Shown here one piece after another: positions 1-64,000 of a DNA stretch of 64,000 nucleotides. How positions within the stretch are numbered: the stretch's first letter is position 1; the number at the start of each line of letters is the position of its first letter. The notes under the pieces are model-generated. The model was not told where the DNA came from. It worked only from the letters and a program-made list of their open reading frames with translations, and did no database searches. The stretch comes from Microcaldota archaeon (lineage in GTDB: Archaea; Micrarchaeota; Micrarchaeia; Micrarchaeales; CABMGC01). The stretch is taken from NCBI GenBank assembly GCA_021850805.1, contig JAJZKO010000004.1, positions 1 to 64,000 on the forward strand, given 5' to 3'. Made by a program: the position numbers and the translations under genes.

Positions 1-59
1 ATAGGAAGGGTTAAAATAAGGTCTTGGTATTTATTTTTGACGTTTTTGGATTGGTATGT

Positions 60-1604
60 ATGACTGCCAGGAAGGAAGATGTGAAAGATAAGCACTGGTC
101 CGACTTAATCGCAGAAGAAGTCATAAACAGGAAAAAAGCACCTTTTGTGATAAGCGGTGGCATGACCACCAGCGGACCTGCCCATTTTGGAACAGTCTGC
201 GAGTTCCTCTACCCTTATGTGATAAAAGAGGCAATGAAGGCGAGTGGTGCTGAGGCAGAGTACGTGTTTGTTGGGGATATTTTAGACGCATTTGACAGCG
301 TGCCGTTTGAGTTAAAAGAATATGGAGATAGGCTTAAGAGTGAGCTTGGAAAACCTCTTGTGCATGTAATTGACCCTCTGGGGTGCCATAAATCTTACGG
401 TGAACATTATCTGGGTCAGGCAGAGGAGATAATGAAGGCCCTTAAGATAGAAGTAAGGCTGCTTAAGGCAAACGAGATGTATGAAAAAGGGGAGTTTGAC
501 AGGTTTGCAAGGATGTACCTTAGCAGGGAAGATAAGGTTAAGGAGGTTGTCGCTTCAAGCTCAAGGAAGCCAATAGAATCGATGAAGGGCTGGAGCCCTA
601 TTATGCCGATATGTGAGAAGTGTGGCAAGATAGCGACAACCAGGGTAACATCGCATAGCGCGGATGAATATGAGTATGCATGTGATAGAAAGACGGCCTA
701 CACGGAAGGGTGCGGCTATGTGGGAAGAAACAGAATAGAGGATCATAAGTATAAGCTGCAGTGGCGCCTGCATTGGCCTTCATGGCAGGTCATTTTTGGT
801 ACAAGCATAGAGGGAGGCGGGGTTGACCATATGACAAAAGGCGGGAGCTGGGATACTGCATATGCGATACACACTAAAATACTTCAGAATGATCCCCCTG
901 TGCCTTTTAAGTTTGGTTTTGTACTGATACACGGGCACAAATACTCTAAATCCAAAGGCATAGGAATGAGTGTCGCAGAGGTTCTTAGGCTTATTCCACC
1001 AGAGATGCTCAAGTATGTGCTGATAGAGCCAAATATCCAGCAGAATAAGGATATAGAAGCGGACGGAGAGTCGCTCCTCCTTCTATATAGTGAATTTGAG
1101 AGGCTGTCCATGATGAAGGTTCCGGAGAGCAGGGCTGACGAGAAGAAACTTAAGGCTTACTCTCTTTCAACATCTAAACGGCTGTGGGAAGCCAGATTTG
1201 TGGATGTGCTTCTCAACTTTCAGATATATAGAGACTGGGAAAAAGTTGGTACTATCCTGAAGGATCCGGACGGGGTCAGATATCTCTCCGGTTATATAAA
1301 TGAATGGATAAAGCGCGGACATATGCCTGAGAAATATGACTTTTCTGTATCGAAATCCAAGGTAAGCAATAATAAGGAAGCCCTTACTGCATTATCCGAG
1401 AGGCTTGCGGAGAATATGAGTGAGGTTGACGTTCATAATCTAATATATTCGGTGGCTAGGGAGAAAGGAGTTGAGCCTAAGGATTTTTTCGCTACATTGT
1501 ACATGGCACTGATAGGCAAAGAGAGCGGACCGCGGCTTGGAAAGCTAATATGTGCAATTGGTACAGAGAGAACCAGGGAGCTGATTGATTACGCAGTTTC
1601 CTAG
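60..1604 (+). CDS. lysS: Lysyl-tRNA synthetase, class I
   Basis: MTARKEDVKDKHWSDLIAEEV...FVISGGMTTSGPAHFGTVCEF and KYSKSKGIGMS (KMSKS-like) motifs of class I LysRS; ATG at 60 preferred over the track's TTG at 24. Confidence 0.93.
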   Translation: MTARKEDVKDKHWSDLIAEEVINRKKAPFVISGGMTTSGPAHFGTVCEFLYPYVIKEAMKASGAEAEYVFVGDILDAFDSVPFELKEYGDRLKSELGKPLVHVIDPLGCHKSYGEHYLGQAEEIMKALKIEVRLLKANEMYEKGEFDRFARMYLSREDKVKEVVASSSRKPIESMKGWSPIMPICEKCGKIATTRVTSHSADEYEYACDRKTAYTEGCGYVGRNRIEDHKYKLQWRLHWPSWQVIFGTSIEGGGVDHMTKGGSWDTAYAIHTKILQNDPPVPFKFGFVLIHGHKYSKSKGIGMSVAEVLRLIPPEMLKYVLIEPNIQQNKDIEADGESLLLLYSEFERLSMMKVPESRADEKKLKAYSLSTSKRLWEARFVDVLLNFQIYRDWEKVGTILKDPDGVRYLSGYINEWIKRGHMPEKYDFSVSKSKVSNNKEALTALSERLAENMSEVDVHNLIYSVAREKGVEPKDFFATLYMALIGKESGPRLGKLICAIGTERTRELIDYAVS

Positions 1605-1606
1605 AT

Positions 1607-1855
1607 TCACAGCTCTTTGATCTTTGCACAGGCCTTTGCCAGCTCTGAACTTGATTTCTTCAGATGCGCATTTATATCCTCGAGCTCATCTATTATGCCT
1701 TCGGATATGTCAGTCTTGGTGTGTCCTGCTACTTTCTTACTTATTCCGTAGAACCTGCCTTGCAATGCTGCGAGGGAGGCGTTTGCCTTGAATATCTCTT
1801 CTGCAACTTTTGAGATATCCTTGTTGCTCAAGCGTTTCTTTTTTGATTTTGCCAT
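1607..1855 (-). CDS. Small hypothetical protein, helical/coiled-coil
   Basis: 82-aa ORF filling the gap between lysS and the r-protein cluster; Lys-rich N-terminus. Confidence 0.6.
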   Translation of the reverse strand: MAKSKKKRLSNKDISKVAEEIFKANASLAALQGRFYGISKKVAGHTKTDISEGIIDELEDINAHLKKSSSELAKACAKIKEL

Positions 1856-1959
1856 AGAGGTTTGTCTATATTAGTATTTTTATGCCTTGTGTATCGGAAT
1901 CTGCGCATGCGATGCCGCCTGATTTTTGGCTTATGGAATATGAGGAACGACAGCAAAAG

Positions 1960-1970
1960 TTATATAAACC
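1960..1970 (+). promoter_or_regulatory. TATA-like box A (TTATATAAACC) upstream of the S13-S4-S11 genes
   Basis: Archaeal box A-like sequence about 60 nt upstream of the S13 start. Confidence 0.5.
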
Positions 1971-2021
1971 TCTGCTACATATAAGATTTGCTCAAATAAT
2001 TAGCTATACTTATGTGATTTA

Positions 2022-2579
2022 TTGGCTCAGGAAGAGAATACTGGACAACATGCTGGGAAGGAACAGCACAAGGAGGAGGCAGGGATAATAAGGCTTCTGG
2101 GAAAGGACATAAAGGGGAATTACGATATAGAGCACTCGCTTATGCAGATTAAGGGCATCGGCCATAATCTTGCAAGGGCGCTCTCGGTTGCTATCGAAGA
2201 GAAGGAGGGCATAAAGGCCAGCGAGAGAATAGGCACGCTTGAGGAAAGCAAGCTCTCAATTATAGAAAAAATAGTCAAGAACCCTAAAGAGTACGGAGTG
2301 CCGGTATTTCTGCTCAACAGAAGAGCCGACATCGGCACTGGGGAGGACATGCAGCTTGTAGGCACTGATCTTATAGTAAGGTCAAAGCAAGATATAGATG
2401 CTGACGTAAAGATACAAAACTGGCGCGGCTTCAGGCATAAGTATGGACAGAAGGTTCGCGGACAGAAGACGAGCAATACTGGAAGGACAGGCTCTGCAGT
2501 AGGAGTTACGAAGAAAGCAGCTAAGGAGGCTGCAAAGCCGCAGAAAGCCGGAGCGTCTGGCGGCGCGGCAGCCAAGTAA
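2022..2579 (+). CDS. rps13: 30S ribosomal protein S13
   Basis: IIRLLGKDIKGNYDIEHSLMQIKGIGHNLARAL; WRGFRHKYGQKVRGQKTSNTGRTG; K/A-rich C-terminal tail. Confidence 0.95.
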   Translation: MAQEENTGQHAGKEQHKEEAGIIRLLGKDIKGNYDIEHSLMQIKGIGHNLARALSVAIEEKEGIKASERIGTLEESKLSIIEKIVKNPKEYGVPVFLLNRRADIGTGEDMQLVGTDLIVRSKQDIDADVKIQNWRGFRHKYGQKVRGQKTSNTGRTGSAVGVTKKAAKEAAKPQKAGASGGAAAK

Positions 2580-2590
2580 ATGGTGTTTAA

Positions 2591-3124
2591 ATGGGAGCTC
2601 CTAAAAGAACAAGGAAGAAGTACCAGAAATCAAAACTAATGTGGAATAAGAACAGGATTGAGGAAGAGCATGAGCTCAAAGAGCGATACGGGCTCAAGAA
2701 CCTCAGGGAGCTATGGAGAGTAAATACAGAGGTAAGCAGGATAAGGATGAATATAAGGGAGGTGCTTGCTGGAAGGGCAAAGAGGGAGACAGGAGACGAC
2801 ATAGTCAGGAGGCTTGTAAAATATGGAGTCGTACCTTCTGATGCTGGGATTGATGATTTATTGCTTATAAAGTCAAATGCTTTTTTGGACAGGAGGCTCC
2901 AGTCTGTTGTTTTCAGGGCCGGGCTCGCCAGGAGCATTAAGCAGGCAAGGCAGATAATAGTTCATGGATTTATAGCAGTAGACGGACAGAAGGTGAGCTC
3001 ACCTGGCTATCTGGTGCCTGTAGATGCAGAGAAGAAGGTAGGTTATTACAGGCCGATAGACCTTGAGCCGAAGGTTAAGGAAGGAGTGCGGCAGGAGGCT
3101 GCAAAGCCTGCAGAGAACAATTGA
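2591..3124 (+). CDS. rps4: 30S ribosomal protein S4
   Basis: MGAPKRTRKKYQKSKLMWNKNRIEEE; S4 domain (LDRRLQSVVFRAGLARSIKQARQIIVHGFI). Confidence 0.95.
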   Translation: MGAPKRTRKKYQKSKLMWNKNRIEEEHELKERYGLKNLRELWRVNTEVSRIRMNIREVLAGRAKRETGDDIVRRLVKYGVVPSDAGIDDLLLIKSNAFLDRRLQSVVFRAGLARSIKQARQIIVHGFIAVDGQKVSSPGYLVPVDAEKKVGYYRPIDLEPKVKEGVRQEAAKPAENN

Positions 3125-3135
3125 TGTGATGATTC

Positions 3136-3651
3136 ATGGCTGACCAGAAAAAAAAGAAGAAAGCCGCGGAGAAGCAGCAGAATGTACAGCAGAAGGAGGC
3201 CAGCAAGAAAAGGGACATATCATACGAAGCTGCAGTTACAGAGGCGCAGGAAAAATATAAGCAGAAGGGTATAAGGTGGGGAGTGGCACACATATACTCA
3301 TCAAAAAACAACACAATAATCACGCTTACCGATCTTTCGGGATCAGAGACGCTTGCTACTGGCAGCGGCGGTATGGTCGTGGATGCCGATCATGAGGAAG
3401 GCTCGCCGCATGCGGCTATGCAGGCGGCGTATAAGGTCGCGGCGGTAGCTATAGAGAAGAATATTACAAATATCAACATAAAGATAAGGGCGCCTGGAGG
3501 ACACGGGTCAAAAGTGCCCGGCTCTGGAGCGCAGTCAGTCGTAAGGGCCCTCTCAAGGAGCGGCCTTAAGATAGGAAGCATAGAGGACGTCACACCTATA
3601 CCTACAGACACCACTAAGAGGCCCGGAGGGAGAAGGGGGCGCAGAGTCTAG
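3136..3651 (+). CDS. rps11: 30S ribosomal protein S11 with Lys/Gln-rich N-terminal extension
   Basis: [36 protein letters not shown]-terminal [19 protein letters not shown]. Confidence 0.95.
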
Positions 3652-3706
3652 CGTTGTCCTTATCTATAAATTTTTATTGCTTTAGAGCGTATTCTTAGTG
3701 TATCCT

Positions 3707-4663
3707 ATGTCGAATCTTGATATACACTGGGCTGAAAAGTACCGCCCTTCGCGGCTTGATGAGGTTATAGGCCAGAAGGTTATCATAAGCAGACTTCAGG
3801 CATTCGTGAAGTCGGGGGGTTTTCCAAGCATGATATTTGCCGGACCTGCAGGCGTAGGAAAGACCACCTCTGCGATAGCGATGGCTAACGAACTTTACAG
3901 GGACCAGTTCTCGGAAGCGTTCCTGGAGCTTAATGCTAGCGATTCGAGGGGTATAGATGTGATAAGAGGGCGTGTGAAGGAGTTCGCCAGGACGCTGCCC
4001 CTATCCAAAGGTAACATAAAGATAATATTTCTTGATGAAGCTGATGCCCTTACTTCTGAAGCTCAGCATGCTCTGCGCAGGACAATGGAGAAGTATTCGG
4101 CTTCTACACGGTTCATACTCAGTGCGAACTACGCAAGCAAGATAATAGAGCCCATACAGAGTCGTTGCGTGGTCCTTAGGTTTAAGCCGCTTAATGAAGA
4201 GGAGATAAACAGCTATGTTGACAGAATAGCTGCGGGGGAGAATCTTAGGATAGATGCAAAGGCGAGGGAGGCGCTCGTTTATGTAAGCGACGGTGACCTG
4301 AGGCGTCTCTCGAATGTGATGCAGAGTGCCGCTGTGATAAGCAAGGAGATAACTGAAAAGGAGGTATATGAGATATCAGCAAGGGCAAGGCCGAAGGAAG
4401 TTGTTGCTATGTTAAACTGTGCGTCTAAAGGGGATTTCAACGGCGCGAGGAAGGAACTCCTGGTGCTGTTGCTTAGTTATGGGATGAGTGGAGAAGATGT
4501 CCTTATACAGGCACACAGGGAAGCGTTGAGGATGGATCTTCCAGATGCTAAAAAACTTGACGTGATAAAAGAGATAGGAGAGTGCAATTTCAGGATAGTG
4601 CAGGGTGCAAACGAAAGGATACAGCTTGAGGCTATGCTGGCAAACATGGCAAGCAGGGCGTAA
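3707..4663 (+). CDS. rfcS: Replication factor C small subunit
   Basis: HWAEKYRPSRLDEVIGQK; Walker A GPAGVGKTT; LDEADALTSEAQHALRRTME. Confidence 0.95.
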   Translation: MSNLDIHWAEKYRPSRLDEVIGQKVIISRLQAFVKSGGFPSMIFAGPAGVGKTTSAIAMANELYRDQFSEAFLELNASDSRGIDVIRGRVKEFARTLPLSKGNIKIIFLDEADALTSEAQHALRRTMEKYSASTRFILSANYASKIIEPIQSRCVVLRFKPLNEEEINSYVDRIAAGENLRIDAKAREALVYVSDGDLRRLSNVMQSAAVISKEITEKEVYEISARARPKEVVAMLNCASKGDFNGARKELLVLLLSYGMSGEDVLIQAHREALRMDLPDAKKLDVIKEIGECNFRIVQGANERIQLEAMLANMASRA

Positions 4664-4735
4664 CCGCTTCTTATTCTATTGTATACGTAATGTATGCACA
4701 AATTATAATAAAGGCAAGGATTAATCATAATACGA

Positions 4736-4810
4736 AGCGAGGTAGGGTAGCCTGGAGTGCCCGCCGGGCTCATAACCCGGAGATCGGTGGTTCAAATCCA
4801 CCCCTCGCTA
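4736..4810 (+). tRNA. tRNA-Met(CAT), initiator type
   Basis: AGCGAGG/CCTCGCT acceptor with A1-T72; anticodon arm CCGGG-CTCATAA-CCCGG (three G-C pairs next to the loop); T-arm GGTGG-TTCAAAT-CCACC; no intron. Confidence 0.93.
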
Positions 4811-4934
4811 GATAGGGAGTATGTTTCCACTATTCGTGCGGCTATATGTATATATGTAAGTAAGTAACATTACAAAAAAATAATAAATCAACAAAAATAA
4901 GAAAAATAATAGCGGAAAACAACCGGTGTTAAGT

Positions 4935-5414
4935 ATGGAAAGGGACATCCAGCCTGATGAGATATTCAATATAATAAAAACAGAGGCAAGGCATGGCGAG
5001 ATGACAGAGCTTGCTCCTGATTTTTACACAAAACTCAGGAAAAAGATTGAAGACCTAAAAAATACTGAAGACGAAACCAACACAAGCACGGCTGAAAATC
5101 TTGAGAAAGCCGAGAAGACGCTGAAGACCAAGCGCATGCAAAAGATATTAATATATCTTGCGTACAATAAACAACTGCCTGCTCGTGTTCCAGAAGAAGA
5201 AAGGAGCACATATGAGCATATAAAACAGATAATAAATGAAACATCTTCGTTATCAAAGACAACAAAGGTAAAGATAACAACAAGGACACCTGAGATAATA
5301 AATCAGGAAGGCAAAAAAATAGGGCCATTCGAGCAGAATCAGGTGGTGGAGCTCGATAAAGACTCTGACATAAATTTTATAATCAGCAATAAAATAGGAG
5401 TAATAATAAACTGA
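4935..5414 (+). CDS. GINS complex subunit (Gins15/51-like)
   Basis: LAPDFYTKLRKKIEDLK; RMQKILIYLAY; C-terminal small beta domain KITTRTPEIINQEGKKIGPFEQNQVVELDKDSDINFIISNKIGVII; adjacent to rpl44e and aIF2-alpha. Confidence 0.72.
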   Translation: MERDIQPDEIFNIIKTEARHGEMTELAPDFYTKLRKKIEDLKNTEDETNTSTAENLEKAEKTLKTKRMQKILIYLAYNKQLPARVPEEERSTYEHIKQIINETSSLSKTTKVKITTRTPEIINQEGKKIGPFEQNQVVELDKDSDINFIISNKIGVIIN

Positions 5415-5425
5415 GGATTGAAACG

Positions 5426-5707
5426 ATGAAAATAAAAAAGGAGATAATGTCGTACTGTAGGTTCTGCAAAAAACATACAAAGCATACAGTAAGAATGTAT
5501 TCAAAGAAAGCGCAGTCTCAGCTTAGCGTAGGAACAAGGAGACACGATAGGGCAATCCGAGGTTATGTAGGCAGCGTAGAACCAAAAATACATCCGAAAA
5601 AACTTGGAAAAAGGCAGAAAGTCATGGTCGAATGTTCAGCCTGCAAGAAATCTTCGGAGAGAGTATTCGGCAAGAGGACTAAAAAGAAGATAGAAATAAG
5701 CAGATGA
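5426..5707 (+). CDS. rpl44e: 50S ribosomal protein L44e
   Basis: SYCRFCKKHTKHTVRMYSKK...GTRRHDRAIRGYVGS.EPKIHPKKLGKRQKVMVECSACKK zinc-binding r-protein. Confidence 0.92.
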   Translation: MKIKKEIMSYCRFCKKHTKHTVRMYSKKAQSQLSVGTRRHDRAIRGYVGSVEPKIHPKKLGKRQKVMVECSACKKSSERVFGKRTKKKIEISR

Positions 5708-5716
5708 GCGCTGAGA

Positions 5717-6493
5717 TTGATGATAGTAAAAAAAGAGATGCCAAATCCTGGGGAATTCGTCCTTATCAAGATAAGCAAGATAGCCCCGCACGGCGCATAC
5801 TGCAAGCTCATCGAATATGATCTCGAAGCCTATCTGCCAATAGCAGAGGTCTCGTCCGGCTGGATAAAGAACATACACGAGTTTATAAAAGAAGGTCAGC
5901 AGGACGTCGCCAAAGTAATATACCTGGACAAGGACAAGCGCACCATAGACATATCCTTAAAGAAGGTTAGCACAAAGGAAAAGAAAGACAAAATAACCGA
6001 GTACAGCCTAGAGAAGCGTGCAGAAGGAATATTCGCACAGGCAGCGTCCTCGCAAGAGGAGCGCGCCGAAGCCGCAGCACGCGCTGCCACCCAATTCTCA
6101 ACATACTATGACCTTATCGAAACGGTTTTCAGCAAAAAGAACAGCTTAGAGATATTTCCAAATAAAGAGTTTGCAAGGAGGCTCCAGGAGATAGTCGACA
6201 AGACAATAAAACCAAAGAAGTACACCGTATCATACGATACAACAATAAGCACTACAGATACAAAAGAAGGGATAAAGATAATAAAGAAGGCACTCGGAGA
6301 AGTCGAAGAAAGCGGGGTCGAGGTATTGTATGTCGGCGCACCAAAGTACCGCCTTACAGCCACAGGCCCAAGCTATATAGATGCGGAAAGCAAGATAAAA
6401 GGGGCCGAGAAGATAATTTCCAGGTACAGGCAGGTAAATTTTGTCGTAAAAACGCAGGTAGAGGTAAATGGAAAAGACAAAAATATACTATAA
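5717..6493 (+). CDS. eif2a: Translation initiation factor 2 subunit alpha
   Basis: N-terminal S1 domain (PNPGEFVLIKISKIAPHGAYCKLIEYDLEAYLPIAEVSSGWIKNIHEFIKEGQ) plus alpha/beta C-terminus (YLYVGAPKYRLTATG). Confidence 0.92.
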   Translation: MMIVKKEMPNPGEFVLIKISKIAPHGAYCKLIEYDLEAYLPIAEVSSGWIKNIHEFIKEGQQDVAKVIYLDKDKRTIDISLKKVSTKEKKDKITEYSLEKRAEGIFAQAASSQEERAEAAARAATQFSTYYDLIETVFSKKNSLEIFPNKEFARRLQEIVDKTIKPKKYTVSYDTTISTTDTKEGIKIIKKALGEVEESGVEVLYVGAPKYRLTATGPSYIDAESKIKGAEKIISRYRQVNFVVKTQVEVNGKDKNIL

Positions 6494-7232
6494 AAAAAAT
6501 ATTAAGCTGAACAAGCCGATATTGCTCGTAGGCCTGCCAGGTATAGGCAACGTAGGAAGCCTGGTCGGAGAGCATCTCAAAAATGAACTCAAGGCAAAGA
6601 GGTTCGCAACCCTGTACTCCCCGCATTTCATGCACCAGACAGTCATGCTCAAGAAAGGCGGCTTCAGGCTGATAAGCAACAGATTCTACGTCACAACAAA
6701 TGACGAAGGAAGGAGCATAATAATACTGATCGGGGACACACAGGCAGGAAGCCCTGAAGGGCAATATGAGGTCAACGATAAGATAGTAAGGTTCTTCAAG
6801 AAGATAGGGGGCAGGGAGATATACACTATAGGTGGATACAGCGCAGGCACAGGATATATAGACCATCCAAAAGTATTCGGGGTTGCATCTGAGAAGAAGG
6901 CCCGGGAAACGCTCGCCAAGAATGGCGTGGTCATAGGCAAGGCCGCAGGAACCATATGGGGCTCCGCAGGGCTGCTGCTTGTATTTGGCAAGAAGAACAA
7001 GATACCATCAGCATGCCTTATGGGCGAGACTGGGATGCTCGAGATAGATGCCAATGCAGCCAAATCAGTCCTCGAAGTGCTGATGAAGATAATAAAGGTA
7101 AACGTAAACCTGGAAAACATAAACAAGATAAGGAAGGAGACAGAGAAGATAATAAAGGAAATAAACGATGCAGCTTCAGGAAACACGGATCAGTATCAGC
7201 AGGACAGGGCAAAGCTTACCTACATAAGATAG
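6468..7232 (+). CDS. Proteasome assembly chaperone-like protein (PAC2 family)
   Basis: PILLVGLPGIGNVGSLVGEHLKNEL; YTIGGYSAGTGYI; LLLVFGKKNKIPSACLMGETG. Confidence 0.88.
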   Translation: MEKTKIYYKKNIKLNKPILLVGLPGIGNVGSLVGEHLKNELKAKRFATLYSPHFMHQTVMLKKGGFRLISNRFYVTTNDEGRSIIILIGDTQAGSPEGQYEVNDKIVRFFKKIGGREIYTIGGYSAGTGYIDHPKVFGVASEKKARETLAKNGVVIGKAAGTIWGSAGLLLVFGKKNKIPSACLMGETGMLEIDANAAKSVLEVLMKIIKVNVNLENINKIRKETEKIIKEINDAASGNTDQYQQDRAKLTYIR

Positions 7233-7249
7233 CCGGACAGAAACGCGCC

Positions 7250-7337
7250 GCGCCAGTAATCCAGCCTGGTAGGATATCAGCTTCCCATTCAATAGAAGAA
7301 AAAGCTGAAAACCCGGGTTCAAATCCCGGCTGGCGCA
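7250..7337 (+). tRNA. tRNA-Gly(CCC) with predicted 15-nt intron at 37/38
   Basis: Acceptor GCGCCAG/CTGGCGC; anticodon stem TCAGC/GCTGA; loop TTCCCA[intron 7288-7302]A; T-arm CCGGG-TTCAAAT-CCCGG; discriminator A. Confidence 0.85.
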
Positions 7338-7417
7338 CATATACAACGCCTGCTACACATTACCAAGCAGCATACCCCATCGCCTATAAACAGCGAGGGA
7401 TTCACTGCACTGTGAAA

Positions 7418-7918
7418 TCAAGCCTCCGAGTCAATATCAATCGGCTCAGGATTATCTGGCGAGGCAAAAGTGTGGTTCACCACAATACCGGCCTCTCCTG
7501 CAGCGGCAAACTCGTCTTTTGCTCCTGCAGAATGCTCCCAGCGCGGGGTCATAAATATCTCTGCGACATAGCCACTCTTCAGTATATTCTTCCAGAAGGC
7601 ATACCATTCATGCTCTTCAATCCCGTCGAACTTGTCATACGATTCATTATGGAAGATATCCGCTGCAGAGAACACAGGGAAGTCGACAGCCTCCCGTATT
7701 CTTGACGTGTTCCTCTTCAGCAATGCTATATTCCTGTCAATATGCTCCTTCCCGTCAGATGTTATGATGCCTGATACATACCCAACCTTTACCCTACCTC
7801 CGGAAGAGATATCATTAAGTAGTGCAATAAGCTCCCTGCCCACTCCCGAAAGATCATTATTTTTTCTGGAAACCTCGCTAAGTCTCCCAAGGAAATACGC
7901 TTTGTCATAGCTTTCCAT
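7418..7918 (-). CDS. Nucleoside 2-deoxyribosyltransferase-like protein
   Basis: C-terminal MTPRWEHSAGAKDEFAAAGEAGIVV resembles the S-x-G-...E-x3-A motif of this fold. Confidence 0.5.
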   Translation of the reverse strand: MESYDKAYFLGRLSEVSRKNNDLSGVGRELIALLNDISSGGRVKVGYVSGIITSDGKEHIDRNIALLKRNTSRIREAVDFPVFSAADIFHNESYDKFDGIEEHEWYAFWKNILKSGYVAEIFMTPRWEHSAGAKDEFAAAGEAGIVVNHTFASPDNPEPIDIDSEA

Positions 7919-7930
7919 AAAAAAAGTTCT

Positions 7931-8581
7931 CTATAGCAAAATTAAAAAGAGTAGTGCTACGCAGAATGCTGCGCATGCACAGCCAAAGTTTGAGGTATAC
8001 TTATTCCCGTATCCTTTTTCCTCAAAGTATCCCAAGGCGGAATCCGCCACACCGCCTATCCATCCGGATATCACAACTACAGCTACGGCAAAGGCACCGC
8101 CGGCATTGAAGGCCGTTAAAGCGATAACCATGGCCCCAATAAAGCTTGCCGTAAGCCCGTACAGAGTCACGCCTCCTGAAGTCCCAACCTTTACCCTTTT
8201 CAGGGTAAGCATCATAACTGGGCGCGGCCCAAGCGTACCAATCTCGCTTGCAAACTTGTCTGCCGTTATGCCAGCGACCACTGCCGCATACACCACAAGT
8301 GCCGCAGGGCCCCTTATAATGCCTACAGCAGATAAAACAACAACTATCAATGGCATAAGCCCATTAGCAGCCACATTCTTCCATGTCCTCCTGCTCTCGT
8401 AGACGCCCCTGCGCTTCTTTACTTTCTTTCCGAAATTGGTAACAAGGGATGAGAGAAGCAGGAAGATCACAAGCACAGCGAGATAATAACCTCCATTTCC
8501 CGTCCCAAGAATGAATATCAGCACTCCAAGAGCCGCAGCAAGGGCCAGACCATAGTAATCCAGAGTAAGAAGAGTCCTCAT
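7931..8581 (-). CDS. DUF92 family integral membrane protein
   Basis: RRGVYESRRTWKNVAANGLMPL; GITADKFASEIGTLGPRP; KVKVGTSGGVTLYG; internal ATG at 8581 preferred over the track start. Confidence 0.82.
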   Translation of the reverse strand: MRTLLTLDYYGLALAAALGVLIFILGTGNGGYYLAVLVIFLLLSSLVTNFGKKVKKRRGVYESRRTWKNVAANGLMPLIVVVLSAVGIIRGPAALVVYAAVVAGITADKFASEIGTLGPRPVMMLTLKRVKVGTSGGVTLYGLTASFIGAMVIALTAFNAGGAFAVAVVVISGWIGGVADSALGYFEEKGYGNKYTSNFGCACAAFCVALLFLILL

Positions 8582-8674
8582 ATGAATTCCACTATTAAGA
8601 AACATTTTTAAATATAGGTGTATTATATAGTAACAACTAGTTTTTAGCGTGGGAAGACTAAAACTGGTCGCCTT

Positions 8675-8700
8675 GCCAGCAAACCTTAGGGTTTGCTGGC
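8675..8700. repeat. Perfect inverted repeat/hairpin GCCAGCAAACC-TTAG-GGTTTGCTGGC
   Basis: 11-bp perfect stem with a TTAG loop, intergenic between DUF92 and agmatinase. Confidence 0.9.
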
Positions 8701-8770
8701 CTATTTCTATAAAATTATATCCTCTCACATGATTAAATATATTTGTACTGAAAATCCAACATGTGATCCG

Positions 8771-9649
8771 ATGGAACTTAACAACCCCATGCCAAAATAC
8801 AACCTATTCGGGGTGGAAAACCCTGAATATTCAGAAGCCCAGGTAGTCGTCCTTCCGGTTCCTTATGACTCTACGACAACGTACAAATCCGGTGCCAGGG
8901 ACGGCCCGCATGAGATAATAAGCGCAAGCAGGAACATGGAAACGTATAGTGAAGAGTTCGGATGCGACATAACCGAGAAGATAAGGATCTTCACTACTGA
9001 CGAGCTAGCCCCTAACCTCAATTCCCCAGAAGAGACTGTAAGGTCGATAGAGGAGGAAGTGTCAAAGATACTGAAAGACGGAAAGATGCCCGTGCTCCTT
9101 GGGGGTGAACATACAGTAGCGGTAGGTGCTATATATGCGGTATCAAAACACATGAAGGATTTTAGCGTAATACACTTCGATGCACACTCGGATTACAGGG
9201 ACGAATACATGGGCAGCAAATACTGTCACGCATGCATAATGGCAAGGGCGAGGGAGAGATGTGATAGCTGCTTCAGCGTAGGCGTGAGGAGCATAGACGA
9301 GACAAGCGCAACAAAATACGGCAAGGACATACTTTACAGAAAAGACATGCACAACATGACCATAAAAGAAGTGTCCGAAGAGATAATCAGAAGAACAAGG
9401 AAGAATGTCTATATAACCATAGATACGGATGTGATAGACCCATCGCAACTGCCCAGTACAGGCACCCCGGAACCAGACGGATTAAGCTTCTTTGAGCTCA
9501 CCCAGATACTAAAGAGCGTTATAATCGAAAAGCACCTTGTAGGGATAGACTTCAACGAGTTGGCTCCAATAGGGGGACTGACAGCCCCGAATTATCTGGT
9601 AGCAAAACTGGTGTACATGGCCCTGGGTTACGCATTCATAAAGAACTAG
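8771..9649 (+). CDS. speB: Agmatinase / arginase-family ureohydrolase
   Basis: GGEHTVAVGA, HFDAHSDYRDEY and TIDTDVIDPSQLPSTGTPEPDGLS metal-binding motifs; start uncertain (8693, 8729 or 8771). Confidence 0.92.
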   Translation: MELNNPMPKYNLFGVENPEYSEAQVVVLPVPYDSTTTYKSGARDGPHEIISASRNMETYSEEFGCDITEKIRIFTTDELAPNLNSPEETVRSIEEEVSKILKDGKMPVLLGGEHTVAVGAIYAVSKHMKDFSVIHFDAHSDYRDEYMGSKYCHACIMARARERCDSCFSVGVRSIDETSATKYGKDILYRKDMHNMTIKEVSEEIIRRTRKNVYITIDTDVIDPSQLPSTGTPEPDGLSFFELTQILKSVIIEKHLVGIDFNELAPIGGLTAPNYLVAKLVYMALGYAFIKN

Positions 9650-9656
9650 GGATCCA

Positions 9657-10505
9657 TTACGGATGAAGACCCGGGGTCTTATTGTACATCGAGAAAAGTG
9701 CCAGATGCTCATCAGGGTTGTAATACTTTAGCCTGCCGTCCAGACCTGCTATCCTCTTTGATATCTCGGTTGGGCTTATGGCCTTCGGGTCCCTGTCCTT
9801 GGAAGCAAGGATAAGGGTGAAGACCATGCTGAATCCAGGCATGTAGAAATTCATGGCTCTTACCACTGGAAAAACCTTTTTCAGGTAAACAGGCATCTGT
9901 GAGTAATCCCAGCCATTTTTCTTCAGGTCCCATCCAAGCGTCACATACACGCCGTCTTTAGTCAGGCTCCTGCTTATCTGCCTTGCAAACTCTTCGCTGT
10001 AAACTTCTGTTGCTATTGACACCTGGTAAGGGTCTATAAGATCCCCAAATATCACATCATACTTGGTCTTTGTCTTATGTACAAAATCTATCGCATCACC
10101 TATGACAAGGTTGACACGCTTATCCTTGCGCTTCAATGCATACGGAAGATATTTTCTGCATAAATCAACCACCTCGCCGTCTATCTCGACCCAATCAATT
10201 GATACATCCTTATATCTAAGGAGTTCGCTTGCTGTAGTCCCCTCTCCGCCTCCGAGGATCAGCGCCTTCTTCGGGTTCCGTACAGTAATCATGGAAGAAT
10301 GGACAAGCACCTCATGATACACATGGCAGTCTATCTCCGAAGACTGTATTACGTTGTCAAGGGCAAGGAATGTCCCTATCGTTGGGCTTCGCGCTATCAG
10401 AACATTCTGAAATTTAGTCCTGCCAAAATGAAATACCTTGTCTACCTCCCTTACAGTAGAAGATCCATAAGGTGTGGTCTCGCTGAAAAGCAATCCTCCT
10501 CTCAT
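9657..10505 (-). CDS. speE: Spermidine synthase-family polyamine aminopropyltransferase
   Basis: FLALDNVIQSSEIDCHVYHEVLVH; LILGGGEGTTASELLRY; DLIDPYQV. Confidence 0.92.
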   Translation of the reverse strand: MRGGLLFSETTPYGSSTVREVDKVFHFGRTKFQNVLIARSPTIGTFLALDNVIQSSEIDCHVYHEVLVHSSMITVRNPKKALILGGGEGTTASELLRYKDVSIDWVEIDGEVVDLCRKYLPYALKRKDKRVNLVIGDAIDFVHKTKTKYDVIFGDLIDPYQVSIATEVYSEEFARQISRSLTKDGVYVTLGWDLKKNGWDYSQMPVYLKKVFPVVRAMNFYMPGFSMVFTLILASKDRDPKAISPTEISKRIAGLDGRLKYYNPDEHLALFSMYNKTPGLHP

Positions 10506-10632
10506 CTAAAAACCCATATACAATACACGCGAAGCAATTAAAAGCCGAAGCCTGCCAGAAGTATTCGGATAACGCAGCAAATATTTATATTCTTATTTAA
10601 ACCTATCATATCTGCAAATTCTTGGTAATCCA

Positions 10633-11055
10633 ATGCCTGAGACAAGAGCGTCACAGAGGACAAAGACTATAAACAAAAGAGAGCTCGTTACTGGCAAGCA
10701 CGTATACGGCAATCTTTATGATATCAGCCCTGAGCTCCTTTACGATACGGAACTTCTATCCAGGATAATATCCGAATCAGCAAAGATAGGCAACATGCAC
10801 ATCGTGGAAACAATAGTCAAGAAGTTCCAGAACCTCAAGGGCGGAATCGACGGCGGCGTCTCTGTAATAGCCCTGATAAAGGAAAGCCACATAACCATAC
10901 ACACATGGCCTGAAGGTAATTATGCCGCTGTGGACGTCTTCTCCTGCGGCCAGCAGAGCAGCCCGGAGAAAGCATTCGAGTACATAATACTCAAACTGAA
11001 GCCGAAGACTTACAAGATGTTCAAGGCAGACAGGGGCAACACGGTTCCTACCTGA
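10633..11055 (+). CDS. speD: S-adenosylmethionine decarboxylase proenzyme
   Basis: VIALIKESHITIHTWPEGNYAAVDVFSCG including the E-S self-cleavage site. Confidence 0.93.
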   Translation: MPETRASQRTKTINKRELVTGKHVYGNLYDISPELLYDTELLSRIISESAKIGNMHIVETIVKKFQNLKGGIDGGVSVIALIKESHITIHTWPEGNYAAVDVFSCGQQSSPEKAFEYIILKLKPKTYKMFKADRGNTVPT

Positions 11056-11806
11056 CCATCCTGCGCCTTATTATCCTGTCGAGTTTGTCAGATAGTTCCT
11101 CCTTCATCGAAGGGAACCTGACTATGCGCAGGTTCTTTTTTGAGATATCTACCATAAAAGAGTCGCCTTTGCGGAGCATTGCCACCTCAATCCCGTCACA
11201 CCTAAGTATCCCTTCATATTTTACTATATCGACCCTGAGTCTTTTGTCGCAGCCAAGCACGATAGGGCTATTGTACGGCCCGTCAGCATTTATGAACGTG
11301 GTGCAGAAGACATGGGTATCAAGTATGACAGGACCTCCTGCAGACTTGTTATATGCAGTAGAGCCGACACTGCATGTCACTATAAGCCCGTCTCCGCTCA
11401 TCGCATAAGGATATATCGGGTGCTTTGTAGATGCGCCCTCATACACCCTGAAACTCACTTCCTGCGCTATGTTGTGGAGTGAGACTTCGTTAACGGCATA
11501 ATATCGCCTTGATTTATACCTTAAGGATATCCTCCCCCCTATACTCTCCACTTTATATCTTCCATTCTTCAGAAGCCGTATAACCCTGTCCAGATCCTTC
11601 ATCGATACGTCTGCATAGAAGCCCATGCTTCCCTGCTCATCATATCTTATTGGAAGTATCGGTCCGTCATGCTCCCTGGCCGCCCTTACAAATGTACCGT
11701 CCCCTCCTATCGCAATGCATATGCTTGCCTTGTCACTGACTTCAAACGCATCGTATATCTTCCTGAGCTGCGGATAATCCTTATTTGTTACGAGCTTTAT
11801 CCTGAT
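11048..11806 (-). CDS. nadK: NAD kinase; full-length frame begins at a non-canonical codon
   Basis: Reading upstream of the track ORF (11048-11626) gives IRIKLVTNKDYPQLRKIYDAFEVSDKASICIAIGGDGTFVRAAREHDGPILPIRYDEQGSMGFYADVS with the GGDGT motif; C-terminal GDGLIVTCSVGSTAYNKSAGGP; no in-frame ATG/GTG/TTG before MGFY, candidate start ATC at 11806-11804. Confidence 0.88.
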   Translation of the reverse strand: MRIKLVTNKDYPQLRKIYDAFEVSDKASICIAIGGDGTFVRAAREHDGPILPIRYDEQGSMGFYADVSMKDLDRVIRLLKNGRYKVESIGGRISLRYKSRRYYAVNEVSLHNIAQEVSFRVYEGASTKHPIYPYAMSGDGLIVTCSVGSTAYNKSAGGPVILDTHVFCTTFINADGPYNSPIVLGCDKRLRVDIVKYEGILRCDGIEVAMLRKGDSFMVDISKKNLRIVRFPSMKEELSDKLDRIIRRRMVR

Positions 11807-13165
11807 CTACTCACCGGTAAAAAAATGTATAGGCCTGCCAAGCGCTTCCTCTGCCGCCTCCATGTACGCCTCCGAGAGTGTCGGGTGCGGGTGTATGGTG
11901 TCCGCAATATCCTCCAGTGTCCCTCCCATCTCTATAACCTCCGCAGCCTCAGAAATCATGTTTCCTGCATCCTGCGATACGATCTCTATTCCCTTCACGA
12001 GCTTATATTTGTTGTAAAAGACCTTCACAAATCCTTTGGTCTCATCTATCGCTATCGCCTTTCCGAGCGCGCTGAGCGGGAACTTCGCGCTCTCAAGCCC
12101 TGCACCGCCAATCTCTCCTGCCGATGCTATCTCAGGATCAGAGAATACCACAGATGGTATTACTGCATTATCGAATTCTGAATCTAGTCCTGCAGCGACT
12201 TCTCCTGCAATCACGCCCTGCCTCATTGCCTTGTGCGCGAGCATCGGTTCGCCAACAACGTCCCCAATGGCCATTATCTTATCGTCCTCAGTCTCGAGCC
12301 TCCTGTTCACCTTTATGAATCCCCTGCCGTCTCTGGACACCTTCGTATTCTCCAGCCCAAGCCCCATAGTATATGGCTCAAGCCCTATTGCAACAAGCAC
12401 AACCTCGGAATCAATCTTGGTGCCATCATCAAGCCGAACCTGATTCCCCGAAAACGAGACAGGCATAGATGCATAAACTTCAATGCCAAGCTCCCTCATC
12501 CTTGCAGAGACAATATCCGAAGCGTCCCTGTCGAAATGCGAGAGTATTCCTGATCGCGCTATTATCCTGACTTTCTTTCCCATCTTCGCATATATGGTGC
12601 CTATTTCCACCGCAACGTAACCACCCCCCACTATCGTCATTGTTTCTGGAGGATGCTCAAGCATCAGCGCGGCCTTGTAGTCTATGATGCTCTTGCCATC
12701 GAAAGGCAGGCTATCAAGTGCCTTAGGCACGGATCCAGTAGCGATTATGGCCTTCTTGAAATCAAGCGAAGTGCCGTTTGTCAACTGTATCGTCGAGGAA
12801 GATAGGAAGGTGGCCTCGCCCTTTATAACCTCCACCTTGTTCTTCCTGCACAGGAACTCTACTCCCTTTTCCAGCTTTTCAGATACCGCCATCCTCCATC
12901 TGTACAGAGCGCCAGCATCAAACTGCCCTGATAAAACCACTCCCTTATCCTTCGCATTAAGTGCCCTATGATAAAGATCAGAATAGTAAATCATTGTCTT
13001 TGAAGGTATGCATGCATAGTTCAGGCAGTGCCCACCCATCTTATGCTTCTCCACCACTGCAACCGAGAGCCCGAGCTGCGCGGCGCGTATTGCCGCAATA
13101 TACCCCCCTACTCCACCTCCTATTACTGCGAGGTCTACTTCTTCAGGCAAGGATCCCATCACCAT
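11807..13165 (-). CDS. lpdA: Dihydrolipoyl dehydrogenase (E3)
   Basis: GGGVGGYIAAIRAAQLG; GGHCLNYACIPSKTMIYYSD (redox-active Cys pair, shifted from the usual C-x4-C wording); ATIHPHPTLSE-like C-terminus. Confidence 0.92.
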   Translation of the reverse strand: MVMGSLPEEVDLAVIGGGVGGYIAAIRAAQLGLSVAVVEKHKMGGHCLNYACIPSKTMIYYSDLYHRALNAKDKGVVLSGQFDAGALYRWRMAVSEKLEKGVEFLCRKNKVEVIKGEATFLSSSTIQLTNGTSLDFKKAIIATGSVPKALDSLPFDGKSIIDYKAALMLEHPPETMTIVGGGYVAVEIGTIYAKMGKKVRIIARSGILSHFDRDASDIVSARMRELGIEVYASMPVSFSGNQVRLDDGTKIDSEVVLVAIGLEPYTMGLGLENTKVSRDGRGFIKVNRRLETEDDKIMAIGDVVGEPMLAHKAMRQGVIAGEVAAGLDSEFDNAVIPSVVFSDPEIASAGEIGGAGLESAKFPLSALGKAIAIDETKGFVKVFYNKYKLVKGIEIVSQDAGNMISEAAEVIEMGGTLEDIADTIHPHPTLSEAYMEAAEEALGRPIHFFTGE

Positions 13166-13173
13166 AAAAAAAC

Positions 13174-14388
13174 CTAAATCATATCGAGAAATTCAGGATC
13201 CTCGAGATACTTCTTCAGTGCGTTGCCAAATAACACTGCCTCGGCCCCGTCTACCACCCTGTGATCGAAAACAAGCGAGAACGGCAGAACCTTGCCTGCC
13301 ACAACATTCCCCTCCTTCACTACTGGCATATCGCGTATTAAGTGGACACCCAATATTGCAACCTCAGGGTAATTTATCATTGGAACAGAGAGATATCCGC
13401 CTCCAAGGCTGCCTATGTTGCTTATAGTGAAAGTGCTGTCCCGCATCTCCTCGATGCTTACCTCCCTCTTTCTTACCTTCGAGGAGAGTTCCTGTAGCTC
13501 CTGCGCTATCTTTAGTATGCTCTTCGAATCAGCGTTCCTTATCACAACCACCTTAAGCCCATCAGGCCCCTCCGCGCCTATGCCTATGTTGTAGTATTTC
13601 TTTATCACTACCTCCTCTTTATGCTGGTCATAGCTCGCATTGAACCTGGGGTTCTCCTTAAGCGCCTGCACGGCAGCCTTTATTATGAAAGGCAGGAAGG
13701 TCAGCTTTACTCCAAGCTTTTCTGCGTTGGCCTTCTCCCTGCTTACAATCCCATAAAGGCTTCCTGCATCTATTAAGTCCATATGTGCGGCCCTTGGTAT
13801 CGTCCACGAAAGCTCCATATTCTTTGCAATAGTCTTTCTGGTCTGCGATAACGGCACGCGCTCAATCTCTTCAGAATGTTTCTCTTCAAGAAGCTCAGAG
13901 AAGACCGGTACAGAAGCCTTAGCAGGAGAAGCAGGCACCTTTGCAGCCCTTATATCATTTTCAAGTATTCTTCCTCCAGGGCCTGTCCCAATCACCTTAC
14001 TTATATCCACTCCAAGTTCCCTAGCAAGTTTCCTTATGTGGGGAGCAGCAATAACTTCCCCCTCCTTGCCTTCTTTTATGCTGCCTTTCTGCCCCTGTTT
14101 ATCAGCGACGACACCCTTGTCCTGCGCATGCTGAACTGCATCCGCAGTGGAAGTGGCACCTTCTTCACCTACCGTCGCAAGCAGGTCACCTACCTTGACC
14201 TCCTGCCCTTCCTTGACTGCAAAATGCACCCTGCCCGATATCGGGCTTGGGATATTTACCACTGCCTTGTCGGTCTCTATCTGCATTATTGGCTGATCTT
14301 CTTTGACATTATCGCCCTCTTTAAAGAGCAGCTTCTCAAGCTTGCCTTCTGTAATGCCTTCTCCCACATCAACAAATCTTATCTCCAC
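13174..14388 (-). CDS. pdhC: Dihydrolipoamide acyltransferase (E2)
   Basis: Lipoyl domain with QIETDKAVVNIPSP; peripheral subunit-binding domain; catalytic FDHRVVDGAEA. Confidence 0.93.
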   Translation of the reverse strand: MEIRFVDVGEGITEGKLEKLLFKEGDNVKEDQPIMQIETDKAVVNIPSPISGRVHFAVKEGQEVKVGDLLATVGEEGATSTADAVQHAQDKGVVADKQGQKGSIKEGKEGEVIAAPHIRKLARELGVDISKVIGTGPGGRILENDIRAAKVPASPAKASVPVFSELLEEKHSEEIERVPLSQTRKTIAKNMELSWTIPRAAHMDLIDAGSLYGIVSREKANAEKLGVKLTFLPFIIKAAVQALKENPRFNASYDQHKEEVVIKKYYNIGIGAEGPDGLKVVVIRNADSKSILKIAQELQELSSKVRKREVSIEEMRDSTFTISNIGSLGGGYLSVPMINYPEVAILGVHLIRDMPVVKEGNVVAGKVLPFSLVFDHRVVDGAEAVLFGNALKKYLEDPEFLDMI

Positions 14389-14392
14389 ACAC

Positions 14393-15358
14393 TCAACTAC
14401 TAAGTGATTTATCTATGGCCTCTGCTATCTTTTTCTCGTTGGGCAAGTAATATTTCTCATATCCTGGGAAAGGATAAGGGAGGCTAGGGGACGCAACACG
14501 TAATATCGGTGCATCAAGCTCATATATGGCCTCTTCAGCTATCCTTGCCGCAACCTCTGCCCCAGCCCCAAAGCTTTCCGATGCCTCATGGACTATGACC
14601 ACATGCCCTGTCTTCTTTGCCGACTCCACAAAGGTCCTGGTATCAAGAGGGTTTATTGTCCTTAAATCTATTATCTCCGCATCCACTTTCTTAGCATCAA
14701 CAGTCTTCTGAACCACATTGACCATCGTTCCGTAAGTGATAATGGTTATATCATTCCCTTCCCTTAACACATTTGCCTTTCCTATGGGTACCTCATAACT
14801 CCCATCTGGTATATCCTGCTTAAAGAGCCTGTAGAGCTTAGTAGGCTCGAGAAACACCACAGGATCGTCTAATTTTACAGCGCTCAGCATGAGTCCCTTT
14901 GCATCATACGGTGATGAAGGCTCCACTACAACAAGCCCCCCCATATGCGAATAATATACTTCAGGGCTTTCGGAATGATGTTCAAGGGTCCTCACACCTC
15001 CGCTTACAGGAGTCCTCACAACCATGGGAACAGTAAGCGTAGAACGGGACCTGCTCCTGAACCTGGCAGCATGGTTAACAAGCTGGCTGAATCCAAGAAA
15101 CATAAACCCGGCAAACTGTATCTCCGGTATGGGTCTTAGCCCGGCAAGAGCCATACCAACAGAAGTTCCTATTATCCCTGATTCTGCAAGCGGTGTGTCT
15201 ATGACTCTCTTCTCGCCAAACTTGGCAAGCAGACCCTCGGTTACCCTAAAAACTCCCCCGTCCTTGCCTATATCTTCTCCAAGCAGAACAACCTTGCTGT
15301 CATTCTCCATTGCTATCCTTAAAGCGTCATTAATCGCCATTACCATATTTGCCTGCAT
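14393..15358 (-). CDS. pdhB: Pyruvate dehydrogenase E1 component, beta subunit
   Basis: NMVMAINDALRIAMENDSKVVLLGEDIGKDGGVFRVTEGL; ATG at 15358 abuts the pdhA stop. Confidence 0.93.
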   Translation of the reverse strand: MQANMVMAINDALRIAMENDSKVVLLGEDIGKDGGVFRVTEGLLAKFGEKRVIDTPLAESGIIGTSVGMALAGLRPIPEIQFAGFMFLGFSQLVNHAARFRSRSRSTLTVPMVVRTPVSGGVRTLEHHSESPEVYYSHMGGLVVVEPSSPYDAKGLMLSAVKLDDPVVFLEPTKLYRLFKQDIPDGSYEVPIGKANVLREGNDITIITYGTMVNVVQKTVDAKKVDAEIIDLRTINPLDTRTFVESAKKTGHVVIVHEASESFGAGAEVAARIAEEAIYELDAPILRVASPSLPYPFPGYEKYYLPNEKKIAEAIDKSLSS

Positions 15359-15359
15359 C

Positions 15360-16442
15360 TTAATCACCCAGCCAGTATCCTGCTGCTTCACCTGCAGAGA
15401 GTTCCGAAGAGAGGACATCAGGCATAAAGCTGTATACATTCTTGAAGACAGAAGAAGGATCTGGAACAAATTTTTCTGCTTTTTCAAGCGCAGCATCAAG
15501 CGTCTTCACATTTTCTTCGTGCAATTCCCTTTCTTTGTCATCGTCCCAAAGATTCTTTGCAGATAGATACTTGCGTATACGCAGCAGCGGATCCCTATTC
15601 TTCCATATTGCTTCATCAGAACTATCCCTGTATTTCGTAGGGTCATCAGCTGTCGTATGCATGCCCATCCTGTATGTTATTGCTTCTATGACAAATGGGC
15701 CTCCCTCGCTCAAAGATCTCCTTATAGCATCCTTTACGGCCTTATATACTGCCACGACATCGTTTCCGTCCACCTGCATGCCCTCAATCCCAGCGGCAAA
15801 TGCCTTCTGCGCAAGTGTCAGTGCAGCGCTCTGCTTTGCCCTTGGTATGGATATAGCCCACTGATTATTCTCTATAATCACTACAAGCGGCACTTTCCAT
15901 ACGCCTGCAAAATTAAGTGCCTCGTAGAAGTCTCCTTCAGATGTGCCACCGTCCCCAACATAAACCACCACCGCAGCCCCGGTATTGTTGTATTTTTGCG
16001 CAAAGGCAATCCCTGACGCGTGTGGAAGCTGCGTGGAGACAGGGACGGCATTGGTCAGATACCTAAGTGGTTTACTTACTACGCATCCCTCTTCAAAACC
16101 CATCCAGTATATGAAAAGCAGCTCAAGCGGAATGCCCCTCTCTATCTGCACCGCATGCTGCCTAAAAGACGGTACAAATATATCCTTCTCCCCCATCGCA
16201 AAAGCGCTTCCTATCTGCGTCGCCTCTTCTCCGAGAAGCGGAGCATAAGTTACCGCCCTTCCCTGCCTCTGCAGGCTCAGGAGCTTTGCATCAAAGTCCC
16301 TCGCGAAGCCCATCCTCTTATACATCCTCAATACTAATGCATCATCCACATCCTTGGGAAAAAGCGCTGCATCTGCGTTCCCATTCTCGTCTATTATCGA
16401 GATATACTCTATCTTATCATCAAAAACCTGCTTGACAACCAA
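15360..16442 (-). CDS. pdhA: Pyruvate dehydrogenase E1 component, alpha subunit
   Basis: YVGDGGTSEGDFYEALNFAGVWKVPLVVIIENNQWAISIP (ThDP-binding). Confidence 0.93.
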   Translation of the reverse strand: MVVKQVFDDKIEYISIIDENGNADAALFPKDVDDALVLRMYKRMGFARDFDAKLLSLQRQGRAVTYAPLLGEEATQIGSAFAMGEKDIFVPSFRQHAVQIERGIPLELLFIYWMGFEEGCVVSKPLRYLTNAVPVSTQLPHASGIAFAQKYNNTGAAVVVYVGDGGTSEGDFYEALNFAGVWKVPLVVIIENNQWAISIPRAKQSAALTLAQKAFAAGIEGMQVDGNDVVAVYKAVKDAIRRSLSEGGPFVIEAITYRMGMHTTADDPTKYRDSSDEAIWKNRDPLLRIRKYLSAKNLWDDDKERELHEENVKTLDAALEKAEKFVPDPSSVFKNVYSFMPDVLSSELSAGEAAGYWLGD

Positions 16443-16509
16443 ACAACCGCCTATTTAATCTGCAATGCAAATTATAAATTAATATCTGAAAAAATAGGCA
16501 CCATTCATA

Positions 16510-17196
16510 TCAAAGGAGAATAATGGAAAGTGTCCGTGCCTTATCGAGTAAAGATGCGCTTGTAAGGTTATCCCCGTTTTCTATCGTTCCGACTGCCTCA
16601 AGGAATGCTCTCAAATCCTTCCTGTACAGCTTAACCCTACTCACGCTAGCCCCGCGCATCTCCGCTCCAAGCATGCGCGCCCCGCGCAGATCTGCTCCCT
16701 TAATATCCGCGCCGAAGAGATAACTTCCTTCCATAATCGCATTTCTAAGAATAGCGCCTTTCATATAAGCCCCCCAAAAATAAGCATCGGAGAAATCCGC
16801 ATGCGATAAGTCTGAATATGCCATGTAAGCGCCGCTCATGTTTGCGCCTCTGAAAGACGAATGCGCCAATCTTGCATAGCCAAGATTTGCCCCGCCAAAG
16901 TTTGCACATTCGCAGTCGGATCCTGTAATATTCGCATACCCTAAGTTTGCACCTCCAAAATTCATACCGCGCAGATACGCATTTTTGATGGATGCGCGGT
17001 ACAGGTTAGCGCCTCCGGCATTCATCGCACCGATCTTCTTACTGTCAAGCATCAGTGCACCCAAATTTCTTTCGCCGAAAATGATGCCAAGAGCGCGCCT
17101 CTCTCCCATCCTGCCCCTGCCACCAGCCTTTTTCCCAAGCAAAAAATCCGCATAAAGCGATGCTGCATCTTGTACATCAACACGCATATCAATCAC
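16510..17196 (-). CDS. Pentapeptide repeat protein
   Basis: A(N/D)LxxA repeats: GGANLYRASIKNAYLRGMNFGGANLGYANITGSDCECANFGGANLGYARL. Confidence 0.88.
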   Translation of the reverse strand: MIDMRVDVQDAASLYADFLLGKKAGGRGRMGERRALGIIFGERNLGALMLDSKKIGAMNAGGANLYRASIKNAYLRGMNFGGANLGYANITGSDCECANFGGANLGYARLAHSSFRGANMSGAYMAYSDLSHADFSDAYFWGAYMKGAILRNAIMEGSYLFGADIKGADLRGARMLGAEMRGASVSRVKLYRKDLRAFLEAVGTIENGDNLTSASLLDKARTLSIILL

Positions 17197-17291
17197 GCAA
17201 ATTCCAAAAACCCCTACCGATTCTGTATCAATTTATAAGCATTTATAATAAAAACTACTATTACTATTAACTGTTGTTTGTACGGTTGTGA

Positions 17292-18041
17292 TTGATGGAA
17301 GCAATAATATTGTGCGGAGGATTTGCGACGAGGCTTGAACCAATAACCTTGTTTGTGCCAAAACCGCTTCTGCCTATCCAGGGCAAACCCATAATAGATA
17401 ACACCATGGATAAGATGCGCGCTGCAAAGCCAAAGCGCATCATAATATCTACAAACAAGAAGTTCTCAGACCAGTTTGAGCACTGGGCCGTCTCGAGGGA
17501 GCGCACGTCAGGCACAGGCAAAATAGAGATACTTGTAGAGCCCACACTCCACAACAAAGAGAAATTCGGCGCAGTAAAGGGGATAGAGTTTGCTATAAAG
17601 AAGAAGAGGATAAACGACGACCTACTCATAGTCGCGGGGGACAATTTCTACAAATTTGATTTGCAGCGCATGATCAAGCGATTCAGGGAACTACGCAAGC
17701 CTGTAATAGCATTGCACGATATAAAAAAGAAGGAGGAGGCAAGGAGGTTTGGTGTCATATCGATGAAAAACGGCATAATAGCCCACTTCGAGGAGAAGCC
17801 AGAGAAGCCAAAGTCAACCCTGATAAGCACCGGAATATACCTATTCCCTAAAGAAACCCTGAGAATGTTTGAAGAGTATCTATCAGACAGCAACAATCCC
17901 GACGCCCCGGGATATTTCCTGCACTGGCTGATAAACAAGGAAAAAGTATACGGGGTAACATATAATGAAGAGTGGTACGACATAGGCACAATAGATACAT
18001 ACAGGAAGGTATTCGAGTCCTGCATGAAAAGGAGTGGATAA
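17292..18041 (+). CDS. Sugar-phosphate nucleotidyltransferase
   Basis: MEAIILCGGFATRLEPITLFVPKPLLPIQGKPIIDN. Confidence 0.88.
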   Translation: MMEAIILCGGFATRLEPITLFVPKPLLPIQGKPIIDNTMDKMRAAKPKRIIISTNKKFSDQFEHWAVSRERTSGTGKIEILVEPTLHNKEKFGAVKGIEFAIKKKRINDDLLIVAGDNFYKFDLQRMIKRFRELRKPVIALHDIKKKEEARRFGVISMKNGIIAHFEEKPEKPKSTLISTGIYLFPKETLRMFEEYLSDSNNPDAPGYFLHWLINKEKVYGVTYNEEWYDIGTIDTYRKVFESCMKRSG

Positions 18042-18087
18042 TCTACATCGTGAGATGGATATGCAGACAGTTTACTGGTGAAGCATC

Positions 18088-19224
18088 TCACAGTCTCTCT
18101 ATTAATTCAGCATAAAGCGAAGCCACTTCGCCGAGACCCTTTCTCGAAACCCATTCATTCTCTGCATGTGGGTTATCTCCGTTAGGTGCTATTGTTATAA
18201 CTGGCACATGCAGTATATTGGATATTATATTATCGTCAGCAACAGAGCTGCCGTAGTTAATATGATGGGTTCCACACCTCTCATCCACAATGCGTATCAC
18301 CCGCCTGACGCTCTTATCAGACAGCTTCGTCTCGTAAGGGTCTATGTAAGGCGTCTCCCTTTTAGCTATGGAGACATCTACCACAGTGCGCCTGTCCAGG
18401 GTCCCGCTCGACTTCAGCCTCCTTACAAGCTCCTCTACCCTCTTCTTTGCCTTAGTTCCTGTATCCGGAGGCACCAGATGGAGATCTACACCTATCCTTG
18501 CACTCTCAGGTATCGCAAGCCCGGTAGACCTTCCTTCAAAGAGATTTGCGAAAGCAGTCTCGCCTCCAAGTGCCTTGTGCTTAAGCAGCTTTAAGTCACC
18601 AAGCCCCAAAACTATCTTTGAAGCCTCATCTATTGCGTTTATCCCTTTCTTTGGCTGTGCGCCATGAAAAGCAAAACCTCTTACATCTATGTTAATCACA
18701 ACCCGCCCTCGCCTCCCTGCAGTTATCACGTCCGCGCCTCCCTTATACTTCTCCGAATGCCCGGAGTCGCCGGACAATGCTATTGACACCCCGCTGAACC
18801 ATTTCCTGTTTGAAGAGAGCGCCTTCCATCCACCAACAGATATGTTCTCCTCGTCAACACAGAATACGGCCTTGAGGGATCTTCCTTTACTGGCAGCCAG
18901 CCCAGAAAGTATCGCAGCCAAGCCCCCCTTCATGTCACACGCGCCCAGACCTATTAACCTATCCCCATCCCTCTCAAGCTTTAGTGGATTTGTATGCCAT
19001 CTTCCGTGCGGTATTACTGTATCCATGTGGCCGTAGAGGAGTATTGGCCTTCCGCTGCCCTTCCTCTCGGCAAATATGTTAAAGCGCCCTTCGCTGACAT
19101 ACTGCCTCCTTACAACCATCCCTTCTTCTTTGAGATAGCCTTCTATAAATTCGCCTATCCTGGACTCATTGGGAAAAGATGAGTCGATAGAGACCAGCTT
19201 CGAGAGTAAAGGTTCCACATCCAT
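18088..19224 (-). CDS. M20-family metallopeptidase/deacylase (ArgE/DapE/LysK-like)
   Basis: ILLYGHMDTVIP; GACDMKGGLAAILSG; FCVDEENISVGGWKAL. Confidence 0.85.
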   Translation of the reverse strand: MDVEPLLSKLVSIDSSFPNESRIGEFIEGYLKEEGMVVRRQYVSEGRFNIFAERKGSGRPILLYGHMDTVIPHGRWHTNPLKLERDGDRLIGLGACDMKGGLAAILSGLAASKGRSLKAVFCVDEENISVGGWKALSSNRKWFSGVSIALSGDSGHSEKYKGGADVITAGRRGRVVINIDVRGFAFHGAQPKKGINAIDEASKIVLGLGDLKLLKHKALGGETAFANLFEGRSTGLAIPESARIGVDLHLVPPDTGTKAKKRVEELVRRLKSSGTLDRRTVVDVSIAKRETPYIDPYETKLSDKSVRRVIRIVDERCGTHHINYGSSVADDNIISNILHVPVITIAPNGDNPHAENEWVSRKGLGEVASLYAELIERL

Positions 19225-19231
19225 GATATCA

Positions 19232-20053
19232 TCAGAATAAATTGTCGAATGCATGGCAGTTGGAAAATGCCTCCAGAGCAGCTTCTCTTACAGACGTCTC
19301 ATGGTACATTACCTGAAGGCTTTTCATGTGCCCTTCTATCTCTACATGGTTCCTAAGGAGACCGCCAAAATCCCTGTTTATTTTTGCCGCGTTTATAACA
19401 GCCCCATTCTCATTGTTTGATTCTGAAAAGAGGGAATAATCCGGATACCTGCTAAGCATGAAGTAAAGCATCCCTACCTGCATCCCGAAATGTATATTGT
19501 TGTGCCTGTGCCCCTCTTTTACATATGTGTCCGTGAATTCCGCCAGCCTTACCACATTCCTCCCATTATCCAAGGGAACTTCATTCATCTCGCATATCGA
19601 TATGCCTATCAGTTCACGTCCGGCTTCTGTCTCTCTGTAGGCTACAGAGACTATATTGCTGTTATTAAGTATAGCGCCCCTTACTTCTTCACTGTTGTAT
19701 TGGAAAGCGCCAAGGAAAGAATTAAGCTCCGGCTCATGATCGGAGAGAAGCGACCTTCTGGAGTTCTCATCTACAACAAGCCTAACCATATATCCTCCTT
19801 CAAGCGCATATGTGCCGGCCTCTCTCTCTGCCCTGTCTATTACAACCCTCTCGAGCCGTTCGGCTATGCTTACTTTCCTCTCTGCTCTCGCCTGTCCGAG
19901 CCTCTCGTCGCAAGTAGCCCTTTTCTGTTCTGTAAGTTCCCTGCTCGGCGAGTTATACCCTATATAGACGAGCGAGTAGCCATTTCCAAGACCGAAACTG
20001 GCCTCAACATGCTCAATTTTATGAACCAGACCATCAGATACTACTGCCCTCAC
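19232..20053 (-). CDS. GNAT-fold acetyltransferase-like protein; N-terminus may extend to about 20191
   Basis: C-terminal LAEFTDTYVKEGHRHNN...NAAKINRDFGGLLRNHVEIEGHMKSLQVMYHE resembles AblB-type N-acetyltransferases; frame remains open upstream of the GTG start. Confidence 0.5.
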   Translation of the reverse strand: MRAVVSDGLVHKIEHVEASFGLGNGYSLVYIGYNSPSRELTEQKRATCDERLGQARAERKVSIAERLERVVIDRAEREAGTYALEGGYMVRLVVDENSRRSLLSDHEPELNSFLGAFQYNSEEVRGAILNNSNIVSVAYRETEAGRELIGISICEMNEVPLDNGRNVVRLAEFTDTYVKEGHRHNNIHFGMQVGMLYFMLSRYPDYSLFSESNNENGAVINAAKINRDFGGLLRNHVEIEGHMKSLQVMYHETSVREAALEAFSNCHAFDNLF

Positions 20054-20371
20054 AGAGAGCCTTGAGAATGAGTCATCATCAAGCCTGGCTATACCTTCTC
20101 TAACAGTCCTGTTTAGAAAATCTGCCCTGAAATCATTCCTTATCGTATACGGTATGAAACCTTTAAGCCTTTTAGAAGTTGCCGGCTCTATACCATCCCG
20201 TGGACCAAAGCTTGTATTAGCCCTTGACTCCTGCCTGTAAAGCGAATTTATAAGGGTGCTTTTCTAAACACCTTGTTCTCTCCATAGGGTCACCATGAAT
20301 AAATGATAATACCATTCTTCCATAACTCCTATTTAAATATTCGTATTTATTCTTACGAATATCGTAATATA

Positions 20372-20788
20372 CTATTTAAGTATGGCATAGCTTACCGTAT
20401 CCATTACGCCATCAATCTGCCTTATAGACTCAAGCTTTGAGTTGAGTGCGTCAGCAGTAGCTGCCTTAAGTACGCATACCACGTCGTAGCTCCCCGAAAC
20501 CTCGTATATCTTCTCAGCGCCTATCCTCCCTATCTCTTCACCAACCGAAGAGGTATCCTTCTTCGCCGAGACGCTTATCATAACAACTGCGCCAATACCC
20601 AGGTTTGCATCTATCGTGAACCTTCTTATTACACCAGATCTGTACATCTTATTGACGCGTGCTCTGACCGCTCCTTCAGTAAGCCCCAGCTCACGCCCAA
20701 TCTTAACGTAACTTACCCTGGAATTATCTATCAGCATGGATAATATCCGCTCATCAGTGGCATCCATGGTATATATTTGGTTGCTCAT
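20372..20788 (-). CDS. Lrp/AsnC family transcriptional regulator
   Basis: MDATDERILSMLIDNSRVSYVKIGRELGLTEGAVRARVNKMYRSGVIRRFTIDAN. Confidence 0.92.
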   Translation of the reverse strand: MSNQIYTMDATDERILSMLIDNSRVSYVKIGRELGLTEGAVRARVNKMYRSGVIRRFTIDANLGIGAVVMISVSAKKDTSSVGEEIGRIGAEKIYEVSGSYDVVCVLKAATADALNSKLESIRQIDGVMDTVSYAILK

Positions 20789-20863
20789 AATAAAAATCTA
20801 ATAGTATACTATTTCCGCAGCAATACGATTAACTATAAATATTTGATTCTGGAATATAGAAGC

Positions 20864-21580
20864 ATGTCCGAAATAACCATAGGAAAAAAGATGATGGCAG
20901 AAGCCATAGGCACATTCATACTTGTCTTCATAGGCGCAGGATCGGTGGTAGCATCAAACTACTTCGTAATGGCGAACAGCGCATTCCCGCAACTGCTTCT
21001 CATAGCATTTGCCAACGGCCTCGCACTTGCCGTGGCAATAACAATAGCGATGGGCATATCCGGTGGCCATATAAACCCTGCAGTAACAATCGGTTTCCTG
21101 ACAGCAAAGCTGATAAATACCAGAGACGCACTCCTATACATAATATCACAGGTTATCGGCGCAACATTAGCAGGACTCTTCCTGCTATTCCTGCTGCCCG
21201 TTACATTCTCACTTCCCGTACATCTGGGCACACCGTCACTGGCCTCAGGGGTGAGTGTACTACAGGGCATAAGCATAGAAGCTGTAATAACATTCTTCCT
21301 TGTTCTTGCGGTATTCGGCACGATTGTTGACAGGCGCGCCCCGCGGATAGGCGGCTTTGGCGTAGGTCTTGTGCTTGCCGCATCGGCAATGGTGGCCGGT
21401 CCGTTCACAGGCGCCGCGGCAAACCCTGCAAGGGCGATCGGTCCTGCATTGGCTTCAGGGTTCCTGCAGAACTGGTATGTATATTGGATAGGACCGATAG
21501 TAGGCGGGATAGTCGCTGCTCTCGTATATAATTATCTATTCAGGGAAGGAGTCGAGAAGCCATCCAAAAAGCGCAGATAA
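20864..21580 (+). CDS. MIP-family aquaporin / glycerol channel
   Basis: SGGHINPAVTIG and GAAANPARAIGPA (two NPA motifs). Confidence 0.93.
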   Translation: MSEITIGKKMMAEAIGTFILVFIGAGSVVASNYFVMANSAFPQLLLIAFANGLALAVAITIAMGISGGHINPAVTIGFLTAKLINTRDALLYIISQVIGATLAGLFLLFLLPVTFSLPVHLGTPSLASGVSVLQGISIEAVITFFLVLAVFGTIVDRRAPRIGGFGVGLVLAASAMVAGPFTGAAANPARAIGPALASGFLQNWYVYWIGPIVGGIVAALVYNYLFREGVEKPSKKRR

Positions 21581-23737
21581 CTATCTCAGGAAGAGTTTCC
21601 GCAGGGAGTTCCTGAGGGATTTGTAGCTTGGGCATCTGTATCTTGCTTCGCTATCCCCGTCTCCAACCTTAACTGAAATGGCACTCTCAGGTAGCACGTA
21701 GAAGAGGCTCTCGTCCGTTATATCATCCCCCGCACTGAATACAAACCCATGTTTTTTCCTTGCCAAGACAAGCTCGTAGTATATGCCTTTGCTCATCATA
21801 TTGCTTACCTCTACGACTTTCTTGCCGAAAAGAACATTGACCTGGCTGTTTGCCGTTATGTTAGTGAGCGTATTATATACCTCGTTTGCGGTATCTTCAA
21901 CTCCGGCTATCCTTACCTTTCCGTAATGCCATGCTAATGAATTTTCCTTCTGCTCTATAAAAGACCCATCGATCCTGGCCCTGTATTCCTCCATTATTTC
22001 TCTGACAAGGCCCATCCACTTTGTATCGAAGCTGGCAGTCCTCTCCCATCTATCCGTACCCTGGTCCTTGTGATACGCTCCGTGTTCAGCCACCAACGAT
22101 ATATCCATCCCGCCAAACCATCTCTCCATATCCGCCTTTTTTCTCCCACTTATAATCACTACGGTGTGCCCACGCCTTGAGATGCCCTGCAAGAGCTCTA
22201 AAAGTTCAGCATCGGGTTTGGCTTCTCCAGGATTCTCACATAAAGGCACCAGCGTGCCATCATAGTCCAGGATAACGAGGCCGCTGCCAGAGGAAGAGAT
22301 CCGACTGGAAACTAATCTTAAGGTCTCTTCATCAAAGACCATTGGTTTTATGGAATTTGCTTTAACAGAGGAGTCAAGGCTGCCCATGAAATTCTCCGCC
22401 CACCTCCTTACGCCACCTCCCAGAAGCCTCTTTCTTATATTCTTGTTCAATGTGTAATCATATGCACCAGATATCCCCAAGGCCTTTTCCATAGCGTTGC
22501 TTATATCATCTAGATCGTATGGATTTACTATAAGCGCCTCTTTCATGTCTTTAGACGCGCCTGCGTTGCCACTGAGTATCAATACGCCCTTAAGGTTGTC
22601 CTTTGAGGCTATATACTCCTTAGCTACAAGGTTCATCCCATCCCGAAGCGGAAGGTTTAGCATTACATCGGCAGACTTGTAGAAAGCAATGAGCTCGCCA
22701 AAGCTCAGAGTGTCGTAGATATACAGTACCGGGGTATTCCCGTCCTTGGCATATCTGCTGTTTATCTCGCTGACAAGCATCTCTATTTCCCTCTTCACAT
22801 GCCCGTATTTCTCGACATGCTCTCTGGAAGGAACAACCACAAGGACATAAAGAACCCTGCCCACCTGCTCTTGGTTCTTCGCAAGGAAGTATCTGAATGC
22901 ATCAAGCTGCTCTATTATACCCTTTGTATAATCAAGCCTCGAGATGGAGAAGATAAGCTTCTTCCCCCTTACTATTCTGGCAATCTTCCTCCTGTAGTGT
23001 GCTACATTCTCGCTCTTATAGGATGAAAACCTGTCAAAATCTATGCCTATGGGAAAAGCTCTCACCGTGCTGGTATGCCCATGCAGTTTTATCAATCCAA
23101 AGCGATTCTCATACCCGTTCAGGACACGTGCGCTCTCCAGAAAGGCATTTACGTAGTCATATGTATGGAACCCTACAAGATCAGAACCAAGCATTCCGTG
23201 TATTATCTCTTTATGCCATGGTAGAAGCCGGAATACATCGTAGCTTGGAAAAGGAACATGAAGAAAAAACCCCACCTTCGCATCATTGTATTTCTTTCTT
23301 ATCATATCCGGGAGGAGTCCGAGGTGATAATCATGCACCCATATCGCATCGCCCTTCTTTGCAATCTTGGACAGCGCCCCCATGAAAAGCCTATTTACCC
23401 GTTTATATGCATTCCAATAATCCTGCGAGTATGTGGTATACATAGGGAAAGAGTGTAGCAATGGCCACATAGTCTTGTTTGAAAACCCATTATAATACAA
23501 ATCGAATGTTGGTTTTGGGATGTTTACAGGATAGCACCTGAATTCCTCTATAAGCTTCTTCTCCACATCAGAGTCGATCTTCGTGCCTGGGTATCCTATC
23601 CACAACGCCTTATAATCATTGTAAAATGAGCTCAATCCTGTCGCAAGGCCCCCAACGCTTCCCTTAAATCTGACCTCTCCATCAACATTTTTTATTGATA
23701 CAGGCAGCCTGTTCGATACTATTATCAGCCTTCCCAT
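21581..23737 (-). CDS. Bifunctional trehalose-6-phosphate synthase/phosphatase
   Basis: GT20 N-terminal part (LIIVSNRLPVSIK, GGLATGLSSFY, WVHDYHLGLLPDMIR) fused to HAD phosphatase (VILDYDGTLVPL, SAGDDITDESLF). Confidence 0.93.
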   Translation of the reverse strand: MGRLIIVSNRLPVSIKNVDGEVRFKGSVGGLATGLSSFYNDYKALWIGYPGTKIDSDVEKKLIEEFRCYPVNIPKPTFDLYYNGFSNKTMWPLLHSFPMYTTYSQDYWNAYKRVNRLFMGALSKIAKKGDAIWVHDYHLGLLPDMIRKKYNDAKVGFFLHVPFPSYDVFRLLPWHKEIIHGMLGSDLVGFHTYDYVNAFLESARVLNGYENRFGLIKLHGHTSTVRAFPIGIDFDRFSSYKSENVAHYRRKIARIVRGKKLIFSISRLDYTKGIIEQLDAFRYFLAKNQEQVGRVLYVLVVVPSREHVEKYGHVKREIEMLVSEINSRYAKDGNTPVLYIYDTLSFGELIAFYKSADVMLNLPLRDGMNLVAKEYIASKDNLKGVLILSGNAGASKDMKEALIVNPYDLDDISNAMEKALGISGAYDYTLNKNIRKRLLGGGVRRWAENFMGSLDSSVKANSIKPMVFDEETLRLVSSRISSSGSGLVILDYDGTLVPLCENPGEAKPDAELLELLQGISRRGHTVVIISGRKKADMERWFGGMDISLVAEHGAYHKDQGTDRWERTASFDTKWMGLVREIMEEYRARIDGSFIEQKENSLAWHYGKVRIAGVEDTANEVYNTLTNITANSQVNVLFGKKVVEVSNMMSKGIYYELVLARKKHGFVFSAGDDITDESLFYVLPESAISVKVGDGDSEARYRCPSYKSLRNSLRKLFLR

Positions 23738-23774
23738 TTCCAGATACCTTGGAGATAAATAGTAAGCAAGCTTA

Positions 23775-23882
23775 TTATTTATTAAGGAGATTTTTAGCCG
23801 CTGCAGCTTCCAACCCTTTAGATAAGTCTATTATATTTCTCCAAGTATCATCCGCTCCAAACCATCTTCTCCTACCTGACAT
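23775..23882 (-). CDS. Candidate 35-aa small protein just upstream of TPS-TPP
   Basis: MSGRRRWFGADDTWRNIIDLSKGLEAAAAKNLLNK, within the track ORF 23775-23960. Confidence 0.3.
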   Translation of the reverse strand: MSGRRRWFGADDTWRNIIDLSKGLEAAAAKNLLNK

Positions 23883-24017
23883 ATCTGCTTTCCCAATCTG
23901 ACAATGGAATAAACGCTGCACAACGGCGCCCAGAAGCCAAATATAACAAAAAGGAATCAATCCCGGTTTAAATAAGCTAATTCGGGATAGTACGTATCCG
24001 ATGCGGCAAGAAGTGCC

Positions 24018-24139
24018 TGGCGGGGGCGAGATTTGAACACGCGACCTCTAGATATCTTAGCAATCACAGCAAGTTGCTCATCACTCAAAAATGCTTTGCA
24101 TATGAGTCTAGCGCTCTAACCAGGCTGAGCTACCCCGCC
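24018..24139 (-). tRNA. tRNA-Met(CAT), elongator type, with predicted 47-nt intron (24054-24100)
   Basis: Acceptor GGCGGGG/CCCCGCC; anticodon stem CTAGA/TCTAG, loop CTCATA[intron]A; BHB-like CTCA-TAT-GCAA...TTGC-TAAG-ATA; T-arm GCGTG-TTCAAAT-CTCGC with one mismatch. Confidence 0.82.
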
Positions 24140-24186
24140 TAATCTTATAATTCTAACAAACAAAAATTAATAAATGGGGCATAAAA

Positions 24187-24696
24187 TTAACCGAGTATCC
24201 GTATTATCAGTTCCTCTGCTGCCTTAGCTGCCAGGAGCAGGAAAACCCCAAATATGGCGATGAAGATTCCCACCGCGCCTACGTTAAAGAGCACAAAAGC
24301 GAACGCAAGAGCCACAGCAGGAGGATGCTCGCTTTCTGTGACATGAAGAAGCAAGGCGACAAAGAGCAGGACGATGGCTGCCGAAGCATAAAAACCCAGG
24401 ATGCCTATAAGTACATATCCAATGTATCCGATGACGCCTCCTATAAAGTAAGACCTCACGAAAACATCCTTTCGTGCGGCATACGTGCCAGGCATCATGA
24501 ACAATATGAAGCCGCTTGCTCCAAAAGAAGCAAAAATAATGGAAGAGTAGCCAAATCCCTTTTCTAAGCCGATGTTTACGTAGTCAAGGACATAAATTAT
24601 TGCGACTAGTGCGAAAGTGAAGATAAGTGCTGCAAGATAAGGTGTATGCTTATGCTTCCATGCTGCGACATCTCCCTTCCTAGCCTTCCTGCGCAT
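24187..24696 (-). CDS. HPP family membrane protein
   Basis: SIIFASFGASGFILFMMPGTYAARKDVFVRSYFIGGVIGY...TESEHPPAVALAFAFVL. Confidence 0.75.
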   Translation of the reverse strand: MRRKARKGDVAAWKHKHTPYLAALIFTFALVAIIYVLDYVNIGLEKGFGYSSIIFASFGASGFILFMMPGTYAARKDVFVRSYFIGGVIGYIGYVLIGILGFYASAAIVLLFVALLLHVTESEHPPAVALAFAFVLFNVGAVGIFIAIFGVFLLLAAKAAEELIIRILG

Positions 24697-24747
24697 AAAT
24701 GTAATCTGCAGATAAGTGTTAAAAACGATGCTTTATATAAAGAAAAC

Positions 24748-25500
24748 ATGGAAGCGCTAGTCAGGAGGCATGACCCGAAGGAGCTTTCCAAGGCAAACGA
24801 GATTCTATCTTCTGCAGCAAGCTATTTTTATAAGAACGTCTGCCCTGTAAGGACCGCCAAGCCGGAAATAATACTTCTCGAAGGTCTGCGAAGCGAGGAA
24901 GGAATGTTCGGATACTATTTTTCAGGCAAGCTGGTTATAGATCCGGATTACGGAATAAACGAGAAGACAATACCGCATGAATTTTTCCATCATCTCCAGG
25001 AAGCCACAGGAAGGAATCCAAACATTCCGTACCACATGCTTACCGCAGACCACAAAGCAGTGAAGGAAGCAGGGCCGAACCTCTTCGCAGCATTGTACAT
25101 GTCGCGCGACATGAAGGGAACAGAGCGCATATTCTTCATTGCTGATTTTCTTAATACCAAATACTCTGACGAATGGAATCCACTGGATTTGGCGTTTGCA
25201 AGATATGGCGAATATAACAGGGCACAGGCGTTCCTCCCCCGGAAGCGCAAAGACGTCTACATACCAACATACGCTGAAGGAAAAGCCATTGCACTTCTTT
25301 CCATAGCGTCCTGCGGGCTTGATGTATACACATCAGCAAGACAGTTGCTGGAGGATCCGGAGAGCGTGCTCAGGAACCTCGAAGCAGCAGCAAGGAAAGA
25401 CAAAGACTTAATTATATTATCAAGGCTAAATGAGCTTAAGAGCATGCACAACCGCCCTAGCTTCCTGCTGAAAGATATAGCTGCTGTTGCTAGGACCTGA
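24748..25500 (+). CDS. Putative zinc metallopeptidase-like protein (HEFFH)
   Basis: KTIPHEFFHHLQEATGRNPN contains HExxH. Confidence 0.6.
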   Translation: MEALVRRHDPKELSKANEILSSAASYFYKNVCPVRTAKPEIILLEGLRSEEGMFGYYFSGKLVIDPDYGINEKTIPHEFFHHLQEATGRNPNIPYHMLTADHKAVKEAGPNLFAALYMSRDMKGTERIFFIADFLNTKYSDEWNPLDLAFARYGEYNRAQAFLPRKRKDVYIPTYAEGKAIALLSIASCGLDVYTSARQLLEDPESVLRNLEAAARKDKDLIILSRLNELKSMHNRPSFLLKDIAAVART

Positions 25501-25503
25501 AAT

Positions 25504-25576
25504 GGCCTTGGTGGTGTAGCGGCTAGCATAGGGGACTGTGGATCCTCCGGTCCGGGTTCGACTCCCGGCTAAGGCC
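25504..25576 (+). tRNA. tRNA-His(GTG)
   Basis: Encoded G-1 paired with C73; anticodon loop CTGTGGA; T-arm CCGGG-TTCGACT-CCCGG; no intron. Confidence 0.9.
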
Positions 25577-27066
25577 TAGAAAAGATACAGCGCGGAAAGC
25601 CTCACTACCTTCTTTATAAACTTGTAAACACTGTTGGAATTTCTCTTTACATCTTTTATAAGGGCTTTGTAACGCGTCTTCTCCTCAGGAGAGAGAGTGC
25701 CCTCCTTTACTATCTCCTGCTTTTTGCCATCTACGATCTGCACCTCTCTCTTGCTTATTATATCTTTCCTTACCATCCCATACCACTCGTCAAGGGTATT
25801 CCCCTTGGAGCGTATCATCTTCAGGAAGTCCTTCATCTTTATTTTCCTCCTCTTCCCTGTCCTGTCCTCCTCTGCAGCAGGTATAAGTGCAGCCTTATCG
25901 CAAATTTCCTCGATATCTGCCTGTGAGAAACCCATTGTCGCCCTGGCAAGCCTGCCAAAATTTATTCTGGCAAGAGGCATCTTTCTGGTATTAAACTTGA
26001 ATGCCTGTTTTCTGGTCTTGTAATCCGGAGGCGGTATATATATCGCGTCCCCGAACCTCTTGCTCCTCTTGAGGGCAGGATCTATGTCCCATGGCTGGTT
26101 TGTAGCACCTATAACGAATATACCTTCAGGATTTGCCTCAACCCCATCCATTTCCTGAAGGAATTGGTTCACTGCCATTCTCATGTAATTCTGGCCTCCG
26201 TCTCCGCCTCCACCACCTCCGCCGCCTCCCCTCTTAACCCCAAGCGCGTCCAGCTCGTCAAAAAATATCACGCACGGGGTATTCTTTCTGGCCTGCTCGA
26301 ATATGGCATGCATGTTCTTCTCAGTATTTCCCGCATACATATCGACTATCTCATTTATCCTTGCTATTATGACATTCGATCCTGTCTCTCCGCCTATTGC
26401 ATTGACAAAATAAGTCTTCCCGCATCCAGGAGGCCCGTAAAATATCACTCCTAGCCCTAGCTTCTTCCCGTATGCCTTGAGCATCTCGGGCTTCTTTATA
26501 GCGAGTATTATATTGTCGTGTATAGATTCTTTCTCCTTCTTCATCCCTACAACATCATTAAATGTTATGGTGGATTTGTGCCACTTTGCAGTCTTGAGCT
26601 GGCCATCCTCTATCTTTGTTCCAGTGCCTTCCTCGAAGGTCTTCTCTGTCTTTGAGACATCAATCTTTGCCTTTAACCCATCAAGCCGCGTCTTGGCCTG
26701 CTCGTAATTAGGATTCTTTGCAAGTGCCGCTTCATACCACTCCTTCGCACCTTTAAAGTCGTTCTGATACTCGGATATTATACCCATCACATAAGGTGCA
26801 TCGCAGCTGTCAGGCTCTATATTCATAACCGTCTCAGCGTCCCTTGAAGCCTCTTCATACCTATTTATCAGCGCATAAGAAAGCGATCTGTTGAAGTAAG
26901 CGCTTGCATACTTTGGGTCTTCCTTCAATGCCTTGCTATAAAGGTCTATTGCCTCTTCAAACTTGCTCTCCTCGAATGCCTTCCCCGCTTTCTTGTAGAA
27001 ATCTTCGGCAAGTGGATTATTTGTACCGCTTTTTTCGTTTTTTTGGTTCTCCTTTGTCTCTGCCAC
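25576..27066 (-). CDS. TPR-repeat AAA+ ATPase
   Basis: N-terminal TPRs (YKKAGKAFEESKFEEAIDLYSKALKEDPKYASAYFNRSLSY); Walker A GPPGCGKT; Walker B VIFFDELDAL; 10-Gly run. Confidence 0.88.
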   Translation of the reverse strand: MAETKENQKNEKSGTNNPLAEDFYKKAGKAFEESKFEEAIDLYSKALKEDPKYASAYFNRSLSYALINRYEEASRDAETVMNIEPDSCDAPYVMGIISEYQNDFKGAKEWYEAALAKNPNYEQAKTRLDGLKAKIDVSKTEKTFEEGTGTKIEDGQLKTAKWHKSTITFNDVVGMKKEKESIHDNIILAIKKPEMLKAYGKKLGLGVIFYGPPGCGKTYFVNAIGGETGSNVIIARINEIVDMYAGNTEKNMHAIFEQARKNTPCVIFFDELDALGVKRGGGGGGGGGDGGQNYMRMAVNQFLQEMDGVEANPEGIFVIGATNQPWDIDPALKRSKRFGDAIYIPPPDYKTRKQAFKFNTRKMPLARINFGRLARATMGFSQADIEEICDKAALIPAAEEDRTGKRRKIKMKDFLKMIRSKGNTLDEWYGMVRKDIISKREVQIVDGKKQEIVKEGTLSPEEKTRYKALIKDVKRNSNSVYKFIKKVVRLSALYLF

Positions 27067-27489
27067 TCACACACCCGCGATAATACCATCAAGGAGATGG
27101 TTAAGCTGCCTGTCAACATAACTTATGTTTTTATCTTCTCTAGGCACATTAAAAAGCTTATACGATTTGAAGGAACCGAGAAGCGTAAGGGCCTTCCCAT
27201 GAAGCTCTCTAAGTCCCGTATCCCTTACCTTATACTCGCCTTTCAGCTGCCTCACTACTATCTGACTGTCGGAGTAAAGTTCCATCTCCCTCTCCGCCTC
27301 TGGGATGCTAAGCACGAACTCGAGCGCGCCTATGACTGCTTTATATTCTGCAGCATTATTTGTGGCCTTGCCATTATAAAAATAACGTTCCCCTATTTTC
27401 TTCATATATCCGTCGAATACAACATATCCAGACGCACTGATTCCCGGGTTGCCCCTTGACGCTCCATCCGTATAAATCTTAAATACCAT
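27067..27489 (-). CDS. rnhA: Ribonuclease HI
   Basis: YTDGASRGNPGISASGYVVFD; NNAAEYKAVIGAL; SDSQIVVRQLKGEY. Confidence 0.9.
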   Translation of the reverse strand: MVFKIYTDGASRGNPGISASGYVVFDGYMKKIGERYFYNGKATNNAAEYKAVIGALEFVLSIPEAEREMELYSDSQIVVRQLKGEYKVRDTGLRELHGKALTLLGSFKSYKLFNVPREDKNISYVDRQLNHLLDGIIAGV

Positions 27490-27523
27490 AGCACCAAACT
27501 ACAATCATATATACAGTGATTTA

Positions 27524-28069
27524 TTGCCCATGCAGATAAAAAAATGTATTGTAGGGAGTACAGTAATACTTGATAAGAAGGGACTCTCCACGCTTCTTAT
27601 AAAACATAAAAAGCTCAACGTGTGGATTAACCCTGGAGGCCACCTGGAAGACCAGGAATTCCCATACGATGCCGCAAAAAGGGAAGCCATGGAAGAGACA
27701 GGGACTAAAGTAAGCATTATAGATGTCAGGCAGAGTGCAACAAAAATAAACGATGCGCACAGCCGCACGTCAATCTTCCCTCTGCATATACTAGAGGAGA
27801 AAGTGGTTTACAGTGATTCCACACATACACATCTCGACTTCGTATACATCAGCGTAGCGGATAAGACCAAGGTACACAAAGTAGGAAAAGGGGAGTCAAA
27901 AGAGATAAAATGGTATAATCAGGCGGAGCTGCCAAGGAATCTTATGTTCAAAAATAGCATCATGGTTATAGAATCCGCGTTCAAATCCTACTCCTCCATG
28001 CTCGCGTCAAGAAGGTCACGAAGGGATCCGAAGTCCAGAGTCTCTCCTTCCCCTATGCACAAGGCATGA
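27524..28069 (+). CDS. NUDIX hydrolase
   Basis: GGHLEDQEFPYDAAKREAMEETGTKVS (Nudix box). Confidence 0.88.
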   Translation: MPMQIKKCIVGSTVILDKKGLSTLLIKHKKLNVWINPGGHLEDQEFPYDAAKREAMEETGTKVSIIDVRQSATKINDAHSRTSIFPLHILEEKVVYSDSTHTHLDFVYISVADKTKVHKVGKGESKEIKWYNQAELPRNLMFKNSIMVIESAFKSYSSMLASRRSRRDPKSRVSPSPMHKA

Positions 28070-28740
28070 ATGCTACCAAGATCAACATCGCCACCTAGCA
28101 TCCGGGCAAGTTCACTTTCAGAACCAGGGCTTATCTCAAATCCTTCTGAGAAATAGCTTGCCGCAGGAAGCACAAGCATCTTGCCTCCCCTTATCTTGCC
28201 ATATAGAAAGCAGCGCAGCCTCTCCTTCGCTCCTAATCTGGTGTACAAGGCAATAGAGGGGTGTATATGGCCAATTATAAGTAATTTGCCTCCATTGAGA
28301 TTCACAGGTTTATCTCCATGCGCAAATACATACTCGCCGCGGCGCAACTCGCCATTGTAAATAACTATCCCGGTCCCTTCCCCCACGCGGCCTATGAAAT
28401 TGTCATGGTTGCCCTTCACCAGCAAAAATCTCCTTATTCCCAATCCTTCTGAGAAGGAGACAAGCTCTTTAAGCTCGTTGAACTCTTCTAAATGAACCTT
28501 TGAGAAGTCATTTTTTATGTCGCCATTGACTATAAGTTCCTTGACAACTCTTCCAGCAGCTGCACTTCCTATATACCCCTTTATGCTGCTTAAGTTGGCC
28601 TTAGGGAGGAAATACCGCCTCCGCTCCGCCATAACCCCCTCATATCCAAGATGCAGATCGGAGCACACCAAGGCCTTCAGGTCCCTCAGATAAGCAATAG
28701 GTGTGCCATCGACTATCTCTACATTCTCAGAGAGGCGCAT
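27988..28740 (-). CDS. Metallophosphoesterase (archaeal phosphoesterase, TIGR00024-like)
   Basis: ALVCSDLHLGYEGVM; NGDIKND; LVKGNHDNFI; IIGHIHPSI. Confidence 0.87.
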   Translation of the reverse strand: MRLSENVEIVDGTPIAYLRDLKALVCSDLHLGYEGVMAERRRYFLPKANLSSIKGYIGSAAAGRVVKELIVNGDIKNDFSKVHLEEFNELKELVSFSEGLGIRRFLLVKGNHDNFIGRVGEGTGIVIYNGELRRGEYVFAHGDKPVNLNGGKLLIIGHIHPSIALYTRLGAKERLRCFLYGKIRGGKMLVLPAASYFSEGFEISPGSESELARMLGGDVDLGSIHALCIGEGETLDFGSLRDLLDASMEE

Positions 28741-31420
28741 GCTTAAGCCTCTTTATCTTTGAGAGAACGTCTTTATGAAGCTCACGGAGATGCCTCCTCC
28801 TATCCTTCATCATTATCACATCCGCTTCCCCGAAAGTGATAAGATTATGCGAAAATGGCGAAGGCGAAGGCGTCTTTATAACAATATATCTTGCCCTTCC
28901 ATCAAGAATATCCTTTACTACCTCTGCGGCCCTATCTACATCCATTACGTCTTCGAGTATCTCCCTGTAAGTCTCCTTAAGCACGGGGAAATTCGGGCTT
29001 ATGCTCTCAGCTGCCTTTAGTAGCGTCTGCGAGTTTACCTGCTGCCTTCCGACACTGATCTTATATCCCTTATAGTTCCTGAGAACCATAAAACTCCTCA
29101 CGGCGCAGTGCCTGAACCTGCGCTTCATAAGCTCCGTTCTTCTTATATTGCTTTTGAGAAGCTGCCTTATGTCGCAACCGTTCAGCCTCATAATAAGCTC
29201 CCTTACCGTCTCCTCGCCTATCCTTACATTGCCATCTAGGAAAATTGCAAACCCGTTATCGTTTATGAATATACCCAGCTCTGTGTCGAGGATATCCTCA
29301 AGGAGGAACCCGAATATCCTTGATAGCGCATCGTTTATCCTTCTGCCAAAAAGAAAGTGGAAAACAATCATGGACTTGGTGCCCTTCCTGTCTTTTGTTA
29401 TCTCAACAAGGAGCCTCTTGTTTGTAGGTATCACCCCGGCAAACATGTGCTGCTCTATAAAGTATCTTGTTATGGCCAGGCGGGCATAGGTATTCACAGG
29501 CATATCCGAAAGGGCCTTAAATGACTCCAGCGACGAGATAAACCTATCCGAAGACGTCTTTGCGAAAGTGAACCCCTTGCGCATAACATCCTTCGCTACG
29601 AGCATGCCTACCCTGTCTCTGAACCTGCCTATCTCCATTGCAAGTTCGTAAGTCAATGGCATCTGCTCGGAGAACCACGGCGGTACAGTGGGCACCATCC
29701 CATAAGCAGTTTCCACATAACATCTCATACCCTGAGCATGCTTGAACAGGTAAGTCCTGCCGCTCAGGACAAAAACGTCACCAGGCTTGAGCCTGGATAA
29801 AAAGTTCTCCTCAATATTGCCTATATTCTTGTTGTTCGAATCATACACGCTTACTGCCACCTCGTCAGGTATGGTCCCAATGTTGAGATAGTATATTATC
29901 TTGGTATATTTGCCTCTTCTCCCGAAAACTCCTGTCTTCTCATCATACCATATCTTTCCATACACCCTTCTGCTCTCAAGGCCAACATGCATGCCCGAAA
30001 GATACTCGAGAAGCGATATAAAATCCGCCTTTTCCAGTGTCTTATATGGATACGCCCTTCTTATCACTGCAAGCGCTTCTTCCATCTCCCACTTTTTGCT
30101 AAGAGCCATGCCAACGACATGCTGCGCCAAGACATCAAGGCAATTTTTTGGAGTGTTGAATGAGTCCAGGTGATGCTGCAAGGCGGCATTGAGCATTACT
30201 GAGCACTCTACTAGATCATCCCTGTTGACCACTATTATCTCTCCGCGTGCAACATCCTTGAAACCATGGCCACTTCTGCCTATCCTCTGCAGCGCCTTAG
30301 AAACGCTTTTAGGGGAACCCAACTGTATCACATTCCCTATATATCCTATATCTACCCCAAGCTCCAGGCTGGTAGAGGAGACAACGCATTTCAATGAACC
30401 CTTCTTAAGCAGGTCTTCCACCTCCAGCCTCACGTCCCTGGATAAAGACCCATGATGTGCGGCTACATCATCATTGTCGTACTTAAATCTCCTGGTAAGG
30501 TTATATACTGTCCTCTCTGTACCGCTTCTCGTATTTGTAAATACCAAGGTGGTCTCGTTCTTCTTTATTATTGAATTTATAATCCTGTATATCTCGCTTT
30601 CCATTCTTTCCTCCTTTACATTTATTATGTCTTTCACAGGGCTTATTACCTCAAAATCAAGCTTTTTGTCCCATGTGCCATCGACTATTGTGCAGTCGCG
30701 CTCTCTTCCGCTGCTCTCAGAGCCAACAAGGAATCTTGCGGCTTCTTCAAGAGGATGCAGGGTCGCGCCCAGACCTATCCTTATGAAACCATGCCCTATA
30801 AGGTCTTCGAGCCGCTCAAGGGATAGGGAGAGATGCGTGCCTCTTTTGTTGTTTGCAAGTTCATGAAGCTCGTCTATAACCACATACTCCAATTCCGAGA
30901 AGGCCTCTATAAACTTGGAGGAGTTGAGTATGATTGCAAGGCTCTCCGGCGTGGTCACAAGGATATTCGGCGGTTTCCTGAGTTGCTTCTGCCTCTCAGA
31001 GGTAGGGGTATCGCTTGTCCTGGTGCCAACTGTTATCCTGCCGATATCCGGGGAAACCGATTCGTATATCTCCTGAAGAGGCGAATTGAGGTTTTTGTAT
31101 ACATCATTATTCAATGCCCGCAGCGGCGATATATACAGGCAATACACCTTGTTACCAAGCGTCCCCCCCTCCGCCTTATCCATAAGCCTGCTCAATATGG
31201 CCATAAATGCAGAGAACGTCTTGCCGCTGCCTGTCGGTGCGGTAATCAGCAGGTTCTCCATTTCCTTTATCAGCTTGAACGAATACATCTGTGGCGGAGT
31301 AAGCTCCTTATACCTCGATGCAAACCACTTGCGTATTACCGGATTCAATGCAGCCATGCTTTCATTATAGCTGACGCTGGCTCCAGCTTGTTTTATCATA
31401 AATACCATATAAGGATTCAA
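28727..31420 (-). CDS. lhr: Large helicase-related protein (Lhr-type SF2 helicase)
   Basis: LITAPTGSGKTFSAF; VVIDELHEL; GATLHPLEEAARFLVG; SSTSLELGVDIGYIG; RIGRSGH. Confidence 0.9.
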   Translation of the reverse strand: MNPYMVFMIKQAGASVSYNESMAALNPVIRKWFASRYKELTPPQMYSFKLIKEMENLLITAPTGSGKTFSAFMAILSRLMDKAEGGTLGNKVYCLYISPLRALNNDVYKNLNSPLQEIYESVSPDIGRITVGTRTSDTPTSERQKQLRKPPNILVTTPESLAIILNSSKFIEAFSELEYVVIDELHELANNKRGTHLSLSLERLEDLIGHGFIRIGLGATLHPLEEAARFLVGSESSGRERDCTIVDGTWDKKLDFEVISPVKDIINVKEERMESEIYRIINSIIKKNETTLVFTNTRSGTERTVYNLTRRFKYDNDDVAAHHGSLSRDVRLEVEDLLKKGSLKCVVSSTSLELGVDIGYIGNVIQLGSPKSVSKALQRIGRSGHGFKDVARGEIIVVNRDDLVECSVMLNAALQHHLDSFNTPKNCLDVLAQHVVGMALSKKWEMEEALAVIRRAYPYKTLEKADFISLLEYLSGMHVGLESRRVYGKIWYDEKTGVFGRRGKYTKIIYYLNIGTIPDEVAVSVYDSNNKNIGNIEENFLSRLKPGDVFVLSGRTYLFKHAQGMRCYVETAYGMVPTVPPWFSEQMPLTYELAMEIGRFRDRVGMLVAKDVMRKGFTFAKTSSDRFISSLESFKALSDMPVNTYARLAITRYFIEQHMFAGVIPTNKRLLVEITKDRKGTKSMIVFHFLFGRRINDALSRIFGFLLEDILDTELGIFINDNGFAIFLDGNVRIGEETVRELIMRLNGCDIRQLLKSNIRRTELMKRRFRHCAVRSFMVLRNYKGYKISVGRQQVNSQTLLKAAESISPNFPVLKETYREILEDVMDVDRAAEVVKDILDGRARYIVIKTPSPSPFSHNLITFGEADVIMMKDRRRHLRELHKDVLSKIKRLKHAPL

Positions 31421-31540
31421 AATAAATAACCTTTACCATGCCAAGCCCTCCCATCCTTCTGCAGCATATCTGGCAAACCAAAGGTTAAACATAGTTATTT
31501 TAAAGATTTGCAATAAATTAATTCTAATTCGTTGGTATAA

Positions 31541-31813
31541 ATGGCAAAACCGCAGAAAAACAAGGACAAAAAATCAAAACTGCTTGAAGCATTTACCAGG
31601 TCAGAGCAGATCGCAGAGCTTTATGCTAAGGGCGTAACAGAGAGCGAGGCGCTTCTCAACAGCCCGCAGGATAGACCTATGGACGATGCGCATATAAACG
31701 ACCTTCTCGACCAGGAAAGGAGCAAAGCGTTTGAGGGCAGGCAGAAAATCACTTCATCGAGCCCAGCTCGCGCAAAGCCGACAAGAAAAACTGCAAAAGG
31801 AAAGAAGCGCTAA
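31541..31813 (+). CDS. Small hypothetical protein with Lys/Arg-rich termini
   Basis: 90-aa ORF, MAKPQKNKDKKSKLLEAFTRSEQIAELYAKGVTESEAL...KPTRKTAKGKKR. Confidence 0.6.
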   Translation: MAKPQKNKDKKSKLLEAFTRSEQIAELYAKGVTESEALLNSPQDRPMDDAHINDLLDQERSKAFEGRQKITSSSPARAKPTRKTAKGKKR

Positions 31814-32988
31814 GCTCCTCCCTTGCCTATAGAAAGCCTGACCCCGTTCTGGTTTCTCGTTATGGTTATATCCAGATTGTCTCCGCCAAGTATATGCCTG
31901 AGTTCTTCATATGTGTAAGAGCCGATGTCTATCTTATTCTTAAGGACCTCTGCCCTGCGCTCTATAAGAGACGCTTTCTTTATCTCACTGTATTTTAACC
32001 TAAGTGTAGGCTTCTCAGCTCCGTATATATCTTCGATGCCGAGTTCTATCGGCTTATAACCCTCGCTCTGGTATATGAACGGTTCAACCGCATCAAACTC
32101 TGCGGAAACCTCCTTTGCTATATTGCTAGGCGCATTGCCTGCCCCGGCGATCACGAAGTCATCGGCGTTCAGGAACCCCACAAAAACCCTGCTATCCTTT
32201 TCCACCGTAACCTTGTCTTGCAGTAATTGCGATACCAGCCTGAGTATCGTTATGCCTGATTCATTTCCGAATCTGCTTGCGAATGCAGCCAACCCGTCCA
32301 CCCTAAGCCTGCCTATCTCGTAATCACTCTTCTGTTCAAGGACCTTCTCAATCGCATCAGAGATCTTATCCTCATTGGGCAGATCTATCAAAGGGTCGAA
32401 TTTTTTGCCCTTTTTCTTCAGGAAGATCCTAACAAGGCTTCTCAGCTCCGCAGGCTCAAAGGGCTTCTTAATGTAATAATCTGCCCCGTTCTTTATCCCC
32501 TTAAACCTGTTTGAAGTGGCATCCATTGCACTTACTATTATAACAGTAATATCCTTCAGGTTTGGATTTGTCTTTATACTATTGCATATCTCAAGCCCGT
32601 CTGCGCCAGGAAGCATAAGATCCAAAACAACCAAGTCTGGCTTCTCACTCCTTATCCTCTGCAATGCCTCTTTTCCATCATAAATCTGGGATATATCGAA
32701 TTCCTTTCCTATAGTGATTGCCATGAGCCTGCTTATGTTTCTGTCATCCTCCACTATCATTATTCTCCTGAGAAGAGAGTCGCTCTGCAGCAGATAATAT
32801 GTAGGTATCCCGCCGCTGTTCCTTGACGCTATAGCGCTGGATGCCTCCAGCTCGCGAAGCCCTTTCTCGAGGTCGGCATGCTCAATCTTCCTTGCGACAG
32901 CAAAATCCCTAAGCTCTGCAAGGGTAACCTGCTGCCTGTCGTTTATCATCGAGATTATTTCAGACTTTATTTCCTCTAAATCATTCAT
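31810..32988 (-). CDS. Response regulator: winged-helix-like N-terminus, REC, degenerate GGDEF-like domain
   Basis: MIVEDDRNISRLM...PDLVVLDLMLPGADGLEIC...VSAMDA...KKPF; C-terminal DPLIDLPNEDKISDAIEKVLEQKSDYEIGRLRVDGLAAFASRFGNESGITILRLVSQLLQ...LNADDF. Confidence 0.8.
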   Translation of the reverse strand: MNDLEEIKSEIISMINDRQQVTLAELRDFAVARKIEHADLEKGLRELEASSAIASRNSGGIPTYYLLQSDSLLRRIMIVEDDRNISRLMAITIGKEFDISQIYDGKEALQRIRSEKPDLVVLDLMLPGADGLEICNSIKTNPNLKDITVIIVSAMDATSNRFKGIKNGADYYIKKPFEPAELRSLVRIFLKKKGKKFDPLIDLPNEDKISDAIEKVLEQKSDYEIGRLRVDGLAAFASRFGNESGITILRLVSQLLQDKVTVEKDSRVFVGFLNADDFVIAGAGNAPSNIAKEVSAEFDAVEPFIYQSEGYKPIELGIEDIYGAEKPTLRLKYSEIKKASLIERRAEVLKNKIDIGSYTYEELRHILGGDNLDITITRNQNGVRLSIGKGGA

Positions 32989-33030
32989 ACCGATCGCCTA
33001 ATTCTATAAAGTCTAAAAGGATTATTATAC

Positions 33031-35226
33031 TTAACCATTCTTGCCCTTCTTCTTTTCTTTTTCGCTTATCGGTATGGTGAACCAGAAGTCGCTTCCCACT
33101 CCTACTTCTGACCTGACGTGCATCTTCCCTCCATGCAGGTTTACTATCTCCTTCACTATTGTCAGTCCAAGCCCCGTGCCGGATCCTTCCTGCTTCGTAA
33201 GGCCGCGCCTCTGAAGCTGATAAAACTTCTTGAATATCTTTCCTATGTCATCCTTGTTTATACCTATGCCTGTATCCTTAACATCCACCCTGACGCTCCT
33301 GCCAACCTTTGTTATATACACCTCTACAGAGCCTTTCTCAGTAAACTTTATTGCATTGGTTATCAGATTTACGAAAACCTGTATCAATCTATTTGGATCA
33401 GCACTCACACGCGGCACATTATAATCTACATGCCATCCGAAGCCCACTCCCTTCCTTGAACAGAGCTCGCTCAGGGAGCGTATGCTCGGATGCTGTCCAA
33501 GCTCCTCAAGGTTTACCTGCTGGTAATCCAACCTTATCTTGTTAGCTGAGAACTTGGCCACGTCAAGCACCTGCATTATAAGGTCCATCAGCCTGTTCAG
33601 GTCGCCCATCATGGTGTTCAATATGTCATTCTGCTCGTCTGTCAGCTTGCCAAACTCGCCATCTACCATAAGCTTCATGAAGCCGTATACTGCAGTTATC
33701 GGGGTCTTCAGGTCATGGGATATATTATATATAAACTGGGTCTGTAGCTCAAGCTCTGACTTATAATTCTTCAGTTCCTTGTTGCTCTTGTCAAATGCAT
33801 CTTCGAGCTGCTGCATCTGTCTCTTCGTCCTAAGCTCCTTGTTTATTATGTAGTATCCGCAAACCTCCCCATCCGCATCCCTCTCAGGCGTTATTGACTG
33901 GTAACATGGTATAAGCTCGTCTGTCCCCTTTGCCACCATATTGACCAGTACGTCAGTAATCGGGCTCCTGTTGGCTTTGGCTATAGACAAAGAATTGCTT
34001 ATCTTGTTCTGACTCTCTATATCTGCACATATTACCGAGAAAGGCTTCCCAATTATCTCCTGATTCCTATATCCAAAGAGTGCTTCGGATCCCTTATTGA
34101 AAAAATTTATGTAGCCGTTGGTGTCTATCCTGAAGATGGCATCGCTTGAGAGGTGCGTCAGGGTGTCAAGCCCAGCTTTGATAGAGTTCAGATAACCTGA
34201 GGAGTCCCGCCTGAGCACTATATGATACCTGTCCTCAAACCTGTAGAAAATACACTGAAATCTCTTTGTTACCTGGTTCCCAAAATCCAATTCCAGCGCG
34301 ACTTCCCCCTTCCCGGCTGTAAGTTTCTCTAAGAAATCTTCCCTTCCGCTTACTATATTCTCGGTGAACGCTTTTCCCAAAAACAAACCCGCCTCATCGC
34401 CATAACCGCCACACCAGGTCACCTTAAGTGACTTATCAAGTATCAAATAATGCTGCTCTGGGAGGCTCTCGAGGAAATCAAGCCTTTCTTTGAGCTCTGC
34501 TGTCTCGGTAAAGTCATCAACTACGCAAAGGTTTGCGTTATTATTTATCTGGGTAAGAAGGAGCCTTAACCTGTGGCTCCTGTACTGAACATCTATCATA
34601 CTCCCAAAGGGCATCTCCCCATGTATCCCGAACTCAGCGCGAAGATTGATCTTTGATGCTTCAGCAGGTGACATCCCAAAGATATTCAGAAACGACTTAT
34701 TTGCCTTGAGTACCTTTCCGTCAGAATTGAAAACTGCCTGAGGCACGAAGCTATCGAACGCAGCGTCGAAATATCGCGCCGCGGCAAAACTCTTATCCTT
34801 CTCCGCCCTAAATGCAACCATATACTCCATAAGCTCCTTAAGATAGCCTATCCATACCATCTGCCTGTCTTCGAATACGTATTCCTTTTTAGAAAGTAGG
34901 GTGACAGTGCCAATTGGTTTTGAATCGAGTATAACAGGCAATATCAGGCAGCTCTTAAATCCGCTTCTGAAGTAGTTTATCAGCTCTGGAAAAGAAGAGT
35001 AGTCGCTAAGCCTGTTATCCACATAATACCTCATAGTATTGTAAACCATATCCTCAGATGCTGTTCTGGTCCTTTCATTGTAAGGCTTAGGAATGACTTC
35101 CTCGAAATGGAGTTCGGTTTTTATCAGCTCGGCAAACCCATCGAGCAATTTTACCGGAGAGCCCTGTTTCTCGCTTAATTCCTTAACTTTTAGGATAAGA
35201 TTGCCGTAATCCGGAACGTAGTCCAT
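33031..35226 (-). CDS. Sensor histidine kinase (GAF-like, PAS repeats, HisKA, HATPase)
   Basis: FIYNISHDLKTPITAVYGFMKLMVDG; NLITNAIKFTEKGSV; DTGIGI; GSGTGLGLTIVKEIVNLHGG. Confidence 0.92.
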   Translation of the reverse strand: MDYVPDYGNLILKVKELSEKQGSPVKLLDGFAELIKTELHFEEVIPKPYNERTRTASEDMVYNTMRYYVDNRLSDYSSFPELINYFRSGFKSCLILPVILDSKPIGTVTLLSKKEYVFEDRQMVWIGYLKELMEYMVAFRAEKDKSFAAARYFDAAFDSFVPQAVFNSDGKVLKANKSFLNIFGMSPAEASKINLRAEFGIHGEMPFGSMIDVQYRSHRLRLLLTQINNNANLCVVDDFTETAELKERLDFLESLPEQHYLILDKSLKVTWCGGYGDEAGLFLGKAFTENIVSGREDFLEKLTAGKGEVALELDFGNQVTKRFQCIFYRFEDRYHIVLRRDSSGYLNSIKAGLDTLTHLSSDAIFRIDTNGYINFFNKGSEALFGYRNQEIIGKPFSVICADIESQNKISNSLSIAKANRSPITDVLVNMVAKGTDELIPCYQSITPERDADGEVCGYYIINKELRTKRQMQQLEDAFDKSNKELKNYKSELELQTQFIYNISHDLKTPITAVYGFMKLMVDGEFGKLTDEQNDILNTMMGDLNRLMDLIMQVLDVAKFSANKIRLDYQQVNLEELGQHPSIRSLSELCSRKGVGFGWHVDYNVPRVSADPNRLIQVFVNLITNAIKFTEKGSVEVYITKVGRSVRVDVKDTGIGINKDDIGKIFKKFYQLQRRGLTKQEGSGTGLGLTIVKEIVNLHGGKMHVRSEVGVGSDFWFTIPISEKEKKKGKNG

Positions 35227-35276
35227 GAATAAGAATTGCTTAGAAACTTTATAAAAGTTAACAAAAAAGCAAATAT

Positions 35277-35954
35277 ATGGAAAACGAGAAAAGGACAGCG
35301 CCCGCAATAAAATACATAGGCGGCTATCTCGCCACAAAAAAGCTAAAGGGGTCGTCAGGGGATCGGAAGGAGGAAGTCATCGAGAATGGCGTCGTGTACC
35401 GCCTATGGAACCCATATAACAGCAAGCTTTCTGCGGCAATAATATCCGGACTTAAAAATATGCACATAAGGGAAGGAAGCAAAGTCCTCTATCTCGGTGC
35501 AGCTAATGGAACAACCTGCAGCCATATAAGCGATATAATAGGGCCTGAGGGTGTAATATACTGCGTTGAGATATCCGAAAGGAGCATGAGGGACTTGTTG
35601 CAGGTGTGTGAGACCAGGCCTAATATGATACCAATACTATCAGATGCCAGAAACACAGATTCATACGCCGCAGAGCTAAGCGGGATAGACATAATATATC
35701 AAGATGTCTCGGCAAGGGACCAGGCAGAGATACTCCTTGCCAATAAAGAGTTCCTTAAACCAGGCGGATATGCTTATGTGGCAATAAAATCACAGAGCAT
35801 AGACGTCTCAAAAGACCCAAGAGACATATACAAGGAATTCATTAGCAAGGTCTCAAAGGAGATGGAGCTGATCGAGACAATAGACATTAACAGATACGAC
35901 AAGATGCACCTATTTGTTATTTTTAGAAAACCTATAAAAAGCCCAAATAAGTAA
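35277..35954 (+). CDS. flpA: Fibrillarin-like rRNA/tRNA 2'-O-methyltransferase
   Basis: KVLYLGAANGTTCSHISDIIGPEGVIYCVEIS; DIIYQDVSARDQAEIL; AYVAIKSQSID. Confidence 0.93.
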   Translation: MENEKRTAPAIKYIGGYLATKKLKGSSGDRKEEVIENGVVYRLWNPYNSKLSAAIISGLKNMHIREGSKVLYLGAANGTTCSHISDIIGPEGVIYCVEISERSMRDLLQVCETRPNMIPILSDARNTDSYAAELSGIDIIYQDVSARDQAEILLANKEFLKPGGYAYVAIKSQSIDVSKDPRDIYKEFISKVSKEMELIETIDINRYDKMHLFVIFRKPIKSPNK

Positions 35955-35962
35955 TTTATTTC

Positions 35963-36802
35963 ATGAAGCCCAAGCGGATCAGCACCATAATAGTTAATGA
36001 AGCAATAGCCACTGACATTAACTCATTCAGCCAGATAGAATGCCCGTGCTGCGGCATGGAAATACTGTCTGCAGATGGGCACTCTGGATTCTGCCAGTTC
36101 TGCGAATACTACACAAACACCAACTATATACAGAACGTGCCAGACACCGTACAGAAAGGTGACTTCACCGCAGCCTTAAAGAAAGCCGACTTGCCAGCAG
36201 CATCCAGGATTCTGGAAAAAATGGTCGTGGCAAACAAACCAGAAATATTCTACCTCGCAGGCAACTTTTACGCTTACTTCTCAGACTCAATATACATGGA
36301 TGTGAATTACGCATCAGAAGGATTCATGGAGAAAAATTCCGAGCACAGGACCAACAGCGAGTTTGAATTCAACTCCATGCACCTTACCTCCAAATCACGC
36401 GAGTACTTCTACAAACTGCTCAAGATTACAAACGCAGAGAAAGAGGACCAATCCATAGTATTCCTGAGGTTCATGTCCTACATGAAGCTCAAAAAACATG
36501 CCGAGGCAGAATGGGAGCTAAACAGTCTAAGAACTTTGTCAAAGGATGCGATGCTGGTGCAATATGCCTCTGCCGTATTTTACGCGCGAACAGAGAAGGA
36601 GCCAGACGCCTCGCATATAATCCCTCTCCTGCAAAACAAAACAACAAACGCATACTACTATCTTGCCAAGATGCTTATTAACCAAAAGCAATTCTCATAC
36701 GCAGAGGAGCTACTAAAAAAGATAAACAAATCAACAATAATGCCAAGCGCAATATACGAATCGTTTGTATTGAAAGGCCTGCGCGCGGCGTCAGGGCTCT
36801 GA
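35963..36802 (+). CDS. Hypothetical protein: zinc-ribbon-like N-terminus plus helical repeats
   Basis: CPCCGMEI...GFCQFCEYY followed by TPR-like helical sequence. Confidence 0.6.
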   Translation: MKPKRISTIIVNEAIATDINSFSQIECPCCGMEILSADGHSGFCQFCEYYTNTNYIQNVPDTVQKGDFTAALKKADLPAASRILEKMVVANKPEIFYLAGNFYAYFSDSIYMDVNYASEGFMEKNSEHRTNSEFEFNSMHLTSKSREYFYKLLKITNAEKEDQSIVFLRFMSYMKLKKHAEAEWELNSLRTLSKDAMLVQYASAVFYARTEKEPDASHIIPLLQNKTTNAYYYLAKMLINQKQFSYAEELLKKINKSTIMPSAIYESFVLKGLRAASGL

Positions 36803-36899
36803 TTATCCGTGCCGCACGGGCATTACAAGCACATATTTAAAAAGAAGAAGCACTAATGGATTAATACTAGGCTCAGTTCCAATCCTAATAAATGGTTGA

Positions 36900-38687
36900 A
36901 TGGTTAATTCCTACGAAAGGGATTATGCATTTCTGTCTAATGGCTTTACCTCAATCATAGAGCTGAATGGCTCTGTGGAATGGTTCCCATGCCCGAGGTT
37001 CGATTCGCCCTCCATATTCTCAAGCCTGCTTGATGATTCAAAGGGCGGGCATTTCTCCATAAGGCCCGAGAACGCCGAATATTCAATAAAATCCAATTAT
37101 CTGGATAACAGCCTTGTTCTCCAAAACGAATTTTCCACCGAGAAAGGAAAAATAAACATTACAGATTTTATGCCTCTGGGGGTAATAGGAATATCCCGCA
37201 TATACGAATCTTCGATTCCATTCATAGCGGAGATAAAGCCAGCATTCGAATACGGCCTCATAGCCCCATCAATAGAGGAGGTTGAAGGCGGTATGGTCTT
37301 CAAGAATACCAAGTCAAAGGAGGGCTTCGAGATAAGCATAAAGGGAGATTACGAGATACTTGACGAAGGAGTCGTACGCATAAAGCCAGGAAAGGGCTAT
37401 CTCTTTGGCCTTTACTCAAGAGACATGAAGTATGGCCTTTTCGGCACCGGAAGCTCTGTGTACAACGATCCTTATGAATCCCTTGCATTCTCACTAAGGT
37501 ATTGGAGCGAGCAGATACCGAAAAGCAAGAGGATAGAAGAACTGCAGGAAACAAAGTTGAAGGCTGTGTATTACAGGTCCTTGTCGGTAATCCTGGGTCT
37601 CATATACCTGCCATCAGGTGCTGCAGTGGCAGCAGCTACTGCATCATTCCCTGAAATATTCGGAAAGTCACGGAACTGGGATTACAGGTACACCTGGGTC
37701 AGAGACGCATCATTTGCTGCGGAGGCCCTTACAAAAGCAGGCAACCTCTCCAAGGCAAAGCGCATAATAAGCTTCCTGATAAGCGTCATAGATCCCGGGT
37801 CGTCCAAGAGTTTTGACCATCCACTGTATTCCATAGACGGAACGTATCCACAGGCAGAGGAAGTTCTTAATTGGCTTAAGGGGCACAAGAAATCGAAACC
37901 AGTAAGGATAGGCAACGAAGCGTATACACAGGTGCAGAAGGACATAGAGGGCGAATTTGCCAGCGCCTTTTACACATACATACAGAACTCCGGAGATATA
38001 ACTTATCTCAACGAGAACTGGTGGGCAATAGAGTCAATAGCTAAATATACAAAAAATTCCTGGAAATCAAAGTCGGTAAGCCTTTGGGAAGAGAGGGCGC
38101 ACGGAGAGAGCTATGTACACACCAAGGTAATGGAATGGACGGCGCTCGACAGGGCTTACAAGCTTGCCCTTATAGCAGGGGAAACGGATTCCGCAGAAGA
38201 TTGGAAAGCAGCAAGCAAAGAGATAAGGGATGAAGTACTTACACAAGGAATATCAGAAAAACAAAAATGTTTCGTAAACTATTACGGATCAGAAGAGGTT
38301 GACGCGGCGCTCCTGACACTGCCAATCTACGATTTTGTAAAAGCTGACGACCCGATATTCCTGGCGACCTTGAAGAAGATAGAAAAGGATCTCTCAATAG
38401 GCGATGGAATGTATATACGTTACCGGAACGACTTCATAGGGGAAGTGGCACATCCGTTCACGCTCATAAATACATGGATGTCAAGAGTATACACTAGGCT
38501 TGGGGAAAACCACAAGGCTATAGAAGTCCTATCACGCCTTGCAGAGCACTCAATGAGCCTTAACCTATTTTCCGAGCACGTTGAGCAATCGACTAGAGAG
38601 CCAAGGGGAAACTTCCCGCAACTTTTCCCCCACGCCGGATTCGTAGATGCACTTACCGAATATAAGGAGAAGTTCCACAGCCCATAG
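36900..38687 (+). CDS. Glycoside hydrolase family 15 (glucoamylase/trehalase-like)
   Basis: RDYAFLSNGFTSIIELNGSVEWFPCPRFDSPSIF; RNWDYRYTWVRDASFAAEAL; FSEHVEQSTREPRGNFPQLFPHAGFVDAL. Confidence 0.9.
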   Translation: MVNSYERDYAFLSNGFTSIIELNGSVEWFPCPRFDSPSIFSSLLDDSKGGHFSIRPENAEYSIKSNYLDNSLVLQNEFSTEKGKINITDFMPLGVIGISRIYESSIPFIAEIKPAFEYGLIAPSIEEVEGGMVFKNTKSKEGFEISIKGDYEILDEGVVRIKPGKGYLFGLYSRDMKYGLFGTGSSVYNDPYESLAFSLRYWSEQIPKSKRIEELQETKLKAVYYRSLSVILGLIYLPSGAAVAAATASFPEIFGKSRNWDYRYTWVRDASFAAEALTKAGNLSKAKRIISFLISVIDPGSSKSFDHPLYSIDGTYPQAEEVLNWLKGHKKSKPVRIGNEAYTQVQKDIEGEFASAFYTYIQNSGDITYLNENWWAIESIAKYTKNSWKSKSVSLWEERAHGESYVHTKVMEWTALDRAYKLALIAGETDSAEDWKAASKEIRDEVLTQGISEKQKCFVNYYGSEEVDAALLTLPIYDFVKADDPIFLATLKKIEKDLSIGDGMYIRYRNDFIGEVAHPFTLINTWMSRVYTRLGENHKAIEVLSRLAEHSMSLNLFSEHVEQSTREPRGNFPQLFPHAGFVDALTEYKEKFHSP

Positions 38688-38701
38688 GCAAGTAGATCAG
38701 C

Positions 38702-40120
38702 CTACCCCTTAACTACCCCTATGGGAACGTTTCTCGAGACCAGCGAGGCAAGTCCTGCTCCAGAAACTACCCCTACAACATCATCTATATCTTTGTAGAC
38801 CCACTCTGCCTCTTCACTTACCAACTTCCTGCTCTTGATCCTCAGTTCTATACCTTTCTGCTCCATCGATTCGAAAGTCCTGCTCTGCGGTATCTCGCGC
38901 AAGGCCCTGTGCCTTGACATTACCCTTCCTGCTCCATGGCACGCAGATCCGAAAGTTTCATCCAGTGCACCTTCCGCACCGCATAGTATGTAACTGGCGG
39001 TACCCATGCTGCCTGGTATAAGAACAGGTTGCCCGAAAGAGATATAGGATTTAGGGACGTCTTTTGAACCTTTAGGAAGCGAGCGTGTCGCGCCCTTCCT
39101 GTGTACATACAATTTCTTCCTGGAACCTCCTACCTTGTGCTCTTCAAGTTTCACTATGTTGTGTGCAACATCGTATAACACCTGCATGCCCATCTCATCT
39201 GCACTCTTCCCAAAAACCTTCTCAAATGATCTCCTAACCGAGTCTGTAATCAGCTGCCTGTTAGAGAATGCAAAATTGACTGCGCACTTCATTGCCTTGA
39301 TGTAACTCTCTGCTTCCTTGCTTCCTACATAGGCATAGCTTAACTCGGGGTCTTCAAGGGCAATCCCCTTCCTACTGCGGTATTCTGCGAGTTCCATAAG
39401 GTAATCTGTACATATCTGATGCCCAAACCCACGTGAGCCTGTATGTACCATAACAACCACCTGATCCCTGAAAAGGCCGAAGGCCTCTGCTGTGCGTTCA
39501 TCAAATAGCTGCTCAACTTTCTGCAGCTCAAGGAAATGGTTGCCTGCCCCTAGCGTACCAATCTGGTTAAGCCCCCTCTTTTTTGCAAAGCTGCTAACCG
39601 CGCCAAAATCTGCACCCTCCATAAATCCCCCTTCTTCTATGAATTTCGGATCGGAATCAAACCCGTATCCCTTCTCTATGAGGTAACCTATCCCTTCCTC
39701 GCTGACTCTCTTTAGATCGGCTTCCCCAAATCCTATATTATTCTTGCTGCCAACACCGCTTGGAACATTGGTGAACAACGAATCAAGAAGGCGGCCAATA
39801 GACCCTTTTATTTCAGAGTGCCTGAATGAGGTAAGTATCACCCGTACTCCGCAGTTTATATCATACCCAACCGCACCAGGCGATATTATCCCATCATCAG
39901 CATCGAATGCCGCGACGCCTCCGACAGGGAACCCGTAACCTTCATGGCCATCCGGCATGACAATTACATCCTCAACAAGGCCGGGCAGGTGTGACGCATT
40001 CAATGCCTGCTTGAGCGTCTCGTCCCCTTTCATTATATCCATCATGCGACTATTCGAATACACCTTAACCCGCGAAGAATCTATCCTAAACCTGAATTCA
40101 TCAAGCTTCTTTACAATCAT
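38702..40120 (-). CDS. rtcB: RNA-splicing ligase RtcB
   Basis: VIVMPDGHEGYGFPVGGVAAFDADDGIISPGAVGYDINCGVR; LGAGNHFLELQ; GSMGTASYILCG; CHGAGR. Confidence 0.95.
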   Translation of the reverse strand: MIVKKLDEFRFRIDSSRVKVYSNSRMMDIMKGDETLKQALNASHLPGLVEDVIVMPDGHEGYGFPVGGVAAFDADDGIISPGAVGYDINCGVRVILTSFRHSEIKGSIGRLLDSLFTNVPSGVGSKNNIGFGEADLKRVSEEGIGYLIEKGYGFDSDPKFIEEGGFMEGADFGAVSSFAKKRGLNQIGTLGAGNHFLELQKVEQLFDERTAEAFGLFRDQVVVMVHTGSRGFGHQICTDYLMELAEYRSRKGIALEDPELSYAYVGSKEAESYIKAMKCAVNFAFSNRQLITDSVRRSFEKVFGKSADEMGMQVLYDVAHNIVKLEEHKVGGSRKKLYVHRKGATRSLPKGSKDVPKSYISFGQPVLIPGSMGTASYILCGAEGALDETFGSACHGAGRVMSRHRALREIPQSRTFESMEQKGIELRIKSRKLVSEEAEWVYKDIDDVVGVVSGAGLASLVSRNVPIGVVKG

Positions 40121-40353
40121 AATCCCGCCAAATTACACATAAGAATAACAATAATTCAAACAGCCAAATAATCACTATACATCCTTCAATATCTATATAA
40201 CATTGCATTTACAATCTGCCTGCATCTAATGCAGTGAATTTTATTTTCGGACCACTTCTACCATAGACAATACCGATTAGGGTAAGTATTAAATATGAGA
40301 AATGCCTACATAAATTAAGCTTTTAAACATTGTATATTAAGTACTATGTTTAT

Positions 40354-40450
40354 GCAGGGATGGCGGAGCCAGGTCAAACGCGGCAGACTCAAGATCTGTT
40401 GACTTAGGTCTGCGGGAGTTCAATAACAAGAACAAATCTCCCTCCCTGCA
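40354..40450 (+). tRNA. tRNA-Leu(CAA) with predicted 12-nt intron in the T-loop (40424-40435)
   Basis: Acceptor GCAGGGA/TCCCTGC; anticodon loop CTCAAGA; variable arm GAC-TTAG-GTC; T-stem GGGAG/CTCCC enclosing 19 nt TTCAATAACAAGAACAAAT. Confidence 0.88.
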
Positions 40451-40473
40451 TTGCGTAGTTATGTGGTGATTAG

Positions 40474-41217
40474 TTGGTAACGAAAAAGAATCCAGAAACG
40501 AGAAAAAAGCCCCAGAAATTTGCGAAGAAGGTTGCAAAGAAAAGCATCTCCAAACACACAAAACCAAAGCCCAAACAGAAGTTGAAGGATTCGGTAATGC
40601 TTGACATACCTCTTTATCCGCAGACCGAGGAATTTACCAGCTCTGCGGCTTCGGCAATGATGGTAATAAAGTATCTGAATCCTGCATATAAGCTCAGAAA
40701 AGAAGAAGAATTTGTGATATGGCAGGAAGCAGTCAACGGCAGCGTATGGCACGGATCCAAATACGGTCTTGCATATGCGCTAGGCAAGAGGATAGGCGGC
40801 GTTGGGATAGTCAGTAACACGAAAGACGAAGGCTATGAAAGGAAGCTTGCAGTATACGAGAACATAAATCTTGATACACTCACAGCATCATTCAATGAGA
40901 TAAGGCAGAAATCCCAGACGCTAAATATCTCGGAAGAGCAGTCAGAGGTAACCACGTCAACAATAAAGAAAGCCCTCTCCAGCAACCAGATACCGATAGT
41001 CCTTATTGATGTCAAAGCAATAAATTCCATACCCGAACCATCCCCACACTGGGTGGTGGTGAAGGGCTACGATAAGGACGCATTCTACATAAACGACCCT
41101 TACTCAAACAGCACAATAAGCATAGACACCGAGGTATTCAAGGCAGCCCTCGGGTTCGACAACGATAAGCATATGGTATATGTAGATTCAAGGGCAGCCA
41201 AAAGAAAGAAAGGCTGA
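40474..41217 (+). CDS. Peptidase C39-like protein, probably lacking the catalytic Cys
   Basis: MLDIPLYPQTEEFTSSAASAMMVIKYLNP ... PHWVVVKGYDKDAFYINDPY; Lys-rich N-terminal tail. Confidence 0.62.
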   Translation: MVTKKNPETRKKPQKFAKKVAKKSISKHTKPKPKQKLKDSVMLDIPLYPQTEEFTSSAASAMMVIKYLNPAYKLRKEEEFVIWQEAVNGSVWHGSKYGLAYALGKRIGGVGIVSNTKDEGYERKLAVYENINLDTLTASFNEIRQKSQTLNISEEQSEVTTSTIKKALSSNQIPIVLIDVKAINSIPEPSPHWVVVKGYDKDAFYINDPYSNSTISIDTEVFKAALGFDNDKHMVYVDSRAAKRKKG

Positions 41218-41235
41218 CACCAATCAGATAAATAG

Positions 41236-41979
41236 CTATTCTTCTATGTACGGTGCAAGGAAATAGGTTATCTGCGCATCTCCTATGGGATAGCTGACTT
41301 TTAATGGCTCATTAGTCTTAAGCGATATATTAATGGGCACTCCTGCAGGGCATGATTTTACCATATTCTCAAGGAACTCCAAGTTAAATACCGAATCTGC
41401 GTTCTTTGTAGCTGACACCTTCTTCGTCACTGCACCATCCGCCTGATGCTGTTCCTCAAGCTCTCCTGAATCTCCTCTTGCACTTATTCCAAAATGATCT
41501 TTTGAAGCCCTCAATGAGATGTAAGAAGATATCAGACTTGCATCCTTTATTATCTCCCTAAGCGCATCCCCTCCAATCTCTATATTCGCATCGAATTCTA
41601 TCGATGGCTCCTTCTCTGCGCCCTTTCTGGCTTCCACCATCTGCATAACATATCTCCTGCTCCCGTTCTGGCTTATAAACTCAAAGACGACCTTATTCCC
41701 GCTGTCCTTCATGACAAGGGATTCGTTGTCCCTGGCCCTTGAGAGTATCTTGCTCAGGTTCTCCAGATTAAGGCCTATATTCGCATCCTTGTCTATCTTA
41801 AACTTGGTGAATGCCTTATTAGGTATGAAAAAAGATACCATGCTTATGCTTGAAGGATCCATGGCCTTAAGCCCGATGCCCTCCTTGCTTATGTTAAAAA
41901 TACCCTCATCAACAAGGCTTACTATGGACGAAACACAGTCTCTCCAATATCTTGCGTTGCTGAGTTCTAGTTCAAACAT
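41236..41979 (-). CDS. pcn: DNA polymerase sliding clamp (PCNA)
   Basis: LVDEGIFNISKEGIGLKAMDPSSISMVSFFIP; YPIGDAQITYFLAPYIEE. Confidence 0.94.
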   Translation of the reverse strand: MFELELSNARYWRDCVSSIVSLVDEGIFNISKEGIGLKAMDPSSISMVSFFIPNKAFTKFKIDKDANIGLNLENLSKILSRARDNESLVMKDSGNKVVFEFISQNGSRRYVMQMVEARKGAEKEPSIEFDANIEIGGDALREIIKDASLISSYISLRASKDHFGISARGDSGELEEQHQADGAVTKKVSATKNADSVFNLEFLENMVKSCPAGVPINISLKTNEPLKVSYPIGDAQITYFLAPYIEE

Positions 41980-42090
41980 AAAACCACATTATTATTGAAC
42001 ACGATAATAATAAATAACCTACTTATCGATAATAAATCAGTAGAACCGGCTCCTCCAGGACCAAATCTGAAACCGAGTAATGGCCATAGT

Positions 42091-42897
42091 ATGATATGCA
42101 TCATAGGATCTACTTACGATAAAGTCTCATCAGGAATAATGCAGCACATATTCGAATCAATATCTATCAAGAATCCCGAAGTCGGGAAGCAATATACCTC
42201 CGGCAGCCTCATGATATACATGCATGACGGCCCTCTTACCGAATTCAGCCTTGAGATCCCGGAAGCTGATGTATTGTGCTTTGTAAGCAAGCATTCTAGC
42301 GCTGCACAGAAGGGTGCAATAACAACACATGCTACAGGAAACTGGGGCAGCGATGCCTTACTAGGCGGGAAGCCAAGGTCCCTGTCAATGTCTGCGCCGC
42401 TTGAGATGCTCGCCTTCCTCTTGACTTCGTCCAGGGCGCAGCGAGGCTCTAGCGAAATAGATGTAACGTATGAGGCTACCCACCACGGCCCTCTTCTGTC
42501 AAAAAGTGCACTCTTTGTAGAGCTTGGCGGGAACAATGATGTTGCCTCTTCAGACCATCTGCACATACAGATGGCAGAGGCAATACTGGAGTCGATGGAC
42601 GAGGCGCGAAGCCAGGAATACAAAAAAGTGGTAATAGGGATAAGCGGCACGCATTACCCTTCCAAATTCTCAAAGCTGGCTGTAGAAAAGAACTACGCCT
42701 TCTCACATATCCTTCCAAAACACCATGCATTTGACGAGATTGGAGGGGAAAATCTCTCACTTCTCCGTCAGGCAGCCGAAAAGACCCCCATAAAGGTTGA
42801 TTCTGCAGTTATCGAGTGGAAGAGCTTCAACTCGGTTTCCAGGGAAAAAATAATAAAAGCACTTGGAGAAATTGGATTAGATTACGAAAGAGTCTAG
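42091..42897 (+). CDS. dtdA: D-aminoacyl-tRNA deacylase, archaeal DTD2/GEK1 type
   Basis: THATGNWGSDALLGGKPRSLSMSAPLEMLAFLL; YEATHHGPLLSKSALFVELGG; ATG at 42091 preferred over the track start. Confidence 0.9.
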   Translation: MICIIGSTYDKVSSGIMQHIFESISIKNPEVGKQYTSGSLMIYMHDGPLTEFSLEIPEADVLCFVSKHSSAAQKGAITTHATGNWGSDALLGGKPRSLSMSAPLEMLAFLLTSSRAQRGSSEIDVTYEATHHGPLLSKSALFVELGGNNDVASSDHLHIQMAEAILESMDEARSQEYKKVVIGISGTHYPSKFSKLAVEKNYAFSHILPKHHAFDEIGGENLSLLRQAAEKTPIKVDSAVIEWKSFNSVSREKIIKALGEIGLDYERV

Positions 42898-42906
42898 GCG
42901 CACGAA

Positions 42907-43425
42907 ATGAAGGCATTGGTATTTGTAACCCAAAAGGATTTCAAGGACGAGTCTCTCTCTGCTATAAGAAGATCATTACAGAAATGGGATGTGGAAGTTG
43001 TGGTCTCATGTACTAAAAAAGGCGAGGTTTACGGATACCACGGCGCCTCATACCATGTTGATACCACTCTTCTCGAGGTTAGTGCATCCGATTATGCATG
43101 CATAATACTAATAGATGGTCCTGGAATAAGTGCGCTCTCAGGGGAGATGCGCCAGGTAAGTGAGACAGTGAGGAATTTCTACGGCGCAGGAAAAGTCGTA
43201 TGCGCGATAAACAATGCAATAAAGATACTCGCAAAATCCAATATAATAAAAGGGAAGGAGATATCCGAGCCAAAAGACAGCGAGACAGCCTCAATTGTAG
43301 GCCTATATGGCGGGGTGCTTACAAAAAACAAGGTAGAAAGCGACGGTGGAATAATCACTGCAGGAAATCCTGATGAGGCATCAGAGCTTGCCGATGTCAT
43401 GCTAAAAGCGGTAAAGGCAAAGTAG
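42907..43425 (+). CDS. DJ-1/PfpI-family protein
   Basis: MKALVFVTQKDFKDESL; ACIILIDGPGI; VVCAINNAIKILA nucleophile-elbow-like Cys. Confidence 0.72.
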   Translation: MKALVFVTQKDFKDESLSAIRRSLQKWDVEVVVSCTKKGEVYGYHGASYHVDTTLLEVSASDYACIILIDGPGISALSGEMRQVSETVRNFYGAGKVVCAINNAIKILAKSNIIKGKEISEPKDSETASIVGLYGGVLTKNKVESDGGIITAGNPDEASELADVMLKAVKAK

Positions 43426-43731
43426 TCAGCGAAATATATGCCTTTCAGCTCCGCAAGCGCATTTGTATACTATATAACCTTTGCTGCTGGACAGCCTCAC
43501 CGTGCATGTCTCTCCAGGGATGAGTACGTCGCCACATCCTTTGCATATGGAATCCTTAAGCCTCTTCGGCATCTTTACCTTATAGTGCCTGCTTATGGAC
43601 CTGGCTATCTCAACATATCTCTTCCTGAAAGCCTGTGAGCCGCAGGTTATCTCCCTTGATTTAGCCAATTCAATAAGCCCTTCAATCCTTTCTGCCGCAA
43701 TCTCCTTGACAAACTGGGATCCCTTCTTCAT
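43426..43731 (-). CDS. rnp4: Ribonuclease P protein component 4 (Rpp21/Rpr2)
   Basis: RKRYVEIARSISRHYKVKMPKRLKDSICKGCGDVLIPGETCTVRL...YKCACGAERHI. Confidence 0.88.
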   Translation of the reverse strand: MKKGSQFVKEIAAERIEGLIELAKSREITCGSQAFRKRYVEIARSISRHYKVKMPKRLKDSICKGCGDVLIPGETCTVRLSSSKGYIVYKCACGAERHIFR

Positions 43732-43734
43732 GTG

Positions 43735-44052
43735 TTAAACCTCAACAATTATCTCTCCGCTTGAGGCGTCCGCATAAGCCGCGTAGGATCCTATATCTGT
43801 AGCCCAGTGGGTATTATCATTCGCCTTGCCGGTCTTTATGTCAAAAGCTGCAGCGTGAAGAGGGCATATGACCTCGCAGCCATCAACATATCCTTCACTA
43901 AGCGATCCGCCCTCATGCGTACATTTGTCGTCAAGTGCGTATGGGGTGCCTTCCTTTAAAGTTATAAGAATCCTCTTGCCTCCAGCTTCAAAAGCCCTGA
44001 GCTCCCCATCTTTTAATTCAGATATCCTGATCCCGGTATTATACTTGGCCAT
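43735..44052 (-). CDS. Rieske [2Fe-2S] ferredoxin-like protein
   Basis: CTHEGGSLSEGYVDGCEVICPLHAAAFDIKTG (CxH...CxxH). Confidence 0.9.
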   Translation of the reverse strand: MAKYNTGIRISELKDGELRAFEAGGKRILITLKEGTPYALDDKCTHEGGSLSEGYVDGCEVICPLHAAAFDIKTGKANDNTHWATDIGSYAAYADASSGEIIVEV

Positions 44053-44064
44053 GGCAACATCTCA

Positions 44065-44152
44065 TGGGCCCGGAGAGATTTGAACTCTCGACCTACGGCT
44101 TTCTTAATTCCTATATAAGACCGTCGCTCTGACCAGGCTGAGCTACGAGCCC
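44065..44152 (-). tRNA. tRNA-Ile(TAT) with predicted 13-nt intron (44101-44113)
   Basis: Acceptor GGGCTCG/CGGGCCC, discriminator A; anticodon stem ACGGT/GCCGT; loop CTTATA[TAGGAATTAAGAA]A; T-arm GAGAG-TTCAAAT-CTCTC. Confidence 0.8.
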
Positions 44153-44218
44153 AAGTATTAAATATCACTTACGCAAGCAAAATATAAATACTGGCATAAA
44201 CTTTTAAAAGGCTTGCAT

Positions 44219-45514
44219 ATGGATCTCGGCGAAGGGTTAAGGAAAGCTTTGGCAAAACTGTCTGGCGCAACGATAATAGACGCGAAGACCATAAGGGAAT
44301 TCACAAAGGAGATGCAGAAGGCCCTAATTTCCTCTGATGTGGACCTGAATCTAGTCCTTAAGATAACCAATAAGATAGAAGAGGCGGCGCTGAAGCAGAA
44401 GATACCACAGGGCCTATCGCCAAAGAACTACATAACAAATATGGTGTATGAGGAGCTGGTAAGCCTAATGGGCGAGACATACGAACCCCAGATCAAGCCG
44501 AAAAGAATACTCCTTGCAGGAATCTACGGCTCTGGGAAGACAACGTCAGCAGCAAAGCTTGCCAAGTTCTATCAGGACAGGGGCCTTGGGACAGGGCTTA
44601 TCTGCTGCGATACATCCAGGCCTGCTGCTTACGAACAACTCAAAACGCTTGCCGAGCAGGCAAACGTAAGCTTCTATGGCGAAAAGGACGGAAAGGACAT
44701 AGCATCTATAGTAAAGAATGGGCTGGAAGCGCTCAAGCAAAAGAAAGTCATAATATGCGATTCCGGAGGGCGCAGCGCAATAGACCACAACCTTATAGAA
44801 GAACTGAATCTCATAAACAAGACCTTCAGGCCTGAAGAGAAAATACTGGTACTCAATGCGGACATAGGGCAGGTAGCAGGCAAGCAGGCCGAAGAATTCA
44901 ACAGGGCAATAGGGATAACAGGAGTGATAGTGACAAAGATGGACGGCTCGGGCCGCGGCGGTGGCGCACTAAGTGCAGTCAGCGCATCTCAATGCAAGAT
45001 AAATTTCATAACAACAGGAGAGAAGCTCAAGGACATAGAGCCATACGATTCAGGCAAATACATAGGCAGGCTCCTCGGGATACCAGACATAGAACTATTG
45101 ATAAAGACCGTCAATGAATCCCTTGCAGAATCAGGGATAGAGAAGGACAGCGTAGATATGGAAAAGCTTACATTCGATACATTCTACAAGCAGCTAAAGG
45201 CCATGTCAAAAATGGGTCCGATGAAAAGCGTAATGGGGATGATGGGCCTCGTAGATCTACCTAAGGATGCTGTAGAGACAGGAGAGAAGAAGCTGAAGAT
45301 CTACGAATCAATAATAAGCTCGATGACCAGAGAAGAGAAAAACGAGGAGGTTCAGCTGAGCCAGAGCAGGATAAAGAGGCTTGCCGCAGGCAGCGGAAGG
45401 ACGGAGAAGGACGTACGAAGCATGATAAGCGACTTCAACAGGATGAGGAAACTCATAAACACATTCAAGAACGACAGGAACCTGAAGCGGAACTTCAAGT
45501 ATGCGGCACAATAA
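44219..45514 (+). CDS. srp54: Signal recognition particle GTPase SRP54
   Basis: ILLAGIYGSGKTTSAAKLAKFYQ; CCDTSRPAAYEQL; VTKMDGSGRGGGALS; Met-rich M domain. Confidence 0.94.
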   Translation: MDLGEGLRKALAKLSGATIIDAKTIREFTKEMQKALISSDVDLNLVLKITNKIEEAALKQKIPQGLSPKNYITNMVYEELVSLMGETYEPQIKPKRILLAGIYGSGKTTSAAKLAKFYQDRGLGTGLICCDTSRPAAYEQLKTLAEQANVSFYGEKDGKDIASIVKNGLEALKQKKVIICDSGGRSAIDHNLIEELNLINKTFRPEEKILVLNADIGQVAGKQAEEFNRAIGITGVIVTKMDGSGRGGGALSAVSASQCKINFITTGEKLKDIEPYDSGKYIGRLLGIPDIELLIKTVNESLAESGIEKDSVDMEKLTFDTFYKQLKAMSKMGPMKSVMGMMGLVDLPKDAVETGEKKLKIYESIISSMTREEKNEEVQLSQSRIKRLAAGSGRTEKDVRSMISDFNRMRKLINTFKNDRNLKRNFKYAAQ

Positions 45515-45542
45515 TAAAAAAAATAAAAAATAAAAAAATAAA
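45511..45542 (-). terminator. Oligo-T tracts on the minus strand downstream of the micro-ORF
   Basis: Plus strand ATAATAAAAAAAATAAAAAATAAAAAAATA is T-rich on the minus strand. Confidence 0.45.
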
Positions 45543-45599
45543 TTATCTCTTTACTTTCTTGCTACTTTTCTTTTTCTTTGCTGCTTTCTTGCTTGCCAT
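45543..45599 (-). CDS. Candidate 18-aa Lys-rich microprotein MASKKAAKKKKSSKKVKR
   Basis: Complete ATG-TAA micro-ORF with TATA-like sequence 45625-45640 upstream and oligo-T downstream. Confidence 0.4.
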   Translation of the reverse strand: MASKKAAKKKKSSKKVKR

Positions 45600-45719
45600 C
45601 TTATTCACTGTTTAAATCCTTAACTTTAAAAATATTTAAACAAATATAAATTATCCATAAATAGCCATATAACTACTTATATCAAAATAAAAAAGTTATA
45701 TTGCAGTAAAAGTGATACT

Positions 45720-46835
45720 TTGGGCAACGAAAATGCAGTAAGCGGCAAGATTGAAGAACTTGAGGAAGAGTACTCAAAAACAAAGCACAACAAGGCCACA
45801 AACAAGCATCTCGGTATACTCCGCGCAAAGATTGCAAGGCTTAAAAAGGAGGCAGCGCATAAAAAAACGCATCATGGCACAGGGTTCTCAGTTAAGAAAT
45901 CGGGCAATGCCACCGTCGCCTTGGTGGGCTTCCCCAATGCAGGCAAATCCTCTCTACTAAAGCACCTAACAAATGTAGAATCGAAAGTTGCAGACTACGC
46001 ATTTACAACCATAGCAGTCATACCAGGCATAATGGAGATTAACGGCGCAAGGATACAAGTGCTAGATCTCCCCGGCATAATAGAAGATGCGTACAAGGGC
46101 CGCGGCGGAGGCACTATGATAGGAAGCGTGATAAGGATAGCTGACCTCATAGCCATAGTCGTAGATGCAAATGCATACAAGGACGCATATAGGATAATAG
46201 ATGAGCTCCATAAACTCAACATATTCCTTAACGAGCCTGCGCCTGATATACGGGTGGAGAAGAAGACAAGCGGAGGCATACGCTTCTTCGGAAAGATTGT
46301 CGGGCATGAGGAACGCTATATGATAGAGGCGTTGAACGAGACCGGGATATACAATGCAGATATAACATTTGGAACTCCTGTAGACGCGGAAAAATTCATA
46401 AACTATATAACAGAAAGCACAGTATACACCCGCTCCATAATAATCCTCAACAAAGTAGACCTTATAAGCCAGGCGGAGGTCAATACACTCTCTGAAAGGC
46501 TCCACAAGGATACCGGCATGGATGTCCTGCCGGTAAGTGCATCGAAGCGCATAAATATAGATAGTGTAAAAAGGGAGCTGTTCCAGCATCTCAATCTTAT
46601 AAAGGTATACTTAAAGCCCAAAGACGGAGTTCCTGACCTGGAGAAGCCGCTTGTATTGAGGAAAGGGGCCACAGTGGGCGAGGCGGCAAGGGCCATACAC
46701 TCCAAGACGGCAGAGAACCTAAAATATGCGACAGTCACAGGGACAAGCACGAAATTTGACAACCAAAGGGTGGGCCAGGACCATGTTCTGCACGACGAAG
46801 ATATAATAACGCTGTTTTACTATAAGATAATCTAA
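45720..46835 (+). CDS. DRG/Obg-family GTPase with TGS domain
   Basis: VALVGFPNAGKSSLLKHLTN; LDLPGIIEDAYKGRGGG; ILNKVDLI; C-terminal TGS (GATVGEAARAIHSKTAENLKYATV). Confidence 0.93.
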   Translation: MGNENAVSGKIEELEEEYSKTKHNKATNKHLGILRAKIARLKKEAAHKKTHHGTGFSVKKSGNATVALVGFPNAGKSSLLKHLTNVESKVADYAFTTIAVIPGIMEINGARIQVLDLPGIIEDAYKGRGGGTMIGSVIRIADLIAIVVDANAYKDAYRIIDELHKLNIFLNEPAPDIRVEKKTSGGIRFFGKIVGHEERYMIEALNETGIYNADITFGTPVDAEKFINYITESTVYTRSIIILNKVDLISQAEVNTLSERLHKDTGMDVLPVSASKRINIDSVKRELFQHLNLIKVYLKPKDGVPDLEKPLVLRKGATVGEAARAIHSKTAENLKYATVTGTSTKFDNQRVGQDHVLHDEDIITLFYYKII

Positions 46836-46847
46836 ACGGCGAGATAT

Positions 46848-47288
46848 ATGACAATAAAATACTGGGAATACGAGGACGTGCCACTGAAGGAAAAGCTGAA
46901 GAACCCGAACGTGAAGGAGATTGCCAAGATATATTTCGAGAATGAGACCAAGGCGTATAGGTTTGCAAGAGCACTTTCAGAGGTAAAGCTGCATGGCAAG
47001 CTGAGGTTGAAGGACTGCCCGGAAGACCTCCCACAAGCAACATGGAAGAGGTATATGGACTTTGGCGTAATAGTGGGTCTCTTAAAACATGAGGATGGAG
47101 AATACTCATTTACCGATAGGTACTCAAGACCCCTCAAGAACATAGCAATATACATAAAGGCATGGATGGAGACGCAGGAAAAGGAAGACCTGGCGTTATT
47201 GTTTGCCACGGCAAAAACAGCAAAGCAGGTCAAGAGAGGCGGCAAGTCAAGGAAAGATCAAGAAGGCCAAAAGGACGAGGTTGCATGA
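46848..47288 (+). CDS. Hypothetical protein, possible winged-helix
   Basis: 146-aa ORF in tight array between DRG and NFACT-R genes. Confidence 0.65.
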   Translation: MTIKYWEYEDVPLKEKLKNPNVKEIAKIYFENETKAYRFARALSEVKLHGKLRLKDCPEDLPQATWKRYMDFGVIVGLLKHEDGEYSFTDRYSRPLKNIAIYIKAWMETQEKEDLALLFATAKTAKQVKRGGKSRKDQEGQKDEVA

Positions 47289-48061
47289 AAATATCCCTGG
47301 ATTTTACCAAATCAGCGCAGAAGAATGCAGAAGACTACTATAACCTGGCCAAGAAATCAGAAAGAAAAGCATCAGGTGCGGCAGCCAGCATAAAGAGGAT
47401 GGAGAAGGAGCTGACTGACCAGCCAGGCAACGCGCCACGGGAGAAACACGCCCAGAAACGAAAGGATACAGAATGGTATGAGGAGTACAACTGGTTCTTT
47501 ACGCCAAAAGGCGAACTTGCGATAGGCGGCCGCAGCGCCAAGCAGAACGAGGCAATTAATTCCAAATACTTCGAAGATAAAGACCTGTTCTTCCACGCGG
47601 ATATATTCGGGGCATCCGTAGTGGTACTCAAGGGCGGTGCTTCCGCTTCAAAAGAGTCAAGGGAGCTAGCGGCGCAGTTCGCGGCGTGCTTTTCTAGTGG
47701 ATGGGCGGAAGGGGCATTCTCCCTTAACGTATACGCGCTCGGGCGCAGCCAGGTATCAAAATCCAAGCAGAAAGGCTCCTTAGGGACAGGCAGCTTCCTT
47801 CTCGAGGGAGAGAGGGAGTGGTATAAAAACATGCCGCTAAGCCTATGTGCTTACATCTCAAAGGATAAGAAAGGCGAAGACAGGTTTACCATAGCACCGC
47901 AAAAGATACTCGCCTACGGAAGCACACCAGAACCACGCGTCATAGTCTCTCCTGGCACTGTAAAGAAATCAGACGCGGCAAAAATAATAAGCAAAAAACT
48001 TGGCTTTACTGATATAGACTATATAATGCAGCACCTTCCCGCAGGCGAGTTTAGTGTGTAG
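47285..48061 (+). CDS. Short NFACT-R (DUF814) domain protein
   Basis: YEEYNWFFTPKGELAIGGRSAKQNEAINSKYFEDKDLFFHADIFGASVVVLKGG; ATGA overlap with the preceding gene. Confidence 0.85.
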   Translation: MKISLDFTKSAQKNAEDYYNLAKKSERKASGAAASIKRMEKELTDQPGNAPREKHAQKRKDTEWYEEYNWFFTPKGELAIGGRSAKQNEAINSKYFEDKDLFFHADIFGASVVVLKGGASASKESRELAAQFAACFSSGWAEGAFSLNVYALGRSQVSKSKQKGSLGTGSFLLEGEREWYKNMPLSLCAYISKDKKGEDRFTIAPQKILAYGSTPEPRVIVSPGTVKKSDAAKIISKKLGFTDIDYIMQHLPAGEFSV

Positions 48062-48065
48062 GCTC

Positions 48066-48599
48066 TCATTCGTGCCCGCCTTTCGAATGGACTCTCTTGA
48101 CAGCCGAGTCTATCACTTCACGCGCCCTTGACGCGTTTTCCCACCCACTTACCTCTGACCACTTTCCTGGCTCTATGCTTTTATAGTACTTGAAGAAATG
48201 CGCAATTCTGTCCTTTACATTCTCCGGAAGCTCCTTAACATCGTTTACAAGTTTAAACTCTGGGTCTATCTTATCCGTGCCTACCCCGAGTATTTTGGTA
48301 TCTATTCCCTCTTCATCCTTCATGAGAAGCAAGCCTATGGGCCTTACCACTACAGTAGTTCCAGGGAAAAACGAGGCACCGCTTATGACCATTATGTCAA
48401 GAGGGTCTCCATCTTCACCAAGCGTTCCGCAGACAAACCCATAATTGTAAGGATAAACCATCGATGTATGAAGTATTCTGTCGACTTTTATGCTACCGCT
48501 ATGTTCGTCGTATTCGTATTTCACATTGCTGCCCTTCGGTATCTCTATGAGGCAGTTGACTTTTGATGGCGCATCCTTACCTATCGTTAAATTTGGCAT
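48066..48599 (-). CDS. ppa: Inorganic pyrophosphatase
   Basis: IEIPKGSNVKYEYDEHSGSIKVDRIL; YPYNYGFVCGTLGEDGDPLDIMVI. Confidence 0.95.
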   Translation of the reverse strand: MPNLTIGKDAPSKVNCLIEIPKGSNVKYEYDEHSGSIKVDRILHTSMVYPYNYGFVCGTLGEDGDPLDIMVISGASFFPGTTVVVRPIGLLLMKDEEGIDTKILGVGTDKIDPEFKLVNDVKELPENVKDRIAHFFKYYKSIEPGKWSEVSGWENASRAREVIDSAVKRVHSKGGHE

Positions 48600-48657
48600 G
48601 TAATCAGATGTAAACTATCCAATAAAAGATTTAAACTCTTTGTAGCAAAGATAGTTT

Positions 48658-50268
48658 ATGCATACTAAATATGTAGTAATACTAGGTTCACTGATGAGTG
48701 GTCTGGGCAAAGGCGGCATAACAGCTTCGATAATGAAGATGCTCGATTTCTATGGGTACAGAGTCCTGCCGATAAAATTCGATGGATATCTAAATTACGA
48801 CTGCGGCACCATGAACCCGTACAGGCATGGCGAGGTATTTGTCCTTAATGATAAAAGCGAAGTAGATATGGACTTCGGCATATACGAAAGATTCATAAAC
48901 AAGGATCTCACCGGCAACCTATCCATAACAGGCGGCAAGCTATACAGTACTCTAATCAAAAAAGAGCGAAGCGGGGAGTATCTCGGAGAGGACGTCCAGG
49001 TAATACCGCATGTAACCAACGAGATAATAAATCACGTAAGGGGAATATCAGAATCGGAGAAGCCTGATGTCATAGTAATAGAAGTAGGCGGCACGGTAGG
49101 CGACATAGAAAACAGTTACTTTATAGAGGCAATGAGGCAGCTTGCCATTAAAGACAAGACTATTTTTATAAACCTTACTTATGTTCCTACCCTTGATGTC
49201 GTTGGCGAACAGAAGACAAAACCGGCACAGATAGGATTCAGGACAATACTGCAATCAGGAATAATGCCCTCATTCGTAATATGCAGGAGCAAGGACAAAC
49301 TTCTTGCGAAGACAAAAAAGAAGCTCGCACTGTTCACGAACCTTGACGAGAGCAGGATAATAGACGATGAAGATCAGATGACCCTGTACAAGCTCCCCCT
49401 ATCATTCATGGAGCAGAAGATGGACAAGATGCTCATTAAAGATTTGGGGCTCCCAGAAAGAAAATTAAACAAGCAGAAACTCTCGACATGGAGGAACACT
49501 GTGGATAAGATACTCAATCCGGAAAGGTCCGTTAATATAGCAATACTTGGAAAATATACGAACCTGCAGGATTCATATGCCAGCGTAAAGGAGGCCCTCA
49601 TACACTGCGGAGCCAAATCAAATGCGAGGATAAATATCTCCTGGATAGAATCCGAGAAGCTAGAATCTGGAACAGACCCATCTGCAGTCTTTGCAGGCAT
49701 AGACGGGGTAATAGTTCCGGGAGGATTCGGAAACCGTGGAATAGAAGGGATAATAAGAGGAATAAGGTACTGCCGGGAGCAGAAGATACCTTATCTTGGA
49801 ATATGCCTCGGCATGCAACTCATGGTCGTCGAGTACGCAAGGAACGTATGCGGGCTCAAAGACGCAAACTCCTCAGAGTTCAATAAAAACTCGAAGAATA
49901 AAGTGATAGACATAATGAAGTCCCAGCTCGGAAGAAGAGCCAAGGGCGGAACAATGAGGCTTGGGCTTGAGGAGTCAAAAGTTGCTGACAAAAAGAGCAT
50001 AGCATACAAGTCTTACAGTGCCATAACAATCCAGGAGCGTCACAGGCATAGATATGAATTCAACAACAGGTATATGGATCTTATGAAAAAGAAAGGCCTG
50101 CTCTTTACCTCTTTCTCATCGGACAACATAGTGGAGACTGTGGAATGGCCCGGCTATGCGGGTATAGGCACACAGGCACACCCTGAGCTAAGGTCAAGGA
50201 TCGAGAAGCCCGCCCCTCTGTTCGAGTATCTGGTGTCTAAAGCATTACTCAGGAGAGAAAAGACTTAA
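48658..50268 (+). CDS. pyrG: CTP synthase
   Basis: KYVVILGSLMSGLGKGGITASI; YLNYDCGTMNPYRHGEVFVL; GICLGMQLMVVEYARNV. Confidence 0.95.
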   Translation: MHTKYVVILGSLMSGLGKGGITASIMKMLDFYGYRVLPIKFDGYLNYDCGTMNPYRHGEVFVLNDKSEVDMDFGIYERFINKDLTGNLSITGGKLYSTLIKKERSGEYLGEDVQVIPHVTNEIINHVRGISESEKPDVIVIEVGGTVGDIENSYFIEAMRQLAIKDKTIFINLTYVPTLDVVGEQKTKPAQIGFRTILQSGIMPSFVICRSKDKLLAKTKKKLALFTNLDESRIIDDEDQMTLYKLPLSFMEQKMDKMLIKDLGLPERKLNKQKLSTWRNTVDKILNPERSVNIAILGKYTNLQDSYASVKEALIHCGAKSNARINISWIESEKLESGTDPSAVFAGIDGVIVPGGFGNRGIEGIIRGIRYCREQKIPYLGICLGMQLMVVEYARNVCGLKDANSSEFNKNSKNKVIDIMKSQLGRRAKGGTMRLGLEESKVADKKSIAYKSYSAITIQERHRHRYEFNNRYMDLMKKKGLLFTSFSSDNIVETVEWPGYAGIGTQAHPELRSRIEKPAPLFEYLVSKALLRREKT

Positions 50269-50959
50269 GAAGAAGCAGCCCCTGCTTCATGCCTGCTTTG
50301 CTCGCACCATACTTTCTGGAATCAAACGTATATCCTACTTCATGCACGCTTATGCTCCCTTTCCTGGTGCATTTTAAGAAATCAAAAAGTATCTTGTAGC
50401 CTCCCTTGACAAATCTATGGCTGTTCTTCCTGTAAACATCCATGAACCTTAGCCTGCGCATGCCAAAGAAACCTGATAATATATCGGCAGAGCCCTGACA
50501 TTTCCTAATGTACAGCACAATGTTCCCGGCAATAATGAGCATCCTTGATATTATGCGCCTGTAAAGTACCCACCCTTCGACATTCTCCCTAACAGCTATC
50601 GCAACATCCGCCCCGCTATTAAGTGCCGCTGCAATCTCGCCTATATATCTGGGATTATGCTGCAGATCCGCGTCCATTATTATTACGAACTCTGTCCGTG
50701 AGCGCTCTATGCCCTTTATGACGCTTCCCGTGAGCCCCAATCGTCCTTTGCTTAGAGGAACAAGGAGAGAAACATTCATCTTTCTCCTAATCGCCCTGTT
50801 CACTACCTCCTCTGTCCCATCATCAGAGTTGTCGTCAACTACCAGTATCTTTATTCCCTCATAACTCCTGGCAATAATCTCCATGAGCTTTCCGATAGAC
50901 CTTTCCTCGTTCAGTGTCGGGAGTATTACGGTAAAATTGCTATAATTATTTTTCCCCAT
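50249..50959 (-). CDS. Glycosyltransferase family 2 (dolichyl-phosphate mannosyltransferase-like)
   Basis: FTVILPTLNEERSIGKLMEII; KILVVDDNSDDGTEEVV; VIIMDADLQHNPRYI. Confidence 0.9.
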   Translation of the reverse strand: MGKNNYSNFTVILPTLNEERSIGKLMEIIARSYEGIKILVVDDNSDDGTEEVVNRAIRRKMNVSLLVPLSKGRLGLTGSVIKGIERSRTEFVIIMDADLQHNPRYIGEIAAALNSGADVAIAVRENVEGWVLYRRIISRMLIIAGNIVLYIRKCQGSADILSGFFGMRRLRFMDVYRKNSHRFVKGGYKILFDFLKCTRKGSISVHEVGYTFDSRKYGASKAGMKQGLLLLKSFLS

Positions 50960-52541
50960 TTATCATCCCTCCAAGAAATAAGTAATACCTTACAGCAAGC
51001 TCAAGAAGCCATCCGGCAAACGCGATTCTTGTAGCAAGTCCATTAAGAACGGAGAGGTCTTCATCCTCCAAGACGTCGAGCAGAGCCAAAACGGCTGGAT
51101 ACGCAAGGATTATCTCCACAATCCCAAAAACGAGCATAAGTTCGTTTGCATGTATAAACATCCCGCTTGCGTAAAGAAGCAGAAAGACCGCAAGATTAGC
51201 AAACAGAAGCCTGGCTATCTTGCCGTAAGACTGGCTCAATCCCAAAACCCTGCTGTTATACCTTAGAATAAAGTAAAGATACGCAATGGTGCCGAGATAA
51301 TAAACTGCGAATATGGCTCCAAGCGAGCCAAAATAAGTGGCAAATATAAACAGCCCTGCCATGGTAATTGCGGCTGATATAAGGCTGTATTTAAGTACAG
51401 GGTATACCTTGCCCCTGCTTATGGTTGCATACGAAGCGATTGTACCTACAAAACCAAGAAGCATCCCCACGCTTATCATAGATATATTTTCAGCCTCGAA
51501 AGGGTATGCTGAAGTGAAGAGAGTCACCGTGAATGCGCCTGACAACGCGAGCAGATAACCTATTATCGGTGTTGTAAAGAGCAACATAAAGAAAACAGTA
51601 TACCTATACATCTTATCCATCCTATGCCTCGCAAACCTTCCCGCACCAGCATACGAAAGCATAGGCACCATAACCATTCCTATTGAATTGGCAAGCAATC
51701 CTATGATGTGGCTCATCTTAGTAGCCACACCATATACCCCGACTACAGCAGGCGCAAAAAGAAGCGCCAGGAAGACAACGGCAAAGTTGCTCATTGATGT
51801 ATTTACTACATTTGCCCCTGCGAGCGGGAGGGAGAACCTAAGCATATCTCTCTGCCTCTTGAAGATTCCCCTTGGTTCAAATTCCATGCCTGCATGCCTC
51901 TTAACCATCAGCATGGTGTAAATACCGCCAATTAAGAACCCCACGACATATCCGGTAACCGCACCAAAAGGTCCGAAGCCCATATATACCAGTGCTACAG
52001 CAAGAAAAGCCTGCATAATAATTGATGTGCTGTTCCCCACTGCCGCATGCACGCCTTTACCAACGCTTATAAGTATGGATGAAAAAATGCTCAGCATTAT
52101 GGAGAATACAGCTCCAAGCAGCGCAAAGGCAAGGATAAACCATCCATTCCCATAGGTTCCATGGAGCAGCAGCGGAGCAAGAGCAAAAGCGATAGCGCCT
52201 CCAAATACCAATACCAGAAAACCGAATACAAAAGCCAGCGCGATGCCGTCACCCACCGCAACCTTTATCCTTTCCGCTCTCTTTCTGACTTTCCATAATG
52301 GTATATACCTGCCGAAGTAACTCTCGATGCTTGTGCTTCCGAATGCGCCTGCAAGTCCAGCGAAGCCCAGCGCAATGACATATACACCGTACCCCTGTGC
52401 CCCAAGGAATCGTGCAACAAGAATAAACGAGGCACCAGAGAAGACAATGCCTATGACTTTGCTGTACATTATAAGCACTGCCACCCTCGCGTTATCGAGA
52501 CCGAGTTCCAGAGCTTCCGATCCGCTGTTTATGCCAGGCAT
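50946..52541 (-). CDS. Polysaccharide-biosynthesis flippase (oligosaccharide transporter-like)
   Basis: Multi-TM; VLIMYSKVIGIVFSGASFILVARFLGAQGYGVYVIALGFAGL. Confidence 0.85.
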   Translation of the reverse strand: MPGINSGSEALELGLDNARVAVLIMYSKVIGIVFSGASFILVARFLGAQGYGVYVIALGFAGLAGAFGSTSIESYFGRYIPLWKVRKRAERIKVAVGDGIALAFVFGFLVLVFGGAIAFALAPLLLHGTYGNGWFILAFALLGAVFSIMLSIFSSILISVGKGVHAAVGNSTSIIMQAFLAVALVYMGFGPFGAVTGYVVGFLIGGIYTMLMVKRHAGMEFEPRGIFKRQRDMLRFSLPLAGANVVNTSMSNFAVVFLALLFAPAVVGVYGVATKMSHIIGLLANSIGMVMVPMLSYAGAGRFARHRMDKMYRYTVFFMLLFTTPIIGYLLALSGAFTVTLFTSAYPFEAENISMISVGMLLGFVGTIASYATISRGKVYPVLKYSLISAAITMAGLFIFATYFGSLGAIFAVYYLGTIAYLYFILRYNSRVLGLSQSYGKIARLLFANLAVFLLLYASGMFIHANELMLVFGIVEIILAYPAVLALLDVLEDEDLSVLNGLATRIAFAGWLLELAVRYYLFLGGMINGEK

Positions 52542-52553
52542 ACGCTCACTCGC

Positions 52554-54137
52554 TTATATCTTAAAGAACAGCTTTAGATACCTCATCATCGCTCCGGTAC
52601 CCCATTCAAGTATCCATATCCCCGCAGACGAGCCTCTTATTATCTCCATGTCCTCCGCGTCAAGAGTTCCTGTGGCAAAGAGCAGAATTGGATAAGCAGC
52701 TAATGATACAATCAGCCCGACAGCTATCTCTAAAACAAAATTTCCAATGAGAAGGCAGAGCCAGAGAAGGAATCCAAGGCATAATGCACTTATTACAAGC
52801 CTTGCGAATTTGCCAGCACGCAACCTGAAACCTACCAGCAGCCTTGCCCCGTGCAGCAACAGCAGATCATCCACCACGCTCCCAACGAAAAACAGCGCAA
52901 ATATGCCCCCTATAATCCCAAAATAAGGCACAAGCGCCACTACAAGCAGCAGCTGTATAACTGTGGATATAACATTGTACTTCAGTATTGCCCTGGAAAA
53001 TCCATTTGCAACAAGCAGATTAGTCACGTATATTCCGACTATGTTTATTGCAGTGCCAAAAACCATCAGGGAAAACAGCTCCGGCGCTTCCGCATATTTG
53101 CTTGAGACGAGCAGGTAGATCTCAGCATGGGCAAAGATGCCAACGAAAACAAGCATAGGCAGGGTTATGCTAAAAGAATAGAGCAATATCTTATTGTATG
53201 TATAGTTTGCCCTCTCGCTCTTTGTTACCCTGTGGGCATATGAGAACGCCTGCAGGAGCACCGTAAGCACCGTGCCGTAAATCAAGGTTATGAAGCTTAT
53301 GCCCCTGTTGGCTATCCCGTAATTTCCAAGCTGCGCAGAGGCTACGAAGAGACCAAGAAAGAGTATTGCAAATCCTCCAAGCCCAAAACTCAGGAAATTA
53401 TTGAAGGCCAGCGGCATTGAGAAACTGGTAACTTTCCTGAGCTCTTCCCAGGAAGGGATACGAATCGTTACTTTGCCGTAACTCTTTAAGGTCGTAAATA
53501 CGTAATAAACGCCAATCAAAAGTCCCGCAGCGCTGCCTATTACAAGCCCTGCGAGAGCTCCATCAACACCAAATCCATAATAAACAAGCGCTATGCTTGC
53601 GATTAGCTGTACAAGGCTTGAAGTAAAATAAGTCAGCGCAGCAAGCTTTGATTTCCTAAACCCTATCAGTATGTTATACAAACCACCAGTCGCTATTGCC
53701 TGGAAAGGGAGATACGCGCAAGCTATCATGAGCGTGAGCGGAGCAACGGTACTTCCATTAAAGAAAGCCGCAGCCACAAAAGGGCTTATTGCGATCCCGA
53801 CAAGTGCGGAAATTGATGCCAGCGGAACCAGCAGGAACAGGCCATTTGAGAGTATCCTGCCTACCGTGCCAGGATCCTTATCCTCAGCCATCTCGGAAAG
53901 ATTCCTGAGAAAGTACGAGCCTACCCCGAACGCATTGAAAGCGCCTATAAGCGCCGCAAAGCCTACGGCAAGGATGTAAACCCCGTAATCCGAAGGCTGA
54001 AGAAGCCTGGCGACTACCACGAGCATCAGCAGATTAAGCAGCGATCCCGACATTCTTCCAAGGAACAGATTATAAAGAGAGCTCAACGCTACCTTGCCAA
54101 GTAGTGTATTCTGCGATGCAGGGACTGTCTCTTCCAT
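52554..54137 (-). CDS. Polysaccharide-biosynthesis flippase, paralogue of the adjacent gene
   Basis: Multi-TM; LMLVVVARLLQPSDYGVYILAVGFAALIGAFNAFGVGSYFLRNLSE. Confidence 0.85.
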   Translation of the reverse strand: MEETVPASQNTLLGKVALSSLYNLFLGRMSGSLLNLLMLVVVARLLQPSDYGVYILAVGFAALIGAFNAFGVGSYFLRNLSEMAEDKDPGTVGRILSNGLFLLVPLASISALVGIAISPFVAAAFFNGSTVAPLTLMIACAYLPFQAIATGGLYNILIGFRKSKLAALTYFTSSLVQLIASIALVYYGFGVDGALAGLVIGSAAGLLIGVYYVFTTLKSYGKVTIRIPSWEELRKVTSFSMPLAFNNFLSFGLGGFAILFLGLFVASAQLGNYGIANRGISFITLIYGTVLTVLLQAFSYAHRVTKSERANYTYNKILLYSFSITLPMLVFVGIFAHAEIYLLVSSKYAEAPELFSLMVFGTAINIVGIYVTNLLVANGFSRAILKYNVISTVIQLLLVVALVPYFGIIGGIFALFFVGSVVDDLLLLHGARLLVGFRLRAGKFARLVISALCLGFLLWLCLLIGNFVLEIAVGLIVSLAAYPILLFATGTLDAEDMEIIRGSSAGIWILEWGTGAMMRYLKLFFKI

Positions 54138-54194
54138 AAAACCAATAAAACTAGTAAGGATATAAAGATAAAGGCACAGAAAACTTAAAAACTA

Positions 54195-56429
54195 ATGCAA
54201 TCAAATAAATTCATGCGTTTTGATGCTGATCTTTATATCCGCAGGCACAAGAGCGAAATATCCGCAATCCTCGGATACCTTGCAATAACTGCAATATTCT
54301 TCTGGCCTTTAGTTGCCGGAATCAGCAGCTTCATCCCTGGTACCGGAGGGGATACCTACCAAAGCGCATGGGAACTATGGTGGGTGAGCTACTCAATTCT
54401 ATCTCTGCACACGTCCCCGTATTTTACATACTTCATCTACTTTCCCATAGGCGCAAACCTGCTTACGCAGACAATGGCGCCGCTTGCAGGTATATTAAGC
54501 GCGCCATTTGAGGCATTCGGTTCTGCCGTAGCACTGAACATTGTATTCATAGCGGGTTTTGTGCTGTCCGGATTCTTCATGTACATTTTTGCATACTACC
54601 TTACCAGGAACCGCTACGCTTCTTTCCTTGCAGGGGCAATATACGCTTTCAGCCCCATGCATGTATTCCAGTCTTTTGGGCACCTGCAGTGGATAAACAT
54701 AGAATGGATACCTCTATTCTTCATGTTTCTGATAATAGCCTTGAAGGAGAAGAAACACAAATACGCTCTCTACGCGGCCCTTTCATTCATATTCCTTACT
54801 TTCATGGGCGACCTGGAGCAGTCAATAGCCGTTTCTATAGGGGCGGTAGTGCTTCTTGCATCTTACTACCTAACCAACGACAGAAGATCAATATACAATA
54901 GGCGGAGCCTAATATACCTCGCAGAGATAGCCGTTGCAATATTCATACTTGGGTCTCCGGTATTCATAAGCATAATAATCGCACTGCAGCACGGGATATT
55001 ATCTACGGTAAATGCAGTATCCTCCACCCAGGCAAATATCCTATACAGCCCAGACGTGCTAAGCTTCTTTGTACCGAGCTTGATGAACCCTCTACTGGGA
55101 TTCATACCAAATGCGCTGAACTATCTATACGCATCTGATCCAACAGAGCGTACCGTATACATCGGCTATTCTGTGATATTTCTTGCGCTTGTCTCCATAT
55201 ATGATTTCAGGAGCAGGAAAAGCCTCAAAAGCCTTGCACCATGGATAATTCCAGCTGTTATCTTCCTGATCTTAAGCGTAGGTCCTTATCTACAGGTGAA
55301 CGGTGCGGTTATATCCTCGGTACCAATGCCTTATCTACTTCTCCACAAAATACCTATCCTGAATGTGTTTCGCGAGCCCGGACGGTTCGATATAATGTTT
55401 GAATTATTTATATCGGTGCTCGCCGCCTTCGGCTTCATTGCAATATCGAAAAATAAGATAGGCCCGCTTCGCACGGAAAAGGGCTTCTTTGTCCTTTTCC
55501 TGGTCTTGGTCCTATTTGAGTATTCAACAACCCCTATCTCAAATGCACAGCTTCAGGCTAATTACGGGAATGCATATATCCCGGCAGCGTATAAGGACCT
55601 CGGTAACGCGACAAGCAACTTCTCCATAATAACTCTCCCTGCACTCCCGTATTACTACAGCTCTTCTCCGGAATTATATCCGGGCATCGCAATGTATTAC
55701 CAGACAGCATCAAGGAAACCCCTGATAGGCGGATACGCTACCAGAAGCAACAACACGCAGCTCGAGCTTCTATCGGATATTCCTATGGCAACAGCATCAG
55801 AATACCTGCAATACGGGCAAAATCTCTCATATTTCTCCCCTATAACAGAGAACTATACAAAACTGAATACGTTCTGGCTTGCAAACTATCGGACAAAATA
55901 CGTAACAGTGATAAGGGGTGCATATAACGATACCGAGCTTCCTGCGCTCCTAGAGTACCTATACGGCATGTTCGGGCAACCTGTATATCAGAGCAATACC
56001 ACTGACGTTTTCCAGACCAGTGGAGCAATATCCAAAGGGATAGGGTCCAGCCTGGTGAGCTACACCGCAGGCACATGGATCCCGGGGTTCTCATTATGCC
56101 AGTCGTCAAGCTGTAATGCCACACTCTCAAACATGTGGTGGGGCAATACGACGAGAGGAATAATAGTCTATTCGCCAAACCAAACCTCCGCATCAATGCG
56201 ATTCGATGCGATATCAGCATACAACGACAGCATCCTATACCTGTATACTAATGGAAACCTGGCACATGCTTTCAATCTGACAGGAACTGCAGAAGCATAC
56301 TCCGCCAACATAACAATCAAGCCAGGTCTGAATTCCCTTATCCTATACTATAAGCAGAACGCATATGTGGTGAACGACTCCATACTTAACTTCGGAATAG
56401 AGAACATAACGCTAAACAGGACCAGCTAA
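54195..56429 (+). CDS. Multi-pass membrane protein, GT-C glycosyltransferase-like
   Basis: About a dozen hydrophobic segments in the first ~430 aa followed by a long extracytoplasmic domain rich in N-x-S/T. Confidence 0.6.
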   Translation: MQSNKFMRFDADLYIRRHKSEISAILGYLAITAIFFWPLVAGISSFIPGTGGDTYQSAWELWWVSYSILSLHTSPYFTYFIYFPIGANLLTQTMAPLAGILSAPFEAFGSAVALNIVFIAGFVLSGFFMYIFAYYLTRNRYASFLAGAIYAFSPMHVFQSFGHLQWINIEWIPLFFMFLIIALKEKKHKYALYAALSFIFLTFMGDLEQSIAVSIGAVVLLASYYLTNDRRSIYNRRSLIYLAEIAVAIFILGSPVFISIIIALQHGILSTVNAVSSTQANILYSPDVLSFFVPSLMNPLLGFIPNALNYLYASDPTERTVYIGYSVIFLALVSIYDFRSRKSLKSLAPWIIPAVIFLILSVGPYLQVNGAVISSVPMPYLLLHKIPILNVFREPGRFDIMFELFISVLAAFGFIAISKNKIGPLRTEKGFFVLFLVLVLFEYSTTPISNAQLQANYGNAYIPAAYKDLGNATSNFSIITLPALPYYYSSSPELYPGIAMYYQTASRKPLIGGYATRSNNTQLELLSDIPMATASEYLQYGQNLSYFSPITENYTKLNTFWLANYRTKYVTVIRGAYNDTELPALLEYLYGMFGQPVYQSNTTDVFQTSGAISKGIGSSLVSYTAGTWIPGFSLCQSSSCNATLSNMWWGNTTRGIIVYSPNQTSASMRFDAISAYNDSILYLYTNGNLAHAFNLTGTAEAYSANITIKPGLNSLILYYKQNAYVVNDSILNFGIENITLNRTS

Positions 56430-56523
56430 GCACAAAATACTGCCGAACCCTGCAGAAAATCTTTAAATAGCTTCTTGCAGAAAACCATACTAAGGCGAAA
56501 TTGGTTTTAGGGGTGTTGGAAGA

Positions 56524-56766
56524 ATGGAAGAAAACAACTGTGATTTGGCAGTGGGCAGTATGTACGATGTGAAAGTATCAGTGCGCGATCCCAAGGGAGA
56601 AGGGATATGCCGCATAAGGGATACTGTGGTATTCGTCAAGAATACCAGAGTAAGACTCGGGAAGACCTACAAGGTTAAGATAACAAAGTCTTTCAAGTCG
56701 TTCGCATACGCTGAGCTGGTTGAAAATAGCAAGTATTTTATAGGTAACGGTAGCCTAATAATATAA
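56524..56766 (+). CDS. TRAM domain protein
   Basis: VGSMYDVKVSVRDPKGEGICRIRDTVVFVKNTRVRLGKTYKVKITKSFKSFAYAELV. Confidence 0.82.
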   Translation: MEENNCDLAVGSMYDVKVSVRDPKGEGICRIRDTVVFVKNTRVRLGKTYKVKITKSFKSFAYAELVENSKYFIGNGSLII

Positions 56767-56820
56767 CTATATACAATTATTTTATTCTTTTTTTATTATT
56801 CTTATTTACGGTGTCTTATT

Positions 56821-57453
56821 ATGAACAAAGAGTTTTACGAGAAAATAAAGTCAGGTACAACGACAATAGGCATAATATGCAAGGACGGCGTCGTGATGGC
56901 TGCCGACGCAAGGGCTACAATGGACACGTTCATATCAAGCTCTGAAGCCGTCAAGGTCTACTGCCTTAACGACAACCTTGGGATGACAATCGCTGGAGGC
57001 GTGGGAGACGCAGAATATCTCGTGAAACTGATAAAAATGCAGAATGAACTCTACAGGATGAGCGAGAACAAGCAGCTCAGCCCTACATCTGCAACATCAA
57101 TACTTTCTCTTATACTTCAAGAGAACAAAATGATGCCGTTCATGGTGCAGCTGCTTCTGGGCGGCCTTAACAATGGGAAGCCCGAGCTCTACAACATAGA
57201 TCCGGTAGGCGGAAGCACAAAGGAATCAAGGTTCACATCAACGGGCAGCGGCTCCCTTACGGCTCTAGGTTATCTCGAGGGGATATATGACCCTTCAATG
57301 GAGGTCCAGGAGGCGGCCAAACACGCAGCTTACTGCCTGAGAATAGCCATGAAGAGAGATTCTGCTACAGGGGACGGGACAAAGATAGTCTCAATAACAA
57401 AGAAGGGCTTCAAGGAATACACCAAGGAAGAGATAGAAAAACTGCTTAAATAA
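56821..57453 (+). CDS. psmB: Proteasome beta subunit
   Basis: SGTTTIGIICKDGVVMAADARATMDTFISS; GSGSLTALGYLE. Confidence 0.94.
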   Translation: MNKEFYEKIKSGTTTIGIICKDGVVMAADARATMDTFISSSEAVKVYCLNDNLGMTIAGGVGDAEYLVKLIKMQNELYRMSENKQLSPTSATSILSLILQENKMMPFMVQLLLGGLNNGKPELYNIDPVGGSTKESRFTSTGSGSLTALGYLEGIYDPSMEVQEAAKHAAYCLRIAMKRDSATGDGTKIVSITKKGFKEYTKEEIEKLLK

Positions 57454-57497
57454 ACGTACATTCTTAAAACGACGAATTTTTTCGTTACTGTGATTGT

Positions 57498-59435
57498 GTG
57501 GGCGACGAACAGGAAAACAAGGCTATGCTTGACAAGATAAAGGAACTTATACCAAAAGAAGCCGAAGTCTCAAAGGTAGAGTTCGAAGGTCCTGACATAG
57601 CCGTATATGCTAAAAACATACAGTTTATCTACAGCGACGAGCATGTAATAAAGAATATATCAGCATCAATAAAGAAAAGGCTGATAGTGCGCTCTGTGGC
57701 ATCGGAACTTATGGATCCCGAGGCCGCAATAGCAAAGATAACCGAGATAGTGCCAAAAGAAGCCGGGATAAGAGAAGGTGGCATAAGGTTCTCACCAGAC
57801 TTCGGCGAAGTATATATCGAGGCACTGAAGCCGGGCCTTGTGATAGGAAAGGGCGGGTCAACCCTCATGCAGATAGTCAGGGAGACAAGGTGGATACCAA
57901 AAGTCCTCAGGATACCAACAATGAACAGTGATACCATAAGCGGAATCCGTCAGCTGCTTTTCAAGGAGAGTGAATTCAGGAAAAATTTCCTGAAGAGCAT
58001 CGGCAAGAAGATCAATTCCATACCACTTAAAAGCGAGTGGGTAAAGGCAACAGCACTCGGCGGATTTAAGGAAGTGGGTAGGAGCTGCCTTCTTATAGAG
58101 ACAAAAAACTCAAAAGTAATAATAGACTGCGGGATAAGCCCAGAGCCCGGAATAAAAGGCGCAGCTGCAAATACCGACGAGAACAAAGCATTCCCATATC
58201 TTGACAGCACAAACATAACGATAAACGAGATAGATGCGGTTATACTGACGCACGCCCATATGGACCACATGGGATTTGTTCCATACCTTTTCAAGTTCGG
58301 ATATTCCGGACCTGTCTACTGCACGCCGCCTACAAGGGATCTGGCTGCATTGCTTTTATACGACTACACACGCCTCGTAATGAAAAGCGGCGGCAGCCCG
58401 TTGTACGGGGAGAAAGACATACGCACAATGCTTACCCACGTTATAACAAGGGATTATGGCGAAGTTACCAATGTTACTGACGAGATAAAACTCACATTCC
58501 ATAACGCGGGGCACATCCTCGGAAGTTCGACGGTGCACCTTCACATAGGCGAAGGATTATACAATATAGTATCCACGGGCGATATGAAGTATGGATTCAC
58601 CAGACTGCTGAATGAGGCAGAGACAAGATATCCACGTGTAGATGCACTCTTCATAGAGAGCACCTATGGGGGTCCGCGCGATATAACCGTAAACAGGAAG
58701 CAGGCCGAGCTGGACCTGATAACCGCAATAAAGTCCGTTACCGACAATGGCGGAAAGGTGCTCATACCCCTCTTCGCCGTAGGAAGAAGTCAGGAGATAC
58801 TCCTGGTTCTGGAAACCTACCTATCAAATAACCCGCAGTACAAAATAAACGCTCCAATATTCCTGGACGGCATGATACTCGAGGCAAGCGCTATACATAC
58901 TGCATATCCCGAATATCTGAAGCAGACATTGCAGCAGCGCATACTATCAAACAACTCCCCATTCGAGAGCGAACTCTTCGAAGTCGCAAAGGGAGAACGG
59001 AGCGATATAATAGAAAAAGGGCCTGCGGTAATACTGGCAAGCGGAGGGATGCTTAATGGCGGTGCAAGCCTTGAGTATTTCAAGGCCCTGGCCAATGATG
59101 AGAAGAACATGGTCATATTTGTCGGATACAACAGCGTAAACTCCCTTGGGAGGAGGGTCCAGAACGGGATAAACGAGATGGTGCTCCCAGGCGAAGACGG
59201 AAAAATGGCACAGCTAAAGGTGAACATAAAGGCAAATACTGTAGATGGGTTTTCAGGTCACAGCGACAGGAGGCAGATAATGGACTTTGTCAGCCATATA
59301 AAACCTTATGCTAGAAAGATATTCACCATGCACGGGGAGGAATCAAAGTGCGAAGATCTCGCCCGCACGCTTGGAAACATGATGCATGTAGATTCAAGGG
59401 CGCCTATGGATCTTGACACCATGCGCTTCGTATAG
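57498..59435 (+). CDS. KH/beta-CASP metallo-beta-lactamase ribonuclease (aCPSF1)
   Basis: N-terminal KH domains (PGLVIGKGGSTLMQIVRET), HAHMDHMGF, beta-CASP motif VDGFSGHSDRRQI; GTG start. Confidence 0.94.
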   Translation: MGDEQENKAMLDKIKELIPKEAEVSKVEFEGPDIAVYAKNIQFIYSDEHVIKNISASIKKRLIVRSVASELMDPEAAIAKITEIVPKEAGIREGGIRFSPDFGEVYIEALKPGLVIGKGGSTLMQIVRETRWIPKVLRIPTMNSDTISGIRQLLFKESEFRKNFLKSIGKKINSIPLKSEWVKATALGGFKEVGRSCLLIETKNSKVIIDCGISPEPGIKGAAANTDENKAFPYLDSTNITINEIDAVILTHAHMDHMGFVPYLFKFGYSGPVYCTPPTRDLAALLLYDYTRLVMKSGGSPLYGEKDIRTMLTHVITRDYGEVTNVTDEIKLTFHNAGHILGSSTVHLHIGEGLYNIVSTGDMKYGFTRLLNEAETRYPRVDALFIESTYGGPRDITVNRKQAELDLITAIKSVTDNGGKVLIPLFAVGRSQEILLVLETYLSNNPQYKINAPIFLDGMILEASAIHTAYPEYLKQTLQQRILSNNSPFESELFEVAKGERSDIIEKGPAVILASGGMLNGGASLEYFKALANDEKNMVIFVGYNSVNSLGRRVQNGINEMVLPGEDGKMAQLKVNIKANTVDGFSGHSDRRQIMDFVSHIKPYARKIFTMHGEESKCEDLARTLGNMMHVDSRAPMDLDTMRFV

Positions 59436-59455
59436 AACGACAAGCAGAGAAGCGG

Positions 59456-60556
59456 CTAGAAGACTTCAGGTCTTGGCCAATCTATATCCATCGGGTTTAG
59501 CTCCTCTTCCTCTATCTCTCTTCCTGCACTCATCCTGCTGAAAGTGAGCATTACTATCTCAACAAAGGCTATTACGCTCATCCCAAGCAGATAATATGTG
59601 CTGTCGTTAAGGTACTGGTAGCTTATTATTACTGCGCTTACCGCTGCTACTATCGCACCAAAGAAAAACCCTGCGTTCTTCTTACTGAGAATCGCAAAGC
59701 ATGATACAATGCCAAGAACGAAGACAGCAAAATTGGCAAGCTCAAGATAATAGGCTTGGCTATTGGTTGCTATAAATATGGAAAACTGGCCTGCTAGAAG
59801 CTTATCGCCTACGAAGAATATCTGCCCTGGCGCGAAGTATGCCAGCACACCAGAATTTACAATAAATAAGATCGCAGCAATTATTGCAAAGGCACCGAGA
59901 GAGCTGCCCTTCGCTGCCTTCTTGTCTGTTGCCTGATCAAGATCCTCTATGCAGTAAAAATTGCCATCATGCTCCATAAGATCCGCATAGCAGAAAGGTC
60001 TTGAGCAGTATTTGCATGTCGCATACGCCTGCCTCCAAGGATGGTTTACGCACGAGAGCCCATTTGCGGCTGCCATCTCGCTCTTCTCATTCTTGCTAAC
60101 TTTCTTATTTGCCTTAGGCACATTGCCTTCCGCCTCTGGCTGAACCGATGCGCGTCCGCTCTCCTGGATCTTTATTACTGAATTAAAACTTTCTTCAGTC
60201 TCCTTTTTCTGCTCGGCGATAGCTTTCCTGGAAGGCGACATATCTACGGATCTTGGTTGCTGTATAGGTTCCGGGGCCTTCTTAGGTCTTGCAGCTGCCT
60301 GCTGGACAACTTCCTGCTTGGGAACCGGCTGCACCATCCTCTGCGGCTCTGCCTTTGCCTCTTTTATCTCGGGTTGCACCTTCACCGCCTTTTCCTGCTG
60401 CAGTGCAGGTTCAGGCGCCTGCTTCTGTTGCGGCTGTACAGCCACCTGTTTAATAGGAGCAGCGGGCTGTTGCCTTTGAGCCTCCGCCTTCCTCCCGCTC
60501 TCCTTGCCCATGTTCCTTAGTTTAAATATTAAAATATCATCGTCAGGCGAGCCCAT
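59456..60556 (-). CDS. Membrane protein with Q/P/A-rich N-terminus and B-box-like zinc motif
   Basis: CVNHPWRQAYATCKYCSRPFCYADLMEHDGNFYCIED followed by several TM segments. Confidence 0.65.
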   Translation of the reverse strand: MGSPDDDILIFKLRNMGKESGRKAEAQRQQPAAPIKQVAVQPQQKQAPEPALQQEKAVKVQPEIKEAKAEPQRMVQPVPKQEVVQQAAARPKKAPEPIQQPRSVDMSPSRKAIAEQKKETEESFNSVIKIQESGRASVQPEAEGNVPKANKKVSKNEKSEMAAANGLSCVNHPWRQAYATCKYCSRPFCYADLMEHDGNFYCIEDLDQATDKKAAKGSSLGAFAIIAAILFIVNSGVLAYFAPGQIFFVGDKLLAGQFSIFIATNSQAYYLELANFAVFVLGIVSCFAILSKKNAGFFFGAIVAAVSAVIISYQYLNDSTYYLLGMSVIAFVEIVMLTFSRMSAGREIEEEELNPMDIDWPRPEVF

Positions 60557-60569
60557 GCAAATTCACTAT

Positions 60570-60800
60570 TCAATATCTGCTTCCGAACCTGGCCGCCTGC
60601 GCCTTCTTGCGCTCGAATATGCCCTTATGCTTTGCGCAGCTTATGCAGTAGTAGACCTTCCTCCTTGACATGTACCGCGCGCCTTCCTCCTTCTGCTCCG
60701 CACCGAATCTTATGGATCTCTCGTCAGCTACGGCCTTGCTCCTGGGGGTCTTCCTCCCGCAATTGTCGCATGTTACTAAAGCTTCCTTACCTCTCAACAA
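60570..60800 (-). CDS. rps26e: S26e-like ribosomal protein
   Basis: LVTCDNCGRKTPRSKAVADE...RRKVYYCISCAKHKGIFERKK: two CxxC pairs as in S26e. Confidence 0.68.
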   Translation of the reverse strand: MLRGKEALVTCDNCGRKTPRSKAVADERSIRFGAEQKEEGARYMSRRKVYYCISCAKHKGIFERKKAQAARFGSRY

Positions 60801-60851
60801 AACACCTGTAAATTATATTACACATCAGCTATATAAATTGTGGCTGCATAA

Positions 60852-61208
60852 ATGAATCATAGTACCTTATACTCTCAAAGCGGCGGCAATATGGAAACAA
60901 TAGCGTGCAGAAGAATCACAAGCGAGATACTCCCTGCAGTAAGGGCATCCATAGCAGAGGCAATGCACAAAAGATACTCATATAGCGAATCCGATATAGC
61001 CAAATCCCTTGGCATTGTGCAGGTTGCGGTGAGCAAGTACCTTAATTCAAACTATTCCGCAAAGACAAAAATGGTCAAGGATTACATAATAAAAAACAGG
61101 CTAAACGAAGACATACTCAGTTCAATAGTGAACAGAAAAAGCAAAGAGGATACAAACGCAATGATATATGCGCTCTGCATGACGCTGGCCTCTAAACTTG
61201 ATTTTTAG
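60852..61208 (+). CDS. HTH transcriptional regulator
   Basis: YSESDIAKSLGIVQVAVSKYLNSNYSAKTKMVKDYI. Confidence 0.75.
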   Translation: MNHSTLYSQSGGNMETIACRRITSEILPAVRASIAEAMHKRYSYSESDIAKSLGIVQVAVSKYLNSNYSAKTKMVKDYIIKNRLNEDILSSIVNRKSKEDTNAMIYALCMTLASKLDF

Positions 61209-61215
61209 TGATCTT

Positions 61216-62481
61216 ATGGCTGAAGAATTGAATCCTTTCAAGATATCACAAGAGCAACTGGACAAGGCTGCAGAGGTGATGGGCCTGGATAAGAATGCCC
61301 ATACCATACTAAGGGAGCCAAAGCGGATAGCGACCCTAAATATACCTGTAAAGATGCGGGACGGAAGCACAAAGGTCTTCACCGGATTCAGGGTGCTCTA
61401 CAACGATGCAAGAGGTCCTGGCAAGGGCGGCATAAGGTACCATCCAAGCGAGAGCATAGATACAGTAAAGGCGCTCTCAGCATGGATGACCTGGAAGACG
61501 TCTCTGGCAAACATACCTTATGGAGGAGCAAAGGGCGGGATAATATGCAATCCAAAAGAACTCAACGAATCGGAGCTTGAGAGCCTATCGCGCGGCTACA
61601 TCCGCGCCCTTGGCAGGCTGATAGGCCCCAAGGTGGACATACCTGCGCCAGACGTATATACCAATCCACAGATAATGGCATGGATGATGGATGAGTATAG
61701 CAAGATTGTAGGATATGACGAATTCGGGGTCATAACCGGCAAGCCGATAGAGGTATGGGGCTCCGAGGGCAGGTTCGATTCGACAGCCATGGGGGGCATG
61801 TATGTGATGCGCGAGGCGGCAAAGCGCATGAACATGGACATAACGAAGGCAAAGATAGCGATACAGGGTTTCGGAAATGCAGGCAAGTTTGCCTTCGAGC
61901 TCGCTACAAAGCTCTTCAATTCCAAAGTGGTGGCGATAAGCGACTCAAGCGGTGGAATATATTCGGAAGACGGGCTTGACTATGACCAGCTTGTAAAGCT
62001 CAAGGAGACAAAAGGCGAGATAAGTTCATATGAAAAGGCCGAGAAGATCACAAACCAGCAGCTCCTCGAGCTCGATGCCGATATACTCATACCAGCGGCA
62101 ATAGAGAACCAGATTACCGCGGAAAATGCGGATAAGGTAAAGGCAAAGATGGTGCTGGAGCTTGCAAACGGGCCCGTGACGCCAGACGCAGACCAGATAC
62201 TCTTCGAGAGAGGGATATTCGATGCGCCAGACTTCCTTGTCAATTCTGGTGGGGTTATAGTCTCTTACTTCGAATGGGTACAGAACCAGGAACATTATTA
62301 CTGGGAGAGCGACGATGTGTATAAGCGCCTAGACAAGATAATAACAAAATCGTTTAATGATGTCATGAAGACAAAGGACGATTATGCTGCGAAAGGGAAG
62401 AAGATAAGCATGAGGACAGCGGCATATATCCTTGCGGTTAGCCGTGTAGCCCAGGCGATGAAGACGCGTGGATGGTACTGA
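61216..62481 (+). CDS. gdhA: Glutamate dehydrogenase
   Basis: GFRVLYNDARGPGKGGIRYHPSESIDTVKALSAWMTWKTSLANIPYGGAKGGI; PAPDVYTNPQIMAWMMDEYSK. Confidence 0.95.
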   Translation: MAEELNPFKISQEQLDKAAEVMGLDKNAHTILREPKRIATLNIPVKMRDGSTKVFTGFRVLYNDARGPGKGGIRYHPSESIDTVKALSAWMTWKTSLANIPYGGAKGGIICNPKELNESELESLSRGYIRALGRLIGPKVDIPAPDVYTNPQIMAWMMDEYSKIVGYDEFGVITGKPIEVWGSEGRFDSTAMGGMYVMREAAKRMNMDITKAKIAIQGFGNAGKFAFELATKLFNSKVVAISDSSGGIYSEDGLDYDQLVKLKETKGEISSYEKAEKITNQQLLELDADILIPAAIENQITAENADKVKAKMVLELANGPVTPDADQILFERGIFDAPDFLVNSGGVIVSYFEWVQNQEHYYWESDDVYKRLDKIITKSFNDVMKTKDDYAAKGKKISMRTAAYILAVSRVAQAMKTRGWY

Positions 62482-62484
62482 GAA

Positions 62485-63144
62485 TCAGCCCATCTGCGGT
62501 CGATCCCTCATCGCCCCAGAGAGCAAGCTATAATCCTTCTGCTTCATCTCTATCAATGTGGCTTCCAGGGATGATATCACTATCCTTCTGGAAAACGTCC
62601 TCATTATAGAATAGATGGCAGAGGCACTGTAAATTCCAGAGGACTGCACATTGTAATTGTTGCCCCTGTGTACATACTGCTTCCTTTCCGTGCACAATAC
62701 GCTTAGTATCTTGTTCGAGATGTCCCTCTCCTGCTGGTTGCTCGAATTCTTTGCCGCACCATCAAACATCCTTATCACATTAATCATGTAAGCCGTGACA
62801 AATTGCTCGCTTTTCTTCCTGTCTGCTATGGTAGATTCGCGCACTTTGACAAAAGCCTTGTTGTTGATTGTATCCTCAAGGAACATGCAATAATTGAAAA
62901 ACTGCGAGCCATTTTTCTTCTGATTGTCCCTGTCAAGAGAGATGAATGGCAGGTAAGCACATGCGTATATATCCGCTATCGCGGAGCTTGACGGTGAATA
63001 TTTGGCAGCAGCCTTCACATCCGAGGCAATCTTGCCTATCATGTACCCTATTTCCGGCTCATCCTTCCTTATGCCTTTTGCATACTGCGGGAGCTCACCG
63101 CTTCTTATCTGCGGGATCATCTTAGCGCCATAAGGCGATGGCAT
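62485..63144 (-). CDS. Hypothetical protein linked to a RavA/MoxR-like gene
   Basis: 219-aa ORF, 4 bp downstream of the next gene on the same strand. Confidence 0.65.
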   Translation of the reverse strand: MPSPYGAKMIPQIRSGELPQYAKGIRKDEPEIGYMIGKIASDVKAAAKYSPSSSAIADIYACAYLPFISLDRDNQKKNGSQFFNYCMFLEDTINNKAFVKVRESTIADRKKSEQFVTAYMINVIRMFDGAAKNSSNQQERDISNKILSVLCTERKQYVHRGNNYNVQSSGIYSASAIYSIMRTFSRRIVISSLEATLIEMKQKDYSLLSGAMRDRPQMG

Positions 63145-63148
63145 TCAA

Positions 63149-64000
63149 CTACCTGACAAGCCTTATTATATTCTTCTGGCTCTCTATAAGCTTCTCAGCC
63201 TCCTCAATAAGCCTGTTTGCCTTTGCTGCAAGTTTCTCCGCCGCCTCCTCAAGCTTTTTATTGCCGGATTCTGCCGCCTCTTTCACCTCGTCGCTATCCC
63301 TAAGCTCCGCTATTCTCGCAGCGACGGTCTTGAGTGCATCAGGCGAAGAGCTGTTAACCTCTATGCTTCTCTCAAGGTTCCTCAGTGCGCCATTGCCCTC
63401 GTTTATCTTTGCGAGGATGAGATCGCTATATCTTTCCTCAATCACGTTAAGGAGGTTCTGCGCGTTCTCGTTAATCTTCTCTGCCGCCTTTCTCACGCTT
63501 TCATTGCTGTGGTTTAGGCTTGTCCTTATTATCTCACTCTCAACAGTCTGCAGCAGCCCGCCCTTGACCTGCTTTACACTCTCAAGGCTGGCCCGCTCTA
63601 TGAATGTCGTAAAGTCCTCAAAGCTCATCCCATTGCTGAGGTTTCCTCCGAGATCCCTGAGCTGCGTAAGCCTGCCCATCGGGGTATCAAGCTCTTCGTA
63701 GAGCATTCCGGAAACGGTCTTGAAGTCATCTTTGTCGCTTGGCGCTATATACATGAACACAAGCAGGTCCTCTTCTATTGCCGTTGTCCTGCCATTCAGC
63801 AGCGCGTGCGCCGCAATCATCTTAGAGCTACGCGCCTTCCTCCTGTCAGTCATATGCATGCCCCTGTCTTCAAGCAGGGCGAAGAGTTTCATCTGCTTGT
63901 CTACCACATACGAAAGGTCAACTGTAGGAAGCATCTTGTATATCTCTCTTATCATCTCCTTCGTTATCACCGGCTGTACGTCCAGTGCATCACGCTGGAA
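63149..64000 (-). CDS. MoxR/RavA-like AAA+ C-terminal part with coiled-coil, truncated by the window edge
   Basis: Frame stays open to base 64000 (FQRDALDVQPVITKEMIREIYK); MoxR-lid-like MTDRRKARSSKMIAAHALLNGRTTAIEEDLLVFMYIAPSDKDDF. Confidence 0.55.
   Translation of the reverse strand, partial: FQRDALDVQPVITKEMIREIYKMLPTVDLSYVVDKQMKLFALLEDRGMHMTDRRKARSSKMIAAHALLNGRTTAIEEDLLVFMYIAPSDKDDFKTVSGMLYEELDTPMGRLTQLRDLGGNLSNGMSFEDFTTFIERASLESVKQVKGGLLQTVESEIIRTSLNHSNESVRKAAEKINENAQNLLNVIEERYSDLILAKINEGNGALRNLERSIEVNSSSPDALKTVAARIAELRDSDEVKEAAESGNKKLEEAAEKLAAKANRLIEEAEKLIESQKNIIRLVR

Follow-up and report, generated by a model that had tools for sequence, protein, structure and literature searches.

What becomes of twelve extra nucleotides in the T-loop of a tRNA? 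The question is raised by a type-II tRNA-Leu(CAA) gene in the window, by which we mean the whole 64,000-nucleotide stretch of Microcaldota archaeon DNA analysed here. The T-stem of this gene closes 19 nt, TTCAATAACAAGAACAAAT, where 7 is normal, so that the precursor measures 97 nt vs 85 nt in the spliced form (Table 1). A first-pass annotation had proposed an intron inside the T-loop, and the 19-nt loop that it described is borne out by the sequence, within an Rfam match of 43.5 bits. Its T-stem also stands with five of five pairs, but the 3' strand, which it had given as CCCTC, is one base off and is in fact CTCCC.

The same Rfam model, RF00005, spans positions 40354-40450 of the unspliced gene (E 6e-6). 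ARAGORN makes no call on this unspliced sequence and reports tRNA-Leu(caa) only after 40424-40435 is taken out. The removal leaves TTCAAAT, as the first-pass annotation had predicted; this 7-nt loop is that of the Leu paralogues in the same genome (TAG, CAG, and GAG) and of most intronless orthologues.

A score that is low beside the genome's other tRNAs, combined with the ARAGORN miss, would fit a tRNA pseudogene, or an artefact of sequencing or assembly. However, no other tRNA-Leu(CAA) was found in the genome, all stems of the locus are intact, the insert site is shared by more than 100 separately assembled genomes, and the T-stem pairs 5/5 in every one of the 71 distinct insert-bearing sequences of tRNA-Leu(CAA) that were checked. 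Conservation across the order refutes this reading, to which we give practically no credence. A second, intact tRNA-Leu(CAA), which would have spoken against splicing, was looked for and not found among the 37 tRNA matches of the genome (~0.88 Mb in 25 contigs, ~84% complete).

Two side observations concern these other matches: a weak type-II tRNA-like sequence (33 bits), whose anticodon loop has 9 nt, CCTTACCAA, lies at G000:C25:86000-86084 (L036), and three identical tRNA sequences (L024, L025, and L026), which sit at the termini of contigs C2, C3, and C24 or close to them, are probably one repeat at assembly breaks.

Table 1. Features of the tRNA-Leu(CAA) locus and of the two enzyme genes; positions are those of the window, except for EndA, which is given by contig.
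Feature	Position	Strand	Basis
RtcB RNA ligase gene, head-to-head with tRNA-Leu(CAA)	38702..40120	-	PF01139, 524 bits; reading frame
tRNA-Leu(CAA) precursor gene, T-loop intron inside	40354..40450	+	RF00005; ARAGORN after 12-nt removal; orthologue matches
Acceptor stem, GCAGGGA / TCCCTGC	40354..40360 / 40443..40449	+	
Anticodon loop CTCAAGA	40388..40394	+	sequence
Anticodon CAA	40390..40392	+	sequence; ARAGORN call on spliced form
T-stem 5' strand GGGAG (positions 49-53)	40414..40418	+	5/5 pairs with 40438-40442
Central helix, exon strand GTTC (G53 T54 T55 C56)	40418..40421	+	pairs with 40430-40433; kept in 109/109; in fold
Predicted 12-nt intron TAACAAGAACAA, between positions 58 and 59	40424..40435	+	sole placement with a single product in 112/112; missing from L086, L089, L095, L099
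Central helix, intron strand GAAC	40430..40433	+	all variants among 109 distinct introns pair with GTTC
3' exon start, A59 T60	40436..40437	+	AT in 112/112 genomes
T-stem 3' strand CTCCC (positions 61-65)	40438..40442	+	sequence
Discriminator A	40450	+	
EndA splicing endonuclease, single ORF	G000:C20:82705-83832	-	end-to-end match to ARMAN-2 EndA (PDB 4FZ2)

Boundaries, pairing, and fold of the insert

Across 112 genomes with 109 distinct strings, the loop is laid out as TTC-AA-[10-21 nt]-AT, and the placement of the cuts can be compared directly. A58 and R57 are universally conserved in tRNA. Cutting at 58/59 alone yields an identical TTCAAAT in all 112 genomes, whereas 56/57 or 57/58 puts C or T at A58 or R57 in 6-7 genomes, 59/60 gives two products, and 60/61 spoils position 60 in most genomes.

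The 3' end of the intron is equally constrained: the final six nucleotides of the 109 distinct introns are made up of a 4-mer and the two bases after it, with GAAC as the 4-mer in 81, GAGC in 11, GGAC in 9, GAAT in 7, and GGGC in 1. With G-U allowed, it pairs in full with exon GTTC in 109/109 introns, and each of the 28 variants retains all four pairs through G-U wobbles on the intron side. When each intron is shuffled at constant composition (2000 shuffles), on average 2.5 and at most 11 of the 109 still pair, a figure that is not a probability, the introns being related by ancestry; shifting the 4-mer window by 1-9 positions leaves 0 or 1 pairing. Outside GAAC-NN, length (10-21 nt) and sequence vary freely. 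T54, T55, and C56 are universally conserved in tRNA, so the exon strand is invariant and two-sided covariation is impossible for the central helix.

The helix drawn in the first-pass annotation, GTTC at 40418-40421 with GAAC at 40430-40433, is therefore real, being present in the introns of all relatives (109/109) and in the minimum-energy fold of the precursor, whose whole-molecule z is -3.4. The two 3-nt bulges drawn with it hold in part: the predicted fold has a 3' bulge of 5 nt (AAATC or CAAAT), and the 3-nt bulge AAA requires a T-stem slipped by two, in which 49-52 pair with 60-63. The slipped register reaches -4.6 vs -6.0 kcal/mol for the predicted fold here, a cost of 1.4, and with the T-arm GAGAG/CTCTC, as in relatives, it becomes the minimum at -6.5 kcal/mol. 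By these models, both the 5-nt-bulge and the slipped 3-nt-bulge registers are possible. The central helix itself is only slightly favoured over an open 19-nt loop in this tRNA-Leu(CAA) (-6.0 vs -5.5 kcal/mol). A T stands directly before the 4-mer in 81 of the 109 introns and carries the helix to A57, which is why many of them fit a bulge-helix-loop (BHL) better than a strict bulge-helix-bulge (BHB).

The same hairpin stacks close to the T-stem in the predicted fold, as it would if the 12 nt stayed in the mature tRNA and lengthened its T-arm. Against such a retained expansion, the pairing kept in all relatives occupies T54-T55-C56, the residues that the tRNA elbow requires; the length and sequence of the insert are free outside GAAC-NN; orthologues without an insert hold the exact 7-nt loop; and A58 and R57 are intact in all relatives only with excision at 58/59 or 59/60. 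We consider retention very unlikely.

Distribution among relatives

Orthologues were sought in 59 relatives and then in 301 genomes of the phylum. Within one order, at least 112 genomes have the insert at the identical T-loop site, spread over two families and about 53 of the 54 genera sampled, and in most relatives of the order the match spans positions 1-97 of tRNA-Leu(CAA). A sequence pattern alone recovers 51 of the 54 genera; beyond these, g46 carries the insert (L128), g12 also does, in a contig-end fragment without anticodon (L101), and g38 lacks it. Another pattern, which is incomplete, matches at least four loci in named records, three of them Candidatus Micrarchaeota and one an uncultured archaeon. 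As a separate observation, the g46 gene (genome G213) has A in place of G after the anticodon (CTCAAAA) along with its T-loop insert.

At the four orthologous loci named in Table 1, the insert is missing and the 7-nt loop is intact. The intronless genomes are G039 (loop TTCGAAT), G049, G047, and five of genus g3 (G002, G171, G173, G174, and G176), so that at least four lineages lack the insert while retaining the exact 7-nt loop. They sit inside g3, g31, and g39, plus g38; the other members of the first three genera carry the insert, and at least three losses are therefore recent and clean. Among the ~135 genomes outside the order, about a dozen matched the search pattern, which is specific to a single anticodon stem; intronless tRNA-Leu(CAA) is found there too, family f15 being one example.

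Archaeal tRNA genes are known to be disrupted in other ways (PMC4090602), and a permuted or split tRNA, or the scar of an integrated mobile element, could stand in place of a cis-spliced intron. Yet the exons here are contiguous and in normal order, the 3' part being neither upstream nor at another locus, which refutes a permuted or split gene; for a scar, an insert of 10-21 nt is too short for an element and persists though families f1 and f2 have different genes beside it. We hold this group of explanations to be exceedingly improbable.

Inside the order, a search with one motif form, GAACAAATC, returns almost only tRNA-Leu(CAA) and its repeats, with a few further matches. Outside it, T-loop inserts are found in two other tRNAs. 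The tRNA-Thr(CGU) of two f15 genomes (L215 and L216; minus-strand matches), missed by ARAGORN and by Rfam's cut-off, carries an insert laid out in the same way, TTCAA|AAAACTTTGAACAA|AT. A probable tRNA-Arg(CCU) in G074 (L219, ~1426-1540, plus strand) has one ending GAACAA|AT and, apparently, an intron in the anticodon loop as well.

Enzymes and the proposed maturation pathway

The genome encodes both the cutting enzyme and the ligase that an EndA-type intron needs. The EndA reading frame matches the ARMAN-2 enzyme as a three-unit protomer over the full length of 4FZ2 (E 6e-153, 58% identity; residues 4-384 vs 7-387), and all eight residues checked are conserved: the catalytic Y236, H251, and K282, the ARMAN-specific-loop Y160 and K161, and K228, R275, and W384. 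The epsilon2-type endonuclease guessed from the window is thus present. ARMAN-2 EndA cuts BHB and BHL pre-tRNAs in vitro, for which Y160/K161 are required (PMC12397907). Genome G042 encodes an EndA that matches the solved ARMAN-2 enzyme with 100% identity over 381 residues, and there too the intron is found at the same site, in the loop GTTCAAAAAATTTGAACAAAT (L061). An EndA relative is present in 276 of the 295 genomes of the class; because EndA relatives span most of the class, the distribution of the intron is not explained by the enzyme alone.

Joining of the tRNA-Leu(CAA) exons is expected to fall to the ligase RtcB, whose gene lies divergently beside the tRNA gene here and at some 24 further family f1 loci; no such adjacency was found at the loci of family f2. 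In L129 (2628-5570) and L131 (4-2514), RtcB is itself split near residue 94-110, next to the motif GYDINCGVR, by ~1.3-1.5 kb of sequence, and the same is probably true of L067; the interruption is possibly an intein.

The gene has the marks of an archaeal EndA-type intron: an interrupted tRNA whose cloverleaf is restored by exact removal, and a helix of ~4 bp between exon and intron beside the cut sites (109/109). We are highly confident that 40424-40435 is such an intron, 12 nt long, at 58/59 of tRNA-Leu(CAA), cut by the epsilon2-type EndA and joined by RtcB. The sequences show directly the insert and how it pairs, its conservation and the way some relatives cleanly lack it, and the two enzyme genes; cutting, joining, and the order of both relative to end trimming are what we infer. 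The interpretation offered by the first-pass annotation is right in substance, with exact removal restoring the tRNA, 58/59 being the sole single-product site, and the EndA type matching. The proposed pathway would proceed as follows:

(i) In the precursor, exon G53-U54-U55-C56 would pair with intron GAAC and hide the T-loop.

(ii) The paired precursor would present a relaxed bulge-helix-loop, or a strict bulge-helix-bulge if the T-stem slips by two, to the epsilon2-type EndA, which would cut after A58 and before A59.

(iii) RtcB would ligate the exons into the canonical T-loop UUCAAAU, which should then be able to make the elbow contacts T54-A58 and G19-C56.

One may ask whether selection keeps the intron order-wide as a processing checkpoint, in which U54-U55-C56 would stay hidden until EndA and RtcB have acted, only the spliced tRNA would form the elbow and be trimmed and modified, and the adjacency to RtcB (in one family) would allow feedback between the supply of ligase and this tRNA; we think this improbable.

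For an endonuclease of known structure, this order of ultrasmall archaea offers more than 100 naturally occurring versions of a single substrate, diverged in sequence and constant in boundaries and pairing, and the set allows direct testing of the rules of relaxed BHB recognition. The intron also indicates that a non-canonical tRNA intron can persist instead of turning over, and it cautions that the sole gene for an anticodon can escape standard tRNA finders.

Comparison with known systems

The tRNA-Leu(CAA) intron is of a known kind, the T-loop introns of archaeal tRNAs, and the broad-specificity endonuclease of its lineage was already known; what is added here is order-wide conservation, a fixed boundary, and clean losses. 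Like the non-canonical T-loop introns at 56/57, 59/60, and similar positions in Thermoproteales and other archaea (PMC4090602), it is a T-loop insert with exon-intron pairing of the bulge-helix type, its removal restores a canonical T-loop, and cutting by EndA is expected. It differs from them in its 58/59 position, in occurring for the most part in one isoacceptor (Leu CAA), in its order-level conservation in Micrarchaeota, and in a relaxed 3' bulge or slipped T-stem register.

An enzymatic counterpart is ARMAN-2 (Ca. Micrarchaeum acidiphilum; PDB 4FZ2, 9W2K; PMC12397907, PMC6379350), which has the same EndA type, and the genome with the identical EndA, G042, has the same tRNA-Leu(CAA) intron. 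The 2025 paper (PMC12397907) assayed the ARMAN-2 enzyme on pre-tRNA-Ile(UAU) and pre-tRNA-Cys(GCA); tRNA-Leu(CAA) with its T-loop intron was not among the substrates. Short T-arm introns are likewise found in the tRNAs of Cyanidioschyzon merolae and of cryptophyte nucleomorphs (PMC4090602, PMC9602550), and in the nucleomorphs their excision was demonstrated by RT-PCR (PMC4090602); they occur in other tRNAs and depend on eukaryotic enzymes, and the likeness does not imply shared ancestry with the tRNA-Leu(CAA) intron.

Follow-up and report, generated by a model that had tools for sequence, protein, structure and literature searches.

How an archaeon reads the isoleucine codon AUA without also reading AUG is a question for which agmatidine, introduced by TiaS, is presented as the archaeal solution, with two published exceptions. 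The question is raised again by a tRNA gene of a Microcaldota archaeon, lying in the 64,000-nucleotide stretch of contig JAJZKO010000004.1 that was analysed here as a whole (the window), in which a short intron interrupts what appears to be a UAU anticodon loop. On the evidence set out below, a tRNA-Ile with a true UAU anticodon very probably replaces the route through agmatidine-modified tRNA-Ile2 and TiaS, and AUA would be read directly. The gene and its surroundings are as follows.

44065–44152 (−): pre-tRNA-Ile(UAU) gene, 88 nt (RF00005, 60.0 bits; sequence)
44114–44152 (−): 5′ exon, tRNA positions 1–37 (covariance-model alignment)
44115–44117 (−): anticodon UAU (positions 34–36), in a 7-nt loop CUUAUAA once the 13-nt intron is removed
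44101–44113 (−): 13-nt intron UAGGAAUUAAGAA at 37/38, with a bulge-helix-bulge (sequence; the minimum-energy precursor fold has the helix)
44065–44100 (−): 3′ exon, position 38 to discriminator A73 (covariance-model alignment; comparison with tRNA-Ile(GAU))
44181–44190 (−): TATA-box-like TATTTATATT, a candidate promoter recognized by eye, 29–38 nt upstream of the tRNA 5′ end
43735–44052 (−): Rieske [2Fe-2S] protein (PF00355, E = 1.2e-16), starting 12 nt past the tRNA
43426–43731 (−): RNase P subunit Rpr2/Rpp21 (PF04032, E = 2.5e-15), same strand, next downstream
44213–45514 (+): SRP54 (PF00448, E = 3e-61), divergent neighbour

The Rfam tRNA model aligns to 44152-44065 (−) with an E-value of 1.8e-10, its score standing well above the gathering score of 29, and the gene is thus a cloverleaf tRNA that reads GGGCTCG-TAGCTCAGCCTGGTCAGAGCG-ACGGT-CTTATA-(TAGGAATTAAGAA)-A-GCCGT-AGGTC-GAGAG-TTCAAAT-CTCTC-CGGGCCC-A, the intron being in parentheses. 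All four stems are paired, with U-G at 5:68 and 31:39. ARAGORN calls a tRNA at the same place and gives its anticodon as a non-standard “atat”, evidently because the intron is not placed by this program. In the precursor, a CUUA/UAAG helix is flanked by a 5′ bulge UAU and a 3′ bulge AAA, and an inner A-U closes a GGAA loop. The minimum-free-energy structure given by RNAfold (-29.4 kcal/mol) contains the anticodon stem, the CUUA/UAAG helix and the AAA bulge, so that the precursor is predicted to carry an archaeal 37/38 intron with 3-nt bulges and a 4-bp helix. Splicing endonuclease would excise 13 nt between positions 37 and 38 of this canonical bulge-helix-bulge, leaving, on paper, the loop CUUAUAA with the UAU anticodon. 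An earlier note made from the sequence of this DNA had the coordinates, the intron length, the anticodon and this same bulge-helix-bulge right.

The spliced tRNA is of the isoleucine type. It shares 62 of 75 positions (83%) with the genome's own tRNA-Ile(GAU), compared with 51 of 75 for either tRNA-Lys(UUU) or tRNA-Lys(CUU), its T arm and acceptor 3′ end are the same as those of tRNA-Ile(GAU), and A73 is present; the choice of Ile over Lys made in the earlier note is thereby confirmed. The tRNAs for Lys and Ile are similar in appearance in archaea, and this resemblance, together with the anticodon that ARAGORN could not assign, might be taken to mean that the gene encodes an unusual tRNA-Lys or some other tRNA, with the intron misplaced and a mature anticodon other than UAU. 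Such a reading is hardly credible given the exact match to tRNA-Ile(GAU) in the T arm and acceptor 3′ end, the two tRNA-Lys genes encoded elsewhere in the genome (UUU, L010; CUU, L005), and sister genera in which an intronless orthologue has an uninterrupted CTTATAA loop. With these intronless orthologues the anticodon is established whichever splicing model is adopted.

A tRNA-Ile reading AUA directly would stand in for tRNA-Ile2(CAU) and the agmatidine made on it by TiaS, and both were looked for. With a limit as loose as E<=1, the TiaS domain model PF08489 (TiaS_FLD) matched nothing in the own genome. It likewise matched none of 295 phylum genomes, the 96 of high quality included, and none of 49 named genomes of other DPANN archaea picked for carrying a UAU tRNA, while Methanocaldococcus jannaschii, H. 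volcanii, S. acidocaldarius and M. acetivorans, used as controls, were positive each time. The own genome is a metagenome-assembled genome of 83.7% completeness, so the argument for the absence of TiaS is carried by the phylum survey. Only two tRNAs with a CAU anticodon were found in it, both for methionine and neither of the Ile2 type.

4736–4810 (+): initiator tRNA-Met(CAU), with A1-U72 (L012)
24018–24139 (−): elongator tRNA-Met(CAU), with a long intron (L021)

Across 99 genomes, a CAU pattern with an elongator-type D arm likewise matched elongator-Met types only and none that is Ile2-like. Micrarchaeota as a whole appear to lack both TiaS and a tRNA of the Ile2 type. This agrees with the earlier note, which had suggested that TiaS may be lacking and had named a TiaS gene plus a CAT tRNA-Ile as what would speak against it; neither turned up in these searches. 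Could both nevertheless be present and missed, the UAU tRNA being an extra or decaying gene? An incomplete genome or a divergent TiaS could explain non-detection at 83.7% completeness with PF08489 as the sole model, but this is very improbable in view of the 0/295 result, the CAU matches devoid of any Ile2-type tRNA, the anticodon loop retained over many families, and AUA as the dominant isoleucine codon. The window also carries polyamine genes (arginase/agmatinase family, 8693-9649; spermidine synthase, 9657-10505; AdoMet decarboxylase family, 10633-11055), which were set aside as a sign of agmatidine, since such genes do not imply it.

The elongator tRNA-Met gene has a feature of its own. 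In most Micrarchaeales its intron (24139-24018 (−) and orthologues) carries the element TATGAGTG-ATGA-GC..GC-T-ATGACGA, which is antisense to A31-A37 of its own tRNA and has D′-like and C′-like boxes at a spacing for which C34 fits the N+5 rule. This intron is a candidate cis-encoded guide for Cm34; the copy in the window has one mismatch.

The UAU tRNA is not an oddity of one genome: it is a phylum-wide and DPANN-wide trait. A pattern in which a YUUAUR loop comes after a D arm, and for which the reversed-pattern control gave about one match, was found in 223 of the 295 phylum genomes and in 79 of the 96 of high quality. A relaxed search of the 17 unmatched high-quality genomes recovered one more (G073), leaving 16 of 96 in which no UAU tRNA was recognized, among them G009 (genus g58), rated 100% complete; perhaps the tRNAs of these 16 genomes were missed through extra introns or altered D arms. 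Named carriers belong to Micrarchaeota, Diapherotrites, Woesearchaeota, Pacearchaeota, Nanoarchaeota and Aenigmatarchaeota. Matches with intact loops were also seen in bacteria, namely WWE3, Parcubacteria, Akkermansiaceae, Dehalococcoidia, Verrucomicrobiaceae, Meiothermus, Thermus and WPS-2 (loci L079, L090, L094, L100, L108, L134, L159, L160 and L169).

Isoleucine codons in the open reading frames of the window are AUA 1190 times, AUU 215 times and AUC 181 times, and since AUA thus makes up 75% of the 1586, the gene at 44065–44152 probably encodes the main isoleucine tRNA. The mean AUA share of isoleucine codons is 0.69 at the Micrarchaeales loci versus 0.41 in the other families sampled.

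There are precedents for such a replacement. Nanoarchaeum equitans and Korarchaeum cryptofilum, already cited in the earlier note and rightly so, have a UAU tRNA-Ile in place of Ile2/TiaS (PMC8450103; PMC6000648); neither has tRNA-Ile2(CAU) (PMC8450103), and the K. cryptofilum gene is intron-bearing and resembles tRNA-Ile(GAU) (PMC6000648). The tRNA described here is like this tRNA-Ile3(UAU) in its anticodon, its isoleucine type and the lack of a tRNA-Ile2(CAU). Those cases were, however, published as two isolated species, whereas here most surveyed genomes of a phylum have the UAU tRNA, which spans DPANN with repeated loss of the intron. The canonical archaeal tRNA-Ile2(CAU)/TiaS system serves the same codon, AUA, but here the searches for TiaS and for an Ile2-type tRNA came back empty. 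No report of a UAU tRNA-Ile for Micrarchaeota or DPANN at large was found in the open-access literature searched.

What, then, is the intron for? Among high-quality genomes in which the tRNA was recovered as a matched string, with the window's own genome added, it is present in 16 of 18 of the window's family, 10 of 26 of the sister family (the other 16 being intronless) and 30 of 30 of the other families. Loss is concentrated in the window's order, Micrarchaeales, and many UAU tRNAs of Diapherotrites are intronless as well. The intron is dispensable: intronless close relatives exclude an absolute need for it in the window's order. Beyond the splicing motif, the 13-nt intron of the window has no conserved element.

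Other introns were noticed in these surveys. Some UAU tRNAs of family f7 (L046, L047, L048, L056, L065 and others) contain, besides the first intron, another one in the T loop that often has a (CC)TTTTAGGAAAAG hairpin, and short T-loop introns are apparent in a window tRNA-Leu at 40354-40450 (+), which ARAGORN missed, and in a tRNA-Arg of the same genome (L037). UAU introns of Pacearchaeota and Nanoarchaeota (loci such as L086, L096, L105 and L141) share an element close to AATTCRTTAGAATT, which is unrelated to the D-arm complement described below.

In yeast, the intron of tRNA-Ile(UAU) is needed for formation of Psi34 and Psi36 by Pus1 (PMC4090602; PMC11408192), and it also prevents ncm5U34 (PMC11408192). 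The archaeal tRNA is like the yeast one in its UAU anticodon and 37/38 intron, and by this precedent the intron might have been kept for anticodon modification, as would suit the other families, where every recovered UAU tRNA is intron-bearing. Against this, the TruA/Pus1 family (PF01416) was found in none of 99 Micrarchaeota genomes, with 12 of 14 controls positive, many relatives in Micrarchaeales and Diapherotrites do without the intron, and the window copy has nothing conserved past its splicing motif. Retention for modification is therefore quite unlikely; a eukaryote-like Pus1 route is rejected by the PF01416 result and a strictly intron-dependent modification across the phylum by the intronless relatives, and it is unlikely that U34 avoids AUG by eukaryote-type Psi34/Psi36. 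An opening of the D arm by the intron for archaeosine formation at G15, as in lambda-form tRNA, was also considered and rejected, TGT being present in only 2 of the 99 genomes (G004 and G005).

In the other families of Micrarchaeota the intron does have a conserved 5′ part, approximately YGRC-N-CGYTCTRRYACA, which is complementary to the 3′ strand of the D arm. The first ~14 intron nucleotides are predicted to pair with this strand (9 bp, at about positions 18-26), and the intron GRC with exon G30-U31-C32, leaving a loop UUAUAY that holds the anticodon. Examples of intron and D-arm partners are UUAGAGCG with CGUUCUAA, UCAGAGCG with CGUUCUGA, and GGCAGAGCG with CGCUCUGUC. In 60 distinct sequences, unselected for pairing and all read in a single, fixed register, pairing holds for 84.6% of cells, versus 36-50% when the register is slid; the covariation score is 0.241 versus 0.173 in shuffled sets (0 of 500 reaching it), and the 25 two-sided changes are confined to two pairs. 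When introns are permuted among D arms at the two covarying positions, a test that controls relatedness in part, the native combination gives 107 of 120 versus a mean of 80.6 and a maximum of 93; when each family and D type is represented by a single sequence, it gives 40 of 44 versus 31.4, a value reached by none of 20,000 shuffles. By RNAfold, which allows no pseudoknots, with splicing-motif pairs permitted in the canonical fold, the helix fold is more stable than the canonical anticodon-stem fold in 14 of 14 relatives, by 2 to 14 kcal/mol, and lies within 0.2 kcal/mol of the minimum in 13 of them, several of these precursors having T-loop introns and a cut 3′ end. RNAalifold did not predict the hairpin de novo from the 60 sequences; what supports it are pair counts in register, permutations and folds of single sequences. 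In the fixed register the helix is not seen in families f6, f10, f17 and f18 and in part of f11. Nor is the pairing a general habit of introns, as ten elongator-Met introns did not show it (p 0.38 to 1). The window copy does not form it: its intron matches the D-arm 3′ strand over 4 nt at best, no better than shuffled sequences, and its alternative fold is 5 kcal/mol less stable than the canonical one.

The distribution of Elp3 invites one explanation of this hairpin. Elp3 is present in 47 of 47 genomes of the other families and in 0 of 52 of Micrarchaeales above the cut-off, a split that coincides with that of hairpin loss; Elp3-type cm5U appears to be unavailable in the window's order. The hairpin might thus shield U34 from Elp3, with Micrarchaeales losing it after Elp3 was lost, much as the yeast intron also prevents ncm5U34 (PMC11408192). 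The split of the phylum is, however, a single evolutionary event, the hairpin is missing from some families that have Elp3 (e.g., f6), and a near-complete Diapherotrites genome (L130/G329; 15 contigs, 1.24 Mb) has both an intronless UAU tRNA and a clear Elp3 (43-44% identity over ~500 aa, E ~1e-120). Elp3 therefore forces no intron in general, which contradicts the shield as a general rule and makes it rather unlikely as an account of the hairpin.

With shielding and modification weighed, what is left, we infer, is a switch in folding or timing that would operate ahead of splicing. The intron of pre-tRNA-Ile(UAU) may be an antisense copy of part of its own tRNA, forming an alternative hairpin that acts as a maturation switch and was lost in the window's order; we put this forward tentatively, at somewhat less than even chances, for most Micrarchaeota families outside that order and for some Woesearchaeota and Diapherotrites. 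In the alternative hairpin the anticodon would lie in a 6-nt loop and the D stem would be gone, and it would compete with the splicing fold, so that the switch would act on modification or on timing prior to splicing. Such a hairpin would be built into the very tRNA that needs to tell AUA from AUG. Haloarchaeal tRNA-Trp has an intron that carries a box C/D guide. The introns of the relatives, not that of the window, can likewise pair with their own tRNA, but they target the D arm and have no visible C/D box. Unlike the replacement of Ile2/TiaS by a UAU tRNA, known from N. equitans and K. cryptofilum, the intron:D-arm hairpin would be new if confirmed, no report of it having been found in the open-access literature searched. 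If real, it would be an unusual case of a tRNA intron refolding its own tRNA.

For the decoding of AUA, the supposed near-universal archaeal rule of TiaS breaks down across a large archaeal branch. What had been an exception is the normal state in one phylum and probably in much of DPANN, in genomes whose main isoleucine codon can be AUA. The question is thereby sharpened to how a UAU anticodon avoids AUG without TiaS, without Pus1/TruA and, in the window's order, without Elp3.
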